From a virus: 45,631 nt of DNA. Where the stretch lies: IMG/VR virus record IMGVR_UViG_3300044612_003744, positions 1 to 45,631 of that record; one strand, written 5' to 3'. Positions 1 to 45,631 of this stretch are shown in pieces. The position numbers were made by a program, and so were the translations under genes. Under the pieces are notes generated by a model that searched no databases, had not been told where the DNA came from, and was given only the letters and a program-made list of their open reading frames with translations. Numbering within the stretch: the stretch's first letter is position 1; the number at the start of each line of letters is the position of its first letter.

Positions 1-479
1 TCCTTCAACAAATATGAACCACCCAAATCATATCCGCATTTTCCATATATCCACTTTACAGATTCAGTGCAATAAAAATTTGAAGAATCATTAAAATTAA
101 AATCATAACTTGGATCTTCTTCCAAAAATTTATAAATATTTTTCTTAAAACACTCATCATCCAAAAATGATCTATTCTTCAAACGATAAACACAAAATTC
201 AGTCATTTGCCAATCATCAAACCAGTCTATCAAACGCAATTTTCTTGTTCCCCAATCTGATACATCAACTGCATATGTTTCACCTTCTTCGACAAGAATG
301 CAAGTTCCATGTGAATATGGTGAATTTGTAAAATATTGAATCAGTTTAGAAAATGGTATTCCGAATGGACCGGGAACATTAGCGGCGTTGTATACGATGT
401 CTCCATTTTTAAGTGGCAAAGATTTCAATAAACTAACTATTTCTTTTCTTTTTTCGTAAAGAGGACCAAGTTTAATCAT
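1..479 (-). CDS. Permuted papain-like (YiiX/NlpC-P60 type) amidase/peptidase, C-terminus cut by window edge
   Basis: The first ATG on the minus strand is at 479 and the frame stays open to base 1, giving about 159 residues of an incomplete protein. The order GDIVY (26-30), then SPYSHGT with His57, then FYCTES with Cys137 is that of circularly permuted NlpC/P60 (YiiX, DUF830) enzymes, where His precedes the nucleophilic Cys. Such enzymes cut amide or ester bonds in peptides, cell wall or lipids. The gene lies 9 nt after the stop of the upstream gene, with a GAGAG ribosome site, so the two are probably co-transcribed. Fold call is good; substrate unknown. Confidence 0.6.
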   Translation of the reverse strand, partial: MIKLGPLYEKRKEIVSLLKSLPLKNGDIVYNAANVPGPFGIPFSKLIQYFTNSPYSHGTCILVEEGETYAVDVSDWGTRKLRLIDWFDDWQMTEFCVYRLKNRSFLDDECFKKNIYKFLEEDPSYDFNFNDSSNFYCTESVKWIYGKCGYDLGGSYLLK

Positions 480-488
480 ATTAATCTC

Positions 489-851
489 TCAGTGAGCCGT
501 ATAGCCATCTGCTGCGTTTGGATATAACTCATCATCATTCGGCTTTATACCGTCAAAATTGCCCAAACCTTTATCATCATTCATACCACCATGATGTTTT
601 CTACCTATATTTTGAAAAGAATCCAGCTTGTAATCATTCAAAATTTCTTTTATTTCAGGATCATTCCTATGCTGATTCAAAAAAGCGACCAATTCTTGAG
701 GTTTGATTTCCATGATCTTCTTAATAGCCCTTTTGACAACCTCTAAAGAAGCCAATGAATTTTGATCCATGTCATTTTTCTTGTTGTGAATTGGTTCGTG
801 ATCGTAGGAGGCAATCTCCTTTATATTCAAATATTGCTGAAATGTTTTCAT
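489..851 (-). CDS. Small protein with capsid-targeting-like N-terminus
   Basis: 120 residues with no enzyme domain I recognise. It starts MKTFQQYLNIKE, very close to the T4 internal-protein leader MKTYQEFIAE, and the I-K-E triplet at 10-12 fits the [LI]-x-E site of gp21-type proteases. The rest is polar and charged, with a disordered His/Gly/Asn-rich C-terminus. A CATATATA octamer lies about 35 nt upstream. I infer a head-internal protein cleaved after Glu12. Confidence 0.6.
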   Translation of the reverse strand: MKTFQQYLNIKEIASYDHEPIHNKKNDMDQNSLASLEVVKRAIKKIMEIKPQELVAFLNQHRNDPEIKEILNDYKLDSFQNIGRKHHGGMNDDKGLGNFDGIKPNDDELYPNAADGYTAH

Positions 852-884
852 TTATTTGTCCAATTTTACAAGTTGTTGCATACT

Positions 885-892
885 TATATATG
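885..892 (-). promoter_or_regulatory. Late-type promoter octamer CATATATA
   Basis: Read on the minus strand this is CATATATAAG, about 35 nt before the start at 851. The same octamer precedes the genes starting at 29298 and 45378 on the minus strand and 17087 on the plus strand. It resembles the T4 late box TATAAATA. Confidence 0.45.
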
Positions 893-944
893 ATGTTGGA
901 TTAGTAATCTGTCACAAGGTGATAGAGTGAAAATAAAAACAATT

Positions 945-1039
945 ATGCGGTTCAAAATTTAAGCATGAAGTATACATACTCTCATCGGAAAGAGCCGAAC
1001 CGCATGAAATGTTTTGTAATCCGTTGAATTATAACGGAT
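945..1039 (+). promoter_or_regulatory. Structured leader with two inverted repeats before the core-protein gene
   Basis: Perfect 9-bp arms ATGCGGTTC (945-953) and GAACCGCAT (997-1005) enclose a smaller stem AGTAT-AC-ATACT. A second hairpin follows, ATCCGTT (1019-1025) with AACGGAT (1033-1039) and a 7-nt loop. Neither is followed by a T-run, so they look like RNA-level control elements or protein sites rather than terminators. They fill the 231-bp gap between divergent genes. No tRNA cloverleaf could be drawn. Confidence 0.4.
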
Positions 1040-1082
1040 AAGTAGAGGGAGTCAGGTGGTCTAAGAAACCGGAGAAATCAAT

Positions 1083-3107
1083 ATGAAGAGAAAACTTATT
1101 TCTTACGATGTCTTCAAGAATCTTGAAGAAAGCTCATTGACACATGTGGAAAAGGAACTCATTGAAGCTGAAGAATTACTTGCGGCAAGCCTCGGACTTG
1201 ACGAAGTACAACTTCACGCATTTGGTGAATCTGATGTTACTTATAAGACATCAGACGACAATTTTATTCATGCCACCTATACTGTCTCCGACAATCAGGT
1301 GATTCTTGAAAACATTGAACTCCTTGTTGTTGAAGAAGAAAGCGCAAAGTCAGCAGCCCGCCAAACAATCAGCGTTATGATCGACAAGCTTCTTGAGAAC
1401 GACAACAACGCAGCAAGTGAACTTTTCGAGTCTTACATGTCAATGCCTTCAGTTAAGAGGGAAATGTCTGTAAACGAAGCAGTTAAGATCGGAAAGAAGA
1501 AATCACCTCTCGCAGGCAAGAAGCAAAGCCCTGCAACAATTCTTAAGAGAAAGCTTGCTCGCAACGCAAAAATTTCCAGAATGTCGCCAGCAGAAAGAGC
1601 AGCAAAGCTAGGTCGCCCCAAGGGCAAAAAAAGCGGCAAGGCAAAGTTCTATGCATCAAAGCTCAAGCCTAAAACCATGAAGGAATGGGCAAGAATGTGC
1701 GAGAATGTTCTTGGATACATCAATTTTGTTGAAAATGGATCAGTACTCAGCGAAACAGCAGTCAAGTCTGATGATAATGGCAATGTAAGCGCAGTGGCCA
1801 TGCCTTCAAGCAAAAACCGTAAAGAAGGAAAAGTTCTAAGCATGGGATTCAAGACCATGGACACAGAACTAAAAGTTCTCCGTGGAAACATGAAGAATAT
1901 CAGTGAAGATCAAACTTTCGTCAAGGCCATGTCTGATCTGAAGCGTTACAACAATATCAGCGATAACAGGGCTCTTGAAGAAACCCTTGAGGCAATAGTT
2001 TCCAGATGGCCAGACATTCTTTACATCAGCGAAACAGAACTTGCACAGCAGATTGACTCAGCTTTGTCTTCAGCAAGCGTCAGCAATTACGATGACGATA
2101 CTTGCTCATTCATGGCAGAAGCAATTCTTCGCACAGCACACAATGTGTTCACCGATAGAGTTCGCAAGATTGCACACCTCGCTGGATACGGCAAGGATGT
2201 AAGCAGCGACTGCAATGACTGCGAAGACGCTTATCGTGAATTTTCAAGCGTTTCACAGAATTTGTTCAACCAGCTTGATGAAAACCACAACAACGAAGTT
2301 CGCATCTTTGGCGACCTTTACAGCGCACTCAACGACATCTACCGCATCGCAAACGAAAGCGGAGATGAAGCAACAAGAGTCGAAGTTGCCGATATGATGC
2401 GTGAATGTTATGCAATTATGAACTCAACCAGACTTCCAGACATGGAACTCGCTGAATCAATCGCTGACTTCCTCGCAGAACTCATCGAGAGCGAAGGTGG
2501 AGATCATTCACAAAAAGGATGGGATCAAGGTGTCGAAATTGACGCTCTTGGCGACAACTCAATGACCAAGTGGAACGCAAAGCAGTATGCTGTTCCTTCT
2601 AACAATAGCGGCGACTGGAGAGATGCCGCTCCTGTTAGCGATGGCAAGTCTTATCACGGCAACTCAAATGAAATGGGACACAACGCCCTTGCAAACTATG
2701 GCAAAGACACTTGGCCAAATGTTCAAAATCCATTCACGCCAAAATCATTATTCGCAAAAATGAAAGAAAAAAGTGTAATCGATGATGAAGGTCTTGGAAG
2801 TTTCCAGAAGGATACTTGGCCAAACCTCCACAACCCAATGGCTCCAAAGCCAGTTATGCCAAAAATGGTTGAAGGATACGGACAATCATTCGATGGAACA
2901 AAATACGGAAAAGTAGATAATTCTAGTCAGATCGCCATTCCAAGACAAATGATCAATGATGCTGAAATACAAATTAACTCAGCACGAAGAAAAGGCGATA
3001 AAGAGTTAGCCTTTAGACTTGCAAGAAAACTCAAGGATGATCTAACACAGTTTGGCTACGCTTGGCAAAGAGATCCTCACGCAACTGATTTAATTCAACA
3101 AAAATAA
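1083..3107 (+). CDS. Large prohead core-like protein upstream of prohead protease
   Basis: 674 residues starting at an ATG with GGAG upstream. The position immediately before the protease matches that of the T4 core genes 67/68. The N-terminus has an acidic helical stretch with FKNLEESSL at about 11-19, compatible with a protease site. Residues about 155-215 are strongly Lys/Arg/Ser-rich, suggesting DNA or scaffold contact. The middle is helical and acidic. Near the C-terminus the motif KDTWPN-x-x-NP-x-x-PK occurs twice, about 40 residues apart. It is followed by the protease after 10 nt. I do not recognise a named family; the role as a core/internal head protein is inferred from location and composition. 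Confidence 0.5.
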   Translation: MKRKLISYDVFKNLEESSLTHVEKELIEAEELLAASLGLDEVQLHAFGESDVTYKTSDDNFIHATYTVSDNQVILENIELLVVEEESAKSAARQTISVMIDKLLENDNNAASELFESYMSMPSVKREMSVNEAVKIGKKKSPLAGKKQSPATILKRKLARNAKISRMSPAERAAKLGRPKGKKSGKAKFYASKLKPKTMKEWARMCENVLGYINFVENGSVLSETAVKSDDNGNVSAVAMPSSKNRKEGKVLSMGFKTMDTELKVLRGNMKNISEDQTFVKAMSDLKRYNNISDNRALEETLEAIVSRWPDILYISETELAQQIDSALSSASVSNYDDDTCSFMAEAILRTAHNVFTDRVRKIAHLAGYGKDVSSDCNDCEDAYREFSSVSQNLFNQLDENHNNEVRIFGDLYSALNDIYRIANESGDEATRVEVADMMRECYAIMNSTRLPDMELAESIADFLAELIESEGGDHSQKGWDQGVEIDALGDNSMTKWNAKQYAVPSNNSGDWRDAAPVSDGKSYHGNSNEMGHNALANYGKDTWPNVQNPFTPKSLFAKMKEKSVIDDEGLGSFQKDTWPNLHNPMAPKPVMPKMVEGYGQSFDGTKYGKVDNSSQIAIPRQMINDAEIQINSARRKGDKELAFRLARKLKDDLTQFGYAWQRDPHATDLIQQK

Positions 3108-3117
3108 AGGAGTATAA

Positions 3118-3804
3118 ATGGAAAATCAATTCCTTCTAGTTGATTGCTGCAACAACGGAGGATTTACCATGAGTCTTAACGAGTCAGTCTCCGATAGGGG
3201 ACTGACTAAGTTCAAAGGTAAATTCCAAGAAGCAGAAGCAATCAATAAAAATAAAAGAATCTATCCATACGGAGTTCTTGACGAAAATGTTAAGAAACTT
3301 CTGCCGATTATCCAAAACCGTGGCCTGATCGGAGAACTCGATCACCCAACCGATTCTATAATCCACTTTGAAAAATGCTCTCACATTGTTACTAAACTAT
3401 GGTGGGAAGGCAACAACCTAATGGGAGAGGGAGAAATCCTCAATACACCACATGGGAAAATTCTAAAGGCCCTACTGAACGATGGAGTTCGTGTGGGGAT
3501 ATCAAGCCGTGGAGTAGGAAACGGAAGAAGCGACGAGAATGGAATCCTTGTGATTGGTGAAAGCTACAAACTCATTACCTTCGATGCTGTAGCAGATCCA
3601 AGCACACACTCAGCATTTCAGGAGAAAGTGTCGAGTGGTAAGAAAGAAAGTTATGCCCCAACTGCAAATAATGCAGAAATTTCTAAAAATGCGGTTAAAA
3701 ACGAAAGTAGCCGCATACATAATGTCAGAAAAGATGCATTGTTGGCTTGTTTGGGCGGAATAATCGAACAACAAACACGAAACATTACAGCGAGGTTAGG
3801 CTAA
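3118..3804 (+). CDS. Prohead maturation serine protease, T4 gp21-like
   Basis: 228 residues, start at 3118 after AAGGAG. It contains the family blocks in order: FQEAEAINKNKRIYP, GELDHP (catalytic His), HIVTKLWWEGNNLMGEGEIL, TPHGKILKALL, VGISSRG (catalytic Ser) and FDAVADPS. These match the T4 gp21 / S77-type phage prohead protease. The enzyme digests the scaffold and trims capsid and internal proteins at [LI]-x-E sites during head maturation. Its stop overlaps the scaffold start (TAATG). A downstream in-frame ATG (MSLNES) would remove 16 extra N-terminal residues and is an alternative start. Confidence 0.93.
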   Translation: MENQFLLVDCCNNGGFTMSLNESVSDRGLTKFKGKFQEAEAINKNKRIYPYGVLDENVKKLLPIIQNRGLIGELDHPTDSIIHFEKCSHIVTKLWWEGNNLMGEGEILNTPHGKILKALLNDGVRVGISSRGVGNGRSDENGILVIGESYKLITFDAVADPSTHSAFQEKVSSGKKESYAPTANNAEISKNAVKNESSRIHNVRKDALLACLGGIIEQQTRNITARLG

Positions 3805-4703
3805 TGGACAAGATCGTAGAAGCATTGAAGAATCTCCTACCGGAGAATGAAGTTAATGAAGTCGCTAACGCCGTTGGCGAACTACTTGAGCAGGCCAAGG
3901 AATCCCTTGAATTTGAGTATAATCAGAAACTTGAGGAAGCCTATGCCGAACTCACCAGCGAACTAGCTGAGGCTGAAAAGATTGCAGAACAAGGCTATGA
4001 AGAAGCCTACTCAATAATTGGAGACCTCAGAAATCGCCTTGAAGTTCAAGGTCAGGAATATAACTCCGCTCTCGAAGAAGGATATGAAGAAGCATACCAG
4101 ATGCTTAAATCTGAAAGAGCTAAGAACGAAAACCTTGAAGTCGATATGTATGAAGAATACGACCATAAACTGGCCGAGATGAAAGAATACATCGTTGACA
4201 AGGTCGATCAGTTCCTCCAGATCAAGGGCAGCGAAATCTACGAACAAGCCCGCCGTGATGTTCTCACAGACCCAAGACTTGCAGAACACAAGGTCGCTCT
4301 CGACAAGATCGTTAATATCGCCTCAAACTACATCAGCAATGATGAATACGGTGTAAGCGGCGAAAGACTTGAAGAAGCTACCCGTGAAGTTGAAGCTATG
4401 AGGGGCCAAATGAGAATCCTTGAAGCAAGAAACATTCGTATCAGCACCGAAAACACCAAGCTGAACGAAGCAGTTCGTCAAGCTAATGACCTCATCACCG
4501 AAAGCCGCAGATTTGTGGCCAAGGAAAGGAAGTCAGCAGTTATTTCCGAACAGAATGAAAGAGCGCAGAAAGCAAAGAATGTATCGGGGAGAGGAAGCAT
4601 TTCCAGCGATAATGTTGTTATTTCGGAACATAACAACTCCTCTGCTGGAGGTTCTGACATGGACCAATTGTTGGTCCTGTCGGGTCTGAAACAAACTAAG
4701 TAA
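3804..4703 (+). CDS. Prohead scaffold protein, T4 gp22-like
   Basis: 299 residues from the ATG overlapping the protease stop (TAATG), with GAGG upstream; an upstream in-frame ATG at 3747 lies inside the protease gene and is less likely. The protein is acidic and almost entirely coiled coil, with repeated EAYxELxxELAEAEKIAEQ-type heptads and several [LI]-x-E triplets where the protease could cut. Gene order protease-scaffold-capsid is that of T4 21-22-23. It would form the inner core around which the head assembles and then be degraded. Confidence 0.85.
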   Translation: MDKIVEALKNLLPENEVNEVANAVGELLEQAKESLEFEYNQKLEEAYAELTSELAEAEKIAEQGYEEAYSIIGDLRNRLEVQGQEYNSALEEGYEEAYQMLKSERAKNENLEVDMYEEYDHKLAEMKEYIVDKVDQFLQIKGSEIYEQARRDVLTDPRLAEHKVALDKIVNIASNYISNDEYGVSGERLEEATREVEAMRGQMRILEARNIRISTENTKLNEAVRQANDLITESRRFVAKERKSAVISEQNERAQKAKNVSGRGSISSDNVVISEHNNSSAGGSDMDQLLVLSGLKQTK

Positions 4704-4734
4704 CTCCTTTTAGCTTAAAGAATAGGAAAAACAT

Positions 4735-6171
4735 ATGAACGCTAATTCTAGATTTTTGAACGAGGCTAGGGAGCTAGAAACTCGTTGGAAGCAGACCGGA
4801 CTCCTTGAAGGCATTCAAGATCGTTATGTCCGCTCCGCTACCGCAGTTCTGCTCGAAAACCAGAGACTCATGAACGAAGTCTCAACCGATACTGGAGATG
4901 TCGCACAGTTCAAGAGGATTTCAATTCCACTTGTTCGTCGTATCTACCCACAGCTTATCGCAAATAAGATCGTTTCCGTACAGCCTCTCCTTGGCCCAAC
5001 CGGCTTGGTCTACTATCTCCGCTTCCGTTATTCAAGCAACAAGGGCGCTACCCGTGGTGCTGACAATAACGGCGGATTCCCCGGCGACGATGCCAACTCA
5101 CTCATGCAGAGAGCCGATGGTACTGCCAATCTCGACATCTTCTATTCCAGCCAGTTCATCCAGAATGAAACAACCAGCACTGATGCTGGCGCTGGTGTTG
5201 TAAGCGTGTTCGCTCCTCTTGAACACACGCCAATCCTTGCCGGAACAATAACAGGCACTATCTATGATGGCGCTACTGCTATTCAAACATTCACCGTGTC
5301 TGCTAGCGGAACTTTCACCTTCTCAGATATCGGCTCTCCTTCACCAAAGGTTACATCTGGTACTCTTCAGACAACCACAGGCGAACTCACCCTTACTTGG
5401 AACGGCGCTCCCGGCTCAAACAACGCAGTTTTGAGCTACGAATACAACATGGAGTGCAACCAAGATCTTCCTGAAATCAATCTCGTAATTGAATCAGAAG
5501 AAATCGCTGCTAAGACCCGTAAGCTCAAGGCTGTATGGTCTTATGAAGCACAGCAGGATCTTCGCTCACAGCACAATCTTGACGCTGAAGCTGAACTCAC
5601 CGCTGTTCTCGCTCAGGAAATCAACCTCGAAATCGACCGTGAAGTTCTCACCGATCTTCGCAACAACGCAGGTACTGTCTCAGCTTGGGACTTCAACACT
5701 GCACTCGGCGAAACGATCAAGGAAAAGTACGAAAGCCTTTATGTTAAGGTTGTCGAAATTTCCAATGTCATCCACAGAAAGACCCTTCGTGGTGGCGCAA
5801 ACTTCATCGTGACCTCACCTGAAGTTGCTTCAATCTTTGAAACAGCAACAGCCGGTTTCGCTCCTGCACCTTCTGAAACCTTCACAAGCTCACTCGGCAT
5901 CCAGTATGTCGGCACCGTGAACAATCGCTGGAGACTCTACAAAGATCCTCTCTTCCCAAGCAATCAGTTGTTGATGGGTTACAAGGGCGACTCTTACATG
6001 GACAGCGGATACTTCTACTGCCCATATGTTCCATTGACCCAGACACCAGTTGTTCTCGATCCAGAGAGCTTCTGCCCACGCAAGGGAATTCTCACTCGCT
6101 ATGGAAAAAAGCTGCTTCGTGAGGGGGCAAAATTTTACGCACGCCTCAGTATTGCTAATTTCGTCATCTGA
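4735..6171 (+). CDS. Major capsid protein, T4 gp23-like
   Basis: 478 residues. Blocks typical of gp23 include LVRRIYPQLIANKIVSVQPL (about 56-75), GPTGLVYYLRFRY, and KTRKLKAVWSYEAQQDL followed by an ELTAVLAQEINLEIDREV helix. The N-terminal propeptide is expected to be removed by the prohead protease; LLE at 39-41 or the Glu at 48 are candidate cut points. Residues about 165-225 form a Thr/Gly/Ser-rich beta segment, probably the surface insertion domain. Codon use is richer in G and C than in most of the window, as expected for a very highly expressed gene. A strong terminator follows. Confidence 0.95.
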   Translation: MNANSRFLNEARELETRWKQTGLLEGIQDRYVRSATAVLLENQRLMNEVSTDTGDVAQFKRISIPLVRRIYPQLIANKIVSVQPLLGPTGLVYYLRFRYSSNKGATRGADNNGGFPGDDANSLMQRADGTANLDIFYSSQFIQNETTSTDAGAGVVSVFAPLEHTPILAGTITGTIYDGATAIQTFTVSASGTFTFSDIGSPSPKVTSGTLQTTTGELTLTWNGAPGSNNAVLSYEYNMECNQDLPEINLVIESEEIAAKTRKLKAVWSYEAQQDLRSQHNLDAEAELTAVLAQEINLEIDREVLTDLRNNAGTVSAWDFNTALGETIKEKYESLYVKVVEISNVIHRKTLRGGANFIVTSPEVASIFETATAGFAPAPSETFTSSLGIQYVGTVNNRWRLYKDPLFPSNQLLMGYKGDSYMDSGYFYCPYVPLTQTPVVLDPESFCPRKGILTRYGKKLLREGAKFYARLSIANFVI

Positions 6172-6203
6172 TTTTTATGCACGATTTACTATCGCAAACC
6201 CAA

Positions 6204-6236
6204 GAAAACCCCGGAAAAACCGGGGTTTTCCCTTTT
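6204..6236 (+). terminator. Rho-independent terminator after major capsid gene
   Basis: An 11-bp stem (AAAACCCCGG with CCGGGGTTTT, closed by a G-C pair, 6204-6214 and 6220-6230) with loop AAAAA, followed by CCTTTTT. It ends the head-gene transcript 33 nt after the capsid stop. Confidence 0.92.
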
Positions 6237-6278
6237 TACAAGCATCTAAATATTTTCTTAAAATTGCTGAAAAAATCC

Positions 6279-6306
6279 TTGATTTCTAAAATTTGCTTAC
6301 TATAAT
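6279..6306 (+). promoter_or_regulatory. Host-like sigma70 promoter for the homing endonuclease
   Basis: TTGATT (6279-6284), a 16-nt spacer, and a perfect TATAAT (6301-6306). It lies after the capsid terminator and 34 nt before the endonuclease start, giving that gene its own early, host-polymerase-driven transcription. Confidence 0.7.
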
Positions 6307-6340
6307 ACCTTTGCGGGGCAATAAGAAAAAGAGGTGTTAC

Positions 6341-7870
6341 ATGGAACCGAACATCATCGTGATGAATGAGTTGAATCAGAATAAGCATTGGGCTAAGGAA
6401 GTCCTTGAAGTTGCCCGCAAAACAAATCCAAATTCATTCCTTTTCTATAAACATGAATTCATAAAAAAAGAACAACAGATCAAATCACATGTTAATTCAT
6501 ACACAAGCAACAACATGAGATCGGTTTTTGCAAGAAAATGCAAAGTAACAGCAATTGAAACTGATGTGATGAGAAAATTCTGTAATAAATATCACATTCA
6601 AGGAGCAAACACCCTTGCGATTATTGCATTTGGAATATTTGAAGGAGATGAGCTTCTAGGAGTTCTTTCTTTGGGAAGACATCATCGCAACAATGAAGAT
6701 GTTTTGCTTGATAGGATGTGTTTTAAGAATAATGTAAGGGTAGTTGGTGGAGCCAGTAAATTATTTAATGCTGCTGTAGTTTGGGCAAAAGCTCAAGGAA
6801 TCGATAAGATAATCAGCTTTAGTGATAATCGTTACAGTCTTGGAACTGTTTATGATAAACTCGGCTTTACTTTAGAAAGTGAATTGGTTCCTGATTACTT
6901 TTATGTTGAGCGTGAAAATATTGAAAAGGCTTATAGCAAACAAAGCCAAAAAAAGCAGAATGTTGACTGTCCAGAAGGAATGACAGAAAGGCAATGGGCA
7001 GAAGAAAGAGGTTTGGTTCAGGTTTATGACGCTGGAAAAAAGCGTTGGATATACAAACTTAGAAAAGTTGTTACAAATTCATTTGCTACTCGCAGGCATG
7101 GTTTTTATGAAACTAAAAAAAGCAGACCGAAAACAATTTATTATCAATCAAGCTATGAGTTAAGAGCGGCAACAATACTTGACAACGATGAAGCTGTTGA
7201 TTTTTATACTACTCAAGTTACAGCTTCTATTGACGGAAGGGAAAGAATTATTGATTTTCTCGTTACATACAAATCTGGCGTTGTTTCAATAATTGAAGTC
7301 AAACCAAGACTCAAAATAGAAGCATGTAAGCAACAAATTGAAGACAACAAGAAAATTGCTCGTGAAAACAGTTGGAGATTCCAGTTGTGGACAGAGACAG
7401 AACTGGGATTTGATTCTGAATACAAAGCTGTTTGTTGGGCTGACATGTTTCTTTCAGAAATACAAGGAATTGATTATGTAGAAGAAAGAAGAGATCGTCG
7501 CAATGAAAGTGTGAAAAAACATTACAAAAAACATATAGCTACAAAAACTGTAGAAGTCCCCTGTGCCTTCTGTAATGAGGTTCATACGGCTCTGAGGCTG
7601 ACTTATGACAAGAACATAGCTAGGAATGGGCGATACATTTGTGAGCGTGAGGGAGGGCATATAGCTGGCAGCAAACCTAAATTGAGTTTGAGGAAAGATA
7701 ATCCCCATTCATGTGATGGTAAGAAGGAATGTAATAAGTGTAAGGAAGTTAAATTATTTGAGCAATTTAGTCCTGACAAGAGCAAGCGTGATGGATATTG
7801 TACTATGTGTAAGCCTTGTCGTTCTGAGAAGATGAAGGCTCTGTATGAGTCAAAGAAAAAGAAAAAATAA
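6341..7870 (+). CDS. Composite homing endonuclease: GNAT-like + PD-(D/E)XK nuclease + zinc finger
   Basis: 509 residues from the ATG with GAGGTG upstream; a longer frame to 6293 overlaps the promoter. The N-terminal part (about 60-200) has GVLSLGRHH and SDNRYSLGTVYDKLGF, a GNAT-like fold seen in phage Hef-like homing endonucleases. The middle has YYQSSYELRAA, then IIDFLVTYKSG and IIEVKP, the D...ExK core of a TnsA/Vsr-like nuclease. The C-terminus has two Cys-rich modules, including CNKCKEVKLFEQF and CTMCKPC, a DNA-reading zinc finger common in homing nucleases. It sits alone between the capsid gene and the next module, like freestanding intron-less homing genes of T4. Codon use is more AT-rich than the capsid gene. 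Confidence 0.8.
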   Translation: MEPNIIVMNELNQNKHWAKEVLEVARKTNPNSFLFYKHEFIKKEQQIKSHVNSYTSNNMRSVFARKCKVTAIETDVMRKFCNKYHIQGANTLAIIAFGIFEGDELLGVLSLGRHHRNNEDVLLDRMCFKNNVRVVGGASKLFNAAVVWAKAQGIDKIISFSDNRYSLGTVYDKLGFTLESELVPDYFYVERENIEKAYSKQSQKKQNVDCPEGMTERQWAEERGLVQVYDAGKKRWIYKLRKVVTNSFATRRHGFYETKKSRPKTIYYQSSYELRAATILDNDEAVDFYTTQVTASIDGRERIIDFLVTYKSGVVSIIEVKPRLKIEACKQQIEDNKKIARENSWRFQLWTETELGFDSEYKAVCWADMFLSEIQGIDYVEERRDRRNESVKKHYKKHIATKTVEVPCAFCNEVHTALRLTYDKNIARNGRYICEREGGHIAGSKPKLSLRKDNPHSCDGKKECNKCKEVKLFEQFSPDKSKRDGYCTMCKPCRSEKMKALYESKKKKK

Positions 7871-7951
7871 TTAGTATTTATAATATAAACAATATTTTAT
7901 CTTCAAAAGATGAGGTCTTAAATTATTTTAACTTTTGTTGTGAATGTTTTG

Positions 7952-7959
7952 CATAAATA
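7952..7959 (+). promoter_or_regulatory. Late-type promoter octamer CATAAATA, 4 nt from ATG
   Basis: CATAAATA followed by ACAT and then the ATG at 7964, with no ribosome site. If used like the T4 late box, transcription would begin at or next to the start codon. Confidence 0.55.
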
Positions 7960-7963
7960 ACAT

Positions 7964-8836
7964 ATGGAATTCCGTAATTTTATTGAAAACGCATCATTAA
8001 ATGAGTGTGTGGTTGCTGGTGTGCGACTACAGGATGGTGTTGTATTGGCCAAGAATCGTGATCGTGGATACAAGGCCAATGTTGAAATAATTCATGAATT
8101 AATTAATGGTACAGAGGTTATGTACTGGCATGATATTGATACAGATTGGTGTGAAGGGATGAATGAGTATGGTTTAGGGATGGTGAGTAGTAGTTTGATG
8201 GTGAATCAGGATGAGAAGGAAGGATTGCGTGTTATAAATGGCAAGAAGGTTCCTGACGACAAGCATAAGAAGATAGTAACAAATGAGGGCAATAAGATAA
8301 GGCAGGCTTTGTCGCATGTTAATCTTAAAGACATGGTTCATAGCATTGTGAATGGCAAGAATAAAAAGGGTAAGAATGTTGGTCTTCGTGGTCAGACATT
8401 GGTAAGTGATGGTGTTAATTTATATGCTTTAGAAATCACAAAAGATAGCAAGGTTGTTAAAAGGGTTTCGGATGATGATTCTGTGACTGTGAGAACAAAT
8501 CATGGCATATATGACAAAGAAGCTGGTTATAACAAGGGTAGGAAGAAGGAGTCTTCTCACAGCAGGATGAATTTGGCTCAGAAGAATTTGGTGGATGTTA
8601 ATTTGCCAAGTGATGTTTTGGACATTTTGAAAAAAAAATATGTATCTGATCCATTTTTGAATCCTTACAGGACAAAGAGTCCATGGTTGATGCATACGAC
8701 TGGTCAAATTTTATTGGATTTGAAAAATTTGCGTGTTATGGTCAGGATGGATAAGGACGAGGGTGTATTTCGTGGTATTGTAAATAACTTGCCTATTGGT
8801 TATAATTCAAAGATCAGGGTTGTTGTTGAGCATTAA
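7964..8836 (+). CDS. Ntn-type (choloylglycine/C45/C69-like) amidohydrolase with head-targeting propeptide
   Basis: 290 residues starting MEFRNFIENASLNE-C. From Cys15 the layout is that of N-terminal-nucleophile amide hydrolases: CVVAGVRL (nucleophile Cys15), VLAKNRDRGY (Asp33), WCEGMNEYGLGMV (65-74), NLYALEIT (152-159), VRTNHG (Asn179) and SSHSRM (Arg201), matching the Cys, Asp, Asn and Arg positions of bile-salt hydrolase/penicillin V acylase. These enzymes need removal of everything before the Cys. The preceding triplet L-N-E fits the prohead protease, so cleavage after Glu14 would expose the nucleophile. The substrate is unknown; an amide in the cell envelope or a signalling molecule is possible. 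Confidence 0.82.
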   Translation: MEFRNFIENASLNECVVAGVRLQDGVVLAKNRDRGYKANVEIIHELINGTEVMYWHDIDTDWCEGMNEYGLGMVSSSLMVNQDEKEGLRVINGKKVPDDKHKKIVTNEGNKIRQALSHVNLKDMVHSIVNGKNKKGKNVGLRGQTLVSDGVNLYALEITKDSKVVKRVSDDDSVTVRTNHGIYDKEAGYNKGRKKESSHSRMNLAQKNLVDVNLPSDVLDILKKKYVSDPFLNPYRTKSPWLMHTTGQILLDLKNLRVMVRMDKDEGVFRGIVNNLPIGYNSKIRVVVEH

Positions 8837-8871
8837 ATTAATTGTGATTGTTGAAAAAATAAAGGTTTCTT

Positions 8872-9246
8872 ATGCCTGATTTTTTTAAGCAATCAAAAAG
8901 TCGTCTTTATGATTGTTCATCAATCAATCATGATGGTGTTTATATAGCCAGATATCAGTTAAGATTTGTTGGTTCTAGGTGGGTTGTTTGCGAGGATGTA
9001 TACGATGGAATTATTGATAAGTGTGATTTGAATCGCCCTTTGATGTTTTGTGAATATGAGACTGCATATTTATCTTTATTTAGGCTTGCTAAAGATTATG
9101 AGAAGGCTGGTTTGAAAATTCCTGATTTTGAGATAGTTGCTATTGATTTTCGTGGCGACAATTGTTATTGTGTCAGGTTTGATGATCGTGAAATAGAAAT
9201 TATTGGTAAATCATATCATCTAAGCCGATTGTTGAAAAAGGAATGA
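8872..9246 (+). CDS. Hypothetical small protein
   Basis: 124 residues, AAGG ribosome site 7-8 nt upstream. I recognise no family. It is rich in aromatic residues and beta-prone, with scattered Cys (CSSIN, CEDVY, NCYCVRF) and a Lys-rich C-terminus. The last bases of the gene (GTTGAAAAAGGAATGA) begin a duplicated segment that recurs at 10077. Confidence 0.7.
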   Translation: MPDFFKQSKSRLYDCSSINHDGVYIARYQLRFVGSRWVVCEDVYDGIIDKCDLNRPLMFCEYETAYLSLFRLAKDYEKAGLKIPDFEIVAIDFRGDNCYCVRFDDREIEIIGKSYHLSRLLKKE

Positions 9247-9395
9247 TTTTCACCAAATTGACATAGTCAAATTTCTAAGTGTTTGTTGGTTTACATAAAT
9301 AAATTGGATGTTTCATCATATGAAAAAATTAAGTATTTTTTCAAGGAGAAAAATGGGAGCATCTTCAGTAACAGGTACAGGCAACGGAGCAGTAG
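9231..9395 (+). repeat. Duplicated promoter/leader/N-tag module, copy 1
   Basis: From GTTGAAAAAGGAATGATTTT to the codons for MGASSVTG this stretch matches 10077-10242 almost base for base, with an offset of 846-847. It contains a gene 3' end, a late promoter octamer, a roughly 50-nt leader and the start of a tagged protein. Confidence 0.85.
9294..9301 (+). promoter_or_regulatory. Late-type promoter octamer CATAAATA
   Basis: Lies 51 nt before the ATG at 9353, leaving a leader that carries the AAGGAG ribosome site. The arrangement is identical in the second copy of the repeat. Confidence 0.55.
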
Positions 9396-9934
9396 AGAAT
9401 TCTTTTCCGAGAATTCAAAATAATGTAAAAATACTAAACCTAGCAGCAGATGTGAATTCAGCAATTGCTAACGCATCATCTTCCTCTGAAATTTCGATTA
9501 TAGTGTCGTATACCAATTCGGTTGTATCGCTTCCTGTTCATCAGATATCTGCATCCGATGATGGAAAACTGTTTTTATTAGATCATGGACCAAATGGATT
9601 TATAACATTGCCAGAATTAAGCACTACTACAATTGGGCAGAAATTTCGATTTTTAACCACAGTTCGCCCAGATCAATTTTTCATCCAGTGCTATCCTTTT
9701 TCTGATTCAATGACTGGTAGTCTAACGCTATATAAAAATGGCGTAGCTGAAACTAGAACTTTTGCTGCCAGTGCTACGAGTAACAAAATCGAATATGGAA
9801 CCAATAATAGCACTGGTGGCATCATAGGAAGTTATGTGGTAGCGATTAGTTTGGGAACTATTTACTGGATACAAGGAGATGTCATTGCAGATGGTGGTCA
9901 AACTGTAAGTAATCCCTTTGGCACGAATACATAA
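9353..9934 (+). CDS. Putative head decoration/structural protein with MGASS tag
   Basis: 193 residues from the ATG after CAAGGAG; a longer frame to 9308 has no ribosome site. The N-terminus MGASSVTGTGNGA is shared with the proteins at 10200, 23815 and 24391. The body is Ser/Thr/Ile-rich and beta-predicted, without a signal peptide or catalytic motif, typical of phage capsid decoration or fibre-type proteins. The late promoter and duplicated leader support a virion role. Function inferred. Confidence 0.6.
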   Translation: MGASSVTGTGNGAVENSFPRIQNNVKILNLAADVNSAIANASSSSEISIIVSYTNSVVSLPVHQISASDDGKLFLLDHGPNGFITLPELSTTTIGQKFRFLTTVRPDQFFIQCYPFSDSMTGSLTLYKNGVAETRTFAASATSNKIEYGTNNSTGGIIGSYVVAISLGTIYWIQGDVIADGGQTVSNPFGTNT

Positions 9935-9938
9935 ATAG

Positions 9939-10058
9939 AAAAATAAATCTTATAAAATTGTTTGCGAGTCAGATGGAGGAACTTGGTTGCCATTTGAACC
10001 TTTAACTGAATCGAGGGGCAACAAGAATTTTTACAAGGAATATGTTTGGTTAAAGTGA
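9939..10058 (+). pseudogene. Relict 3' end of a protein gene
   Basis: A 39-codon open stretch without a usable start, reading CESDGGTWLPFEPLTESRG and ending LK-stop. The residue mix (Trp, Tyr, Phe, Gly, Pro) is protein-like rather than random AT-rich translation. It sits between two copies of a duplicated module, so it is probably the remainder of a gene cut by that duplication. Parent gene not identifiable. Confidence 0.35.
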
Positions 10059-10076
10059 TTGCAAAGAAGAAAGAAG

Positions 10077-10242
10077 GTTGAAAAAGGAATGATTTTCACC
10101 AAATAAACATAGCTGAATTCCTAAATATGTGTTGGTTTGCATAAATAAATTGAATGTTTCATTATGTAGAAAAATTAAATATTTTTTGGAGGAGATAAAA
10201 TGGGAGCATCTTCAGTAACAGGAGTCGGTGCGGGAGCAGCAG
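10077..10242 (+). repeat. Duplicated promoter/leader/N-tag module, copy 2
   Basis: Second copy of 9231-9395. It begins at GTTGAAAAAGGAATGATTTT and runs into MGASSVTG coding sequence, with most substitutions in the leader. After the tag the two proteins become unrelated. Confidence 0.85.
10140..10147 (+). promoter_or_regulatory. Late-type promoter octamer CATAAATA
   Basis: Same position relative to the ATG (52 nt) as in the other module copy; leader ends with GGAGGAG. Confidence 0.55.
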
Positions 10243-10547
10243 ATGTCACCCGTGGTCCCGGCAATCTTCGTGATCAATACGCATCGTTGCTTGATCCACA
10301 TGTTGTCTGGCATGGCACAATTTACAATAATGATGGTTCAGTTACTGTTAATTTACCATCTAATATTAAAGATGTGCCTGAAAAATTGACTATTCTTTGT
10401 TCTGGTAAGACATATGGTGTTGATAAGAATCTTGATGGCGATGGTCTTGTTGAAAGCTTTGACATTACCGGAACTAAGAAAAGGGAAGTCGATTTCATTG
10501 TAATCAAGAGTCCATCTGCTTTGTTTACTTCTGATTATAATCCTTGA
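10200..10547 (+). CDS. Putative head decoration/structural protein with MGASS tag
   Basis: 115 residues with a strong GGAGGAG ribosome site. N-terminus MGASSVTGVGAGA is nearly identical to that of the 9353 protein, while the rest (a compact beta domain with VVWHGTIYNNDGSVTVNLP) is unrelated. Probably a virion surface or decoration protein whose shared tag makes the same contact. Three nt separate it from the next gene. Confidence 0.6.
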   Translation: MGASSVTGVGAGAADVTRGPGNLRDQYASLLDPHVVWHGTIYNNDGSVTVNLPSNIKDVPEKLTILCSGKTYGVDKNLDGDGLVESFDITGTKKREVDFIVIKSPSALFTSDYNP

Positions 10548-10550
10548 TAT

Positions 10551-10970
10551 ATGATTTTATCTTTTAAGGAAGATTTTGAAAAAAATTGCACCCCGTGTGG
10601 ACATCATTGGACACACGGGGATTTTGTTGAATTAAGCGGAAGTCATTTCAAGCATTTTTCAACTCTTTTGAAGTGTAAATTTATAGATCCTAATGAATTT
10701 CGAGTTCAGAATATAATTTCTTTTGATGCTATTGGGGCCAATAGAACACTTTATTTTATTTGTAATTTAGCTGACAAGTATGGTGTGGTTATTACGGGAA
10801 GAGCGCAGCCTAATTTGGTTGGTCCTTCTATAACTGGAAATGACAATTTTTATTCTGGCTTGCAATTGGAAAGATTATTGAAATGGTATAAATACTATGG
10901 ATTTGAATGTAAAGAAATAGATGGCATCTTTCATGTTAAAAGGAGTCCTAAAAATGAAGTACAAGATTAA
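10551..10970 (+). CDS. Hypothetical protein, possible GNAT-like fold
   Basis: 139 residues. The sequence [15 protein letters not shown] followed by [16 protein letters not shown] resembles the beta4-alpha4 end of GNAT-like domains found in many phage small proteins (pattern L..wY...GF). No clear acetyl-CoA P-loop is seen, so the fold call is tentative. Codons about 14-24 form a perfect 9-bp hairpin (10591-10620). Confidence 0.5.
10591..10620 (+). other. Perfect hairpin inside the 5' end of a coding sequence
   Basis: CCCCGTGTG (10591-10599), a 12-nt spacer, CACACGGGG (10612-10620), followed by ATTTTGTT. It lies 44 nt after the stop of the 10200 gene and inside the next ORF. It could attenuate or stop transcription from the strong late promoter while still encoding protein. 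Confidence 0.55.
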
Positions 10971-11379
10971 AACAGAAGAAAAGAAATATGTTGTTATGGA
11001 TAAAAATGACAATATTATTTCCAAATGGTCTAAAGAAACGATTGATGATGCTGGCGGTTTGGAAAAATGCATTGAGCGTTTTAAGAAAGCTAATCCTAAA
11101 TCAGAAATTGAAATGATTGGTGAACCAGCACCAGCACCAGAGCCAGCACCAGAGCCAGCACCAGCACCAACACCAGCACCAGAGCCAGAACCAACACCAG
11201 CACCAGCACCAGAGCCAGAACCAGCACCAGCACCAGAGCCAGAACCAACACCAGCACCAGCACCAGAGCCAGAACCAGCACCAGCACCAGAGCCAGAACC
11301 AACACCAGAACCAACACCAGCACCAGAGCCAGAACCAACACCAGAACCAGCACCAGAGCCAGCACCAGTTAATGGCTGA
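10954..11379 (+). CDS. Small protein with long Pro-rich dipeptide tail
   Basis: 141 residues from the ATG after AAAAGGAG; it overlaps the previous gene by 17 nt. The first 55 residues are a small charged domain ([14 protein letters not shown]...). The remaining roughly 85 are alternating Pro with Ala, Glu or Thr ([10 protein letters not shown] pattern). Such tails form stiff extended rods, as in TonB-like spacers. No signal peptide is present, so a virion spacer or stalk is more likely than a periplasmic role. Function unknown. Confidence 0.65.
11122..11370 (+). repeat. Low-complexity CCAGCA/CCAGAG/CCAACA repeat
   Basis: About 250 bp of 6-bp units coding for X-Pro dipeptides, with higher-order blocks (Ala-Pro-Glu-Pro-Glu-Pro-Thr-Pro). 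Length is likely to vary by slippage; assembly errors are also possible here. Confidence 0.9.
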
Positions 11380-11407
11380 AAATTTTAATTAAATACTCTA
11401 ATATTGA

Positions 11408-12037
11408 ATGCAATATTTTATATTACCTCATTGTTGTATAGCTTTTAATGCCAAGGTTGCTTCATCGGCCTTGGCATCTGCTATTGTTAGAAAGTATCAT
11501 CCAGAAAGGCTTGAAAAAGTTCTTGCTGAATATGAGGAAAAATGGTCTATATTTAGCGATGATTTCAAAGCATCTCTGCCTGAAAGTTTCCAGAGAATGT
11601 TTCGTTCTGACATGAATGATTCAATAAGTTTTTGGCAGAATTTATGTACGATAACAAGAAATCCTGAATTACCTGTTCTTTTGTTGGTTAGAAATCCTAT
11701 TGATAGATTTTTATCTGGTGCTTCTTATTTGAGTCAGGATATTGATAAATTGTTAACTGGTTTGGAAAGTAACGACCAAAAATACATTTTAGAAAGTTTG
11801 CCTATAGAGATTGCAAATAATACTCATTTTATCAAGCAATCATGGCTTATAAAGGGCGATACAAGACTTTATAGGTTTCCTGATCAGTTGGAGCAGTTTT
11901 GTCTTGATGCTGGCTTAGAGTGGCCTTTACAGAGGATTAATGAGGGTAAGAATGTCAAGCCTGTCTTGACGGAAGAGCAGATCAAAAGAATAGAGTCTTA
12001 TTACGCTGAAGATGTTGAACTTTTCAAATCTATTTGA
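11408..12037 (+). CDS. Sulfotransferase family protein
   Basis: 209 residues. FNAKVASSALASAI (about 14-27) corresponds to the 5'-phosphosulfate loop and LLVRNPIDRFLSGASYL (about 96-112) to the 3'-phosphate motif of PAPS-dependent sulfotransferases of the Sulfotransfer_2/3 type. It would transfer sulfate to a sugar or other hydroxyl. First gene of a same-strand surface-chemistry run with 6-nt spacing to the next gene. No ribosome site is visible; the ATG follows TAATATTGA. Acceptor unknown. Confidence 0.75.
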   Translation: MQYFILPHCCIAFNAKVASSALASAIVRKYHPERLEKVLAEYEEKWSIFSDDFKASLPESFQRMFRSDMNDSISFWQNLCTITRNPELPVLLLVRNPIDRFLSGASYLSQDIDKLLTGLESNDQKYILESLPIEIANNTHFIKQSWLIKGDTRLYRFPDQLEQFCLDAGLEWPLQRINEGKNVKPVLTEEQIKRIESYYAEDVELFKSI

Positions 12038-12043
12038 TTAAAC

Positions 12044-12859
12044 ATGAAATTTTGCATTAACACACTTATGCTGTCCAAAGAAATGAGCATTTTGGACAAG
12101 ATAAAAATTGCTGGCCGAAGTGGATTTGATGGCATTGAGCCATGGGTTGATGATTTTATTTCTGTGAACCCTAATGATGTCAAAAAATGTTGTTTGGATT
12201 ATGGAATATCAATTCCAACAATAATTCAAATAAGTGGTTGGTTTGAAAATGATGGTGGTTTGATGGGAATTGGAGATAATCATCAAGAAATAATTGAAGA
12301 ATGCAAGAGAAGGATGGAAATAGCTGTTTCTATTGGATGTGGTTGGATTATTGCGATGCCATCATTTAGTCATCGTGGTAAGGTGAGTGATTGGAATCTT
12401 GGTGTTGAGTATTTTCATGAATTATTGCAGATTGGAAAACAGATTGGTTGTATGCCAACTATTGAGTTCATGGGTCAGACTGGATTGATTAACAATTATT
12501 TCACTTGTAAAAAATTTATAGATGAATTTGGCGACGATGCCAAGATGGTGATTGATTCGTATCATTTATGGCGTGGTGGAGGATCGGTTGATGATTTTTT
12601 GAAGATAGACAAATCACAAGTTTCTGTTTTTCATATAAGCGATGCAGATAAGAGTATTGATAGGGAAAAGCACATGGATCGCAACAGGGTTATGCCAATG
12701 GATGGCAAGATTGATCTTAAAAAATTTGCTGATAATGTGAAAAAAATAGGATTTGATGGTTTTGTAAACATCGGTGTTTACAATCAGAAACTTTGGTCTA
12801 TTAATCCTCTGGAATTATGTGTTGATTCCATAAGAAGATTGAGGGAATTATTTCTCTAA
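12044..12859 (+). CDS. Sugar phosphate isomerase/epimerase-like TIM barrel
   Basis: 271 residues with the layout of the xylose-isomerase-like TIM-barrel (AP endonuclease 2) family: GFDGIEPW (27-34), PTIEFMG (Glu141), MVIDSYHLWRGG (Asp171, His174) and FHISD (His197). These would be metal ligands. The final strand, normally ending in a Glu ligand, reads DGFVNIGVYN with Gly244 where the Glu is expected, so metal binding or activity may be altered. Probably sugar isomerisation or epimerisation in the glycan island. Confidence 0.75.
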   Translation: MKFCINTLMLSKEMSILDKIKIAGRSGFDGIEPWVDDFISVNPNDVKKCCLDYGISIPTIIQISGWFENDGGLMGIGDNHQEIIEECKRRMEIAVSIGCGWIIAMPSFSHRGKVSDWNLGVEYFHELLQIGKQIGCMPTIEFMGQTGLINNYFTCKKFIDEFGDDAKMVIDSYHLWRGGGSVDDFLKIDKSQVSVFHISDADKSIDREKHMDRNRVMPMDGKIDLKKFADNVKKIGFDGFVNIGVYNQKLWSINPLELCVDSIRRLRELFL

Positions 12860-12865
12860 TTTATT

Positions 12866-13453
12866 ATGAATCCTTACAAATCAATATCTGATTTTGAAAA
12901 GAGAATGGCTGATTTTGTTGGCAGTCCTTATGCTGTTGCGGTAGACAGTTGTACAAATGCTTTGTTTTTATGTTGTAAATATTTGTCTGTTAGTGTGATT
13001 ACATTGCCTAGCAAAACATATGTAAGTGTTCCATGTTCTGTAATTCACGCTGGTGGTTCTGTATTGTTTGAGGATTATTCTTGGAATGGAACATATCAGT
13101 TAAAGCCCTATCCAATTTATGATAGCGCATGTAGAATGATAAGGGGCATGTATGTTCCCGGCACATATGATTGTGTTTCTTTTAGTGCGAATAAAATACT
13201 GAATATAGGGAAGGGCGGAATGATCTTCACAGATAGCGAGAAAGCTGTGAGATGGTTCAAATTAGCGAGATATGAGGGACGAGAGGAATTGTCGTTAATG
13301 GATCAGGAATCTTTTGAATTTGCTGGTTGGAACATGTATATGACACCAGAACAGGCAAGTCGTGGATTGGTATTAGCTAATTATCTGAGTGATTCGTGTG
13401 TAAAGACACCAATGTATCCAGATCTTTCAAAGAAGTTTAAGGTATTGTCATGA
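12866..13453 (+). CDS. Short DegT/DnrJ/EryC1/StrS-type sugar aminotransferase
   Basis: 195 residues against about 370 for the usual family member. It keeps the PLP core: AVDSCTNALFLCCKYL, the LPSKTYVSVPCSVIHAGG strand, and SFSANKILNIGKGGMIFTD with the Schiff-base Lys. The C-terminal small domain is missing. Because the gene ends in a tidy ATGA overlap with the next one, this looks like an established short form rather than fresh decay. It may make 4-amino or 3-amino sugars, or may have lost catalysis. Confidence 0.75.
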   Translation: MNPYKSISDFEKRMADFVGSPYAVAVDSCTNALFLCCKYLSVSVITLPSKTYVSVPCSVIHAGGSVLFEDYSWNGTYQLKPYPIYDSACRMIRGMYVPGTYDCVSFSANKILNIGKGGMIFTDSEKAVRWFKLARYEGREELSLMDQESFEFAGWNMYMTPEQASRGLVLANYLSDSCVKTPMYPDLSKKFKVLS

Positions 13454-14082
13454 AAGTTGCCATAATGCAGCCTTATTTTTTTCCTTATGGTGGTTATTTC
13501 CAGTTGATGTCTAGTGTTGATCTTTTCATTTATTTTGATGATGTTCAATTTGTCAGGCGTGGTTGGATGACAAGAAACAAGATTTCCTCTCCTAGTGGAG
13601 ATGGTCAAATTTATATAAATGTTCCTGTTTGTAAGTCTGATCGTTCTGCCAAAATTAATGAGATAAGTATTTTTGGCGATTGGGTTGGCAAGCACTTAAA
13701 GACATTTGAGCATATTTATGGCAAGAGTGTCAAAGATCATATTTTTTATGATTTTTATAGTAGTTTGGGTTCTGAGAAAAATCTCAATAGAATGTTGGTC
13801 AGGTCTTTGGATTGGGTTTCTAATTATTTTAGAATTGGTTGTAAGAATGTTCTTTCGAGTGAATTGGAATGTGATGGTAAGGGTCAGGAAAGAATCATAA
13901 ATTTGTGTAAGAAGGTTGGGGCCAAAGAGTATTGGAATTTGCCGGGTGGTGTTGAATTGTACAACAGAGATGTTTTCTTGGATAACGGTTTAGAATTGAA
14001 TTTTATTGATACTAGTCATCAAAAAAAATCAAGTATTATAGAGACTATATTTAATGAAAAAACTGGTAATATACGATTCTAA
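13450..14082 (+). CDS. WbqC-like family protein
   Basis: 210 residues. N-terminal MQPYFFPYGGYFQLMSSVDL and DDVQFVRRGWMTRNKI are the hallmark blocks of the WbqC family (PF08889), found in O-antigen and amino-sugar gene clusters and thought to act in glycan assembly or acyl transfer. Later the KEYWNLPGG and LNFIDTS segments also fit. ATGA overlap with the aminotransferase implies coupled translation and a shared pathway. Confidence 0.85.
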   Translation: MKVAIMQPYFFPYGGYFQLMSSVDLFIYFDDVQFVRRGWMTRNKISSPSGDGQIYINVPVCKSDRSAKINEISIFGDWVGKHLKTFEHIYGKSVKDHIFYDFYSSLGSEKNLNRMLVRSLDWVSNYFRIGCKNVLSSELECDGKGQERIINLCKKVGAKEYWNLPGGVELYNRDVFLDNGLELNFIDTSHQKKSSIIETIFNEKTGNIRF

Positions 14083-14446
14083 TTCAGGATCTACAAAAGA
14101 AATAGCCTTAAATATTTGTAGCGATGCTCGTCATTATACTGAAGTTGATAATTTAGAAGAATATGATTTGATTGTTTTCGTTTGTCCAACATATGGAGAC
14201 GAAGAATTGAGTTTAGGGATGGAAAAATTTTTGATATGTTTGAAAAACAAGAAGAAATTTGCTGTTTGTGAAACTGGCAATTATTATGGATTTGATGATT
14301 TCTCATTTGGTTCTAGAAAAATAATCGAGCAATTGTTAATTGGTTCTGGTTGGGATAATATTGGTGGATTTTCTTTAGATTCTTATAAGCCCATCAAGTG
14401 GGAAGCTTTTGAAAAATGGTGTAATAAAATAAATGAAAGATCGTGA
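14054..14446 (+). CDS. Flavodoxin-like protein
   Basis: 130 residues. YDSNSGSTKEIA (7-18) is the FMN phosphate loop, and CPTYGDEELSLGMEKFL plus CETGNYYGFDDF correspond to the flavin-ring loops of flavodoxins. It starts inside the last codons of the WbqC gene (29-nt overlap) and overlaps the next gene. A small electron carrier is the best call; partner unknown. Confidence 0.7.
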   Translation: MKKLVIYDSNSGSTKEIALNICSDARHYTEVDNLEEYDLIVFVCPTYGDEELSLGMEKFLICLKNKKKFAVCETGNYYGFDDFSFGSRKIIEQLLIGSGWDNIGGFSLDSYKPIKWEAFEKWCNKINERS

Positions 14447-15329
14447 TGTTGTATGCAAATTGAAGCAAATAACTCCATTAGCCACTTTTGGCTTTGAGGG
14501 CGATGATTGCGTTGAAGCTATTTTCACTGATCCCAATTGTTATTTTTATGGGATTTTGAGGTTAATGACGGATGATGCGAAAAGGGAAGTTTTGTCTTTG
14601 GTTTCAAATCTTAAGAATCTTCGTTATTTAGATTTAAGAAAAAACAGGCTTGGTTTCTTTGAGATTGATCTTTGTAATTTAAGTCATCTTGATTTGGGAT
14701 CGAATTACATGGGATTTGTGCCCAAATGGATTGAGAAAAACAATTTAAGTTACTTAAATTTGGGCGTAAATGAATTGCACGGTCTTCCTGATTGGTTTGG
14801 TAATTTGAAAGAATTAAAAGTATTAAAATTACACAAGAATAAGATATGTGATTTTTCTTGTGTATCTGATTTTGTGAATTTAGAAGAAATTAATTTGTAT
14901 TTCAATTGTGTAGATGATATTCCTTCTTACCTTTTTGATTTCAAAAATATAAAAGTTTTTTCTTGGGGAATATCCAATCTTTCCGTTTTATCTGATCGTG
15001 TTTGTGAATGGCAAAAATTAGAATACTTGTCTTTAGTTGGCAATAATTTGCGTAATTTGCCCGATAGTATTTGTTCGTGTAAATTTTTGATTGGCTTGAG
15101 GCTGAATAAAAATCAAATTGAAAATCTGCCTAAAAATATAGGCAATCTGTATAATTTGCGTGATATAACTCTTTACAAAAACAAGATAACTGATTTGCCA
15201 GAGTCGTTCATGAATTTGAATTTAGAAAGATGTAATCTTGCTGGGAATTGTTTTAATGATTGTCCTGTTGTAAATAGTAAGTGGTTGGCCTTAAGTGAAA
15301 ATGATTTGGATTTTGAATGGACAAAATAA
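14433..15329 (+). CDS. Leucine-rich repeat protein
   Basis: 298 residues with about nine LRR units of 22-24 residues in the form LxxLxLxxNxLxxLP, for example NLRYLDLRKNRLGFF, ELKVLKLHKNKI and KLEYLSLVGNNLRNLPDSI. It should fold as a solenoid for protein binding. No signal peptide, no ligase domain. It overlaps both neighbours within the glycan island. LRR proteins are rare in phage genomes. The target is unknown; a host-interaction protein is inferred. Confidence 0.85.
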   Translation: MKDRDVVCKLKQITPLATFGFEGDDCVEAIFTDPNCYFYGILRLMTDDAKREVLSLVSNLKNLRYLDLRKNRLGFFEIDLCNLSHLDLGSNYMGFVPKWIEKNNLSYLNLGVNELHGLPDWFGNLKELKVLKLHKNKICDFSCVSDFVNLEEINLYFNCVDDIPSYLFDFKNIKVFSWGISNLSVLSDRVCEWQKLEYLSLVGNNLRNLPDSICSCKFLIGLRLNKNQIENLPKNIGNLYNLRDITLYKNKITDLPESFMNLNLERCNLAGNCFNDCPVVNSKWLALSENDLDFEWTK

Positions 15330-16342
15330 AATTAAATAATTCCGACATATATGTTTTCTATCCATCTGTAAATTATTGGGTCGATAGATTAAAGAATAAT
15401 TCTTATTTTTCATATTCAAAATTATGCCATGCTTTTTGGAATGTTGCTGTTGGCATGGATCGTCAATTAAAAATGTTCAAAAAAATACACAATGAAAATT
15501 TCATTAACGAATGTATTGGCATGCTATGTGCGATACCAGTTGATGGTAATTATTTTCAAGGAATTTCCATATGCGAATCAAATTGCGAACATCAATCGAT
15601 AGATGAAATGTGTAATGCAGTAAAAAATCATTTACACAACAAAGAATTGTATTACGGTCTTATTTGGAAAAAATATTGTTTGAATGGTGTTGTTAAAAAT
15701 TTCATTTACGAAGTAAGAAATAAACATGTTGTTTTTGTGGGAATGCCTCATATTGCTAATGTTCCATTGACATGGGGACTTGATAATTATGAATTTTTGT
15801 CTGTAAATATTCTTGATGCAACTGAAAAGAGATATGAAATTTTGAATATTTTGAAAAATAAAAAAAATTCTGTTATTATTTTTCAATGTGGTGAGATGTT
15901 ATCATTTTGGTTAATAAATAAATTGCATGAATTGAAAAGCGACAATTTTTTAATTGACATGGGCAGATCTTTAGATGTTTTTTGCAATATGGACAATGTA
16001 GGAGAAGACACATTGAAATTTTTCCCAAATGTTGCAAAACCATATTGGAGTAGACAAAGTGATAATTTCAATAAATTCAATTCATATGAAAAAATAATAG
16101 TTCCATATAACAATAATTATTTTCAAAACATACTAATCAAAAAAATAAAAATTGCAACTGGATTTGATGTCGTGGAAAATGATACTGACAATACAAAAGT
16201 GATTATCAAGTTGCGTGAAGGAGAAAAAATAACTAGATACACACCATTAACTTGTTATGCTTTAACCTACAAATGCGATGATTTTTTTCTTATGCCAAAA
16301 TTTGAATGTTTATTTGATATAAATAAAACCATTAAATTGTGA
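15317..16342 (+). CDS. Unknown protein, possible GT-D-like glycosyltransferase
   Basis: 341 residues, overlapping the LRR gene by 13 nt. The C-terminal half has VVFVGMPHIANV, SVIIFQCGEML and NFLIDMGRSLDVF, a Rossmann-like pattern with a final D-x-G block reminiscent of bacterial GT-D (DUF1792-like) glycosyltransferases. The neighbours favour a glycan role. The N-terminal half is not recognised. Confidence 0.4.
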   Translation: MDKIKLNNSDIYVFYPSVNYWVDRLKNNSYFSYSKLCHAFWNVAVGMDRQLKMFKKIHNENFINECIGMLCAIPVDGNYFQGISICESNCEHQSIDEMCNAVKNHLHNKELYYGLIWKKYCLNGVVKNFIYEVRNKHVVFVGMPHIANVPLTWGLDNYEFLSVNILDATEKRYEILNILKNKKNSVIIFQCGEMLSFWLINKLHELKSDNFLIDMGRSLDVFCNMDNVGEDTLKFFPNVAKPYWSRQSDNFNKFNSYEKIIVPYNNNYFQNILIKKIKIATGFDVVENDTDNTKVIIKLREGEKITRYTPLTCYALTYKCDDFFLMPKFECLFDINKTIKL

Positions 16343-16361
16343 AAATAAGTTTTATTGTTTT

Positions 16362-17054
16362 TCAATCATTAGTTCTGTTTTTTGGATAACCACTATTTAT
16401 GTATGATTTTTCAGCAAGGTCATTATACCTTAAATGTGCTGTCAATCTTATCTGATCTGTTGAATTGATTCCACTTCTGTGAATGGTTAGATTATGAAAA
16501 ACAAGCACATCTCCCATTTCCATTTTTATGGGAGAAAAGTGCCAATCTTGTTTTTTTAGAACGGGAACACCATGGAAGTCCTCTTGCTCTAATGGGCCTA
16601 AATGGTGGCTTCCTTCTACGACTTCTAGAAATCCCAATTCACTGGTTATTGGTACAAGAGGAATCCAACAAGTAACCCCGTTTTTGCTTCCCAAGTTGCT
16701 ATGATAATCTTGGTGTGCTGGCAGTTTCCAATATGATTCATCAATGCTTGTTCTTGGAGAACTAAATGCAAGACATGGCTTAGTGTTGAAAGAGGGTTTT
16801 GATATTTCACATAGATTTTTCAATTCTGATAGTAGCTTGTCATCTGTGCCTAAAGAGTACAGTGAAATAAGTTTTTGTGTGGCAAGAGCGCAAGATTTGA
16901 ATCCTTGCAAATCATTTGAAAAAAGTTCAAATATATTTTGATTTATTTTCTTTTCTTCGCAATAAGAATTGAATACTGAAAAAATATCATTTCTAACTAA
17001 CTCAATTCTTTTTGGACAGAATAATTTTTTTAATAGAATATGACTGTTTTCCAT
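16362..17054 (-). CDS. Phytanoyl-CoA dioxygenase (PhyH)-like Fe(II)/2-oxoglutarate oxygenase
   Basis: 230 residues from the ATG at 17054 (the in-frame TTG at 17060 is less likely). The HxD metal pair is in LPAHQDYHSN, the distal His in VLVFHNLTIHRSG, and the 2-oxoglutarate Arg in RLTAHLRYND. CWIPLVPITSELGFLEVVEGSH is a typical PhyH core block. It would hydroxylate a small molecule, lipid or sugar. It is divergent from the sulfotransferase at 17087, with only 32 nt between their starts. Confidence 0.85.
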   Translation of the reverse strand: MENSHILLKKLFCPKRIELVRNDIFSVFNSYCEEKKINQNIFELFSNDLQGFKSCALATQKLISLYSLGTDDKLLSELKNLCEISKPSFNTKPCLAFSSPRTSIDESYWKLPAHQDYHSNLGSKNGVTCWIPLVPITSELGFLEVVEGSHHLGPLEQEDFHGVPVLKKQDWHFSPIKMEMGDVLVFHNLTIHRSGINSTDQIRLTAHLRYNDLAEKSYINSGYPKNRTND

Positions 17055-17074
17055 AATCAATAAGAGTTAAAAAA

Positions 17075-17082
17075 CATATATA
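17075..17082 (+). promoter_or_regulatory. Late-type promoter octamer CATATATA, 4 nt from ATG
   Basis: CATATATA, then ATTT, then the ATG at 17087; no ribosome site. Same spacing as at 7952. Confidence 0.45.
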
Positions 17083-17086
17083 ATTT

Positions 17087-17686
17087 ATGCCTTTGTGTCA
17101 TGACAAAAAAATCTGTCACATACACATCCCTAAAACTGGCGGGACAAGTGTTATAAATTATTTTCGCATGCCAAAAAATTTAGATAGTATGTTCGGCATG
17201 GACGGAAATAGTGAAAGAAGTCATTTCAGCCAATTAGAAATACAAGAAATTTGTGATATATCAGATTATTTCAAGTTTGTATTTATAAGAAACCCTTGGG
17301 ACAGATTGGCTTCAGAATTTGCGTGGAGAATGGCCGCAAGACCAAACAAGCATGGAATTCTAAACGATTTTAATGAATTCAATGAATTTGTTTCTGGATT
17401 AGAAGCAATTTTCGATGATATTGTAAATAAAAAATATCCACACAGAATATGCAATCACTTTTTTCCTCAAAATTGGTTTTTTTATTCTGTGGATTTCGTT
17501 GGCAGATATGAGACATTCAGAGAAGATTTGGAAAAACTTGGAAAAATGTTCAATATAGATCGTCTAATACCTCATGATAACAAGGCTAAAACGGTTGATT
17601 ACAGAATTTTGTATAATGAAAATTCTATTGAGATAGTTAAAAAATTGTATCATGATGATATAAAACTTTTTGGCTATGATTTTTAG
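17087..17686 (+). CDS. Sulfotransferase (Sulfotransfer_2-like)
   Basis: 199 residues. HIHIPKTGGTSVINYF (11-26) is the canonical PAPS 5'-loop and FVFIRNPWDRLASEF the 3'-phosphate motif; FVGRYETFREDLEKL matches the family's later block. Transfers sulfate to a glycan or similar acceptor. Independent of the sulfotransferase at 11408 in sequence. Converges with the next gene with 1 nt between stop codons. Confidence 0.88.
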   Translation: MPLCHDKKICHIHIPKTGGTSVINYFRMPKNLDSMFGMDGNSERSHFSQLEIQEICDISDYFKFVFIRNPWDRLASEFAWRMAARPNKHGILNDFNEFNEFVSGLEAIFDDIVNKKYPHRICNHFFPQNWFFYSVDFVGRYETFREDLEKLGKMFNIDRLIPHDNKAKTVDYRILYNENSIEIVKKLYHDDIKLFGYDF

Positions 17687-17687
17687 T

Positions 17688-18485
17688 TTAGTTGAATAAC
17701 ATGAAAATTCCCGTGGAACCATATCCATTACCGTTATAAAGCATATATTTTTCTTTCCTGCCATTTAGTTGAAATAGATATGGATAGCATTGCATATCTT
17801 GGTCCAGTTCATTTTTTGGAATGAATGGTTTAATTAATTTATTTTCATTTATAGAAAAAATTTCATAATTACTGTTTAGTTTTTTAATTGAGAAGTAAGA
17901 TATTCCATCGTGAATGCAACAGCGAGAAATGGCATCATTTTCACAGTTGGTTTTGAAATATTCTTGATCGTCAATAAAGTTGAAATTTGAGCTAGAAGTT
18001 GCGATTCGCAAATGATAGCAGGGTTTATCTTGATCCCAATGAGTACCGGCACAGTATATCATTTTGGTTTTATTGTCTTCTGAATAAACAAATGGAGAAT
18101 TGACGAGGCATGGAGCATTTTTATTTGTTGAGAAAACTGGGCCTGAATAAATTCTTTCAAGTTTTTCGTTTTCGTTTATCTGACAAACTCCTATGGCATG
18201 CGAATAAGGAACAGATTTTCTGAGATGCCATCCAGAGTAAAACAAATAATTTTCAAAGATGCAAGATGGCATCACGCCGCTGTCATCAAAGCTGCCCCTT
18301 TCTCCGGGCAATAGTGCATAAGGATCGTCATCAAGTAAACTGAAATTATAATCGAACTTTAGTTTGCCGATGTGGCTTATTCCATCTTTTCTCCAACTAT
18401 AGAAAATTAAAATGTATGAATCTTTAACGAATGGAGTTGGCAATTGTCCTTGCTTGTCATAAATTAATTTTTTATTTTTCCACAT
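17688..18485 (-). CDS. Five-bladed beta-propeller protein (GH43/GH130-like)
   Basis: 265 residues. Blade motifs include FDDSGVMPSCIFENYLFYSGWHLR, VPYSHAIGVCQ, SPFVYSEDNKTKMIYCAGTHW and DMQCYPYLFQLNG. The pattern is that of GH32/43/130-type propellers that sit in glycan gene clusters. Catalytic acids cannot be assigned with certainty, so hydrolase, phosphorylase or binding roles are open. Confidence 0.6.
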   Translation of the reverse strand: MWKNKKLIYDKQGQLPTPFVKDSYILIFYSWRKDGISHIGKLKFDYNFSLLDDDPYALLPGERGSFDDSGVMPSCIFENYLFYSGWHLRKSVPYSHAIGVCQINENEKLERIYSGPVFSTNKNAPCLVNSPFVYSEDNKTKMIYCAGTHWDQDKPCYHLRIATSSSNFNFIDDQEYFKTNCENDAISRCCIHDGISYFSIKKLNSNYEIFSINENKLIKPFIPKNELDQDMQCYPYLFQLNGRKEKYMLYNGNGYGSTGIFMLFN

Positions 18486-18517
18486 TGTTGTGAATTTTTG
18501 CTAGATTGCCAATTTGT

Positions 18518-19198
18518 TCAAAATTTAATTTCGCTGCTTTCTTTTACTCTTTTTGCCGGAATTCCAACCCAAACACCGCCTTCTGGCTCTAAATCACAAA
18601 CCACAGAAGCATCTTGGCCAACAAATGTGCTAGAAGAAATATGTGTATCATTTTTAGTACTACAATTTGTCCCAAGAAAACAAAAATCATCAATTCGGTT
18701 GTGACCAGCTATCACTACATTGCCAGAAATAAAATTATTGTTGCCAACTTTTGTGTGATGACCAATATGGCTAAAACTCCATATAACCAAGTTATCACCA
18801 ACCTCACAAAAAGGTTGTATGTTGCATCCTTCAAAAATAAATGCATTTTTGCCTATTTTTGCATTCCAAGTGTAAGCCTTGCTGCTAATGTAGCTTGCAA
18901 AGTTGTACCCCTTTTTTTCAATTTTATCACATATTTCGGCTTTCAATTTGTTCATCTTTGATGCATATATTGGCGCACTAAATAAAAATTTATCTGGAGG
19001 ATATTCTTTTTCAATGTCTTCAAAAGCGATGACTGGCAAATCATTAAAACGAGATTCTTTCAAATAAGCACCATCCACACAAAATGCGACAGGGACATAA
19101 TTAGAATCATTTCTGAAATAAAAACAAGCTAACTCGGCCATATCTTTATTGCCAAATATAATTATCTTATTGGTGTTAGTATTCAAAAATTCCTCCAC
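18518..19198 (-). CDS. NeuD/PglD-like sugar O- or N-acyltransferase, left-handed beta helix
   Basis: 226 residues. The N-terminus KIIIFGNKDMAELACFYF is the UDP-sugar-binding Rossmann part of the NeuD/PglD family. From about residue 110, hexapeptide turns (IGKNAFIFEGCNIQPFCEVGD, IGHHTKVGNNNFISGNVVIAG) build the left-handed beta helix, ending GGVWVGIPAKRVK. It would acetylate a sugar. There is no ATG start: GTG at 19198 is used here, and TTG at 19186 after GGAGG is an alternative. Confidence 0.88.
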   Translation of the reverse strand: MEEFLNTNTNKIIIFGNKDMAELACFYFRNDSNYVPVAFCVDGAYLKESRFNDLPVIAFEDIEKEYPPDKFLFSAPIYASKMNKLKAEICDKIEKKGYNFASYISSKAYTWNAKIGKNAFIFEGCNIQPFCEVGDNLVIWSFSHIGHHTKVGNNNFISGNVVIAGHNRIDDFCFLGTNCSTKNDTHISSSTFVGQDASVVCDLEPEGGVWVGIPAKRVKESSEIKF

Positions 19199-19216
19199 TC
19201 TTGATTTCCAGCAAAG

Positions 19217-19945
19217 CTATGAAAACATTTTCATCCAAATTCGCTCAAAGAAAAATCCATATACTTCATATTTGTTGATAAAGCTATAACAATTGAAGTA
19301 GAAGTTTAGGTCATGTTTTCTGATCGATTCTTTCTTGGTTGCAAATATACCAGAATAGACGAAATTAAAAAAATCTGTACCATAGTCTTCGTCTGGAAGT
19401 CCTATCATGTTGCAGAAGTGATGAATTACATCATCTCCGTGCTGCAATTCTTCGTGTTCTGACAAATAGGCAAAATAAACACCCTTAATTCCATCATCCC
19501 AATGTTTAACAGGACCAAGAGTATATCGACTTGCAGTTTCTACATAGTAAAGATCAAGATTGTTGTTTGTAACCTTCGGAGGAGGTAATTCATCCTTTCT
19601 CCAATAAACACTCATAGGCAAAAATTTAGAATCAAGACCCTCATTCAACATTTTATAAGTAAGTAAAGCAAAGTTTGGCGCATGTTCAAGAGGATTGCCT
19701 TGCGTAAATATTGTGATATCACTTAAATTATCATATTCTTTCAAAATATATCTAATATAAGTTTCTGATTCTCTTCCTGTGTTGTTGCATCCATTGTGAA
19801 CTATGACATTAGGATGTTTAAGTTCTTTAGGATTGATGATATCTTTGCCTTTATTGAATACCTCGATTTTGATTTGTTTTGGCATTAGTTCAAACCAACT
19901 CAAATCTTCTTGGTATCTTGCAACGATCATTTTTATATCATGCAT
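19217..19945 (-). CDS. DUF3431 family protein (glycosyltransferase-like)
   Basis: 242 residues. KMIVARYQEDLSWF, IEVFNKGKDI, NTGRESETYIRYILKEYDNL and DITIFTQGNPLEHAP are the DUF3431 family blocks, a group linked to polysaccharide synthesis. The ATG follows TTATATTGA without a ribosome site, as at 11408. The gene ends the glycan island. Confidence 0.75.
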   Translation of the reverse strand: MHDIKMIVARYQEDLSWFELMPKQIKIEVFNKGKDIINPKELKHPNVIVHNGCNNTGRESETYIRYILKEYDNLSDITIFTQGNPLEHAPNFALLTYKMLNEGLDSKFLPMSVYWRKDELPPPKVTNNNLDLYYVETASRYTLGPVKHWDDGIKGVYFAYLSEHEELQHGDDVIHHFCNMIGLPDEDYGTDFFNFVYSGIFATKKESIRKHDLNFYFNCYSFINKYEVYGFFFERIWMKMFS

Positions 19946-19957
19946 TCAATATAAGAA

Positions 19958-20824
19958 TTACTTTTTTCTTTTTTTAATTTCAAGAATCAGATTCTGCATT
20001 AGTTTTGTTGCTTTGTCGATTAGATTGCTTTTCTTGACATCGATATTATTTTGGCTGTATTTTTCCTTGTATCCAAAAACAGTGCCTTCAATGCAGTTTT
20101 CTGGCACAAAGATACCTGAATAACGACATTGATTTACAATTGGCATGATTGCTTCTTTGGGGTTAATATAACTATTTTGCTTGCAGTCAACCATGGATAG
20201 TGGTATTTTCCTGTTCACATAATCATCTGCTCCATCATCTCCGTGAATGAAAAATGCAGCGACTTTTCCTTCGTAATGGTTTTTCAGTAGGTCACGATAT
20301 TTTCCGCTTTGTTCTGCTGCTATGGTCAGCTTTGGGTTTTTTATGTCTTTTCCATAGATTTCTTTTGCTTGTTCTTGAGTAAGAGTGAGGTTGACGCAGA
20401 CAAGTCTGTCAAATAAGGCTTTGACTTGACTACTTGGTCCAGACCAATGAACAGGAGTGAAGACTACAAATCCATCGGCTTTTTTTAATTTTTTATAAAC
20501 ATCTTTTTCGTGCATAAGATCATTTGTTCCATCACCTTTATCATAACAATCACAAGGATAATGGCAATGAAAACCATTGCTTGTTCCGATGCAACCTTTA
20601 CATGGTCTAATTTGAGGATCAGTATCCATGACCTTTAGATCGATAAGAGTGATCTTCACTTCTTTGGTGATTTTTTGAATGGCTTCATTTAGAAGAAAAC
20701 TTGTCTTGCTATTTCCTCCAGAACACGAGTCTTTTGTTCTGGGGCTACCCTGAAATGCAACAATATTGATTTTGTCGTTATTATTGCCTGTTGCTTCTGC
20801 TAAATACTCAATAAAGCTAATCAT
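19958..20824 (-). CDS. FMN reductase-like flavoprotein with capsid-targeting-like N-terminus
   Basis: 288 residues. After MISFIEYLAE (1-10), almost the T4 capsid-targeting leader, comes NIVAFQGSPRTKDSCSGGNS, the FMN loop of NAD(P)H-dependent FMN reductases/iron-sulfur flavoproteins, then CKGCIGTSNGFHCHYPCDC (Cys cluster) and FVVFTPVHWSGPSSQVKALFDR. The predicted prohead-protease cut after Glu10 would leave the enzyme domain intact. It has GGAAG before the ATG and sits apart from metabolic partners. Inferred: a redox enzyme carried in the head. Confidence 0.8.
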   Translation of the reverse strand: MISFIEYLAEATGNNNDKINIVAFQGSPRTKDSCSGGNSKTSFLLNEAIQKITKEVKITLIDLKVMDTDPQIRPCKGCIGTSNGFHCHYPCDCYDKGDGTNDLMHEKDVYKKLKKADGFVVFTPVHWSGPSSQVKALFDRLVCVNLTLTQEQAKEIYGKDIKNPKLTIAAEQSGKYRDLLKNHYEGKVAAFFIHGDDGADDYVNRKIPLSMVDCKQNSYINPKEAIMPIVNQCRYSGIFVPENCIEGTVFGYKEKYSQNNIDVKKSNLIDKATKLMQNLILEIKKRKK

Positions 20825-20878
20825 ATTACTTCCAATTATAGTTTTTCTAATATATATATTTCGAGGAGATCAATAAAG

Positions 20879-21208
20879 ATGAGAAGTTACAAAGAGTTTC
20901 TTGCAGAAAAATATACAATTCGAGATTCTGGCGAGATTAATGAAGCAGTTGCCAAGAAAAAGGAAACTTCCAAGAAGAAGGAATCTGCCAAGAAAGACAA
21001 AAGCACAGACAAGATTAATTGCATGCAGGAAATTGTAGCTGAGTTGAAAAATACATTTAAGCATTACAGTCTTACGACAAGAAAATATGTGTGGGAAAAA
21101 TTAATTTCTACGAAAGGTAAAGAGCTTGTTGGCAAGTTGGTTCATGATCCAATGATCTATCGTACAACCAGTCCATTTACTCAATTGGTTACTGACACCA
21201 AAAAATAA
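20879..21208 (+). CDS. Small basic protein with capsid-targeting-like N-terminus
   Basis: 109 residues after GAGGAGATC. MRSYKEFLAE (1-10) is nearly the T4 internal-protein leader; cutting after Glu10 gives a very Lys-rich mature protein (KKKETSKKKESAKK). This composition is like T4 internal proteins packed with DNA. Divergent from the flavoprotein gene. No other domain seen. Confidence 0.65.
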   Translation: MRSYKEFLAEKYTIRDSGEINEAVAKKKETSKKKESAKKDKSTDKINCMQEIVAELKNTFKHYSLTTRKYVWEKLISTKGKELVGKLVHDPMIYRTTSPFTQLVTDTKK

Positions 21209-21241
21209 TTTGACATGAGCATGATGTTTTGGAATAATTGA

Positions 21242-21265
21242 ATACGCACAACCCGTGCGTATTTA
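21242..21265 (+). terminator. Hairpin between the basic protein and the exported protein
   Basis: Perfect 8-bp stem ATACGCAC (21242-21249), AACCC loop, GTGCGTAT (21255-21262), followed by a short TT. It lies 33 nt after the stop at 21208 and 15 nt before the ATG at 21277. Terminator or leader hairpin; the T-run is short. Confidence 0.5.
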
Positions 21266-21276
21266 TGGAGATTGAA

Positions 21277-21567
21277 ATGAAGAAGATTATGTTTTTGGCG
21301 ATTGCTGGCATTGGATTCTTCGGACTTGATGCCAATGCTGGCATTTTCAACAAGAAGAGCAAAACATGTTCTAATGGATCTTGCTCATCTAGCCAGACAA
21401 GTAGAGTTAGAACTGTTGTTGCGGCCCCATCTAAGGCACAAGCGCCAACTGCGCCTCAAAAGAAGGTGGAAGCTCCATCTCCTGTAAAAGCACAAGAAAG
21501 CAAGCCGGGACAGGCTCCCGCTCCTGTTAAGGCCCCTTCCAAGAAGGTTGCTGCTCCTCAGCAGTAA
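21277..21567 (+). CDS. Exported Ala/Pro/Lys-rich protein
   Basis: 96 residues from the ATG after GGAG. MKKIMFLAIAGIGFFGLDANA is a clear Sec signal peptide with an A-N-A cut. The mature part has CSNGSCSSS and then a disordered Lys/Ala/Pro-rich tail. No lipobox. Likely an envelope protein of unknown use. The frame from 21238 is longer but lacks a ribosome site. Confidence 0.6.
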   Translation: MKKIMFLAIAGIGFFGLDANAGIFNKKSKTCSNGSCSSSQTSRVRTVVAAPSKAQAPTAPQKKVEAPSPVKAQESKPGQAPAPVKAPSKKVAAPQQ

Positions 21568-21573
21568 TTTTAA

Positions 21574-21840
21574 TTAAGGTTTAGCTTGTGGTGCAGCAGG
21601 CGCAGGCCCGGCAGCGGGTGCTGCGCCTCCACCACCTCCCCCTCCGCCATCGCATGGTCCCGCTCCTCCTCCTTGACCACAAATGCGAATTTCCCCTGCC
21701 AAAGACCTAGGGGTTGGGTCTTTTGGGCTTGGTTTTGGTTTTTGGGGTGGATTGTCTCTTGGACCCGGTTTGAATGGATGACCTTTTCCTTTGCTGGAAT
21801 ACATTTCTTCTATTTGATTTAGCCAGTTCTTGAAATTCAT
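21574..21840 (-). CDS. Gly/Pro-rich protein with capsid-targeting-like N-terminus
   Basis: 88 residues. MNFKNWLNQIEE carries the aromatic pattern of the leader family with I-E-E as possible cut site. The rest is low complexity: KPKPSPKDPTP, then a polyglycine run and Ala/Pro tail. Its ATG is 4 nt after CGTAAATA on the minus strand, without a ribosome site. Probably a disordered head-internal protein. Confidence 0.5.
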   Translation of the reverse strand: MNFKNWLNQIEEMYSSKGKGHPFKPGPRDNPPQKPKPSPKDPTPRSLAGEIRICGQGGGAGPCDGGGGGGGGAAPAAGPAPAAPQAKP

Positions 21841-21844
21841 GTTA

Positions 21845-21852
21845 TATTTACG
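21845..21852 (-). promoter_or_regulatory. Late-type promoter box CGTAAATA, 4 nt from ATG
   Basis: On the minus strand CGTAAATA, TAAC, ATG (21840). It overlaps the divergent control region of the 21897 gene. Confidence 0.4.
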
Positions 21853-21861
21853 CTAACTTAA

Positions 21862-21869
21862 CATAAATA
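21862..21869 (+). promoter_or_regulatory. Late-type promoter octamer CATAAATA
   Basis: 27 nt before the ATG at 21897; the leader carries TAGGA as ribosome site. Confidence 0.55.
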
Positions 21870-21896
21870 ATATAAACTTTTTATCTTAGGAATTGC

Positions 21897-22472
21897 ATGA
21901 GCGAATCATTTCATGAATATGTTAACAACAGAGAAGATCGTCATTTGTTTGAACAAACTGACATTCCTATGAAGTTGATTACAGAAGCGATTGTGAGCGA
22001 AGGATTAAAGTATCACTTGGAAAATAATTTATCCCTTTCCAACACCGTGTTCCGATATGGAAGCGAAGCGTATTATACTTTGGTCAACGAAGTTCGTGAT
22101 CTTTATCGCAATAGACTTATAGAAATCAATGCTCATGATAAGTTTTTCATAGATACGGATTTGGGATGTGAAGCTGTTTATCATGGTCAGAGTGTAAAGC
22201 TTGATAGTCCTATGCGTTCATCTGGTCCTAAAAAGTATCAGGTTTTTGTGAACTCTGGCAGGAAAAATGCTCAAGGTGAAACGATTGCCAAAAAGGTTAC
22301 ATTTGGATACAGAGGTCTTAGTGTAAAAAATTACTCCGATGCAAGAAGAAAATCATTTCTTGCAAGACATAAATGCAATGAAAAGAAAGATAGGACAACT
22401 CCCGGTTATTGGGCTTGCAATGTAGGCAGATATGCTAAGAAATTAGGTTTGAGTTCATCAAAGAGATGGTAG
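21897..22472 (+). CDS. Phage head-associated protein with RRKSFxARHxC...YWxC motif
   Basis: 191 residues. The C-terminus SDARRKSFLARHKCNEKKD followed by TPGYWACNVGRYAKK is a motif I know from head/core-associated proteins of T4-like marine phages. The N-terminus MSESFHEYVNNRE fits the capsid-targeting pattern loosely, and LITEA (27-31) is a stronger protease site. A late promoter octamer and ribosome site precede it. Probably a core or internal head protein. Confidence 0.6.
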   Translation: MSESFHEYVNNREDRHLFEQTDIPMKLITEAIVSEGLKYHLENNLSLSNTVFRYGSEAYYTLVNEVRDLYRNRLIEINAHDKFFIDTDLGCEAVYHGQSVKLDSPMRSSGPKKYQVFVNSGRKNAQGETIAKKVTFGYRGLSVKNYSDARRKSFLARHKCNEKKDRTTPGYWACNVGRYAKKLGLSSSKRW

Positions 22473-22744
22473 ACAACAGTCACATTCCAGCAAAACAAGA
22501 AATCAATGATGGTGTCATTTATCGTTGTTTCAGCAAAGATGTTGATTCAGACGAGTTGAAATGGCATTGGGATGAAAAAGATCGTTTGGTTAAAGTCTTA
22601 AATGAAAATGATTGGCTATATCAATCAGATAACAATTTTCCAATTGTTTTGAAAAAAAATACAGAAATTTTCATTAAAGCTGGAGAATGGCACAGGGTAA
22701 TTAAAGGATCGACTGATTTGGAAGTTCGTGTTATTGAAAGTTAG
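22466..22744 (+). CDS. Small cupin-like protein
   Basis: 92 residues, overlapping the previous gene by 7 nt. WHWDEKDRLVKVLNENDWLYQ and IFIKAGEWHRVIKGSTDLEVRVIE give the two cupin-type beta blocks with His at the expected metal positions. Function unknown; minimal cupins often bind metal or small sugars. Confidence 0.6.
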   Translation: MVDNSHIPAKQEINDGVIYRCFSKDVDSDELKWHWDEKDRLVKVLNENDWLYQSDNNFPIVLKKNTEIFIKAGEWHRVIKGSTDLEVRVIES

Positions 22745-23103
22745 TTGCGACTAGGGATAATTTCCTCACATGAATCAAATAATCCTTTAACCGTATATTG
22801 TATTCTTTTATTTTCTATATCATCTTTACTGATAATTTCAGATAAAATAAAATCGTGAAATATACATTTACTTTTTCCTTCTTGAATAATGACGCAGAAT
22901 TTTTTTGATATAAGATTTACACTAGATAATTTATCAATGGCGAATTTATCATCAAAGCACATTGTGAGATTCTCTTCTGGGCATTCAGAAGGGAGTTTGG
23001 TATCGTATTTAATTAACTTAAACTCTGGTAAAATAATTTCCCAAGTGGCAGAAAGATGCCACTTAGCCGTTGTGTGAAAAAGTTCTCTTTGAAATGTCAT
23101 CAT
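22741..23103 (-). CDS. Hypothetical protein
   Basis: About 120 residues from the ATG ATG pair at 23103/23100; a longer frame to 23145 runs into the upstream gene. No recognised family. Beta-rich, with several Cys and a CIIFHDFIL-like hydrophobic strand, no signal peptide. It is just downstream of the LAGLIDADG gene on the same strand and may be co-transcribed. Confidence 0.5.
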   Translation of the reverse strand: MMTFQRELFHTTAKWHLSATWEIILPEFKLIKYDTKLPSECPEENLTMCFDDKFAIDKLSSVNLISKKFCVIIQEGKSKCIFHDFILSEIISKDDIENKRIQYTVKGLFDSCEEIIPSRN

Positions 23104-23120
23104 GAGGAGACTATAAAAAA

Positions 23121-23693
23121 TTATTCGTAAAATTGCAACATGCAAGTTGGTATTTTTGGTGCAACATACTTTAGAAACTCAAATGCGCCCTTGTTTGAAA
23201 AGACTATTTCATTCCTGTCTCTTGCTGTGCGTACTTCACAGTCGCAATCCAAAGAATTAAAATAATTTGCTATAACTTGACTGCCTTCTGCTCCAAACTT
23301 ATGAGTTCTGAGGTAAGATTTTCTTTTGCTTTTTTTGCCAGCATCGAGAAACCAAGTCATCCATGCCTCATCTGATAAAATGTCGAGCATTTCTTTTGTG
23401 ATGATCTTTTTCCCGTCCTTGTAAAAAATCCTGTAAACTTGGTTGAAAACAGGATAGGCTATGCTATAGCAGCGGAATGTATTTTTGTCTTTTTTAACAG
23501 TTTGATCATCAATTTTGAAAAAATCAGACAAAACTTCAATTTTATAATCTAGCCAAAGTTTGTTGCTATCCCTCATAGCAAGGTAGCAGTTTTTACCCCT
23601 ATCGGGTTTGATTATGGAAGAACCACCCAATATTGTTCCGTACAGAGTTTGTTTCTGCGATTCCTTAAGTTGAGGTCCAGATTGGTATGTCAT
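23121..23693 (-). CDS. LAGLIDADG-type homing endonuclease-like protein
   Basis: 190 residues after AGAGG. LYGTILGGSSI (about 18-28) is the first LAGLIDADG helix and MTWFLDAGKKSK (about 111-122) the second; YLAMRDSNKLWLDYKIEVL and FGAEGSQVIANYF are family linkers. The first helix lacks the acidic residue usually at LGDG (here LGG), the second keeps Asp. It may be a nickase, a regulator or a decaying copy. Freestanding between unrelated genes. Confidence 0.75.
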   Translation of the reverse strand: MTYQSGPQLKESQKQTLYGTILGGSSIIKPDRGKNCYLAMRDSNKLWLDYKIEVLSDFFKIDDQTVKKDKNTFRCYSIAYPVFNQVYRIFYKDGKKIITKEMLDILSDEAWMTWFLDAGKKSKRKSYLRTHKFGAEGSQVIANYFNSLDCDCEVRTARDRNEIVFSNKGAFEFLKYVAPKIPTCMLQFYE

Positions 23694-23774
23694 AATTTAC
23701 CTCTAATTATATACTTTTTTCGCAAGATTTTTTCCGAAAAATGATTATAAGTTTCAACAAAATAAGGCAGCAAC

Positions 23775-23782
23775 AATAAATA
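23775..23782 (+). promoter_or_regulatory. Late-type promoter box AATAAATA
   Basis: Lies 32 nt before the ATG at 23815, with TAAGGAG in the leader. Confidence 0.45.
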
Positions 23783-23814
23783 TAATGTTCTTTTCTTTAT
23801 AAGGAGAAATATAA

Positions 23815-24378
23815 ATGGCAGCTACAACTACACAAGGGACCGGACCCGGTTCCGCTTCCAATATTAAGCCATTGATTATCAATGGTACTGTAAAAACATT
23901 AAATCTCGAATCAAACGCTGTTACCGCACCGAAGCTTGATAACAACGCACTATCAAAAGCGCCAGTAGTTCTTAACACAGCAACTCAAACACTTAACTCC
24001 AGCTATGCTGGTATTCCTTTGGTTTTCGATAGAGCGGCTGGTGTTGTTGTAACTCTTCCAGAAGCAACTGGTACTGGCGATATCTATAAGTTTTATGTAA
24101 ACACCACTGTAACTAGCAATAGTTATAAGATTCAAGTTGAAAATGCAACTGATGTTATTTGCGGCCTTGCTTTTGGTGATGATGGTGATGGCGAACCAGC
24201 TAATGCTTGGGCTTCAGGTGCTTCTTCTGACACCATCACAATGGATGGCAGCACACAGGGCGGCATTAAAGGCGACAGCGTTGAAATTACTGACATTGCG
24301 TCTGGTCTTTTCTCTTGCAAGGTATTCATTACCCAAAGTGGTACTGAAGCTACTCCTTTCAGCGCAGCAGTTTCTTAA
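23815..24378 (+). CDS. Putative head decoration/structural protein with MGA-type tag
   Basis: 187 residues after TAAGGAG. The N-terminus MAATTTQGTGPGSA matches MGATTTEGTGPGIA of the next gene and MGASSVTG of the 9353 and 10200 proteins. The body is Ala/Thr/Val-rich beta structure (LTLPEATGTGDIYKFYVNT-like strands; GDDGDGEPANAW turn), typical of capsid decoration or tail-fibre-like domains. Late promoter upstream. Confidence 0.65.
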   Translation: MAATTTQGTGPGSASNIKPLIINGTVKTLNLESNAVTAPKLDNNALSKAPVVLNTATQTLNSSYAGIPLVFDRAAGVVVTLPEATGTGDIYKFYVNTTVTSNSYKIQVENATDVICGLAFGDDGDGEPANAWASGASSDTITMDGSTQGGIKGDSVEITDIASGLFSCKVFITQSGTEATPFSAAVS

Positions 24379-24390
24379 CACTGAGGTATT

Positions 24391-24717
24391 ATGGGGGCTA
24401 CGACCACAGAAGGTACAGGTCCGGGGATTGCAAAAAGAGACACCAAGGGAAGACTATCCCTTGGTGTCTCTTCGTTAATTGGTCCCAAAATAGTTGCATC
24501 TGGGATCACAACTTTGAATGGCACATCTGAATATATTTACATACCTCAACAGATTGGATTAGTTAGCGATTACTGCGTTATTTTAACAAACAACTCTTCT
24601 AATCATCCATACATTTCAAACGCTTTGTTGCCCATTTCTGGGTCAAATGAATGGAGATTCCAGATAACTGCTGGAAATAATGATGTCGTTCACTATCTTG
24701 TAGTTAAAATAGGTTAA
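24391..24717 (+). CDS. Putative head decoration/structural protein with MGA-type tag
   Basis: 108 residues after GAGG. MGATTTEGTGPGIAKRD is the shared tag; the rest is a small beta domain (GTSEYIYIPQQIGL). Codons 16-28 lie within a perfect 16-bp hairpin. Gene follows its paralogue by 12 nt, so transcription from the same late promoter is likely. Confidence 0.6.
   Translation: MGATTTEGTGPGIAKRDTKGRLSLGVSSLIGPKIVASGITTLNGTSEYIYIPQQIGLVSDYCVILTNNSSNHPYISNALLPISGSNEWRFQITAGNNDVVHYLVVKIG
24435..24472 (+). other. Perfect 16-bp hairpin inside the 5' end of a coding sequence
   Basis: Stem AAGAGACACCAAGGGA (24435-24450), loop AGACTA, TCCCTTGGTGTCTCTT (24457-24472). It lies 57 nt after the stop of the 23815 gene and within codons 16-28 of the next. 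Strong enough to act as an attenuator or RNase/processing site. Confidence 0.65.
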
Positions 24718-24738
24718 GGAAAAATTCAAAATTTTTTA

Positions 24739-25110
24739 ATGCAACAAAAAAAATGTAAAAAATGCAAATTTGATAAGCCTATAGAATCATTTAGAATTTG
24801 CCGTTTGTATAAAGGAATGGAGCAAGGCAGTTATAGGCGATCTGAATGTATTGACTGTGAGAAAAAAAGTTCTGATCAATTGAGAAAAATAAAACATACT
24901 GTTCCAGAAAAGCCTAAAAAGTGTGATTGTTGTCAAGAAATTACTGAAAATTTTGTTCCAGATCACAATCATGAAACTGGTAATTTTCGTGGTTGGTTAT
25001 GCAGGAATTGTAATCAGGGAATTGGTAAATTAGGTGATAACTTAGAAGGATTGTTGAGGGCTGTGAGTTACATTATGAAAAACGATTTTACTCATCGTCC
25101 TTTGGTTTGA
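24739..25110 (+). CDS. Endonuclease VII-like (recombination endonuclease) protein
   Basis: 123 residues. CKKCKFDKPIESFR at the N-terminus is a zinc finger; CDCCQEITENFVPDHNHETG then FRGWLCRNCNQGIGKLGDN is the His-Me finger with flanking Cys pairs of the phage endonuclease VII family (T4 gp49 type). It resolves branched DNA or acts as a homing-type nicking enzyme. Its 3' end overlaps the convergent gene by 23 bp. Confidence 0.87.
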   Translation: MQQKKCKKCKFDKPIESFRICRLYKGMEQGSYRRSECIDCEKKSSDQLRKIKHTVPEKPKKCDCCQEITENFVPDHNHETGNFRGWLCRNCNQGIGKLGDNLEGLLRAVSYIMKNDFTHRPLV

Positions 25111-25651
25111 AGAATTTAATGTTTTTATCGGCCCATTCTATTGCCATGTGGGCTCCTCTGTTGAGAAGTCCTACAAGTTGAGTTGGGTTTCCGCTTCCTT
25201 CAATTGCGATGTTATCTCTTTCTGCGTTTTCGATCCAAACAAGTGCAAAAACAAGGCCATTTCTTTGTTTAAGTTCTGATGCCATTTGTCTTATTGTAAG
25301 AAGTGACATGTCTGGAAGTCCTAATTCCTTTTGTTTGGCTTTTTTTAGGTCTCCATTTGATTCAAGAACATTAGCCAGTTTCTTTTGAAGCATTTTGATT
25401 GTTTCAAATTTTTTTGTTTGTTCTATAACAATTTGATATGAAAAATCTTTTGGGTCACTTTGATTTGCAAGAACGAGCAAATTACAAGGGTAGTTTTCTT
25501 TTATTTCCGTTATTTGTACAGATAGTGCTGTAAGGGTTGCTTCTTTATTAATTTTGAAGTGAATCCAAGAATATTCCGTACTAGTGTCGATTATTGATAT
25601 TCCCTCATATTTATTGAGAGTCTTTACAAGAGACTCGAATTCCTTTTCCAT
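25088..25651 (-). CDS. Hypothetical protein
   Basis: 187 residues. Its ATG overlaps the stop of the SWIM-type gene (TAATG), with GGAGG upstream, so the two are translated together. Alpha/beta composition with a Lys-rich coiled segment (KLANVLESNGDLKKAKQKEL). No family recognised. Confidence 0.7.
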   Translation of the reverse strand: MEKEFESLVKTLNKYEGISIIDTSTEYSWIHFKINKEATLTALSVQITEIKENYPCNLLVLANQSDPKDFSYQIVIEQTKKFETIKMLQKKLANVLESNGDLKKAKQKELGLPDMSLLTIRQMASELKQRNGLVFALVWIENAERDNIAIEGSGNPTQLVGLLNRGAHMAIEWADKNIKFFKPKDDE

Positions 25652-26184
25652 TAATCCTCCAAAATTCCATTATTGTCTAGAGAACGCACAAGTTGCATAA
25701 GATGTTTGCACATTCCCGGTAATTTACGAGGATTCGCAGAACCGGGATTTATTTTCGCTTCGTACTTTCTTTTCTTTCTGCCATACAAAGATCGGTCGAT
25801 ATGATCTTCGTAGTTGAAGCGCCAATAAAAATCTTGACACCCGCAACGAAGAACAACATCCTGATTTGTATTCAGTCTTTCAAAAAAATACTTGCTTCCA
25901 TTACTTGTGGATAACTCGGCCAAATGTGGATTTTTAGAATCGTAATACCTCACATTCTTGAAAAGAATCATAGGGTTATATTCTGTACCTTTTAGCTCAT
26001 TCCTTGCCAAGCCTTTCACAAATAAAGTTCTAACACCTAGGAATGGAACGAATGATAAATTTGTAATACTTATTTCGTTAACCGAATTTTGCCTTTTCCT
26101 TGTGTTTGGAAAGGCATTTACGGCACTCGTATACAATCCTTGTAGGCTTGATTCATTGAGTTCGAGCCAATTGTGGAACTTCAT
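25651..26184 (-). CDS. SWIM zinc-finger-like protein with capsid-targeting-like N-terminus
   Basis: 177 residues from the ATG at 26184, giving MKFHNWLELNE-SSLQG, an aromatic leader with L-N-E cut site; the frame to 26220 has no support. RCGCQDFYWRF and PGMCKHLMQLV form a CxC...CxH SWIM-type zinc site, a layout I recall from T4-like cyanophage proteins. Minus-strand GATAAATA is 5 nt from the ATG. Probably a DNA-binding internal or core protein. Confidence 0.65.
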   Translation of the reverse strand: MKFHNWLELNESSLQGLYTSAVNAFPNTRKRQNSVNEISITNLSFVPFLGVRTLFVKGLARNELKGTEYNPMILFKNVRYYDSKNPHLAELSTSNGSKYFFERLNTNQDVVLRCGCQDFYWRFNYEDHIDRSLYGRKKRKYEAKINPGSANPRKLPGMCKHLMQLVRSLDNNGILED

Positions 26185-26189
26185 ACATA

Positions 26190-26197
26190 TATTTATC
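26190..26197 (-). promoter_or_regulatory. Late-type promoter box GATAAATA, 5 nt from ATG
   Basis: Minus-strand GATAAATA, TATGT, ATG (26184), no ribosome site between. Confidence 0.45.
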
Positions 26198-26277
26198 GGA
26201 TATTCAAATTTTTCATTCAAAGTAAACTAATATATCCATAGATTTTCGGCAATCTGTAAAAAATGACGAAGTGATTT

Positions 26278-26604
26278 ATGTCAGACAATAATCAAGATAA
26301 CCTTCCAGACAAATCGTCACTAGCTGACGAGGATTTTATTGCATTTGACATGAAGCGTTTTGAGGTCAGGACTCGCCCAGCAAAGGGAGGAGGCTTAGAG
26401 AACGCCATTTTCATTGGAGGAGAGTTGCTTGATTGGACTGTTGATCTAAACAGTCTAATGGAAGCAGCAAAAATGGGGCCTCAATATATTCGTGAAGTTC
26501 AAAAGGATATAGAAAAACACTTTGCCAATTCTGTTTCTGATTTCCTCGGCAGGAAGGTTACAATTGAGGAAATCCAAAAAGCCACCAAAACTGGTTGGAT
26601 TTAA
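26278..26604 (+). CDS. Hypothetical conserved-looking small protein
   Basis: 108 residues with GAAGTGAT upstream. Sequence is well structured (DFIAFDMKRFEVRTRP, GGELLDWTVDLNSLMEAAK, helical C-terminus) but I recognise no family. It is followed directly by the RNA element and terminator at 26604-26702. Confidence 0.65.
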   Translation: MSDNNQDNLPDKSSLADEDFIAFDMKRFEVRTRPAKGGGLENAIFIGGELLDWTVDLNSLMEAAKMGPQYIREVQKDIEKHFANSVSDFLGRKVTIEEIQKATKTGWI

Positions 26605-26702
26605 TTTCATTTGATTTTTAACCCTGATGGGAGGTGATTCAGCTTAAAAAATCAAATGAAATAGAAAAGGGCTGTTAGGTTGTTCCTAACAGCCCTTTTT
26701 TT
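26604..26702 (+). ncRNA. Candidate structured RNA with exposed anti-16S sequence and terminator
   Basis: A perfect 16-bp stem, ATTTCATTTGATTTTT (26604-26619) with AAAAATCAAATGAAAT (26647-26662), holds a 27-nt loop. The loop contains GGAGGTGAT, a very long match to the ribosomal anti-Shine-Dalgarno, yet no ORF follows. A terminator ends the unit. The stem starts at the stop of the 26278 gene, so it may be a 3' UTR element or processed small RNA. Confidence 0.45.
26665..26702. terminator. Bidirectional rho-independent terminator
   Basis: AAGGGCTGTTAGG (26667-26679), loop TTGTT, CCTAACAGCCCTT (26685-26697) with a T-run of eight or more on the plus side and AAAA on the other. It separates the plus-strand unit from the convergent 26703 gene. 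Confidence 0.93.
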
Positions 26703-28181
26703 TTAGTTCAACCAAGTTTTCTTAGGATCGTTCATTCTACCAAAAATTGATTCAAGAAATTTTTTGTCTTTATTTTGAATTTTTGAACTTTCTCCAGTCA
26801 TTCCGCTATGCATGCTTTCCTCTTCTTCTTTTTGTCTTGCAAGTTTAGCAGCATCTTGAGCAGATTTTTGCGCCAAAGCTGATTGAAAAGGAGTGCGTCC
26901 AGTAGGAGCAGTAGGAGCAGTAGGAGCAGTAGGAGCGGTAGGAGCAGTAGGAGCTACAGGAGAAGTAGGTTTTGGTTGCGCTTGTTGCTTTTTAAGTTCT
27001 TGCATGCCTTTTTCCCAAGAACTCAATGGCTTTTCTGGTTGTGCAGCGGCAACTGGTTGTGCGGCTTGCTGCTGAATTTCCTTTGCAACTTTTTGCCTTG
27101 TTTGCTGTCCAAATTTCATGTGTTGCTTTAATGCTGTTGCAAACTGAGCAAATTCTTCTGTAGGCAGAACACCATGTCTAGCCAAAATATTTTCATACGC
27201 ACTTAGCTTATCTTGAACACTCTTAATGATTGGCTCATCACGCTTTTGATCCCAAAGTTCTTGAGAAACATCTCCACCTTGGTATCCTCGACCAGCAAAC
27301 CAGTTTGTCAGATTAGTTTTTTGACGACCCAACCAGTCGCCAACTGCCCTGAAAAGGCTTTCATCGATTCTTCCCCTCAATGTTCTGTGATAAGATTCAA
27401 TAACATCATCAGGATTGATTCCATTGCTCATGAAATCAACAATGTGGCTTCTTATTTCATTGAAATTTCTTACTTTTTCGCCTGAAAAAACACAATTTCT
27501 AATGTATGGATTTTGAATTGATTCTCTTTTAGGTGCGCTTGTAGTAAAGGCATCAGATGGTTCTGGCACAGTCAGAATAGGTGATTTTGATTGTTGACTG
27601 AATTGATAAGGAGTTGACACACCTGCAAATGTTGGATCTTCTATGTTATATGTACTTGGATCAGCTTCTGGAACACTAGATGGCTCGCCTTGTCGGCGGC
27701 GTGTTTGGAATTCTGGTCTATTTTCAGGATTTGCCTCGGGGGCAAGATCTTGTCCGGTTTCATCGCCAGTTTCATATTCAGGTTCAGACATTGGTTTTTG
27801 GAAATCGCCAAAATAATTCTTAAACTCTGGATGATCGTATTGTCCTTGTGGTTGTTGTGAGTTAAATCTCAAACTAGTGATAAGTTCAAGAATGTCATGG
27901 CTGAATCCTGAAGACGAGAATATCTTTTGCATATAAGCAGAACTTTGATAACGATTTGAAAGATCGCTTAATGCCTGCTGCAACTCCATGGTTGCTCTTT
28001 GAATTTCCCTGTCACTATTCTGTTCTTCAATAACCCAAACACTGAATGATTCTTGGAAATATTCGTTGTTGGACAACCAACTTACAAATTTCTTCGGGCT
28101 TACACCATTGAGTGCCAATAGATGCATGGCTTCTTTAACAAGTTCCATGTTTTTTAATGTTGTTCTTGATGGTCTAATCAT
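26703..28181 (-). CDS. Large acidic/Gln-rich hypothetical protein with TAP repeats
   Basis: 492 residues from the ATG at 28181 (AGAGGT upstream); the open frame to 28289 runs into the protease gene. N-terminus helical (LVKEAMHLLALNGVSPKKFVSWL). The middle is disordered, Pro/Glu/Gln-rich. Residues about 235-300 are a folded helical segment with SYHRTLRGRIDESLFRAVGDWLGRQ. Near the C-terminus about six Thr-Ala-Pro triplets precede TGRTPF, then a Lys/Glu coil. Looks like a virion or core protein; not recognised. Confidence 0.6.
   Translation of the reverse strand: MIRPSRTTLKNMELVKEAMHLLALNGVSPKKFVSWLSNNEYFQESFSVWVIEEQNSDREIQRATMELQQALSDLSNRYQSSAYMQKIFSSSGFSHDILELITSLRFNSQQPQGQYDHPEFKNYFGDFQKPMSEPEYETGDETGQDLAPEANPENRPEFQTRRRQGEPSSVPEADPSTYNIEDPTFAGVSTPYQFSQQSKSPILTVPEPSDAFTTSAPKRESIQNPYIRNCVFSGEKVRNFNEIRSHIVDFMSNGINPDDVIESYHRTLRGRIDESLFRAVGDWLGRQKTNLTNWFAGRGYQGGDVSQELWDQKRDEPIIKSVQDKLSAYENILARHGVLPTEEFAQFATALKQHMKFGQQTRQKVAKEIQQQAAQPVAAAQPEKPLSSWEKGMQELKKQQAQPKPTSPVAPTAPTAPTAPTAPTAPTGRTPFQSALAQKSAQDAAKLARQKEEEESMHSGMTGESSKIQNKDKKFLESIFGRMNDPKKTWLN
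26901..26955 (+). repeat. 9-bp tandem repeat GTAGGAGCA
   Basis: About six copies, one with a G substitution, coding (minus strand) for Thr-Ala-Pro triplets in the 26703 gene. Confidence 0.85.
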
Positions 28182-28191
28182 AATACCTCTT

Positions 28192-28980
28192 TCATTCAGG
28201 TAGCTTATATTTATATTTTTGCAAGTCCATTTTAACAAATGGTAACTTTGGCAATTCTCTCTTTTCTGTATATATTGGCTCCAAACCATTATCTAGTTCT
28301 TCGTTCCAATTTTTGAGCATTTTTATGTCGGTGAAATAAGATTGATGGTTCATCAGTTGTTCTTTGTGCTTTCTAATAGCCCTACACACTCCGATTACCT
28401 TGAGATCATCATTTTGAAACAAAGGTCCACCACTGTCTCCAACCATACAATATGCATTTGTTCTAATAAGACCTTTGAATATATTTGGGTTGTATGTCTT
28501 GGTTTGTGTGATTTGGCCATAATCAATTCTTGCATCATCCATCATCCCAAATCCTATGTGGAATATATTTGAACCCATGAATATTTTATGGTCGAAATTA
28601 ATTTGCACTGTCGGCAATTTCTCATCTGACTCAAAAACACCTATTGCCAAATCTTCTTTTGGTTCCAAGGCATAAATGAACATAGGATAAGTTTTTTCTG
28701 ATTCGATTTCTGCGTGTTTTTTGTATTTGAATATTTTTACAAAGAATGGACCGTTACTTTCCGCTATGTGTTCTGCTGTAATAATAGCGTTGCGATACTT
28801 GTTGCCGTTTTTGGTTGATCTGACTATGAAGCCGCTTCCTCCAGTTTCATTTTTTGTATCAGTTATGCATACAGTTGGATAAAGACAAGATGAATAAATA
28901 TTATCTGGAACTTTTTGTGCAAATCCAGTTGTAATACTAATCATTAAAATAAAAAAAGACGATAATATGAATTTTTTCAT
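28192..28980 (-). CDS. Secreted trypsin-like serine protease
   Basis: 262 residues. MKKFILSSFFILMISITTGFA is a Sec signal peptide. The catalytic triad of a chymotrypsin-fold protease is visible: His in IITAEHIAES, Asp in KEDLAIGVF, Ser in YCMVGDSGGPLFQ; GGSGFIV is the usual N-terminal strand. It would work in the periplasm or outside the cell. The stop is followed within 11 nt by the next gene's start. Phages seldom encode such an enzyme. Confidence 0.88.
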   Translation of the reverse strand: MKKFILSSFFILMISITTGFAQKVPDNIYSSCLYPTVCITDTKNETGGSGFIVRSTKNGNKYRNAIITAEHIAESNGPFFVKIFKYKKHAEIESEKTYPMFIYALEPKEDLAIGVFESDEKLPTVQINFDHKIFMGSNIFHIGFGMMDDARIDYGQITQTKTYNPNIFKGLIRTNAYCMVGDSGGPLFQNDDLKVIGVCRAIRKHKEQLMNHQSYFTDIKMLKNWNEELDNGLEPIYTEKRELPKLPFVKMDLQKYKYKLPE

Positions 28981-29009
28981 AGTTCCTCATTTTTATTTAG
29001 ATTAGAAAC

Positions 29010-29041
29010 AAAAAAACACCTGTCTAAGATAGACAGGTGTT
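29010..29041 (-). terminator. Rho-independent terminator of the 29065 gene
   Basis: On the minus strand AACACCTGTCT pairs with AGACAGGTGTT (29015-29025 and 29031-29041, 5-nt loop) and is followed by a run of seven Ts. It ends the transcript from 29298 before the protease gene. Confidence 0.9.
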
Positions 29042-29064
29042 CGATAATTTTATTTTTAATTAAA

Positions 29065-29298
29065 TCAACCGTTAATCCAAGTGCCACCAGAGCCGTTGGT
29101 ATAATCTTCAATATTCTGAGTAACATCGGTGAAAACTTCACCATCGATGAGTTCAAGAACTTTGCGATCAGTACCAGAGACAGTTTCGATGTAGCCGGTA
29201 CGCTGAACTGAAACACCGTTAACAACTGAGGTGTCGAGTGAACCTTCGGTGCCGAGGTTTCTTAAGGTCGGGGTGAGAGCAAGAGTGTATGTTGCCAT
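29065..29298 (-). CDS. Small putative virion protein
   Basis: 77 residues starting MATYTLALTPTLRNL, 8-9 nt after AAAGGG; an ATG two codons earlier is too close to the ribosome site. Beta-prone, Gly/Thr-rich, no Cys. It has its own CATATATA octamer and a strong terminator, so it is a single-gene transcription unit, consistent with an abundant structural protein. No family recognised. Confidence 0.65.
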   Translation of the reverse strand: MATYTLALTPTLRNLGTEGSLDTSVVNGVSVQRTGYIETVSGTDRKVLELIDGEVFTDVTQNIEDYTNGSGGTWING

Positions 29299-29337
29299 AG
29301 TCATTTCCCTTTATAAAAGATAAAAGAGGTTACAATC

Positions 29338-29345
29338 TATATATG
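29338..29345 (-). promoter_or_regulatory. Late-type promoter octamer CATATATA
   Basis: Minus-strand CATATATAGATT, about 39 nt before the ATG at 29298. The same 12-mer precedes the acidic protein gene (45448-45455). Confidence 0.5.
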
Positions 29346-29363
29346 CTTCAAATTATAAATTAT

Positions 29364-29699
29364 TCAATTGGTTAATGGTTGAAGCGTAAAATTCAAGCGT
29401 CTTATGCCTGAATTGGCAGAAATGTCTACGCAAACCTTTCTGCTCATTGAGTCAAAAGATACTATTGTCCAATTTGGGTTTGTCAGAAACATCCTTCTTG
29501 GCAGCAATAGTTCGTAATAAACCCAAGTACCATTATTTATGTTGGAGTTTATAATATTTTGAGATAGATTTGAAATACTAATCACCTGTCCTGTTTCAAT
29601 AACTATCGCTTTGCTCTTATCAAGATTGCTATTTAGCATGGCGAGCAAAGTTGCTTTTGGTAATGTTGCTAAATTTGTGCAAGGCTGTGAAATAATCAT
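29364..29699 (-). CDS. Hypothetical small protein
   Basis: 111 residues, Asn/Ile/Leu-rich with beta strands (WVYYELLLPRRMFLTNPNW). No signal peptide, no motif I recognise. Divergent from the zinc-ribbon gene; a weak GAGA element precedes the ATG. Confidence 0.55.
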   Translation of the reverse strand: MIISQPCTNLATLPKATLLAMLNSNLDKSKAIVIETGQVISISNLSQNIINSNINNGTWVYYELLLPRRMFLTNPNWTIVSFDSMSRKVCVDISANSGIRRLNFTLQPLTN

Positions 29700-29728
29700 A
29701 GGTTTTTTCTCTATTACTCTTGATATTT

Positions 29729-29965
29729 ATGGAAAACACTCAGCAAAAAGAAAACTGTTATTTTTATACTGACTGTTCATTGCCTGTGAGTGAGCAGATT
29801 ATTCAGGTCATGTGCATGAATTGTCATGAAAAAAACCCAGAAATGGGCTGGTTTTGGGAAGGCTCAAGGCTCGGTTACGGTCCATTTGATTTTATTTGCA
29901 ATTTGTGTGGTCATGCTGTTCATGAAAAGAGGAGTAATGATGAAAGTCAGTCGTCCAGCAATTAA
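29729..29965 (+). CDS. Small zinc-ribbon-like protein
   Basis: 78 residues from the ATG at 29729. CMNCHEKNPEMGWFWEGSRLG and ICNLCGHAVH give a CxxC...CxxC zinc ribbon. Small zinc-ribbon proteins with this layout are common in phages. Its 3' end overlaps the methylase start by 26 nt. Confidence 0.6.
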   Translation: MENTQQKENCYFYTDCSLPVSEQIIQVMCMNCHEKNPEMGWFWEGSRLGYGPFDFICNLCGHAVHEKRSNDESQSSSN

Positions 29966-30695
29966 ATTAATGAATGATAAATGGTCGGTTAAAGATTGGA
30001 TACTCTCAAATTTCCCAGAAGATTATGAGAACATGACTTATGTTGAGCCATATGGAGGTGGAGCAAATCTGCTTTTTTGCAAAAATAAGTCAAAGTTTGA
30101 AGTCATCAATGATATAAATTTTGATTTAATTGACATTTTCAGAGCAATGAGAGATGATCCTAGCGAACTTGTAAAAAGACTGACTGGTCAAAAATGCACT
30201 CAGGAAAACTTTGATAAAGCATCAATCAGAAAAGACTTTGATGATTACATGGATCACGCCGTTAATGATCTTTTTCTTCGGAAGACAAGTGCGAATGGAT
30301 TAAAAGATAAATTCAGCAAGCCTTCTAGCCTTGAAACATGGAAGAAGAGTGTCAAGGAAATTTTTGAATATGCGAATAGAATCAAAGATGTATATATCTT
30401 GAATAAGCAGGCCTTAGATATTATTGAAAAGTTCAATATAGAAGATTCTTTTATTTATTGCGATCCTCCCTACCTTCATGAAAACAAGGTTTCCAAGGTT
30501 GTTTACAGTAGTGAAATGACACCAGAATGTCACATGAAGCTCTACCAAATTCTCGATAAATTTAAGGGCAAGGCAATAATAAGTGGATATATGTCGCCAT
30601 TATATAAAAGAATATACAAAAATTGGAATATTGAAAAAAACACAATAAATAAAGGCAATTCCCGTGAAGTGGAAATTATATGGAAAAATTTTTAG
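29940..30695 (+). CDS. DNA adenine methyltransferase, Dam (D12 class)
   Basis: 251 residues. Start at the second of two adjacent ATGs, 5 nt after GGAG. VEPYGGGANLLF is the FxGxG SAM motif and FIYCDPPYLHE the catalytic DPPY motif; the order matches D12/Dam-type N6-adenine methylases. Probable target GATC, but this cannot be read from the sequence. No restriction partner nearby, so an orphan methylase that may protect phage DNA or mark it for packaging or regulation. Confidence 0.9.
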   Translation: MKVSRPAIKLMNDKWSVKDWILSNFPEDYENMTYVEPYGGGANLLFCKNKSKFEVINDINFDLIDIFRAMRDDPSELVKRLTGQKCTQENFDKASIRKDFDDYMDHAVNDLFLRKTSANGLKDKFSKPSSLETWKKSVKEIFEYANRIKDVYILNKQALDIIEKFNIEDSFIYCDPPYLHENKVSKVVYSSEMTPECHMKLYQILDKFKGKAIISGYMSPLYKRIYKNWNIEKNTINKGNSREVEIIWKNF

Positions 30696-30704
30696 GTGGT
30701 TGTC

Positions 30705-30941
30705 ATGAAATGTGAAATGCCAAATTGCGACAATGAAAGTACAAAAAAAATAAAAAACAGCGGTGTTTTTTATGGCATTTATGTAGAAGATGCCGAGATT
30801 GATGTTTGTGATCAACATCCAATTGCCGATATACAAAATATAATAAATGAAGTCTCTGTTGATAGCTGCATGGATTCACAATTGTGCAATCCATTTGATG
30901 ACATGGAAATGCTTAGAAAACAGAAAATTATGTCTAAATAA
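30705..30941 (+). CDS. Small Cys-containing hypothetical protein
   Basis: 78 residues after GGTGG. MKCEMPNCDNESTKKI then DVCDQHP form a CxxxxC...CxxH arrangement, a likely zinc site. Possibly co-transcribed with the methylase, 9 nt upstream. Function unknown. Confidence 0.55.
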   Translation: MKCEMPNCDNESTKKIKNSGVFYGIYVEDAEIDVCDQHPIADIQNIINEVSVDSCMDSQLCNPFDDMEMLRKQKIMSK

Positions 30942-30944
30942 TGC

Positions 30945-31139
30945 ATGGTACTTAATTTCAAAGAATTCATGTCTTTGTCGAAAGATTCTCCACAAGGGAC
31001 ATCCGACCTAAAATCAGATGGTTTGACTGTTACTTTTTCAGGGGAAAGCTCGAAAAATAAAACGCCAAAACCTAAAAAATTGTCAGGTTTAGATCCAGAA
31101 AAAATGTATGGAAAGATAAAAAAAAATGAACTTCCGTAA
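30945..31139 (+). CDS. Very small protein with capsid-targeting-like N-terminus
   Basis: 64 residues. MVLNFKEFMSLSKD fits the aromatic leader pattern. The rest is Ser/Lys-rich and disordered. The ATG lies 4 nt after TCTAAATA, which also forms the stop of the previous gene, so that promoter match may be chance. Overlaps the next gene. Confidence 0.45.
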   Translation: MVLNFKEFMSLSKDSPQGTSDLKSDGLTVTFSGESSKNKTPKPKKLSGLDPEKMYGKIKKNELP

Positions 31140-31467
31140 ATTATGGGAAAACATGAAATACGCCAAAGATCAAGGTTCGGAATCTCCCGAAATTGATCCT
31201 ATGGCAGTTACAGCTATAAGAACAGGATTAGGAATTGGCGAATCATTTTGGGATGATTTTATTCAAATTCTCAACAATTCCGAAGGACTCTCTGCTTTGT
31301 TGGATATTTCAGTCGATGAAATTTCAACATGGAGGAAGAAGATAGAGGATGCCTTGTCGCAAGTTGGTGAGGAAGATGGTGATTTGGATGTTGGAAAAAA
31401 CAAGAAACTAGTCAAAACTGGACAACCGGAAGAACCAGAAGATGATGAAGATTTCTCAGGAGCATAA
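31126..31467 (+). CDS. Small acidic protein with capsid-targeting-like N-terminus
   Basis: 113 residues. MNFRKLWE-NMKY has an L-W-E triplet at 6-8 as possible cut site. The mature part is helical with a very acidic C-terminus (EEPEDDEDFSG). Overlaps its upstream neighbour; 3 nt before the next leader-bearing gene. Confidence 0.5.
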   Translation: MNFRKLWENMKYAKDQGSESPEIDPMAVTAIRTGLGIGESFWDDFIQILNNSEGLSALLDISVDEISTWRKKIEDALSQVGEEDGDLDVGKNKKLVKTGQPEEPEDDEDFSGA

Positions 31468-31470
31468 TAA

Positions 31471-31854
31471 ATGAAGACTTTTCTGCAATATATCAAAGAA
31501 CAAGGTGACGGCGAAGAAATGCAAACAGTTGCTCCTCCCGGCGACATGCCATTGGATAAAGAGTCTGGTGACGGTGACAAACCAATCGTCCCCGGAGATG
31601 GCCATTCTGAAAGACACAAGGAAAAGTTGAAGAATGCATTTAACAGATTCCTTAATGAAAAAATGCTTGTAGCGGTCAAACATGGAAAAATATCTAAAGA
31701 AGACGCTCTAATGTTGTTGAAAACTGAAATATCGGCTTTCTCCAATATGATTGGCGCTGATGCAAATAGCGCAGGCACAGAAGGGAAGAATGCCATGGCA
31801 ACCAATTCCGAACCTAGGTCGCCAATTCCAAATCAACCAACAGCGAGTGGCTAA
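31471..31854 (+). CDS. Small protein with capsid-targeting-like N-terminus
   Basis: 127 residues. MKTFLQYIKE (1-10) differs from the T4 leader MKTYQEFIAE by conservative changes only and has the I-K-E cut site. The mature part is polar, with one helical segment (HKEKLKNAFNRFLNEKML). GGAG precedes the ATG. Strong candidate for a head-internal protein. Confidence 0.65.
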   Translation: MKTFLQYIKEQGDGEEMQTVAPPGDMPLDKESGDGDKPIVPGDGHSERHKEKLKNAFNRFLNEKMLVAVKHGKISKEDALMLLKTEISAFSNMIGADANSAGTEGKNAMATNSEPRSPIPNQPTASG

Positions 31855-31855
31855 A

Positions 31856-33013
31856 ATGAGGCGTGGAAGAATTGTTTCTAGTGATATTACAAGAAAAAAA
31901 ATACAAGAAGCTCTTAAAAACAAGCCTTCTATAAACGACAATGCTCCTACTCCGCAGCAAATCAACGATTCCAGAAAGAACATTAAAAAAAACCATTCAA
32001 ATAAAAATGTAGTTACAAATAAAGTAATAAGACATAGAAATCAACCTGTAAAAAGGGCTACTACTCAATTTTTGACAAATGCGGCAAGTAAAACTACAAA
32101 ACTTATTCTTCCCGAGCGTGGCAGTTTCAATGCTGGAATTCTTGATTTGGGAAATAAGATTCTTTGTGTTTATAGGCCAGACGAAATTCAACTCGTTGCC
32201 TGTTTTTTGAATTATGATTACAGCGTAATACCTGATTCATTTTATAGATTCAGCTTATTGCTTGCAGCCGATCCAAGGCTAATTCTCACTCCAGACAATA
32301 AAGTTTTAATGTCATATTCAAAATATGAATCAAATAGTTCAAAAGAACATATTGATGGCAATATAATCATGGACTTGAATAAGTCAGACAACAAAATATT
32401 TTTAAGTGAAACAATAAGAATAAGCCCCGAGTGGATGAAAAACAGGCAAAAAAATTGGATGCCTTTCATTCATGAGGAAAAACTATATTTCATATCAACA
32501 GTTTGTCCTCATGCAATTTATAATGTAGACTGGAATGGTAAAACACAATCTTCTTTAGTGCATAGCACTAATTGGGAAAATAATTGGTTTTGCAAAGAAC
32601 CACTGAGAGGAAACACCAATGCCATTTTGATGAATGATGGCAATTATATTTGCACATTTCATACTGCTTCAAGATTGGAAAATTGCCACTTTTACGATAA
32701 TGGAGCCTATATTTTTGAAGGACATCCTCCTTTCAAACCTTTGTTTGCTGCCAATAGAACATATCTTCGTGCAGAGGCTGCTAGAGAACCACACTACAGA
32801 AAAGAAGGTCTAATTGTTTGTACATTTCCGATAGGCATGATGATGCGTGATGAGAAATTAATTATAAGTTATGGCGACAATGATTCTTGTGTTAAAATTA
32901 TGGAAACCACATTGGAAGAAATGAAAAAAACCATGATGCCAGTAAAAAATGTTTCTACGAGCGTTAAGTTTAATCAATCTGACAATATGTCAGAAAATGT
33001 TCCAATGATATGA
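31856..33013 (+). CDS. GH130-like beta-propeller (glycoside phosphorylase/hydrolase-like)
   Basis: 385 residues from the ATG 2 nt after the previous stop; the longer frame overlaps that gene. Residues 1-75 are basic and disordered. Then propeller blocks typical of GH130: KNWMPFIHEEKLYFISTVCPH, EPLRGNTNAILMNDGNYICTFH, NGAYIFEGHPPFKPLFA, and GLIVCTFPIGMMMRDEKLIISYGDND. GH130 enzymes act on mannosides. It heads a glycan set with GT2 and methyltransferase genes. Confidence 0.68.
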   Translation: MRRGRIVSSDITRKKIQEALKNKPSINDNAPTPQQINDSRKNIKKNHSNKNVVTNKVIRHRNQPVKRATTQFLTNAASKTTKLILPERGSFNAGILDLGNKILCVYRPDEIQLVACFLNYDYSVIPDSFYRFSLLLAADPRLILTPDNKVLMSYSKYESNSSKEHIDGNIIMDLNKSDNKIFLSETIRISPEWMKNRQKNWMPFIHEEKLYFISTVCPHAIYNVDWNGKTQSSLVHSTNWENNWFCKEPLRGNTNAILMNDGNYICTFHTASRLENCHFYDNGAYIFEGHPPFKPLFAANRTYLRAEAAREPHYRKEGLIVCTFPIGMMMRDEKLIISYGDNDSCVKIMETTLEEMKKTMMPVKNVSTSVKFNQSDNMSENVPMI

Positions 33014-33030
33014 ATTAGAGGAAAGATTAT

Positions 33031-34116
33031 ATGCATTATGTTCATCGTATGACTTTGATGATTCACACAGCTTCTTGCGATAATTTTTTAGAATCGCAGG
33101 GAATACCAAGTTATTATGAGGCTTTGCTGAGAAATTTAAGCAGACAATCTTTGCGTGAATTTGAACTTGTTTATGTTGATAGTTTTTACGAAGAAAACAG
33201 AGAGAAATTTGATAGATTGCTATCAGGATTAAATTTCATAGCAAAGCATGTTCCTATTCATAAGGACCACAGATATTGGTTTGATAAAGGCTATTGTTAT
33301 ATTGCTGCTGCAAAAAATACAGGTATTTTGCATGCCGATGGCGAATTGCTTGTTACATGTGATGATGGAGAGTTTTTCCCAGACGATTTTTTACAGCGTT
33401 ACTGGAGTCATTATAAATCAGGTCATTATATGCTGGGCATGCATAATAGACTCAGGTCTATCAAGACAGAAAACGGAATACCTGTTTTCCCTATACAAGG
33501 TGAAATTTATATAAACGACAATAGATTTAATCAACTTTACATTAACGCCAGCCCATCTTCAAAAAGCAATAATATTTTTCAACATAATAATGGGAGTTGG
33601 GCCTATGCTGGCACTAGTTTCTCTTTGCTAGATGCTCTTGAACTCAATGGTTTCAACGAAAGGATGGATGGATGTAAAAGTCTTGATGATTGTGATTTTG
33701 GTAACCGTTTACAAATTCTAGGAAGAAAATTTGTACAAGACAAAAAAGGCATATTTTATATATTGGATCATCCTAGCTATGCAGACATGACTCCAGCAAA
33801 CTGGGAAGTTGGATTGGACGGTCAATCAAATCAACTTCCTCCTCCCACAAGAAGGAAAAAGATTGATAATTTAATTGCAGTTGAAAATTATGGCACATTG
33901 CGCTGTTCAGTTGAGCTTAAGGAAATAAAAGCGAATGTAAAACCATTAACTGACAATCATTTGAATATAATTCAAAGAGAAACCATACACTATAGAAAAT
34001 TTGACCCATTGGCACCAGAAAATGCTGAAAAGTTCTCAATATGGAAAGGTGTACCAACATTTGATTTGGTCAAACAAAGACAAGAACTGAGAACATCAAA
34101 AGAATGGAGATGGTAA
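33031..34116 (+). CDS. Glycosyltransferase family 2-like (GT-A fold)
   Basis: 361 residues after GAGGAAAG. ELVYVDSFYEEN is the nucleotide-sugar strand; AAAKNTGILHADGELLVTCDDGEFFPDD contains the metal-binding D-D-G region; GFNERMDGCKSLDDCDFGNRL has the later catalytic acid block of GT2 enzymes. The last 100 residues are an extra domain. Transfers a sugar to an unknown acceptor. Confidence 0.85.
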   Translation: MHYVHRMTLMIHTASCDNFLESQGIPSYYEALLRNLSRQSLREFELVYVDSFYEENREKFDRLLSGLNFIAKHVPIHKDHRYWFDKGYCYIAAAKNTGILHADGELLVTCDDGEFFPDDFLQRYWSHYKSGHYMLGMHNRLRSIKTENGIPVFPIQGEIYINDNRFNQLYINASPSSKSNNIFQHNNGSWAYAGTSFSLLDALELNGFNERMDGCKSLDDCDFGNRLQILGRKFVQDKKGIFYILDHPSYADMTPANWEVGLDGQSNQLPPPTRRKKIDNLIAVENYGTLRCSVELKEIKANVKPLTDNHLNIIQRETIHYRKFDPLAPENAEKFSIWKGVPTFDLVKQRQELRTSKEWRW

Positions 34117-34739
34117 TGGATATTACAAGTTTTTTAGATATACATCTTGGCACCATTGATGGATGGTGCGAAAAAGACAAGGCCAAGAAGCTCTATGAAA
34201 TAATTTGTGAAATAAAGCCTAGTTTGTGCGTTGAGATTGGTGTTTTTGGAGGCTCATCTTTGCTTCCTCAGGCTCTTGCCATCAAGCATAATACAAAAGG
34301 TGTTATAGTTGGCATTGATCCTTGGAGCAATTCTTGTGCTATAGAGGCTATGGAGAATAAAGCCAATAAAAATTGGTGGGGAAATGTTGATCTTGAATCA
34401 GTATACAAGAAATTTTTACAAAAAATTAAATTATATGAAGTTGAAGATTTTGTTCAAGTATATCGTAATAAATCCTCGGAAGTTGTAAATCGTTTTGATG
34501 ACAATAGCATTGATGTTCTACACATTGATGGTAATCATTGCGAAAAAATTTCTTATGCGGATGCAATTAATTATTATCCAAAAGTCAAAATAGGTGGTTA
34601 TATTTTCTTTGACGACATCAACTGGAGCGAGAACATGAAAGATATTTCTACTGAAAAGGGATTAAAATATCTCTTGCAATTCTCTGAAGAGATGGGCGTT
34701 TTTGGCAAAGACTGCTTGTTGATGAAAAAAGTAAAGTGA
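34116..34739 (+). CDS. Class I SAM-dependent methyltransferase
   Basis: 207 residues; the ATG overlaps the GT stop (TAATG) with GGAG upstream. CVEIGVFGGSSLL is SAM motif I, VIVGIDPWS motif II and DVLHIDGNHCEKISYADAINY motif IV of the Methyltransf_24 type, often O-methylating sugars or working in glycan clusters. Coupled translation with the GT supports a shared pathway. Confidence 0.85.
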   Translation: MDITSFLDIHLGTIDGWCEKDKAKKLYEIICEIKPSLCVEIGVFGGSSLLPQALAIKHNTKGVIVGIDPWSNSCAIEAMENKANKNWWGNVDLESVYKKFLQKIKLYEVEDFVQVYRNKSSEVVNRFDDNSIDVLHIDGNHCEKISYADAINYYPKVKIGGYIFFDDINWSENMKDISTEKGLKYLLQFSEEMGVFGKDCLLMKKVK

Positions 34740-34759
34740 AGATAATATTCCTCCTAAGC

Positions 34760-34767
34760 CATAAATA
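34760..34767 (+). promoter_or_regulatory. Late-type promoter octamer CATAAATA
   Basis: 14 nt before the ATG at 34782; AGGGGG in between is the ribosome site. Likely starts the membrane/protease unit. Confidence 0.5.
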
Positions 34768-34781
34768 GCAATAGGGGGCAT

Positions 34782-35210
34782 ATGAATCAAAATTTTACTA
34801 CAGATCAGGTTCAAGAACAGCTTGTGCAATTACAAGTTTTTTTAGAAGAAGCCAAGCAAAAGTGGGATTCAGAAAATCCACAACCAAAATCATGGTTCGA
34901 TAAGAACAAGGCATATATTGTTAAAACAACTATTTTTTTGATAGGAATAACTGATAATCTTATCAATTTAGTTGAAACATTTTTGCTTAAAGGGCCGGAT
35001 AAAAAGATTGCTGTTTTAGCAATTGCCACGCAACTTTTTGACTATGTTGCTTCAAAAGCATTTCCAATATGGATTTCTCCATTTGTTCCAGTTATCAAGC
35101 AAATAGTAATATCAATAATAATCAGCAATATGATTGAATTCATAGTTTCTAAATACAAAGAAGGTGCTTGGAAATGGGAGAATAAAACAGATGCCTCTAG
35201 AACAGTGTGA
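34782..35210 (+). CDS. Holin-like membrane protein
   Basis: 142 residues. A soluble N-terminus (about 45 residues, helical) is followed by hydrophobic segments at about 47-69, 74-92 and 98-122 and a short basic tail. The layout resembles some phage holins, but no family motif is seen. It overlaps the subtilase gene by 20 nt. Could be a holin, a channel or an envelope anchor. Confidence 0.5.
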   Translation: MNQNFTTDQVQEQLVQLQVFLEEAKQKWDSENPQPKSWFDKNKAYIVKTTIFLIGITDNLINLVETFLLKGPDKKIAVLAIATQLFDYVASKAFPIWISPFVPVIKQIVISIIISNMIEFIVSKYKEGAWKWENKTDASRTV

Positions 35211-36138
35211 TATTATCAATTTACTTCCTTTTGTTCGTGAAGACATTGCGACAGTGCAAGATGTCCAACAAAGAGCAGGATGGGAAATTACTGCTTTCAA
35301 TCTTTTGGATACTTGGTCTTTGACACAGGGAGAAGGCGTTGTTGTCGCAGTCCTCGATACAGGTTGTGATTTGAATCACGATGACCTCAAGGGAAATCTT
35401 TTAGAAGGCAGAAATTTTGTAAAAAAAGGCATGCCTCCAATAGATGATCAAGGCCATGGAAGCCATGTGGCGGGAACTATTTGCGCTTTGAACAATGATT
35501 TTGGAGTAGTTGGAGTTGCGCCAAAAGCGAAAGTCATGCCTGTCAAAGTTTTGGACAGCAAAGGAGCAGGTAATCTGTCAGTTGTGGCAGAAGGGATCAA
35601 ATGGTCTGCTGATCAAGGTGTTGATTTTATCGTAATGTCTCTTGGTTCTCCGACACCTACACCTGTGATTTATGATGCAATTAAATATGCAGAATCAAAA
35701 GGTGTTGTAACTTGGTGTGCAGCAGGCAACGCTGGCAAGACAAGACAGATATTTTATCCAGCCGCTTATCCAGAAGTTATTGGAATAGGCGCTATTGATG
35801 AGAATTTGCATCGTGCCAACTTTAGTTGCACAGGCCCAGATCTTGATTTTTTGGCACCGGGTGTTGGAATTTTAAGTACAGTGCCTGATAATTGGTATGC
35901 AATTTTATCTGGCACATCTATGTCAACTCCTTTCGCAGCAGGAGTTGGTTGCTTGCTTCTTTCTCATAAAAGAAAAATACAACTTGGAATCAATCTTAAA
36001 ACAGCAAAAGATTATATTGATGTTTTGAGAAATTATACTATTCCAACAACCGATCCTAAATTCGCAAATCAAAATTTTTTAGAGGGATTTGGAATTATTG
36101 ATCCACGCAAAGTTACAGAATGGATGCAGCGCAACTAA
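35191..36138 (+). CDS. Intracellular-type subtilisin-like serine protease (S8)
   Basis: 315 residues from the ATG at 35191 (GGGAG upstream); an in-frame GTG at 35164 is possible. Catalytic triad: VVAVLDTGCDLNHDDL (Asp), DDQGHGSHVAGTI (His), AAGNAG (oxyanion Asn) and LSGTSMSTPFAAG (Ser). There is no signal peptide, and the N-terminal INLLPF resembles the LIPY inhibitory extension of Bacillus intracellular subtilisins. It may cleave host or virion proteins. Confidence 0.93.
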   Translation: MPLEQCDIINLLPFVREDIATVQDVQQRAGWEITAFNLLDTWSLTQGEGVVVAVLDTGCDLNHDDLKGNLLEGRNFVKKGMPPIDDQGHGSHVAGTICALNNDFGVVGVAPKAKVMPVKVLDSKGAGNLSVVAEGIKWSADQGVDFIVMSLGSPTPTPVIYDAIKYAESKGVVTWCAAGNAGKTRQIFYPAAYPEVIGIGAIDENLHRANFSCTGPDLDFLAPGVGILSTVPDNWYAILSGTSMSTPFAAGVGCLLLSHKRKIQLGINLKTAKDYIDVLRNYTIPTTDPKFANQNFLEGFGIIDPRKVTEWMQRN

Positions 36139-36722
36139 TCTTTTGAAGGCAATACTGCTGGAGGGAGATCATAAAATATAAAATCTTGTTCGCTGCTCAA
36201 GCTGCCATATCCTTTTTGGCCTTCTTTTCCACCTTTTGCCTGACTTTGTACTTTTCCATCTTTTTCTCCTGATCCTTTCTTTTCTCCAATAACTCCTTTT
36301 CCTTGAGCTATTTGCTGCATTGCTTTTGCAAGTTTTTGGTGCATTTGTTCCGAGTATGGTAATTTATAAACTCTTGGTTCTTTTCTTTTCTTAATCTTGA
36401 AAGGAAACAAGTGGTTTTCATTTTGTTCTTCTTCTTCGATGCTTGATGCCCAAATCAATATGCTGCCAGAATCTGCTGTTTTTAATTTTGATGGTTCTTT
36501 AACCAAAGACCAATGAACCGTGAATTTTTCTGGCATAACTTGTTCTGTCGGCCATCCTGACAAACTACTTACAGAGTGCCAAAGACCTAAACTAAAGTAA
36601 AGTACTACCGAAACCACAATTGCTTTGAGCCACCAATATCCTTTGCCGAGAATGATATACCATAAACACATAGCAGAAATAATCACAAATGTGATTGAAA
36701 TCCCGATGATTGTGTTGTCCAT
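36135..36722 (-). CDS. Membrane-anchored hypothetical protein
   Basis: 195 residues after AAGGA. Two N-terminal hydrophobic segments (about 3-24 and 30-50) are followed by a soluble domain and a Gly/Lys/Gln-rich tail. Last gene of the operon containing the ExbB/ExbD-like pair, 8 nt after the ExbD-like gene. It may be an accessory subunit. Its stop overlaps the subtilase stop by 4 bp on the other strand. Confidence 0.6.
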   Translation of the reverse strand: MDNTIIGISITFVIISAMCLWYIILGKGYWWLKAIVVSVVLYFSLGLWHSVSSLSGWPTEQVMPEKFTVHWSLVKEPSKLKTADSGSILIWASSIEEEEQNENHLFPFKIKKRKEPRVYKLPYSEQMHQKLAKAMQQIAQGKGVIGEKKGSGEKDGKVQSQAKGGKEGQKGYGSLSSEQDFIFYDLPPAVLPSKD

Positions 36723-36730
36723 TTTTTTCC

Positions 36731-37366
36731 TTACGGTGCTGATGGCACCTCAAATGTGTTCTGCTTTGTCCTTCCAATCATCTTTTTCTGAATTGTGTTT
36801 GATGATTCTATTTCGCCATTTTTGTTTAATTTGAAACGAAGAGCAGTTTTTTCATCACCTTGTGAATCCAAAACCACTTGACTTATCATCATTGTTTTAA
36901 GTTTTGGATTTACTTTGTCGATCTGAATAGTGACAGGGCATGGTCTTTTATCATTCATTTTATAAGCATGAACATTAACGCAATACTCACCAACATGGAA
37001 TCCACGGAATGTGATAATCTCTCGATTGTAGGGATATTTCATAGGCCCTTGAGGGGTTTCCACCATGTCGTTTCGGAATCCCAAATCGTCACGGTCAAGG
37101 TGCATAAGTCCAACCTCTCTGCTCCTGAAAAAAACAAGATTGCCAAGAGGGTCTTCGACATATATGTCTATATCGTTGTCCATATCATCTGGCCATGTCA
37201 TAGTGACGATTAACTCTGCCTTAACTTCGACAGATGATTTGCTTTGATCTTTATTTTGGTTTATGAGAGCAAACGACAATACGAAAAGAGCCGTAAATGC
37301 AAGAAGCATATTAAAAAGCAAATCCAAAAAAGATGTATTGCAACTATAGTGCTTTCTATTGATCAT
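36731..37366 (-). CDS. ExbD/MotB-like channel subunit with YfaP/DUF2135-like domain
   Basis: 211 residues from the ATG at 37366, which overlaps the ExbB-like stop (ATGA) and follows AGGAAG. A single transmembrane helix reads TSFLDLLFNMLLAFTALFVL, with Asp15 placed as the essential proton-carrying Asp of ExbD/MotB/TolR. The outer domain has MTWPDDMDNDIDIYVEDPLG, GLMHLDRDDLG and FHVGEYCVNVHAY, a DUF2135/YfaP-like beta domain in place of a peptidoglycan-binding OmpA domain. Together with its partner it should form a proton-driven complex in the inner membrane. Confidence 0.75.
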   Translation of the reverse strand: MINRKHYSCNTSFLDLLFNMLLAFTALFVLSFALINQNKDQSKSSVEVKAELIVTMTWPDDMDNDIDIYVEDPLGNLVFFRSREVGLMHLDRDDLGFRNDMVETPQGPMKYPYNREIITFRGFHVGEYCVNVHAYKMNDKRPCPVTIQIDKVNPKLKTMMISQVVLDSQGDEKTALRFKLNKNGEIESSNTIQKKMIGRTKQNTFEVPSAP

Positions 37367-37872
37367 TTTGCTTCCTGTTTTTGCGCTATTTTGTTCAGAT
37401 GCAAACCAAGAATCAATGCTTGCATTTTTAGACATTGTCCGCAGATCAAACCAACTAGTGTCGTATACAAAGCAGTTGCCATGCTCTTTCCTAGTTCTGA
37501 CAAAAGTCCCTGAATGGTTTGTTGGTTTGATATATCGAGGTTTTCAAAACCTGCCAACATCATGCAGAATCCCACTATTGTTCCCAACATCCCAAGATTG
37601 AGGCAAAGCTCACTTGTGAACCAGATTGTTTCTTCTCTTCTTGCAAAAGATTCGATCTTTTCTTTGGTAATATTGTTTTCATTTTCAGTCAAGAAGATAT
37701 CTCTGCCACATTTAATGCTCATAATGTAAAATATAACTATGGTAGCAATGCTTAAGTAGCTTGCATCTTTTTCCCAGAGTACTTTTACGAATCCAAGGTA
37801 AAAGGAAAAGACTGTTGCCACAATGAATAATGTGAACAAAAGCCACCATTTAAGAAATGATTCAAATTTCAT
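37363..37872 (-). CDS. ExbB/TolQ/MotA-like proton channel subunit
   Basis: 169 residues. Hydrophobic segments at about 9-30, 38-55, 89-109 and 130-150. The block LNLGMLGTIVGFCMMLAGF (91-109) followed by LGKSMATALYTTLVGLICG (127-145) is the conserved channel signature of the MotA/TolQ/ExbB family, including the Thr residues that line the pore. The gene overlaps the McsA-like gene by 11 nt and the ExbD-like gene by 4 nt, so all three are translationally coupled. Confidence 0.82.
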   Translation of the reverse strand: MKFESFLKWWLLFTLFIVATVFSFYLGFVKVLWEKDASYLSIATIVIFYIMSIKCGRDIFLTENENNITKEKIESFARREETIWFTSELCLNLGMLGTIVGFCMMLAGFENLDISNQQTIQGLLSELGKSMATALYTTLVGLICGQCLKMQALILGLHLNKIAQKQEAK

Positions 37873-38377
37873 TTTGAGCCTTTTTGTTTTTGAGTTTATC
37901 TACTTTCTGCTTCAATTCATTCGCCAATTCGTAATTTTCTTCAGAAATTGCCAATTGCATTTTGGATTGCAATATGACAATTTCATCTTCTGTGTTTAGA
38001 TAAAATCCTGTCGTATCATGTTTTTTTGGTCTTTTGCCAATATGTTTGTATCCAACCTGACATTTTGTAATCATTGCCAGAATCTTGTCTCTGAATGATT
38101 CGTAGCACATGTCGCATCCAAGTCTTGATTTTTTGACAATGTCTTCAAAGCAACAATTGCATTGAGAACACTTTTTTATATCTTTTTGATATTTATCTGT
38201 TATATTTTCAATGATGCCCATAAGTTCTTCAAGGGCTTCCACGCTATTTTTTTTGTATTGTAAATAAGCGCACTTTTCGCAAACCATTTTTTGCACAAAT
38301 TCGCCGCCATCAGAAACTAGTATCTGATAAGACTTCGAGTTTGGACAAGGCGTTCCATTAAGAGGACAGTTTTCCAT
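37862..38377 (-). CDS. McsA-like protein (zinc fingers plus UVR motif)
   Basis: 171 residues from the ATG at 38377 after AAGGA. Cys pairs at C33xxC36, C70xxC73 and C88xxC91; SRLGCDMCYESFRDKILAMI and YKHIGKRPKK match McsA, the activator of the arginine kinase McsB. The C-terminal LQSKMQLAISEENYELANEL is a UVR motif that in McsA and UvrB/C binds partners, including ClpC in the McsA case. The phage protein could redirect host ClpC-type proteolysis. Confidence 0.78.
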   Translation of the reverse strand: MENCPLNGTPCPNSKSYQILVSDGGEFVQKMVCEKCAYLQYKKNSVEALEELMGIIENITDKYQKDIKKCSQCNCCFEDIVKKSRLGCDMCYESFRDKILAMITKCQVGYKHIGKRPKKHDTTGFYLNTEDEIVILQSKMQLAISEENYELANELKQKVDKLKNKKAQNEI

Positions 38378-38379
38378 AT

Positions 38380-38910
38380 TCAATCCTTGTTTTCAGATGC
38401 GACGATCTTCTTCAAATCATCCAACTTTTTGTAAATTATTTTCTTTTCATCATCTGTGATTTCATCCTTGAAATCCATTAACATTTTACGGGCAAAGGAA
38501 TCATATTTCTTGGAAAATCCAATTCTTATTTCCAATAATTCTTTGCTGTATTTAACAACATCTTCTTTTTTGGCGATGCTCGGATTATCAGATTCATAAT
38601 CCTTTTCCGAAAATTTATTGATTTCTTGTTTCCATGCTGATTGCAGCTTTTCTGACTCTTGGCCTATCTGTTGCGAAAAAACAAGTATAAATGTATGTTT
38701 TTCAATTGGCTTCAAAATTGAAAAACTTTTAACATCATTTGTTTTCTTGTCTATTATCTCAATTTTATTCCAATACTGTTGCGAAAAAGTAGAATCGTTA
38801 AAATTTTTGTAAACTGAAATGGCATTTTTATAATCATTATGAGTCGCCTTTGCCTTTGCTGGTTCATCGTAGCCAACAAAAGCAAGCAAAATAATCAAAA
38901 TTATTTTCAT
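38380..38910 (-). CDS. Exported helical hypothetical protein
   Basis: 176 residues from the ATG at 38910 after AAGGGA. MKIILIILLAFVGYDEPAKAKA is a Sec-type signal peptide; no lipobox Cys. The mature protein is charged and helical (KLDDLKKIVASENKD end), perhaps a coiled coil. It precedes the McsA and ExbB/ExbD-like genes in the same operon, so a periplasmic partner of that complex is possible. Confidence 0.6.
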   Translation of the reverse strand: MKIILIILLAFVGYDEPAKAKATHNDYKNAISVYKNFNDSTFSQQYWNKIEIIDKKTNDVKSFSILKPIEKHTFILVFSQQIGQESEKLQSAWKQEINKFSEKDYESDNPSIAKKEDVVKYSKELLEIRIGFSKKYDSFARKMLMDFKDEITDDEKKIIYKKLDDLKKIVASENKD

Positions 38911-38917
38911 TTTTCCC

Positions 38918-39748
38918 TTAAATAAATACCGCATCGCCTTTTATTCGCAAGCTGAAACCGTCAACCTCAAGAGATTGCGAATTTGCTGCTACAGTTCTCT
39001 TTATCCATACTGGTATTACATCCAAATTGCGAAAAGTACCCAAAGAATATGAGGATGTAGAAAATACTACGCTTGTTGGTGGTGTGGTTTCAACATCAAT
39101 TAAGGTTGCTTCTTTATTGATTGGAGAGCCATTGACAGATTTGACTATTGAAACATTTGGAGCAGAACCAGAATAAGTAAGAGAATTGGATTGTAATATG
39201 AGCAGTTCTTGATACCTCGCCCCAGAATCTCCTAAAAAATTTACTTCAAAAGAAAGAGTGTTGCTTCCTGCATCATAACTTGCTGATACTGTAACTCCTG
39301 TCAGATAATCCAACAAATTAATTGCGGTTTGGAAATTACTTGCAAAAGTGTTGACATCAACATCATAAGAAAAATTAAAGTTATGTGTTGTTGTATCGGT
39401 ATAAGTTAAGGTAATTGTACCTCCAGTAACACTACTGAAGTTGCTGATGTTCACATATTGTCTGTCATTTAGAATCTCAAATCCAATCTCCATTTCGGCA
39501 CCACTAGTTGGATCGTATAGGATGTATATTTCAGAATTATACAAAATTTCAGATGCGCTATCGTTGCTTATATAAAGGCACCTGTAGTCTATCATTCCTA
39601 ATGATGCTTCTGAATTTGTGACATTATCAAACAAAGTGTTGTTATTTACTGAATAAATTGATGGCGCACCACCCAAAGATAAGTTGGGGTTGTTGTTTGA
39701 AGAACCCCCAGAGTATAAGTAAGAAATATCGCCGGGTACAATTGGCAT
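38918..39748 (-). CDS. Putative virion structural protein
   Basis: 276 residues after GAGG. The N-terminal block LSLGGAPSIYSVNNNTLFDNVTNSEASLGMIDYRCLYISN is a pattern I know from phage tail/virion proteins of unknown exact role. The rest is beta structure rich in Ser, Thr and Asn. First gene of the operon that continues into the membrane proteins, 7 nt before the exported protein. Confidence 0.65.
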   Translation of the reverse strand: MPIVPGDISYLYSGGSSNNNPNLSLGGAPSIYSVNNNTLFDNVTNSEASLGMIDYRCLYISNDSASEILYNSEIYILYDPTSGAEMEIGFEILNDRQYVNISNFSSVTGGTITLTYTDTTTHNFNFSYDVDVNTFASNFQTAINLLDYLTGVTVSASYDAGSNTLSFEVNFLGDSGARYQELLILQSNSLTYSGSAPNVSIVKSVNGSPINKEATLIDVETTPPTSVVFSTSSYSLGTFRNLDVIPVWIKRTVAANSQSLEVDGFSLRIKGDAVFI

Positions 39749-39808
39749 CTTAACCTCAAATTTTGAACTATAATATCTATAAGTAAGTATATTTTTTTAC
39801 CATTTTGG

Positions 39809-39837
39809 TTGATTTGAATTTTCTAGGCACTTATAAT
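39809..39837 (+). promoter_or_regulatory. Host-like sigma70 promoter
   Basis: TTGATT (39809-39814), 17-nt spacer, TATAAT (39832-39837), 34 nt before the ATG at 39872. Same -35 and -10 hexamers as the promoter at 6279. Confidence 0.68.
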
Positions 39838-39871
39838 AGATGGCAAGATTGTTTCGGAAACCTGTCAAAAG

Positions 39872-40726
39872 ATGACGGACTCGGAAATAACGAAGCAAAA
39901 CATGCAAGAACACAAAGATCATTACAGGCTAGATTCATCTAATCCTAGAAGGATTAATGGAAAGCGTGTAATTTGGTCTAACTTCCAAACCAATCTTAAA
40001 ATATTACAAATATACAACAAAGGTCTGGAATACTCCGTACTTTCCGATAAGTATGAAACTTGCAATCCATTGGTTTGGTGTAAAGATTTTCTTCACGATG
40101 TTGTACATTCGTCTTTAGCAAAAAGATCTTTTGAAATATATCGTCTTCGATATGATCCTTCCATAAATCCCAAGCCTTGTATTAAACAAACAAGAATATT
40201 GGTTGCAAATAGTCGTGATATCAGGATGGTAAAAAAGATACCATCATGTCTTGATTTCATTAATCAAATTGAAGACAAGCTCAATATTTCTCACACTATT
40301 GTTCGTCCATGTATCAATCCACCAGTTGGTTATACAAAAGATAATGTTTTCATTTTCCAAGGACACAAAAGGTGGCTTTTTGCTCCTGCAATGTTGTCTT
40401 TATACACACTTTTGATAAGAGTTGGATTTTCGCATTTTCTTGGAAAAGATTATAAATCCACAATATTAGGACTTAAAGAGGGATTGATTAAACAGTATCA
40501 ATCCAAAGATGCAAGATGGATTAAAGAAATAGAACCAGCTTTTGAAAAAATCATTAGAATTGGCGACCGTAAAATTTTTTATCGTGATATCAAACTCAAT
40601 TATCCCGCTCACATGTCAACAGACATTATGCATAATAGAATGGGCATTGTTGCTTTCGCAAATGATATTAGGGCCAAGCATGCAGGACTATCTGTGGTTA
40701 TGCCTTATTGGCACCTAATCAACTAA
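39872..40726 (+). CDS. Hypothetical protein upstream of amidoligase
   Basis: 284 residues. No family recognised. It is alpha/beta with basic stretches, and has KRVIWSNFQTNL, CLDFINQIEDKLNIS and PPVGYTKDNVFIFQ segments. Driven by a host-like promoter and 23 nt upstream of the amidoligase, it probably serves the same pathway. Confidence 0.6.
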   Translation: MTDSEITKQNMQEHKDHYRLDSSNPRRINGKRVIWSNFQTNLKILQIYNKGLEYSVLSDKYETCNPLVWCKDFLHDVVHSSLAKRSFEIYRLRYDPSINPKPCIKQTRILVANSRDIRMVKKIPSCLDFINQIEDKLNISHTIVRPCINPPVGYTKDNVFIFQGHKRWLFAPAMLSLYTLLIRVGFSHFLGKDYKSTILGLKEGLIKQYQSKDARWIKEIEPAFEKIIRIGDRKIFYRDIKLNYPAHMSTDIMHNRMGIVAFANDIRAKHAGLSVVMPYWHLIN

Positions 40727-40749
40727 CCTTTCTTTTGGAGGAGCGGGAC

Positions 40750-41667
40750 ATGGAATTTACTTTTGGTTGTGATCCAGAATTCATGCTGAATCGATGGGAA
40801 GAACTGCAAAGTGCTATTCCATTGTTGCCCAAAAAAGAAAAGGCTGTTTTGAAAAACGGAAATGGTTTTTATTTTGACAATGTGTTGGCAGAAATTGCGG
40901 TTAAACCTTCAAAAACAAAAAAAGAATTATTCACAAATATACAAAATGCTTTGCTTCATCTTGCAAAGTTAATTAAGCCTTGCAGATTCACGATTCGCTC
41001 TTCTGCTAGGTATCCAAGCAAGCAGCTTGATGATAAGGAAGCAAAAATTGCTGGCTGCAATCCAGAATGGAATGTTTATACCTTAAAATGTATTTTGCCT
41101 CCAGAGGAGGTCATTTCTAAGACGACATTCAGAACTGCTGGTGGTCATATCCATGTGGGGGCCAAAGGACTAGATGATCCAATTAAATCATTCGATGTGA
41201 TTAGAATGATGGATTTGTTTATTGGAATACCATCTTTGTTTATGGATACCGATCCAACATCCAAAGACAGAAGAAAGATTTATGGGCATGCTGGCAGTCA
41301 TCGCATGACTGATTATGGATTTGAATATAGAAGTCTTGGCAATTTCTGGTTTTCTTCACCAGAACATGTTAGTTTAATTTATGACTTAGTTGCATTTGTT
41401 CTTGATTTTGTTGAAAACGAAAACCACAAAAAGTTCTGGTCTGTTAATGAAAAAATGCTACAAGGCAATGATCCTAGCCGTGCTTATACTTGTATTGGCT
41501 ATGATGCAAAACTTCTTTGCAAGTCAATTAATTCTTGTGACAAGAATCAAGCTGAAAAATTCATGCTTTTTATTCACAATTATTTGACAGATGATCTTGC
41601 GAATAGAATTGAAAAACTTTCAGAAAAACCTTTACCGAATCCCTATGAATCTTGGGAACTCATGTGA
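40750..41667 (+). CDS. Phage-type COOH-NH2 amidoligase (glutamine-synthetase-like fold)
   Basis: 305 residues from the ATG after GGAGGAG. FTFGCDPEFML (3-13), DNVLAEIAVKPS (43-54), AGCNPEWNVY (101-110), FRTAGGHIHVG (127-137) and RRKIYGHAGSHRMTDYGFEYRSLGNFW (173-200; here split over a longer stretch) are the signature blocks of the phage COOH-NH2 ligase family (PF14395). It should join a carboxylate to an amine using ATP. Substrates unknown: peptide tags, cell-wall amines or small molecules. Confidence 0.9.
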   Translation: MEFTFGCDPEFMLNRWEELQSAIPLLPKKEKAVLKNGNGFYFDNVLAEIAVKPSKTKKELFTNIQNALLHLAKLIKPCRFTIRSSARYPSKQLDDKEAKIAGCNPEWNVYTLKCILPPEEVISKTTFRTAGGHIHVGAKGLDDPIKSFDVIRMMDLFIGIPSLFMDTDPTSKDRRKIYGHAGSHRMTDYGFEYRSLGNFWFSSPEHVSLIYDLVAFVLDFVENENHKKFWSVNEKMLQGNDPSRAYTCIGYDAKLLCKSINSCDKNQAEKFMLFIHNYLTDDLANRIEKLSEKPLPNPYESWELM

Positions 41668-42287
41668 TGCCAATCAATAAATGCGTAATCCAACATTCCC
41701 ACATTTGTCTTGATAAACCAGATCAAGCCATTATTTTGCTTCCCGGCAGGGGATGCTCTGCCGAAATGATGATGGGTTTGTTTTCCCAAATTTTGGAAAT
41801 CCCCAAATTAATTGTTTTTTCAATTGAGCCAGAAAAAGAATGGTATCCAATGCCGAATGGTGCATTGGATCAAAATGATGCTTTGTCAGGTCTTACTGAA
41901 AATTTACCAATCATAAAAAATTATATTGATGAATTGCTCGCAGAATCAGAAATCAATGTTGAATCTACAAGTTTGATTGGATTTTCAGCAGGTGCAGTCA
42001 TTGCTTTATCTCTTGCAACAAATTATCAAACTCCATATAAAATAATTATTTCACATAGCGGTGCAATTCTTGATCCAGAAAATATCAAGCCATGTGAAAT
42101 ATCGACAAAAATAGTCTTGATACATCGACAAGATGATTCTTGTTTTGAATGGCATGAGCGATACTTGCCCATGCGTGACTCATTAATTAAATTAGGATAT
42201 GCTGTCTCTCCAGTAGAAAGACAACTTGGAAACCATCTCATTTACAAAGATGATGTGGATTACATTAAAGAAATTATCTGTCAATAA
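41667..42287 (+). CDS. Alpha/beta hydrolase (carboxylesterase-like)
   Basis: 206 residues; the ATG overlaps the amidoligase stop (TGATG). Catalytic Ser in LIGFSAGAVIAL, Asp in IHRQDDSC, His in LGNHLI; AIILLPGRGCSAEMM is the oxyanion strand. Matches phospholipase/carboxylesterase-type hydrolases. Coupled to the amidoligase, it may remove or prepare an ester on the same substrate. Confidence 0.85.
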   Translation: MPINKCVIQHSHICLDKPDQAIILLPGRGCSAEMMMGLFSQILEIPKLIVFSIEPEKEWYPMPNGALDQNDALSGLTENLPIIKNYIDELLAESEINVESTSLIGFSAGAVIALSLATNYQTPYKIIISHSGAILDPENIKPCEISTKIVLIHRQDDSCFEWHERYLPMRDSLIKLGYAVSPVERQLGNHLIYKDDVDYIKEIICQ

Positions 42288-42972
42288 TCTTCCTGATTTT
42301 TCTGCAATCTTCCCTCACATCGATGGATTTGCAATTTCTGCAAAGCCATGGTAGTCCATGAATTTTGAAAGCCCTCACCTCAAGCATCAATCTCGTCCTG
42401 TTTACATGAAACTGCTTTTTACAGCGATTGCAATGAGTGCGTAAGCATCCACTTTTATGCTTGGCTGGAGGTGGTTTTTGTTTTTCAGATTTGCTTTTGC
42501 GTATTGCTTTGTTTTGAAAATAAAATCTTTTCAATTCATCGGGCATTTCTGGAATGGGGAAAAACGAACTAGAAAGCCATTGATATTTGCTTCCATCTTC
42601 GTGGCAACTTGGAGGAACTACTGATTGGTGAAGGTTTCCACGAAATTCTATACCGTCAACAACAATTCTTGTGAGTGATGGGTCTGGGCTGATGAACAGA
42701 TTATGAATCGATTTACTGCTGCGAAATCTAGGTCTTTGGTAACCATCTATGATTCTTTCAAGTAGATCATTTGCTTCCTCGGAGTCTGCTTCGACATCGA
42801 CTATTTCACCAAGCAAAATTCCCATATTGTAGTCACCCGAGGCAAAAAGATGTCTCCATCTTTCCACACTCCAGTTCTTGTTCCATGCGGATTCTATTGG
42901 TGTTTTAGTTTTCTTGTAAATTGGTATGGGTTTCAAACCTAGTTCGACATACTTATCAAAGAATTGAATCAT
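42274..42972 (-). CDS. Prim-Pol (archaeo-eukaryotic primase-like) with C-terminal zinc finger
   Basis: 232 residues after GAGGAG. YVELGLKPIPIYKKTKTPIESAW, YNMGILLGEIVDVEADSEEA (catalytic acids at about 59-63), SSKSIHNLF and GIEFRGNLHQSVVPPSCHEDG follow the bifunctional primase/polymerase (PF09250) order. C-terminal HCNRCKKQFHVN and LCRNCKS form a zinc finger. There is no helicase part. It could prime replication or fill gaps. Confidence 0.85.
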   Translation of the reverse strand: MIQFFDKYVELGLKPIPIYKKTKTPIESAWNKNWSVERWRHLFASGDYNMGILLGEIVDVEADSEEANDLLERIIDGYQRPRFRSSKSIHNLFISPDPSLTRIVVDGIEFRGNLHQSVVPPSCHEDGSKYQWLSSSFFPIPEMPDELKRFYFQNKAIRKSKSEKQKPPPAKHKSGCLRTHCNRCKKQFHVNRTRLMLEVRAFKIHGLPWLCRNCKSIDVREDCRKIRKIIDR

Positions 42973-43067
42973 CCGAGAATCTCCTCGAAAGCAATAATAA
43001 TCTCACGATATGTCATGCTTTCAATTGTTTTTCCATAAAATCTTGCCCATTCAATTAAAAGGAGCAT
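42969..43067 (-). CDS. Short 32-residue ORF coupled to Prim-Pol
   Basis: MLLLIEWARFYGKT... ending in EEILG, starting at 43067 and stopping in an ATGA overlap with the Prim-Pol start. The tidy overlap and protein-like composition (amphipathic helix) support translation. No ribosome site is obvious upstream. It may be a leader peptide that sets Prim-Pol translation. Confidence 0.45.
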   Translation of the reverse strand: MLLLIEWARFYGKTIESMTYREIIIAFEEILG

Positions 43068-43073
43068 AAGCTT

Positions 43074-43118
43074 ATGGTTGTTTATTACTCTACTGTTTTC
43101 ACAAGGAGCATTCAATGA
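43074..43118 (+). CDS. 14-codon upstream ORF coupled to epimerase
   Basis: MVVYYSTVFTRSIQ, preceded by AAAAGGAG and ending in an ATGA overlap with the epimerase start. Could be a coupled leader peptide; the epimerase also has its own AAGGAG inside this ORF, so it may be chance. Confidence 0.3.
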   Translation: MVVYYSTVFTRSIQ

Positions 43119-44002
43119 AAATTGTTGCATTGGTCACCGGGGGTACAGGTTTTATAGGATATCACCTTTGCAAGTTTTTGTTTGAAAACGGATATCATGT
43201 AATGGCAACGGGAGTCCAAGGTGAAAATAATCCTTTTTGTCACAAGCTTTATAGACTACCTTTAGACAATCTCCCCCATCAAGAAATGGGTCAGGTTGAT
43301 ATCTGCTTCCATCAAGCCGCCAACAATAATACTATTGAAAGCGACTTGGACATGATGATTGAATCAAATGTCCAACAACCATCTATACTATTTCGTAAAC
43401 TTTTGCAAGAAAATAATTGTAAGAATTTTGTCTATGCTTCTTCATGTTCAGTGTATGGAGACCAATCTGTTCCTTTTCACGAGGAAAAGACAAAACCCAA
43501 TCCTCTTAATGTTTATGCTCAATCTAAATTGTTATTTGAAAGATTTGCAGAAGATTTCGCCTTGAACAATCAAGTTAAAGCAGTTGGCCTAAGATACACT
43601 AATGTTTATGGAAAATATGAAAATCACAAAGAAAAAAGAGCAAGCATGATTTTTCAAATTTTAGAAAAATGTATCAAAAAAGAAACGATAAAATTGTTCT
43701 ACAATGGAGAACAGTTAAGAGATTGGGTTCATGTCGATGATGTTGTAAAAGCAAATATAAAAGCTGCCAACTATTCTGGATCAGGTATTTTTAATGTTGG
43801 ATATGGAAGATCCTGTTCTTTTAATCATCTGGTCGAAACTATTTCCTACATGATTTCCAAAAATCCAAAAATAAAATATATTCCATGTAATTTCATAAAA
43901 AAATACCAATCTCATACTGCTGTTGATCTTTTTAAGTCGAACAATCAACTAGGATTCTATCCAGAAATATCATTGCCAGAAGGAGTTAGACTGATGTTAT
44001 AA
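43115..44002 (+). CDS. NAD-dependent sugar epimerase/dehydratase (extended SDR)
   Basis: 295 residues after AAGGAG. TGGTGFIG (8-15) binds NAD; SSCSVYG and YAQSK hold the catalytic Ser/Tyr/Lys; LRYTNVYGKYE and RDWVHVDDVV are typical SDR blocks. HQAANNNTIESDLDMM suggests similarity to ADP-heptose 6-epimerase (HldD), but other nucleotide-sugar epimerases remain possible. Supplies a nucleotide sugar, perhaps for the glycan enzymes elsewhere in the window. Confidence 0.87.
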   Translation: MKIVALVTGGTGFIGYHLCKFLFENGYHVMATGVQGENNPFCHKLYRLPLDNLPHQEMGQVDICFHQAANNNTIESDLDMMIESNVQQPSILFRKLLQENNCKNFVYASSCSVYGDQSVPFHEEKTKPNPLNVYAQSKLLFERFAEDFALNNQVKAVGLRYTNVYGKYENHKEKRASMIFQILEKCIKKETIKLFYNGEQLRDWVHVDDVVKANIKAANYSGSGIFNVGYGRSCSFNHLVETISYMISKNPKIKYIPCNFIKKYQSHTAVDLFKSNNQLGFYPEISLPEGVRLML

Positions 44003-44033
44003 AAAATGCCATCCTTTCGGATGGCATTTTTGG
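44001..44033. terminator. Bidirectional rho-independent terminator
   Basis: AAAAATGCCATCC (44002-44014), loop TTTC, GGATGGCATTTTT (44019-44031). A- and T-runs on both sides serve the epimerase gene and the convergent acidic-protein gene. Confidence 0.92.
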
Positions 44034-44052
44034 CTAATTAGTAAATTAGAAT

Positions 44053-45378
44053 TTATGGTTCTCTTCTCAATGAAATATAGAGATTATCTTGATCGACAGA
44101 GGTAAAAAGTGCTTCGCAACCATTGCTGAATTTAGTTGCAGGATTTCCACCTTCTAACATTCCATTAACACTTTTCCACCAATTGGCTTCTTCTTTGGTA
44201 ACATGTTTCTTGGAATCGTGCTTTTTGCCATGGTGTTTGCGTTTGCGAAGTTCGGCAAAGTCATGACCAGTAATCTTTCCGTCTGGCTTGCCTTTTGGTC
44301 CTGAAACATCGAGTTTCTTTTGTCCGCCCTTCAGCATCTTTTTCTTTTCAGTCATACCACAGCCCATGTATTTCATCTTTTTCTTTTCAGTCATATCAGA
44401 GTCCATGCATTTCATCTTTTTCTTTTCAGTCATATCAGAGTCCATGCATTTCATCTTTTTCTTTTCAGTCATATCAGAGTCCATGTATTTCATCTTTTTC
44501 TCGTCAGTCATACCACAGCCCATGTATTTCATCTTTTTCTTACCATACATTTTGGCTTCCATGCGAGGCATATCTTCTTCTTCATGATCTTCATCATCGT
44601 GGCTCAACATATCTTCATCACGACCTTCTTTGTCATGACCTAGCATATCATCTTCATCTTCATCTTCATCTTCATCTTCATCTTCGTATTCATCTTCATC
44701 TTCGTATTCATCTTCATCTTCATCTTCATCTTCATCTTCGTATTCATCTTCGTATTCTTGATCATGGTCTTCGTCGCCATGACCTAGCATATCATCTTCA
44801 TCTTCATCTTCATCTTCATCTTCATCTTCATCTTCATCTTCATCTTCATCTTCATCTTCATCTTCATCTTCATCTTCGTCATGATCTTCATGGTCGTGAT
44901 CATCTTCATGGTCGTGGCTAATCATTTCTTCGTCTTCGTCCTCGTCTTCGTCACCATGCTGAGTGATCATTTCTTCATCATCCATCATATCTTCGTCATC
45001 TTGCATTTCTGTGTAATCAAAAGATTCCATCTTGCAGGAATTGCACTTTTTTGTGCCATTCTTTTTAGCCATTGAACCACACTTAGCGCCGCACTTAGAA
45101 CAAGTGCCTTGTTTGTGCTTGCGCTTGCGTTTCTTGCTCTTATGAGGCTTATGATCTTCGGAATCAAGCTCTACATCAACATCTGGCTTGTCTTTTGCCT
45201 CTGCTGGTTCAACTAGATCGGTGTCCTCGCCCTTCATCTTCTTTTTCTTTTTCTTGAACATTCCTTCCTCAAATCCAAACTGAGATTGAATGCCAAGGTT
45301 CGACGGTCTGCCCAATCCTAAATTGAAGCTAGGGAGAACAGATTCATTTACCATTTTCCATTGCTTGTATGACAACAT
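44053..45378 (-). CDS. Very acidic repeat protein with capsid-targeting-like N-terminus
   Basis: 441 residues after GAGAGGA. MLSYKQWKMVNE-SVL fits the leader pattern (V-N-E cut). Then a Lys-rich stretch; a zinc finger CSKCGAKCGSM with CNSCK; about 130 residues of almost pure Asp/Glu; five 13-residue units EKKKMKCMDSDMT; an EF-hand-like DGKITGHDFAELRK; a basic His/Lys segment; and a folded C-terminus. Probably a polyanionic core protein that mimics or spaces DNA in the head. Long late-type leader with hairpins upstream. Confidence 0.65.
   Translation of the reverse strand: MLSYKQWKMVNESVLPSFNLGLGRPSNLGIQSQFGFEEGMFKKKKKKMKGEDTDLVEPAEAKDKPDVDVELDSEDHKPHKSKKRKRKHKQGTCSKCGAKCGSMAKKNGTKKCNSCKMESFDYTEMQDDEDMMDDEEMITQHGDEDEDEDEEMISHDHEDDHDHEDHDEDEDEDEDEDEDEDEDEDEDEDEDEDEDDMLGHGDEDHDQEYEDEYEDEDEDEDEDEYEDEDEYEDEDEDEDEDEDDMLGHDKEGRDEDMLSHDDEDHEEEDMPRMEAKMYGKKKMKYMGCGMTDEKKMKYMDSDMTEKKKMKCMDSDMTEKKKMKCMDSDMTEKKKMKYMGCGMTEKKKMLKGGQKKLDVSGPKGKPDGKITGHDFAELRKRKHHGKKHDSKKHVTKEEANWWKSVNGMLEGGNPATKFSNGCEALFTSVDQDNLYISLRREP
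44339..44545 (+). repeat. Five 39-bp tandem repeats
   Basis: Units coding (minus strand) for EKKKMKxMxxxMT; the two middle copies are identical and the outer ones share a GCG variant, pointing to recent expansion. Confidence 0.85.
44650..44880 (+). repeat. CTTCAT hexanucleotide repeats
   Basis: Two arrays (about 44650-44757 and 44793-44880) of TCTTCA units coding for Glu-Asp runs on the minus strand. Length is likely unstable. Confidence 0.9.
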
Positions 45379-45387
45379 TGTATTCCT

Positions 45388-45431
45388 CTCACCGTCATTT
45401 GAGGACGGGGCTCACCGTCAAATAATGACGG
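45388..45431 (-). promoter_or_regulatory. Structured leader of the acidic protein gene
   Basis: Direct repeats CTCACCGTCA at 45388-45397 and 45411-45420. Two hairpins: CCGTC/GACGG (45392-45396, 45404-45408) and CCGTCA-AATAA-TGACGG (45415-45431). The first sits next to the ribosome site, so it could gate translation. Confidence 0.5.
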
Positions 45432-45447
45432 ATAAATGAAACTAATC

Positions 45448-45455
45448 TATATATG
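45448..45455 (-). promoter_or_regulatory. Late-type promoter octamer CATATATA
   Basis: Minus-strand CATATATAGATT, identical over 12 nt to the element at 29338, about 70 nt before the ATG at 45378. Confidence 0.5.
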
Positions 45456-45485
45456 TACAGTTAAAATTTTTTATTCGGTAAAAGC

Positions 45486-45631
45486 ATGAGAAAACTATTG
45501 GTTGCGACTATTATCATCTTTGGTTTTTTATGCATTTATTATTCAATTAAATACAAACATAAAAAAAATATTCAAAATGAAACAAGTTTACCTCATATGG
45601 AAAACAAGAAACCAATTAATAAAAACATTCC
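45486..45631 (+). CDS. N-terminus of a membrane-anchored or exported protein, cut by window edge
   Basis: 48 codons visible from the ATG at 45486. MRKLLVATIIIFGFLCIYYS is a signal anchor or signal peptide, followed by a Lys/Asn-rich stretch. No ribosome site is obvious. Remainder lies outside the window. Confidence 0.5.
   Translation, partial: MRKLLVATIIIFGFLCIYYSIKYKHKKNIQNETSLPHMENKKPINKNI

Follow-up and report, generated by a model that had tools for sequence, protein, structure and literature searches.

A phage Ntn hydrolase precursor whose catalytic cysteine is predicted to be freed by the head-maturation protease

Positions 7964–8836 of a 45.6-kb virus record (the whole stretch of DNA analysed, referred to as the window) were predicted by structural modelling to encode an Ntn hydrolase of the penicillin V acylase / C45 type, which is likely packaged as a proenzyme and then switched on in trans when the phage's head-maturation protease cuts it. 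The predicted Ntn fold, the position of the nucleophile, the conservation of the cleavage site, the resemblance of the propeptide to capsid-targeting tags and the co-occurrence of the protease were shown by computation; cleavage, packaging, injection and activity were inferred from the sequence and the predicted structure.

In the proposed mechanism, the amide hydrolase would be made as an inactive precursor, inactive because a 14-residue propeptide masks the catalytic Cys15. The start of the propeptide, EFRNFIEN, would act as a T4-like capsid-targeting sequence and carry the precursor into the prohead core, where the S77 protease, while maturing the head, would cut at E14↓C15 (the arrow marks the cleavage place) after L12-N13-E14. 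This cut would strip the tag and make Cys15 N-terminal, supplying the alpha-amino group for Ntn catalysis, and the freed Cys15 would serve as catalytic base and nucleophile. The enzyme would gain its activity only in the capsid as this matures; by analogy with the internal proteins of T4, it may then be delivered with the DNA and hydrolyse an amide bond at an early stage of infection. For the cleavage step the sequence evidence is strong, in the absence of protein data; for packaging the evidence is good in the case of the window's phage, and packaging remains inferred without virion data.

A preliminary description, made from the sequence alone, had proposed that head maturation activates the enzyme. 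This was supported at the sequence level, the S77 cut, presence in the virion and injection still being inferred, and it gained support not contained in that description from the resemblance of the propeptide to T4 capsid-targeting sequences. Autocatalytic removal of the propeptide, which it had named as a refuting result, remains possible. Its statement that no phage example was described held within the open-licence PMC literature searched (including PMC10537231, PMC7824862 and PMC13414440), in which no case of a prohead protease activating a phage Ntn enzyme was found. Packaged tag-bearing internal proteins and Ntn proenzymes were already known separately; new, by inference, is their combination via the head protease.

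Ntn hydrolases are normally self-processing, or are freed by removal of Met or of a signal peptide. If the reading is true, this enzyme would be activated by a route new for Ntn hydrolases, namely a viral protease dedicated to maturation, and head maturation would do more than strip off a tag: it would arm an enzyme that has been packaged. A [hydrophobic]-x-E immediately before a catalytic residue could then be used as a sequence rule for finding capsid-activated enzymes. The Chryseobacterium phages MA9V-1 and MA9V-2 are an isolated pair carrying the gene and are open to direct testing; the term 'mass spectrometry' occurs in neither main text of the MA9V papers, and the MA9V-1 paper contains an SDS-PAGE gel.

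Predicted proenzyme, fold and gene surroundings

Table 1 Features of the window around the Ntn gene (nucleotide positions)
Feature	Positions	Strand	Basis or remark
S77 prohead core protease, predicted activator	3118..3804	+	Pfam PF03420 (Peptidase_S77), E 4.7e-25
Probable scaffold (gp22-like)	3804..4703	+	position only, between protease and capsid gene
Major capsid protein gp23	4735..6171	+	PF07068, E 4.4e-87
Mom/GNAT + TnsA-like + endonuclease-VII-like hybrid, homing endonuclease type	6293..7870	+	between capsid and Ntn genes
CATAAATA, T4 late -10-like element	7952..7959	+	4 nt before ATG of Ntn ORF
Ntn amidohydrolase proenzyme, 290 aa	7964..8836	+	translation and predicted fold
Propeptide M1-E14 (MEFRNFIENASLNE): T4 capsid-targeting-like tag, then predicted cleavage site	7964..8005	+	
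L12-N13-E14, predicted prohead-protease site adjoining the nucleophile	7997..8005	+	
Mature Ntn hydrolase, residues 15-290 (predicted)	8006..8833	+	
Codon of Cys15	8006..8008	+	
Codon of Asp33	8060..8062	+	
Codon of Asn179	8498..8500	+	
Codon of Arg201	8564..8566	+	

In the translation of the Ntn ORF, MEFRNFIENASLNE is followed by C15 and then by VVAGVRLQDGVVLAKNRD. The gene order of the window is S77 protease, probable scaffold, gp23, homing-endonuclease-like hybrid and Ntn ORF (Table 1). The protease also matched phrog_207, head maturation protease (E 1.2e-48), and S-L-N-E is present in its N-terminal region as well. The scaffold candidate, scanned as 3747–4703, gave no Pfam match over the cut-off and no PHROG match. 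An identical Ntn protein is encoded on the 136.7-kb contig G001, where the tag-bearing ORF, the protease and the capsid gene have the same order and spacing as in the window; G001 was therefore taken as the fuller genome of the window's phage.

The octamer before the Ntn ATG resembles the T4 late -10 element, which is TATAAATA. It was selected after having been seen at this place, and was found in 11 copies on both strands of the window against 3.0 expected, a number reached in 0 of 100 shuffles. TATAAATA itself occurred 6 times against 2.9 expected, and 8 of 100 shuffles reached 6. Since several copies of CATAAATA directly precede genes, it is perhaps a late promoter element of the window's phage.

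An AlphaFold2 model based on a 42-row alignment reached a pLDDT of 88.6 and a pTM of 0.89, with residues 1–8 and 95–104 scoring below pLDDT 50. Fold neighbours were listed by Foldseek and VIA-align. The top VIA-align match was CV2077, a structure without a name (Z 21.1, rmsd 3.0, 221 residues), and the list further contained NAAA (Z up to 20.7), isopenicillin N acyltransferase (19.4), acid ceramidase, bile salt hydrolases (about 16–18) and penicillin V acylases (16.3–16.8). In the fold alignments Cys15 is the first aligned residue and falls on residue 1 in penicillin V acylase, 2 in bile salt hydrolase and 103 in the acyltransferase, which are taken to be the nucleophiles of these enzymes. All enzyme-named fold matches are Ntn hydrolases, and the predicted structure has the Ntn alpha-beta-beta-alpha fold.

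By profile comparison, the window protein scored 18.4 bits against AAT (PF03417; curated cut-off 23.2) and 26.2 bits against C45_proenzyme (NF040521; curated cut-off 85), below both; among the 42 aligned relatives, a match at E ≤ 0.01 was obtained for 40 with C45_proenzyme and for 23 with AAT. The protein is a distant relative of C45 / AAT and not a member by curated cut-offs. PF02275 (CBAH) gave 0 matches in the window record, while 4 of 14 control genomes were matched. A sequence search of solved structures returned no match for the protein, and with the alignment it returned nine rows, none of them Ntn; among predicted viral structures there were three matches at E ≤ 0.001, one 'uncharacterized' and two nameless in the tables used.

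Cys15, Asp33, Asn179 and Arg201 were invariant in 76 of 76 representatives, obtained by removing rows over 90% identical, with the window included. Within the positions printed, 18 further polar positions were likewise invariant (K30, N31, R32, R34, Y36, E51, D57, D61, E64, N67, D83, E84, E157, R177, H180, R236, T245 and Q248). The nucleophile and the Asp/Asn/Arg set of the Ntn superfamily are thereby present; that Cys15 is N-terminal in vivo is inferred. Four claims of the preliminary description held at this level: L-N-E directly precedes Cys15, as confirmed in the ORF translation, and the site is kept across the relatives examined; Asp33, Asn179 and Arg201 are at the positions it gave; the gene at 3118 is the prohead protease, S77 by Pfam and by phrog_207; and the Ntn fold, left by it to structure prediction, was obtained with Cys15 on the nucleophile position. 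Because many of the invariant residues are charged, a polar substrate rather than a lipid is possible, which is a weak inference.

It is very unlikely that the protein is packaged and cut but that the cut merely removes a tag from an inactive enzyme with a structural or DNA-binding role. In favour of this, T4 internal proteins lose their tags, and Alt is the sole enzyme named among them in the relevant passages (PMC9026906). Against it stand the invariance of Cys15, Asp33, Asn179, Arg201 and the 18 further polar positions in all 76 representatives, the position of the cut exactly at the nucleophile, and the existence of relatives with the start Met directly before the Cys (M↓C forms), which free the Cys as well.

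C45 / AAT (isopenicillin N acyltransferase) and NAAA / acid ceramidase are among the best fold and profile matches and share the Ntn fold and the Cys nucleophile with the window protein. These enzymes cleave themselves, unlike the proposed window enzyme, and are not known to carry an [LI]xE site. Penicillin V acylase and bile salt hydrolase (PF02275, CBAH) are alike in that Cys15 falls on their residue 1 or 2, and bile salt hydrolases expose their Cys as the M↓C phage forms do; the window protein differs from both in having a propeptide with a protease motif in place of Met removal or self-cleavage. The nearest precedent found, by label only, is A284L of PBCV-1, listed with a choloylglycine hydrolase label in a table in the section 'PBCV-1 DNA binding proteins' (PMC3281028). 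It is likewise an Ntn-type amidase label in a large DNA virus, relatedness not being established, but it belongs to a chlorovirus of an alga, and the relevant passage holds no activation by a prohead protease (PMC3281028).

In one relative (L130, 10001–11572), a C-terminal extension of about 250 residues was observed on the Ntn domain.

The residue before the nucleophile

Relatives were collected by three alignment-based IMG/VR scans, which gave 186, 450 and 427 related stretches. Only the best 80 of each were examined, and more distant relatives are therefore not covered by the counts. Among 50,697 phage records searched at E 1e-3, only MA9V-1 and MA9V-2 matched. From 226 loci, 224 ORF rows were obtained, L008 and L201 being omitted with the Cys cut off by the contig end; among the rows are contigs fetched more than once.

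The residue before the Cys was Glu in 209 of the 224 rows and the start Met in 15, with no other residue found. Among the 76 representatives, the same was seen in 70 (Glu) and 6 (start Met), and in the latter six the open frame has no ATG upstream of that Met. In the 70 Glu forms, P3 was L in 40, I in 26, V in 2, F in 1 and M in 1 (L/I in 66 of 70), P4 was hydrophobic in 36, and the Glu codon was GAA in 48 and GAG in 22. The entropy over these forms was 0 bits at P1 and 1.3 at P3, compared with 2.8–3.6 at P2 and P4–P10. All relatives examined would accordingly be expected to yield an N-terminal Cys, either by removal of the start Met or by a cut after [hydrophobic]-x-E, the cut being inferred from the sequence.

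Propeptide entropies and lengths were counted from the first start codon only; for 5 of the 76 representatives, which lack an upstream ATG, a GTG or TTG start was assumed. Lengths ranged from 4 to 334 residues. Propeptides of 7 residues or fewer were found in 13 of the 70 Glu forms, and in 8 of the 70 they comprised only 4–5 residues (MINE, MLNE, MKLLE, LKLLE and MKLSE); in L151, L172, L181, L185 and L083, a stop codon stands immediately before the ATG of the short propeptide. Seven relatives have an open frame extending 63–341 residues upstream, in which the site still adjoins the Cys and start codons are not fixed. Clustering of the propeptides gave 24, 31 or 34 clusters at three cut-offs, 13 of these being propeptides too short for comparison.

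Two trivial explanations were rejected. For one sequence, an exact [LI]-x-E before the Cys has a chance of about 1 in 100 (frequencies 0.144 and 0.071); chance placement of L-N-E was ruled out by the family, with its 209 Glu and 15 Met rows. A wrongly called start, with the true start codon nearer the Cys, was ruled out for the Glu forms, in which the preceding codon encodes Glu and is no start.

One rival is that the precursor cuts off its own propeptide, as penicillin V acylase and isopenicillin N acyltransferase do, L-x-E being kept for another reason such as the fold of the precursor. It is supported by the fold neighbours, since those that bear propeptides self-process, and the precursor structures 2x1c and 2iwm are among the fold matches; propeptides of the MINE↓C type also recall the very short propeptide of penicillin V acylase. 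Against it, self-cleavage requires the nucleophile and the scissile bond, and neither a Glu at P1 nor a hydrophobic P3, whereas both were kept in 70 of 70 non-Met representatives with P2 and P4–P10 variable, which is the gp21 pattern. The existence of M↓C forms further means that the Glu is dispensable for the mature fold. Autocatalysis is considered unlikely on these grounds; since C45 and penicillin V acylase relatives self-process, it remains possible and was not excluded by computation.

Activation in trans being preferred, the distribution of the two forms can be read more boldly. A quick tree of the 76 rows required at least three changes between the Met and Glu states, all six Met rows lying within one 24-row group; the two nearest relatives of the window on this tree carry MEFKEFLFNE↓C and MDFKQFINEINE↓C. 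In the bolder reading, which is more likely than not, a widespread phage Ntn family has lost self-activation and uses the capsid-maturation protease as trans-activator, its activity being tied to head maturation, with at least three switches to or from start-Met removal on the tree. If so, phages would be choosing by these switches between an enzyme already at work in the cell that produces the virions and one that has to wait until it is packaged.

Cellular relatives were sought in one scan of genome contigs, which gave 28 pattern stretches, none of them confirmed; plasmids searched with the MA9V-2 protein likewise yielded no relative. The counts of the residue before the Cys accordingly cover viral relatives only.

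Head-maturation protease and capsid protein in the same phages

In T4, cleavage by the protease gp21 follows L/I-X-E, and the propeptides of virion proteins have 7 to 65 residues (PMC9026906). The site in the Ntn propeptide equals this published motif; the 4–5-residue propeptides described above are shorter than the shortest T4 propeptide quoted. Gp21-type proteases of the giant phages SPN3US and phiKZ also remove head-protein propeptides after Glu (PMC5694885, PMC10052503, PMC9026906), but with another motif (S/A-x-E in phiKZ), and no Ntn zymogen occurs in the relevant passages.

Fifty gene-carrying records, chosen mostly for length, were searched for S77 and gp23. S77 was found in 31 and gp23 in 31, both together in 30. 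Only G047 has gp23 without S77, its gp23 being merely a piece at the contig edge, and only in G026 was S77 found with no gp23 match. Of the 19 records without S77, 18 also lack gp23 and therefore have the appearance of fragments; this is possible and unproven, five S77-less records exceeding 100 kb (G005, G008, G010, G013 and G014). A PHROG search for S77 in the 19 records gave no match, but it matched nowhere at all and carries no weight.

At the place of T4 gp23 cleavage (F-L-T-E65↓A in the T4 reference), [LIMV]-x-E was found by eye in 29 of 29 gp23 loci, some of which are near-identical. The window gp23 has L-M-N-E↓V there (codons 4867–4878, likewise by eye); other examples are F-L-N-E↓S in MA9V-2 and L-I-N-E↓A. 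An L/I-x-E site for an S77/gp21 protease together with the protease gene in the same genome is thus present, the cutting itself being inferred.

The presence of S77 was tried as a discriminator between Glu and M↓C forms and failed: M↓C forms occur in the S77-bearing phages G023, G024, G033 and G034. The enzyme is therefore not always dependent on the protease.

The gene surroundings bear on a further rival, in which the enzyme acts outside the capsid, for example as an amidase of the tail or baseplate or of the lysis stage, alongside GH19 muralytic enzymes, and loses its propeptide elsewhere. A GH19-type cluster gene lies within 8 kb in 25 of the 76 representatives, a group of short-propeptide and M↓C forms heads a run with the clusters DS130, DS411, GH19, gp25 and gp6, and the order in L039 and L078 is gp25-gp6-NTN-GH19. 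Each cluster was named from a single scanned member, DS130 and DS411 being without a match. Against this rival, the gp21-type motif and the T4-like tag indicate the prohead; the Ntn gene of the window lies near the capsid gene, other relatives being found in different surroundings, and neighbourhood by itself cannot locate a protein. An action outside the capsid is thus held to be unlikely. The GH19 and baseplate neighbours are compatible with a virion gene or, possibly, with a role at the cell wall or tail, and are left unexplained by the capsid reading.

In G015 (77554–79197) and G032 (52406–53980), the S77 match falls in two pieces within frames of 616 and 632 aa, a pattern that an intein or another in-frame insertion could give. 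In MA9V-2 (W01, 167084–167422) and MA9V-1 (W02, 126606–126944), the S77 domain lies within frames of 1213 and 1349 aa, and the MA9V prohead protease is therefore part of a much larger protein. Two TAA codons were found inside the gp23 match of L329 (G017, 123761–125188).

Capsid-targeting-like tags

The T4 internal proteins IPI, IPII, IPIII and Alt (PMC9026906) are the closest comparison for the proposed packaging. They share with the window protein a short N-terminal tag with aromatic-x-x-Phe, cleavage at L/I-x-E by gp21, a protease of the same family, and similar head genes; they differ in that their cut frees a tag, and the passages bearing on it say nothing of an active site being built. 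T4 ipII and ipIII start with MKTYQEFIAE and ipI with MKTFKEF. Ten N-terminal residues of IPIII are enough for packaging; among them, 4 and 7 are important to targeting, and 8 and 10 to processing (PMC9026906). The window propeptide, with EFRNFIEN at its start, resembles these tags, its targeting function being inferred, and similar starts akin to those of the T4 ip proteins were found in G001 (MITFKQFLEN, MKTFKQFLES and MISFRIFLEN).

Among 181 mechanically called ORFs of G001, 18, the window protein included, carry F[KR]x[FW][LIVFM] within their first 16 residues, compared with 3 of 905 internal 16-mers. Leaving the window protein out gives 17 of 180 ORFs against the same 3 of 905 (Fisher p 2e-11), a p value that is descriptive only, the motif having been written after the tags were seen. 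A capsid-targeting-like tag, as in T4-type internal proteins, is thus present in the window protein, and 17 other G001 ORFs share the motif. With the tags removed, the G001 tag ORFs gave no body-to-body BLAST match at E 0.001. G013, which holds the relative with MDFKQFINEINE↓C, had the motif in 8 of 195 ORFs versus 3 of 975 internal 16-mers. It was absent or rare in G007 (0/323), MA9V-2 (0/265) and G011 (1/354), three of five phages, and this type of tag is therefore not general.

Similarity to the Ntn tag was also compared, at the strictest of four cut-offs, among the phage's own N-termini, internal windows and the N-termini of other genomes. Enrichment was obtained for G001 (7/180, 2/540 and 6/1137, respectively) and G007 (8/322, 6/966 and 6/995), with Fisher p values of 0.0007 and 0.009 against the N-termini of other genomes. 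The signal was weak for G011 (4/353, 1/1059 and 8/964), and no enrichment was seen for G013 (2/194, 2/582 and 14/1123) or MA9V-2 (0/264, 2/792 and 0/1053). In G007, N-termini of the MKNIIRDILKEE kind resemble the Ntn propeptide of this phage, MKNLIRSILNEE.

An [LI]xE within residues 6–24 was present in 5 of 18 G001 tag ORFs versus 32 of 163 others, and in G013 in 4 of 8 versus 28 of 187. Most G001 tag ORFs lack such a site and are therefore perhaps uncut there. In the relatives with propeptides of 4–5 residues, there is no room for a full targeting tag.

Sixteen tag ORFs of the F-K-x-[FW]-L type lie within 15 kb of G001 (83588–98278, locus L261), and this cluster may be a battery of internal proteins of the window's phage. 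Of ten tag ORFs compared with Pfam, eight gave nothing at E ≤ 0.01, one gave a sub-threshold YunG match and one a poly(A)-polymerase/CCA-type match; five of the ten were without a PHROG match. As these scans were mostly without a match, no inference on the substrate of the Ntn enzyme was drawn from them. The CCA/poly(A)-polymerase-type enzyme with a tag is located at 86966–88186 of G001 (PF01743, 5e-24).

Just downstream of the Ntn gene of G007 (215442–217086), three consecutive proteins start with MNLQEN, two of them with MNLQENIQRIKEMM, which may represent a second kind of head tag. In the window itself, a 120-aa protein encoded at 489–851 on the minus strand starts with MKTFQQYLNIKE, near the tags of T4 ipI and ipIII.

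Follow-up and report, generated by a model that had tools for sequence, protein, structure and literature searches.

The locus described here raises the question of why a virus would encode what appears to be an ion-driven motor. Motors of the MotA/ExbB family act in flagella, in the Ton, Tol and gliding systems and in Zorya defence, and a sequence-only reading of the window (a 45,631-nucleotide stretch of viral DNA) had proposed a pair of such proteins in an ATGA-coupled operon. The five genes of the operon are found on the minus strand where that reading had placed them, and the ATGA overlap joins the end of B to the start of D in the sequence. We consider it reasonably probable that three of these genes, here named B, D and C, encode the parts of a phage envelope energiser of the ExbBD/TolQR/MotAB kind. 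Beyond the earlier reading, the analysis adds the third core gene, a wide spread in phages, relatives on bacterial chromosomes and a link of these relatives to pyrroloquinoline quinone (PQQ) genes.

B (37363..37872, minus strand) belongs to the MotA/TolQ/ExbB family according to Pfam, profile matches to PDB entries and hydropathy. The 169-residue protein matches the Pfam model MotA_ExbB (PF01618) with 32 bits (1.2e-7), above the gathering cut-off of 22.9, which bears out the signature noted earlier, and the model is matched by 25 of the 25 members of the B family alignment (E < 0.1, best 5e-10). The family profile matches TolQ (2.5e-5), MotA (2.5e-4) and ExbB (0.013) in the PDB. Hydropathy places hydrophobic stretches at residues 3-34, 35-61, 85-114 and 130-159, with a very short cytoplasmic loop and no tail. 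In the profile alignment to the PDB TolQ, T98 and T138 of B fall on T145 and T178 of TolQ in the last two helices, so that both TolQ positions are kept; T138 is conserved in 82/82 sequences and T98 in 80/82, and G94, G97 and G141 are conserved as well. The B proteins of two rhizobial phages carry N at the T98 position.

The partner protein D (36731..37366, minus strand) has a transmembrane Asp in a single helix and a DUF2135-like ectodomain, as indicated by conservation, AlphaFold2 and hhalign. The first in-frame ATG of the long open reading frame is at 37435, but residues 1-23 of this frame have no counterpart in 81-84 of 85 homologues and the start is therefore likely the ATGA at 37366, giving 211 residues. 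Asp15 in this numbering is Asp38 of the long frame, whose numbering is used for the other D residues below. The earlier proposal took conservation of this Asp as its test and is not refuted by it: the residue is Asp in 85/85 phage D proteins and in 154/156 when bacterial D proteins are included, the two exceptions being bacterial (L151 and L160). The AlphaFold2 model (mean pLDDT 82.8) agrees with the proposed single-helix architecture, with one transmembrane helix (33-64) that has Asp38 near its start and lies close to an all-beta domain (strands 75-213), the linker being about 10 residues.

The likeness of this outer domain to DUF2135/YfaP (PF09906), also proposed earlier, is suggested by an hhalign comparison with two DUF2135 proteins (probability 84.6, p 6.8e-6) and by the motif DxD-x-x-V-x-x-P-x-G ... 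D-x-x-x-G ... E ... G-x-Y, which is in register. Invariant ectodomain residues are D88, D90, L113, R115, D116, D117, G119, E139 and R144. Unlike DUF2135/YfaP proteins, the D domain is tethered to a motor helix, and its matches to the Pfam model fall short of the gathering cut-off, with E < 1 in just 2 of 27 family members and a best E of 0.029. D has no OmpA-like peptidoglycan-binding domain, to judge from the lack of a Pfam hit and a different predicted fold. The Pfam ExbD and MotB models do not match D either; it is the helix-Asp architecture alone that ties D to ExbD and MotB, which counts against the energiser reading. A search of the PDB by sequence and by fold gave no confident match; the best-ranked folds are all-beta, but their TM-scores lie near 0.15 and were dismissed as meaningless. 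A comparison with viral structures showed a likeness between the D ectodomain and portions of proteins from Cellulophaga phage phi4:1 and Campylobacter phages, all of them uncharacterised. We read this likeness as the same mobile beta domain and not as a sign that D is a structural protein.

The third core protein, C (36135..36722, minus strand), is defined by gene order, conservation and AlphaFold2 as a two-helix hairpin with a small periplasmic domain. Its model has helices at 3-25 and 30-53, followed by strands and a helix, with a Gly-rich linker of about 35 residues; a C-terminal LPPxxLPxK is conserved, and K33, G56, R117 and K194 are invariant in the C family alignment. No match was found for C in Pfam, NCBIfam or the PDB, including a fold search. 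Like TonB and TolA, C is the product of a third operon gene with a transmembrane anchor and a periplasmic part. Unlike them, it has two transmembrane helices, a short ectodomain and no TonB/TolA C-terminal fold. Judging from the model, the ectodomain is probably too short to reach the outer membrane, and thus C could not act exactly as TonB or TolA does.

The order of a ring subunit, a single-helix Asp partner and a third membrane/periplasmic protein is that of ExbB-ExbD-TonB and TolQ-TolR-TolA. B differs from the ring subunits of these systems in having four transmembrane stretches and almost no cytoplasmic domain, and the all-beta head of D is not the ExbD/TolR fold. Four transmembrane stretches and an Asp in the partner helix are shared with the MotA-MotB and PomA-PomB stators, which differ in their OmpA-type peptidoglycan-binding domain, large cytoplasmic loop and flagellar gene linkage. 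B-D-C is best read as related to ExbBD-TonB and TolQR-TolA but separate from both.

The sequence-only reading had suggested looking for the pair in other large phages. When IMG/VR was scanned with the D alignment (a single-protein scan with B as query gave no match), order and strand of B-D-C were found kept in about 80 loci, on contigs of up to 527 kb. B lies directly upstream of D on the same strand in 79 of 85 loci and C directly downstream in 81 of 85, an arrangement that exceeds chance. The trio is also present in rhizobial phages, including the temperate phage 16-3, where its genes are p038, p040 and p042. The annotated phage copies that we examined are all called 'hypothetical protein', and a literature search (phage ExbBD-like pairs, DUF2135 in phages, ExbBD with quinoproteins) found no description of such a conserved virus-encoded MotA/ExbB-family set. 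The D tree shows a deep split between phage and bacterial sequences, suggesting that the trio has long been maintained in phages and is not a recent pick-up; the same split rules out a recent host-derived metabolic gene. Bacterial contamination of the viral contig is ruled out by the T4-type capsid genes of the window and by the isolated phages that carry the trio. Given that unrelated phages have retained the trio and that its motor residues do not vary, it is likely to be useful to infection.

The B-D-C order is found on bacterial chromosomes as well, and here its surroundings point to a process. Genes of PQQ-dependent alcohol oxidation lie within 8 kb in 48 of the 50 well-covered loci (>15 kb) and in 67 of all 80 bacterial loci kept out of 367 hits, as raw counts that ignore kinship. 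NCBIfam names these neighbours PQQ_enz_alc_DH, PQQ_ABC_bind, PedC, TIGR03866 and PedF, and holds no name or model of its own for any B-D-C member. The gene pqqC is enriched in carriers of B-D-C (12/16 vs 57/382, p=3.2e-7). Around the Azospirillum copy, PQQ genes are absent to a distance of 7 kb, and a BON-domain gene and an amidase gene are present instead. This gene linkage makes it probable that the bacterial trio works for the PQQ-dependent oxidation of alcohols in the periplasm, perhaps by powering the delivery of a cofactor or metal to the apo-enzymes. While bacterial B-D-C is linked to PedABC/PQQ-dependent alcohol dehydrogenase clusters, the linkage count found no PQQ genes beside the phage copies.

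B subunits would probably form a ring around two D helices, and ions, most likely protons, would cross B past Asp15 of D (Asp38 of the long frame), opposite T98 and T138 of B. Their passage would move D relative to B. The D heads, on their short linker, would stay near the membrane and act together with C, which stands in the operon place of TonB/TolA and may be a transducer working with D on an inner-periplasmic target. The phage trio is probably an infection-phase module of its own, expressed with early/middle genes, and would power or alter an inner-periplasmic process of the host. Our leading guess, a doubtful one, is periplasmic work of the sort that the trio would do in bacteria.

Our second guess, which we regard as rather unlikely, is superinfection exclusion or envelope guarding: a motor made early would change the inner periplasm or the membrane energy at the entry site and block DNA ejection by a second phage. 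Such a role would suit the early/middle-type neighbourhoods in Pootjesviridae, where the trio sits between gyrase A and a late sigma factor gene, the membrane or periplasmic nature of B, D and C, and their position in phage 16-3, about 5 kb from the immX genes. The bacterial relatives, however, are metabolic by linkage and lie outside phage-defence islands. Alternatively, the phage trio may replace or boost the host B-D-C and sustain PQQ-type periplasmic oxidation during shut-off of host expression. The strong PQQ linkage of the bacterial homologues is consistent with this auxiliary role, and the copies nearest the main phage clade are marine alphaproteobacterial (L086-L089), one of them (L088) with PQQ genes on the same contig. 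Nevertheless it seems rather improbable to us, as the phage copies are deeply diverged and not host-like, and a PQQ alcohol dehydrogenase was found in 0 of 22 phage records.

The lysis role considered earlier finds little in the gene neighbourhoods. MotAB-family channels conduct ions once unplugged, and B-D-C could dissipate the membrane potential late in infection and assist holin/spanin lysis. The phage neighbours are genes of DNA metabolism (primase, RNR and nuclease genes in copies outside Pootjesviridae), sigma factor, sugar-nucleotide and protease genes, with lysozyme in only 1 of 88, and a leak would need no conserved third protein. We consider a proton leak very unlikely, and B-D-C is probably not a lysis cassette.

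Zorya shares the motor family and an Asp in the partner helix, which in ZorB is required for function (PMC11890865). B matches ZorA models weakly (34.3 bits for NCBIfam, cut-off 500; 22.9 bits for PADLOC), and neither a long ZorA tail, an OmpA-type peptidoglycan-binding ZorB domain nor ZorC/D/E neighbours are present; B-D-C is not Zorya, and the suggested imitation of ZorA/ZorB is not supported. That B and D would mix with ZorA/ZorB or host TolQR/ExbBD and poison them as a counter-defence decoy, to which these weak ZorA matches might point, is the most improbable of the alternatives, given that every active-site residue has been retained, that the heads and the third protein are different ones, and that there are homologues on chromosomes whose links are of another kind.

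Returning to the envelope energiser, we hypothesize, tentatively and at somewhat below even chances, that B-D-C, with a third subunit of its own, makes up a new class of ion-driven envelope motors, which energises PQQ-dependent periplasmic oxidation in Proteobacteria and of which an ancient separate lineage was adopted by dsDNA phages (60 kb to >500 kb) to act on the host envelope. The bacterial link raises the question of whether quinoprotein systems need ion-gradient energy, and if the hypothesis is true the motor would be an unsuspected energy input to them. An infection role is testable in phage 16-3 of Sinorhizobium meliloti.

No universal companion gene of the phage trio was found; proteases do recur near it (trypsin-like, subtilase and ClpP-like), but each time within separate clades. 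Among the operon partners listed by the sequence-only reading, the 36135 gene proved to be the core member C, whereas the other two are clade-specific companions outside the core, present only in the window and L006-L008 among the loci compared. They are an exported helical protein with an N-terminal signal-like sequence, encoded by the first operon gene (38380..38910, minus strand), and a McsA-like protein (37862..38383, minus strand) that overlaps B and has CxxC motifs and a UVR domain (Pfam UVR 2e-5; NCBIfam McsA 54 bits, cut-off 210). A subtilase gene convergent with C (35164..36138, plus strand; Pfam Peptidase_S8 2e-52), also outside the core, is a neighbour in these four loci only, with 76, 70 and 68% identity in L006, L007 and L008, respectively.

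T4-type head genes, encoding a head maturation protease (3118-3804) and the major head protein (4735-6171), are present in the 45,631-base window, which is a virus record. A tight operon of five genes runs on the minus strand from 38910 to 36135 and encodes, in this order, an exported helical protein, a McsA-like protein, B (37363-37872), which satisfies Pfam MotA_ExbB, its single-helix partner D (36731-37366) and a third protein, C (36135-36722). The likely start of D is the ATG at 37366, overlapping the stop of B as ATGA; the 23 extra residues of a longer reading frame starting at 37435, from which D is numbered here, are absent in homologues. Among the loci compared, the McsA-like and exported genes are limited to the window and three loci of its phage clade (L006, L007 and L008), as is a subtilase gene convergent with the operon.

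The B-D-C arrangement is found in many phages. Using tblastn, D matches 27 isolated-phage records, all of them Rhizobium or Sinorhizobium phages: Pootjesviridae (150-160 kb), the 171-kb I1_18, the 68-kb N3_19 types and the temperate 60-kb 16-3 group. Their D genes carry no functional annotation (p040 in 16-3, otherwise hypothetical protein), and B lies upstream and C downstream of D in every isolated-phage neighbourhood examined. We then compared 85 D loci, consisting of the best 80 of 180 relatives from an IMG/VR scan with the D alignment, four phage genomes and the window. B is directly upstream of D on the same strand in 79 of the 85 and C directly downstream in 81, the exceptions being mostly contig ends or inserts. 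Between B and D, NV1.1.1 carries a 245-aa gene resembling a GIY-YIG endonuclease and RHph_TM3_3_14B an annotated Seg-like homing endonuclease. One phage clade (L058, L059, L061, L069, L071, L078, L080) has a C of about 300 aa with an extra part. Exported trypsin-like proteases occur near B-D-C in separate phage clades (window 28192-28980, minus strand; L166:4247-5146; L002:4219-4941; L010:8606-9508), in the 16-3 group directly upstream of B (Pfam Trypsin_2), with no universal link found across the phage loci compared.

Asp38 of D (Asp15 from the likely start) is the sole helix residue invariant in all phage sequences (85/85) and is present in 154 of 156 phage and bacterial D together. The two D sequences lacking it, L151 and L160, come from alphaproteobacterial Baikal MAGs and are possibly non-conducting variants. 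In B, T138 (82/82) and T98 (80/82) are conserved alongside G94, G97, G101 and G141; the two threonines align with TolQ T178 and T145, polar positions already recognised in this channel family. With four hydrophobic stretches and almost no cytoplasmic part, B represents a minimal version of the MotA/ExbB family.

The AlphaFold2 model of D places one helix (33-64) under an all-beta domain, with some ten residues between them; pLDDT is >90 over most of the domain. This domain can fairly be called DUF2135-like and is at most a putative family member: hhalign matches the D profile to DUF2135 proteins (p 6.8e-6, probability 84.6), but individual sequences fall below the Pfam cut-off. Invariant D88, D90, D116, D117 and E139 suggest a putative metal site. 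C is predicted to begin with a hairpin of two helices, followed by a small beta-beta-beta-alpha-beta domain and a disordered linker rich in Gly, and to end in a short strand; sequence-family and PDB fold searches found no match for it. Judging from lengths, with the D heads near the membrane and C short, the device probably reaches the inner periplasm and not the outer membrane.

The same three genes recur in bacteria. Among the best 80 of 367 relatives from a GTDB genome scan with D, B is adjacent in 77 and C in at least 64. NCBIfam names in these neighbourhoods include PQQ-dependent alcohol dehydrogenase, components of the PQQ-linked ABC transporter, PedF and the TIGR03866 propeller. One or more PQQ-system genes flank 67 of the 80 loci, and 48 of the 50 longer than 15 kb, a non-random sample since the 80 are the closest matches to the phage query and include many Burkholderiales. 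D is present in 16 of 398 Pseudomonadota genomes, and pqqC in 12 of these 16 versus 57 of the other 382 (Fisher p = 3.2e-7, odds ratio 17, kinship ignored). On Azospirillum plasmids B-D-C lies without PQQ genes, so the PQQ link is not universal; in A. brasilense (L180:3790-8085) it adjoins genes for N-acetylmuramoyl-L-alanine amidase and BON-domain proteins. In 56 of the 80 loci a lipoprotein-like gene lies close to C or immediately behind it (e.g. L154:9073-9777; L092:9108-9860); it lacks an NCBIfam name, has no equivalent among the phage loci compared and is a candidate fourth component in bacteria.

Of 79 bacterial D, 74 fall on one side of a D tree in which support is weak for many deep branches and the long branches of the rhizobial phages are uncertain. 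The IMG/VR D fall on the opposite side, joined by L086-L089, all four alphaproteobacterial, and by L090, from a short and possibly viral MAG contig. This placement indicates that the phage forms are old and mostly separate.

A ring of B and the Asp-bearing helices of D would generate ion-driven motion, the natural reading given what is established for MotAB, ExbBD, TolQR and ZorAB (reviewed in PMC9389320). C occupies the operon place of TonB or TolA, and its position is conserved no less than those of B and D; it is thus probably a transducer or adaptor. The bacterial target would probably be the PQQ-dependent periplasmic oxidation system. PQQ alcohol dehydrogenase is absent from the 22 phage records searched, no lysis context was found among the phage B-D-C neighbours, and in Pootjesviridae the genes lie between gyrase A and a late sigma factor gene. 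On these grounds we favour a module active during infection on the inner periplasm, for which the two leading uses are a periplasmic task of the bacterial kind and superinfection exclusion. A lysis role, proposed in the sequence-only reading, is unlikely with such neighbours. Imitation of ZorA/ZorB, where the helix Asp of ZorB is required for defence (PMC11890865), had also been proposed and is likewise improbable. Ion-driven MotA/ExbB-family motors are a known kind; the head, the third protein, the minimal size and the wide phage distribution are new, and a full-text search of open-licence papers found no prior description of B-D-C.

Elsewhere in the window, unrelated proteins (489-851 and 19958-20824, minus strand; 7964-8836, 20879-21208 and 31471-31854, plus strand) share a similar N-terminal motif (MKTFxQYLxE/MRSYKEFLAE/MISFIEYLAE), apparently resembling the N-terminal sequence that targets T4 internal proteins to the capsid. 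One of them seems to be a flavodoxin/NADPH-FMN-reductase-like enzyme, which may therefore be packaged in the head. Four small plus-strand proteins (9308-9934, 10200-10547, 23815-24378, 24391-24717) each have a variant of (G/A)A(S/T)(S/T)(V/T)xGTGxG that starts the protein or lies close to its N-terminus, perhaps a recurring peptide for decorating the virion or for anchoring. The protein at 10921-11379 (plus strand) ends in a long repeat, a TonB-like proline-rich stretch.
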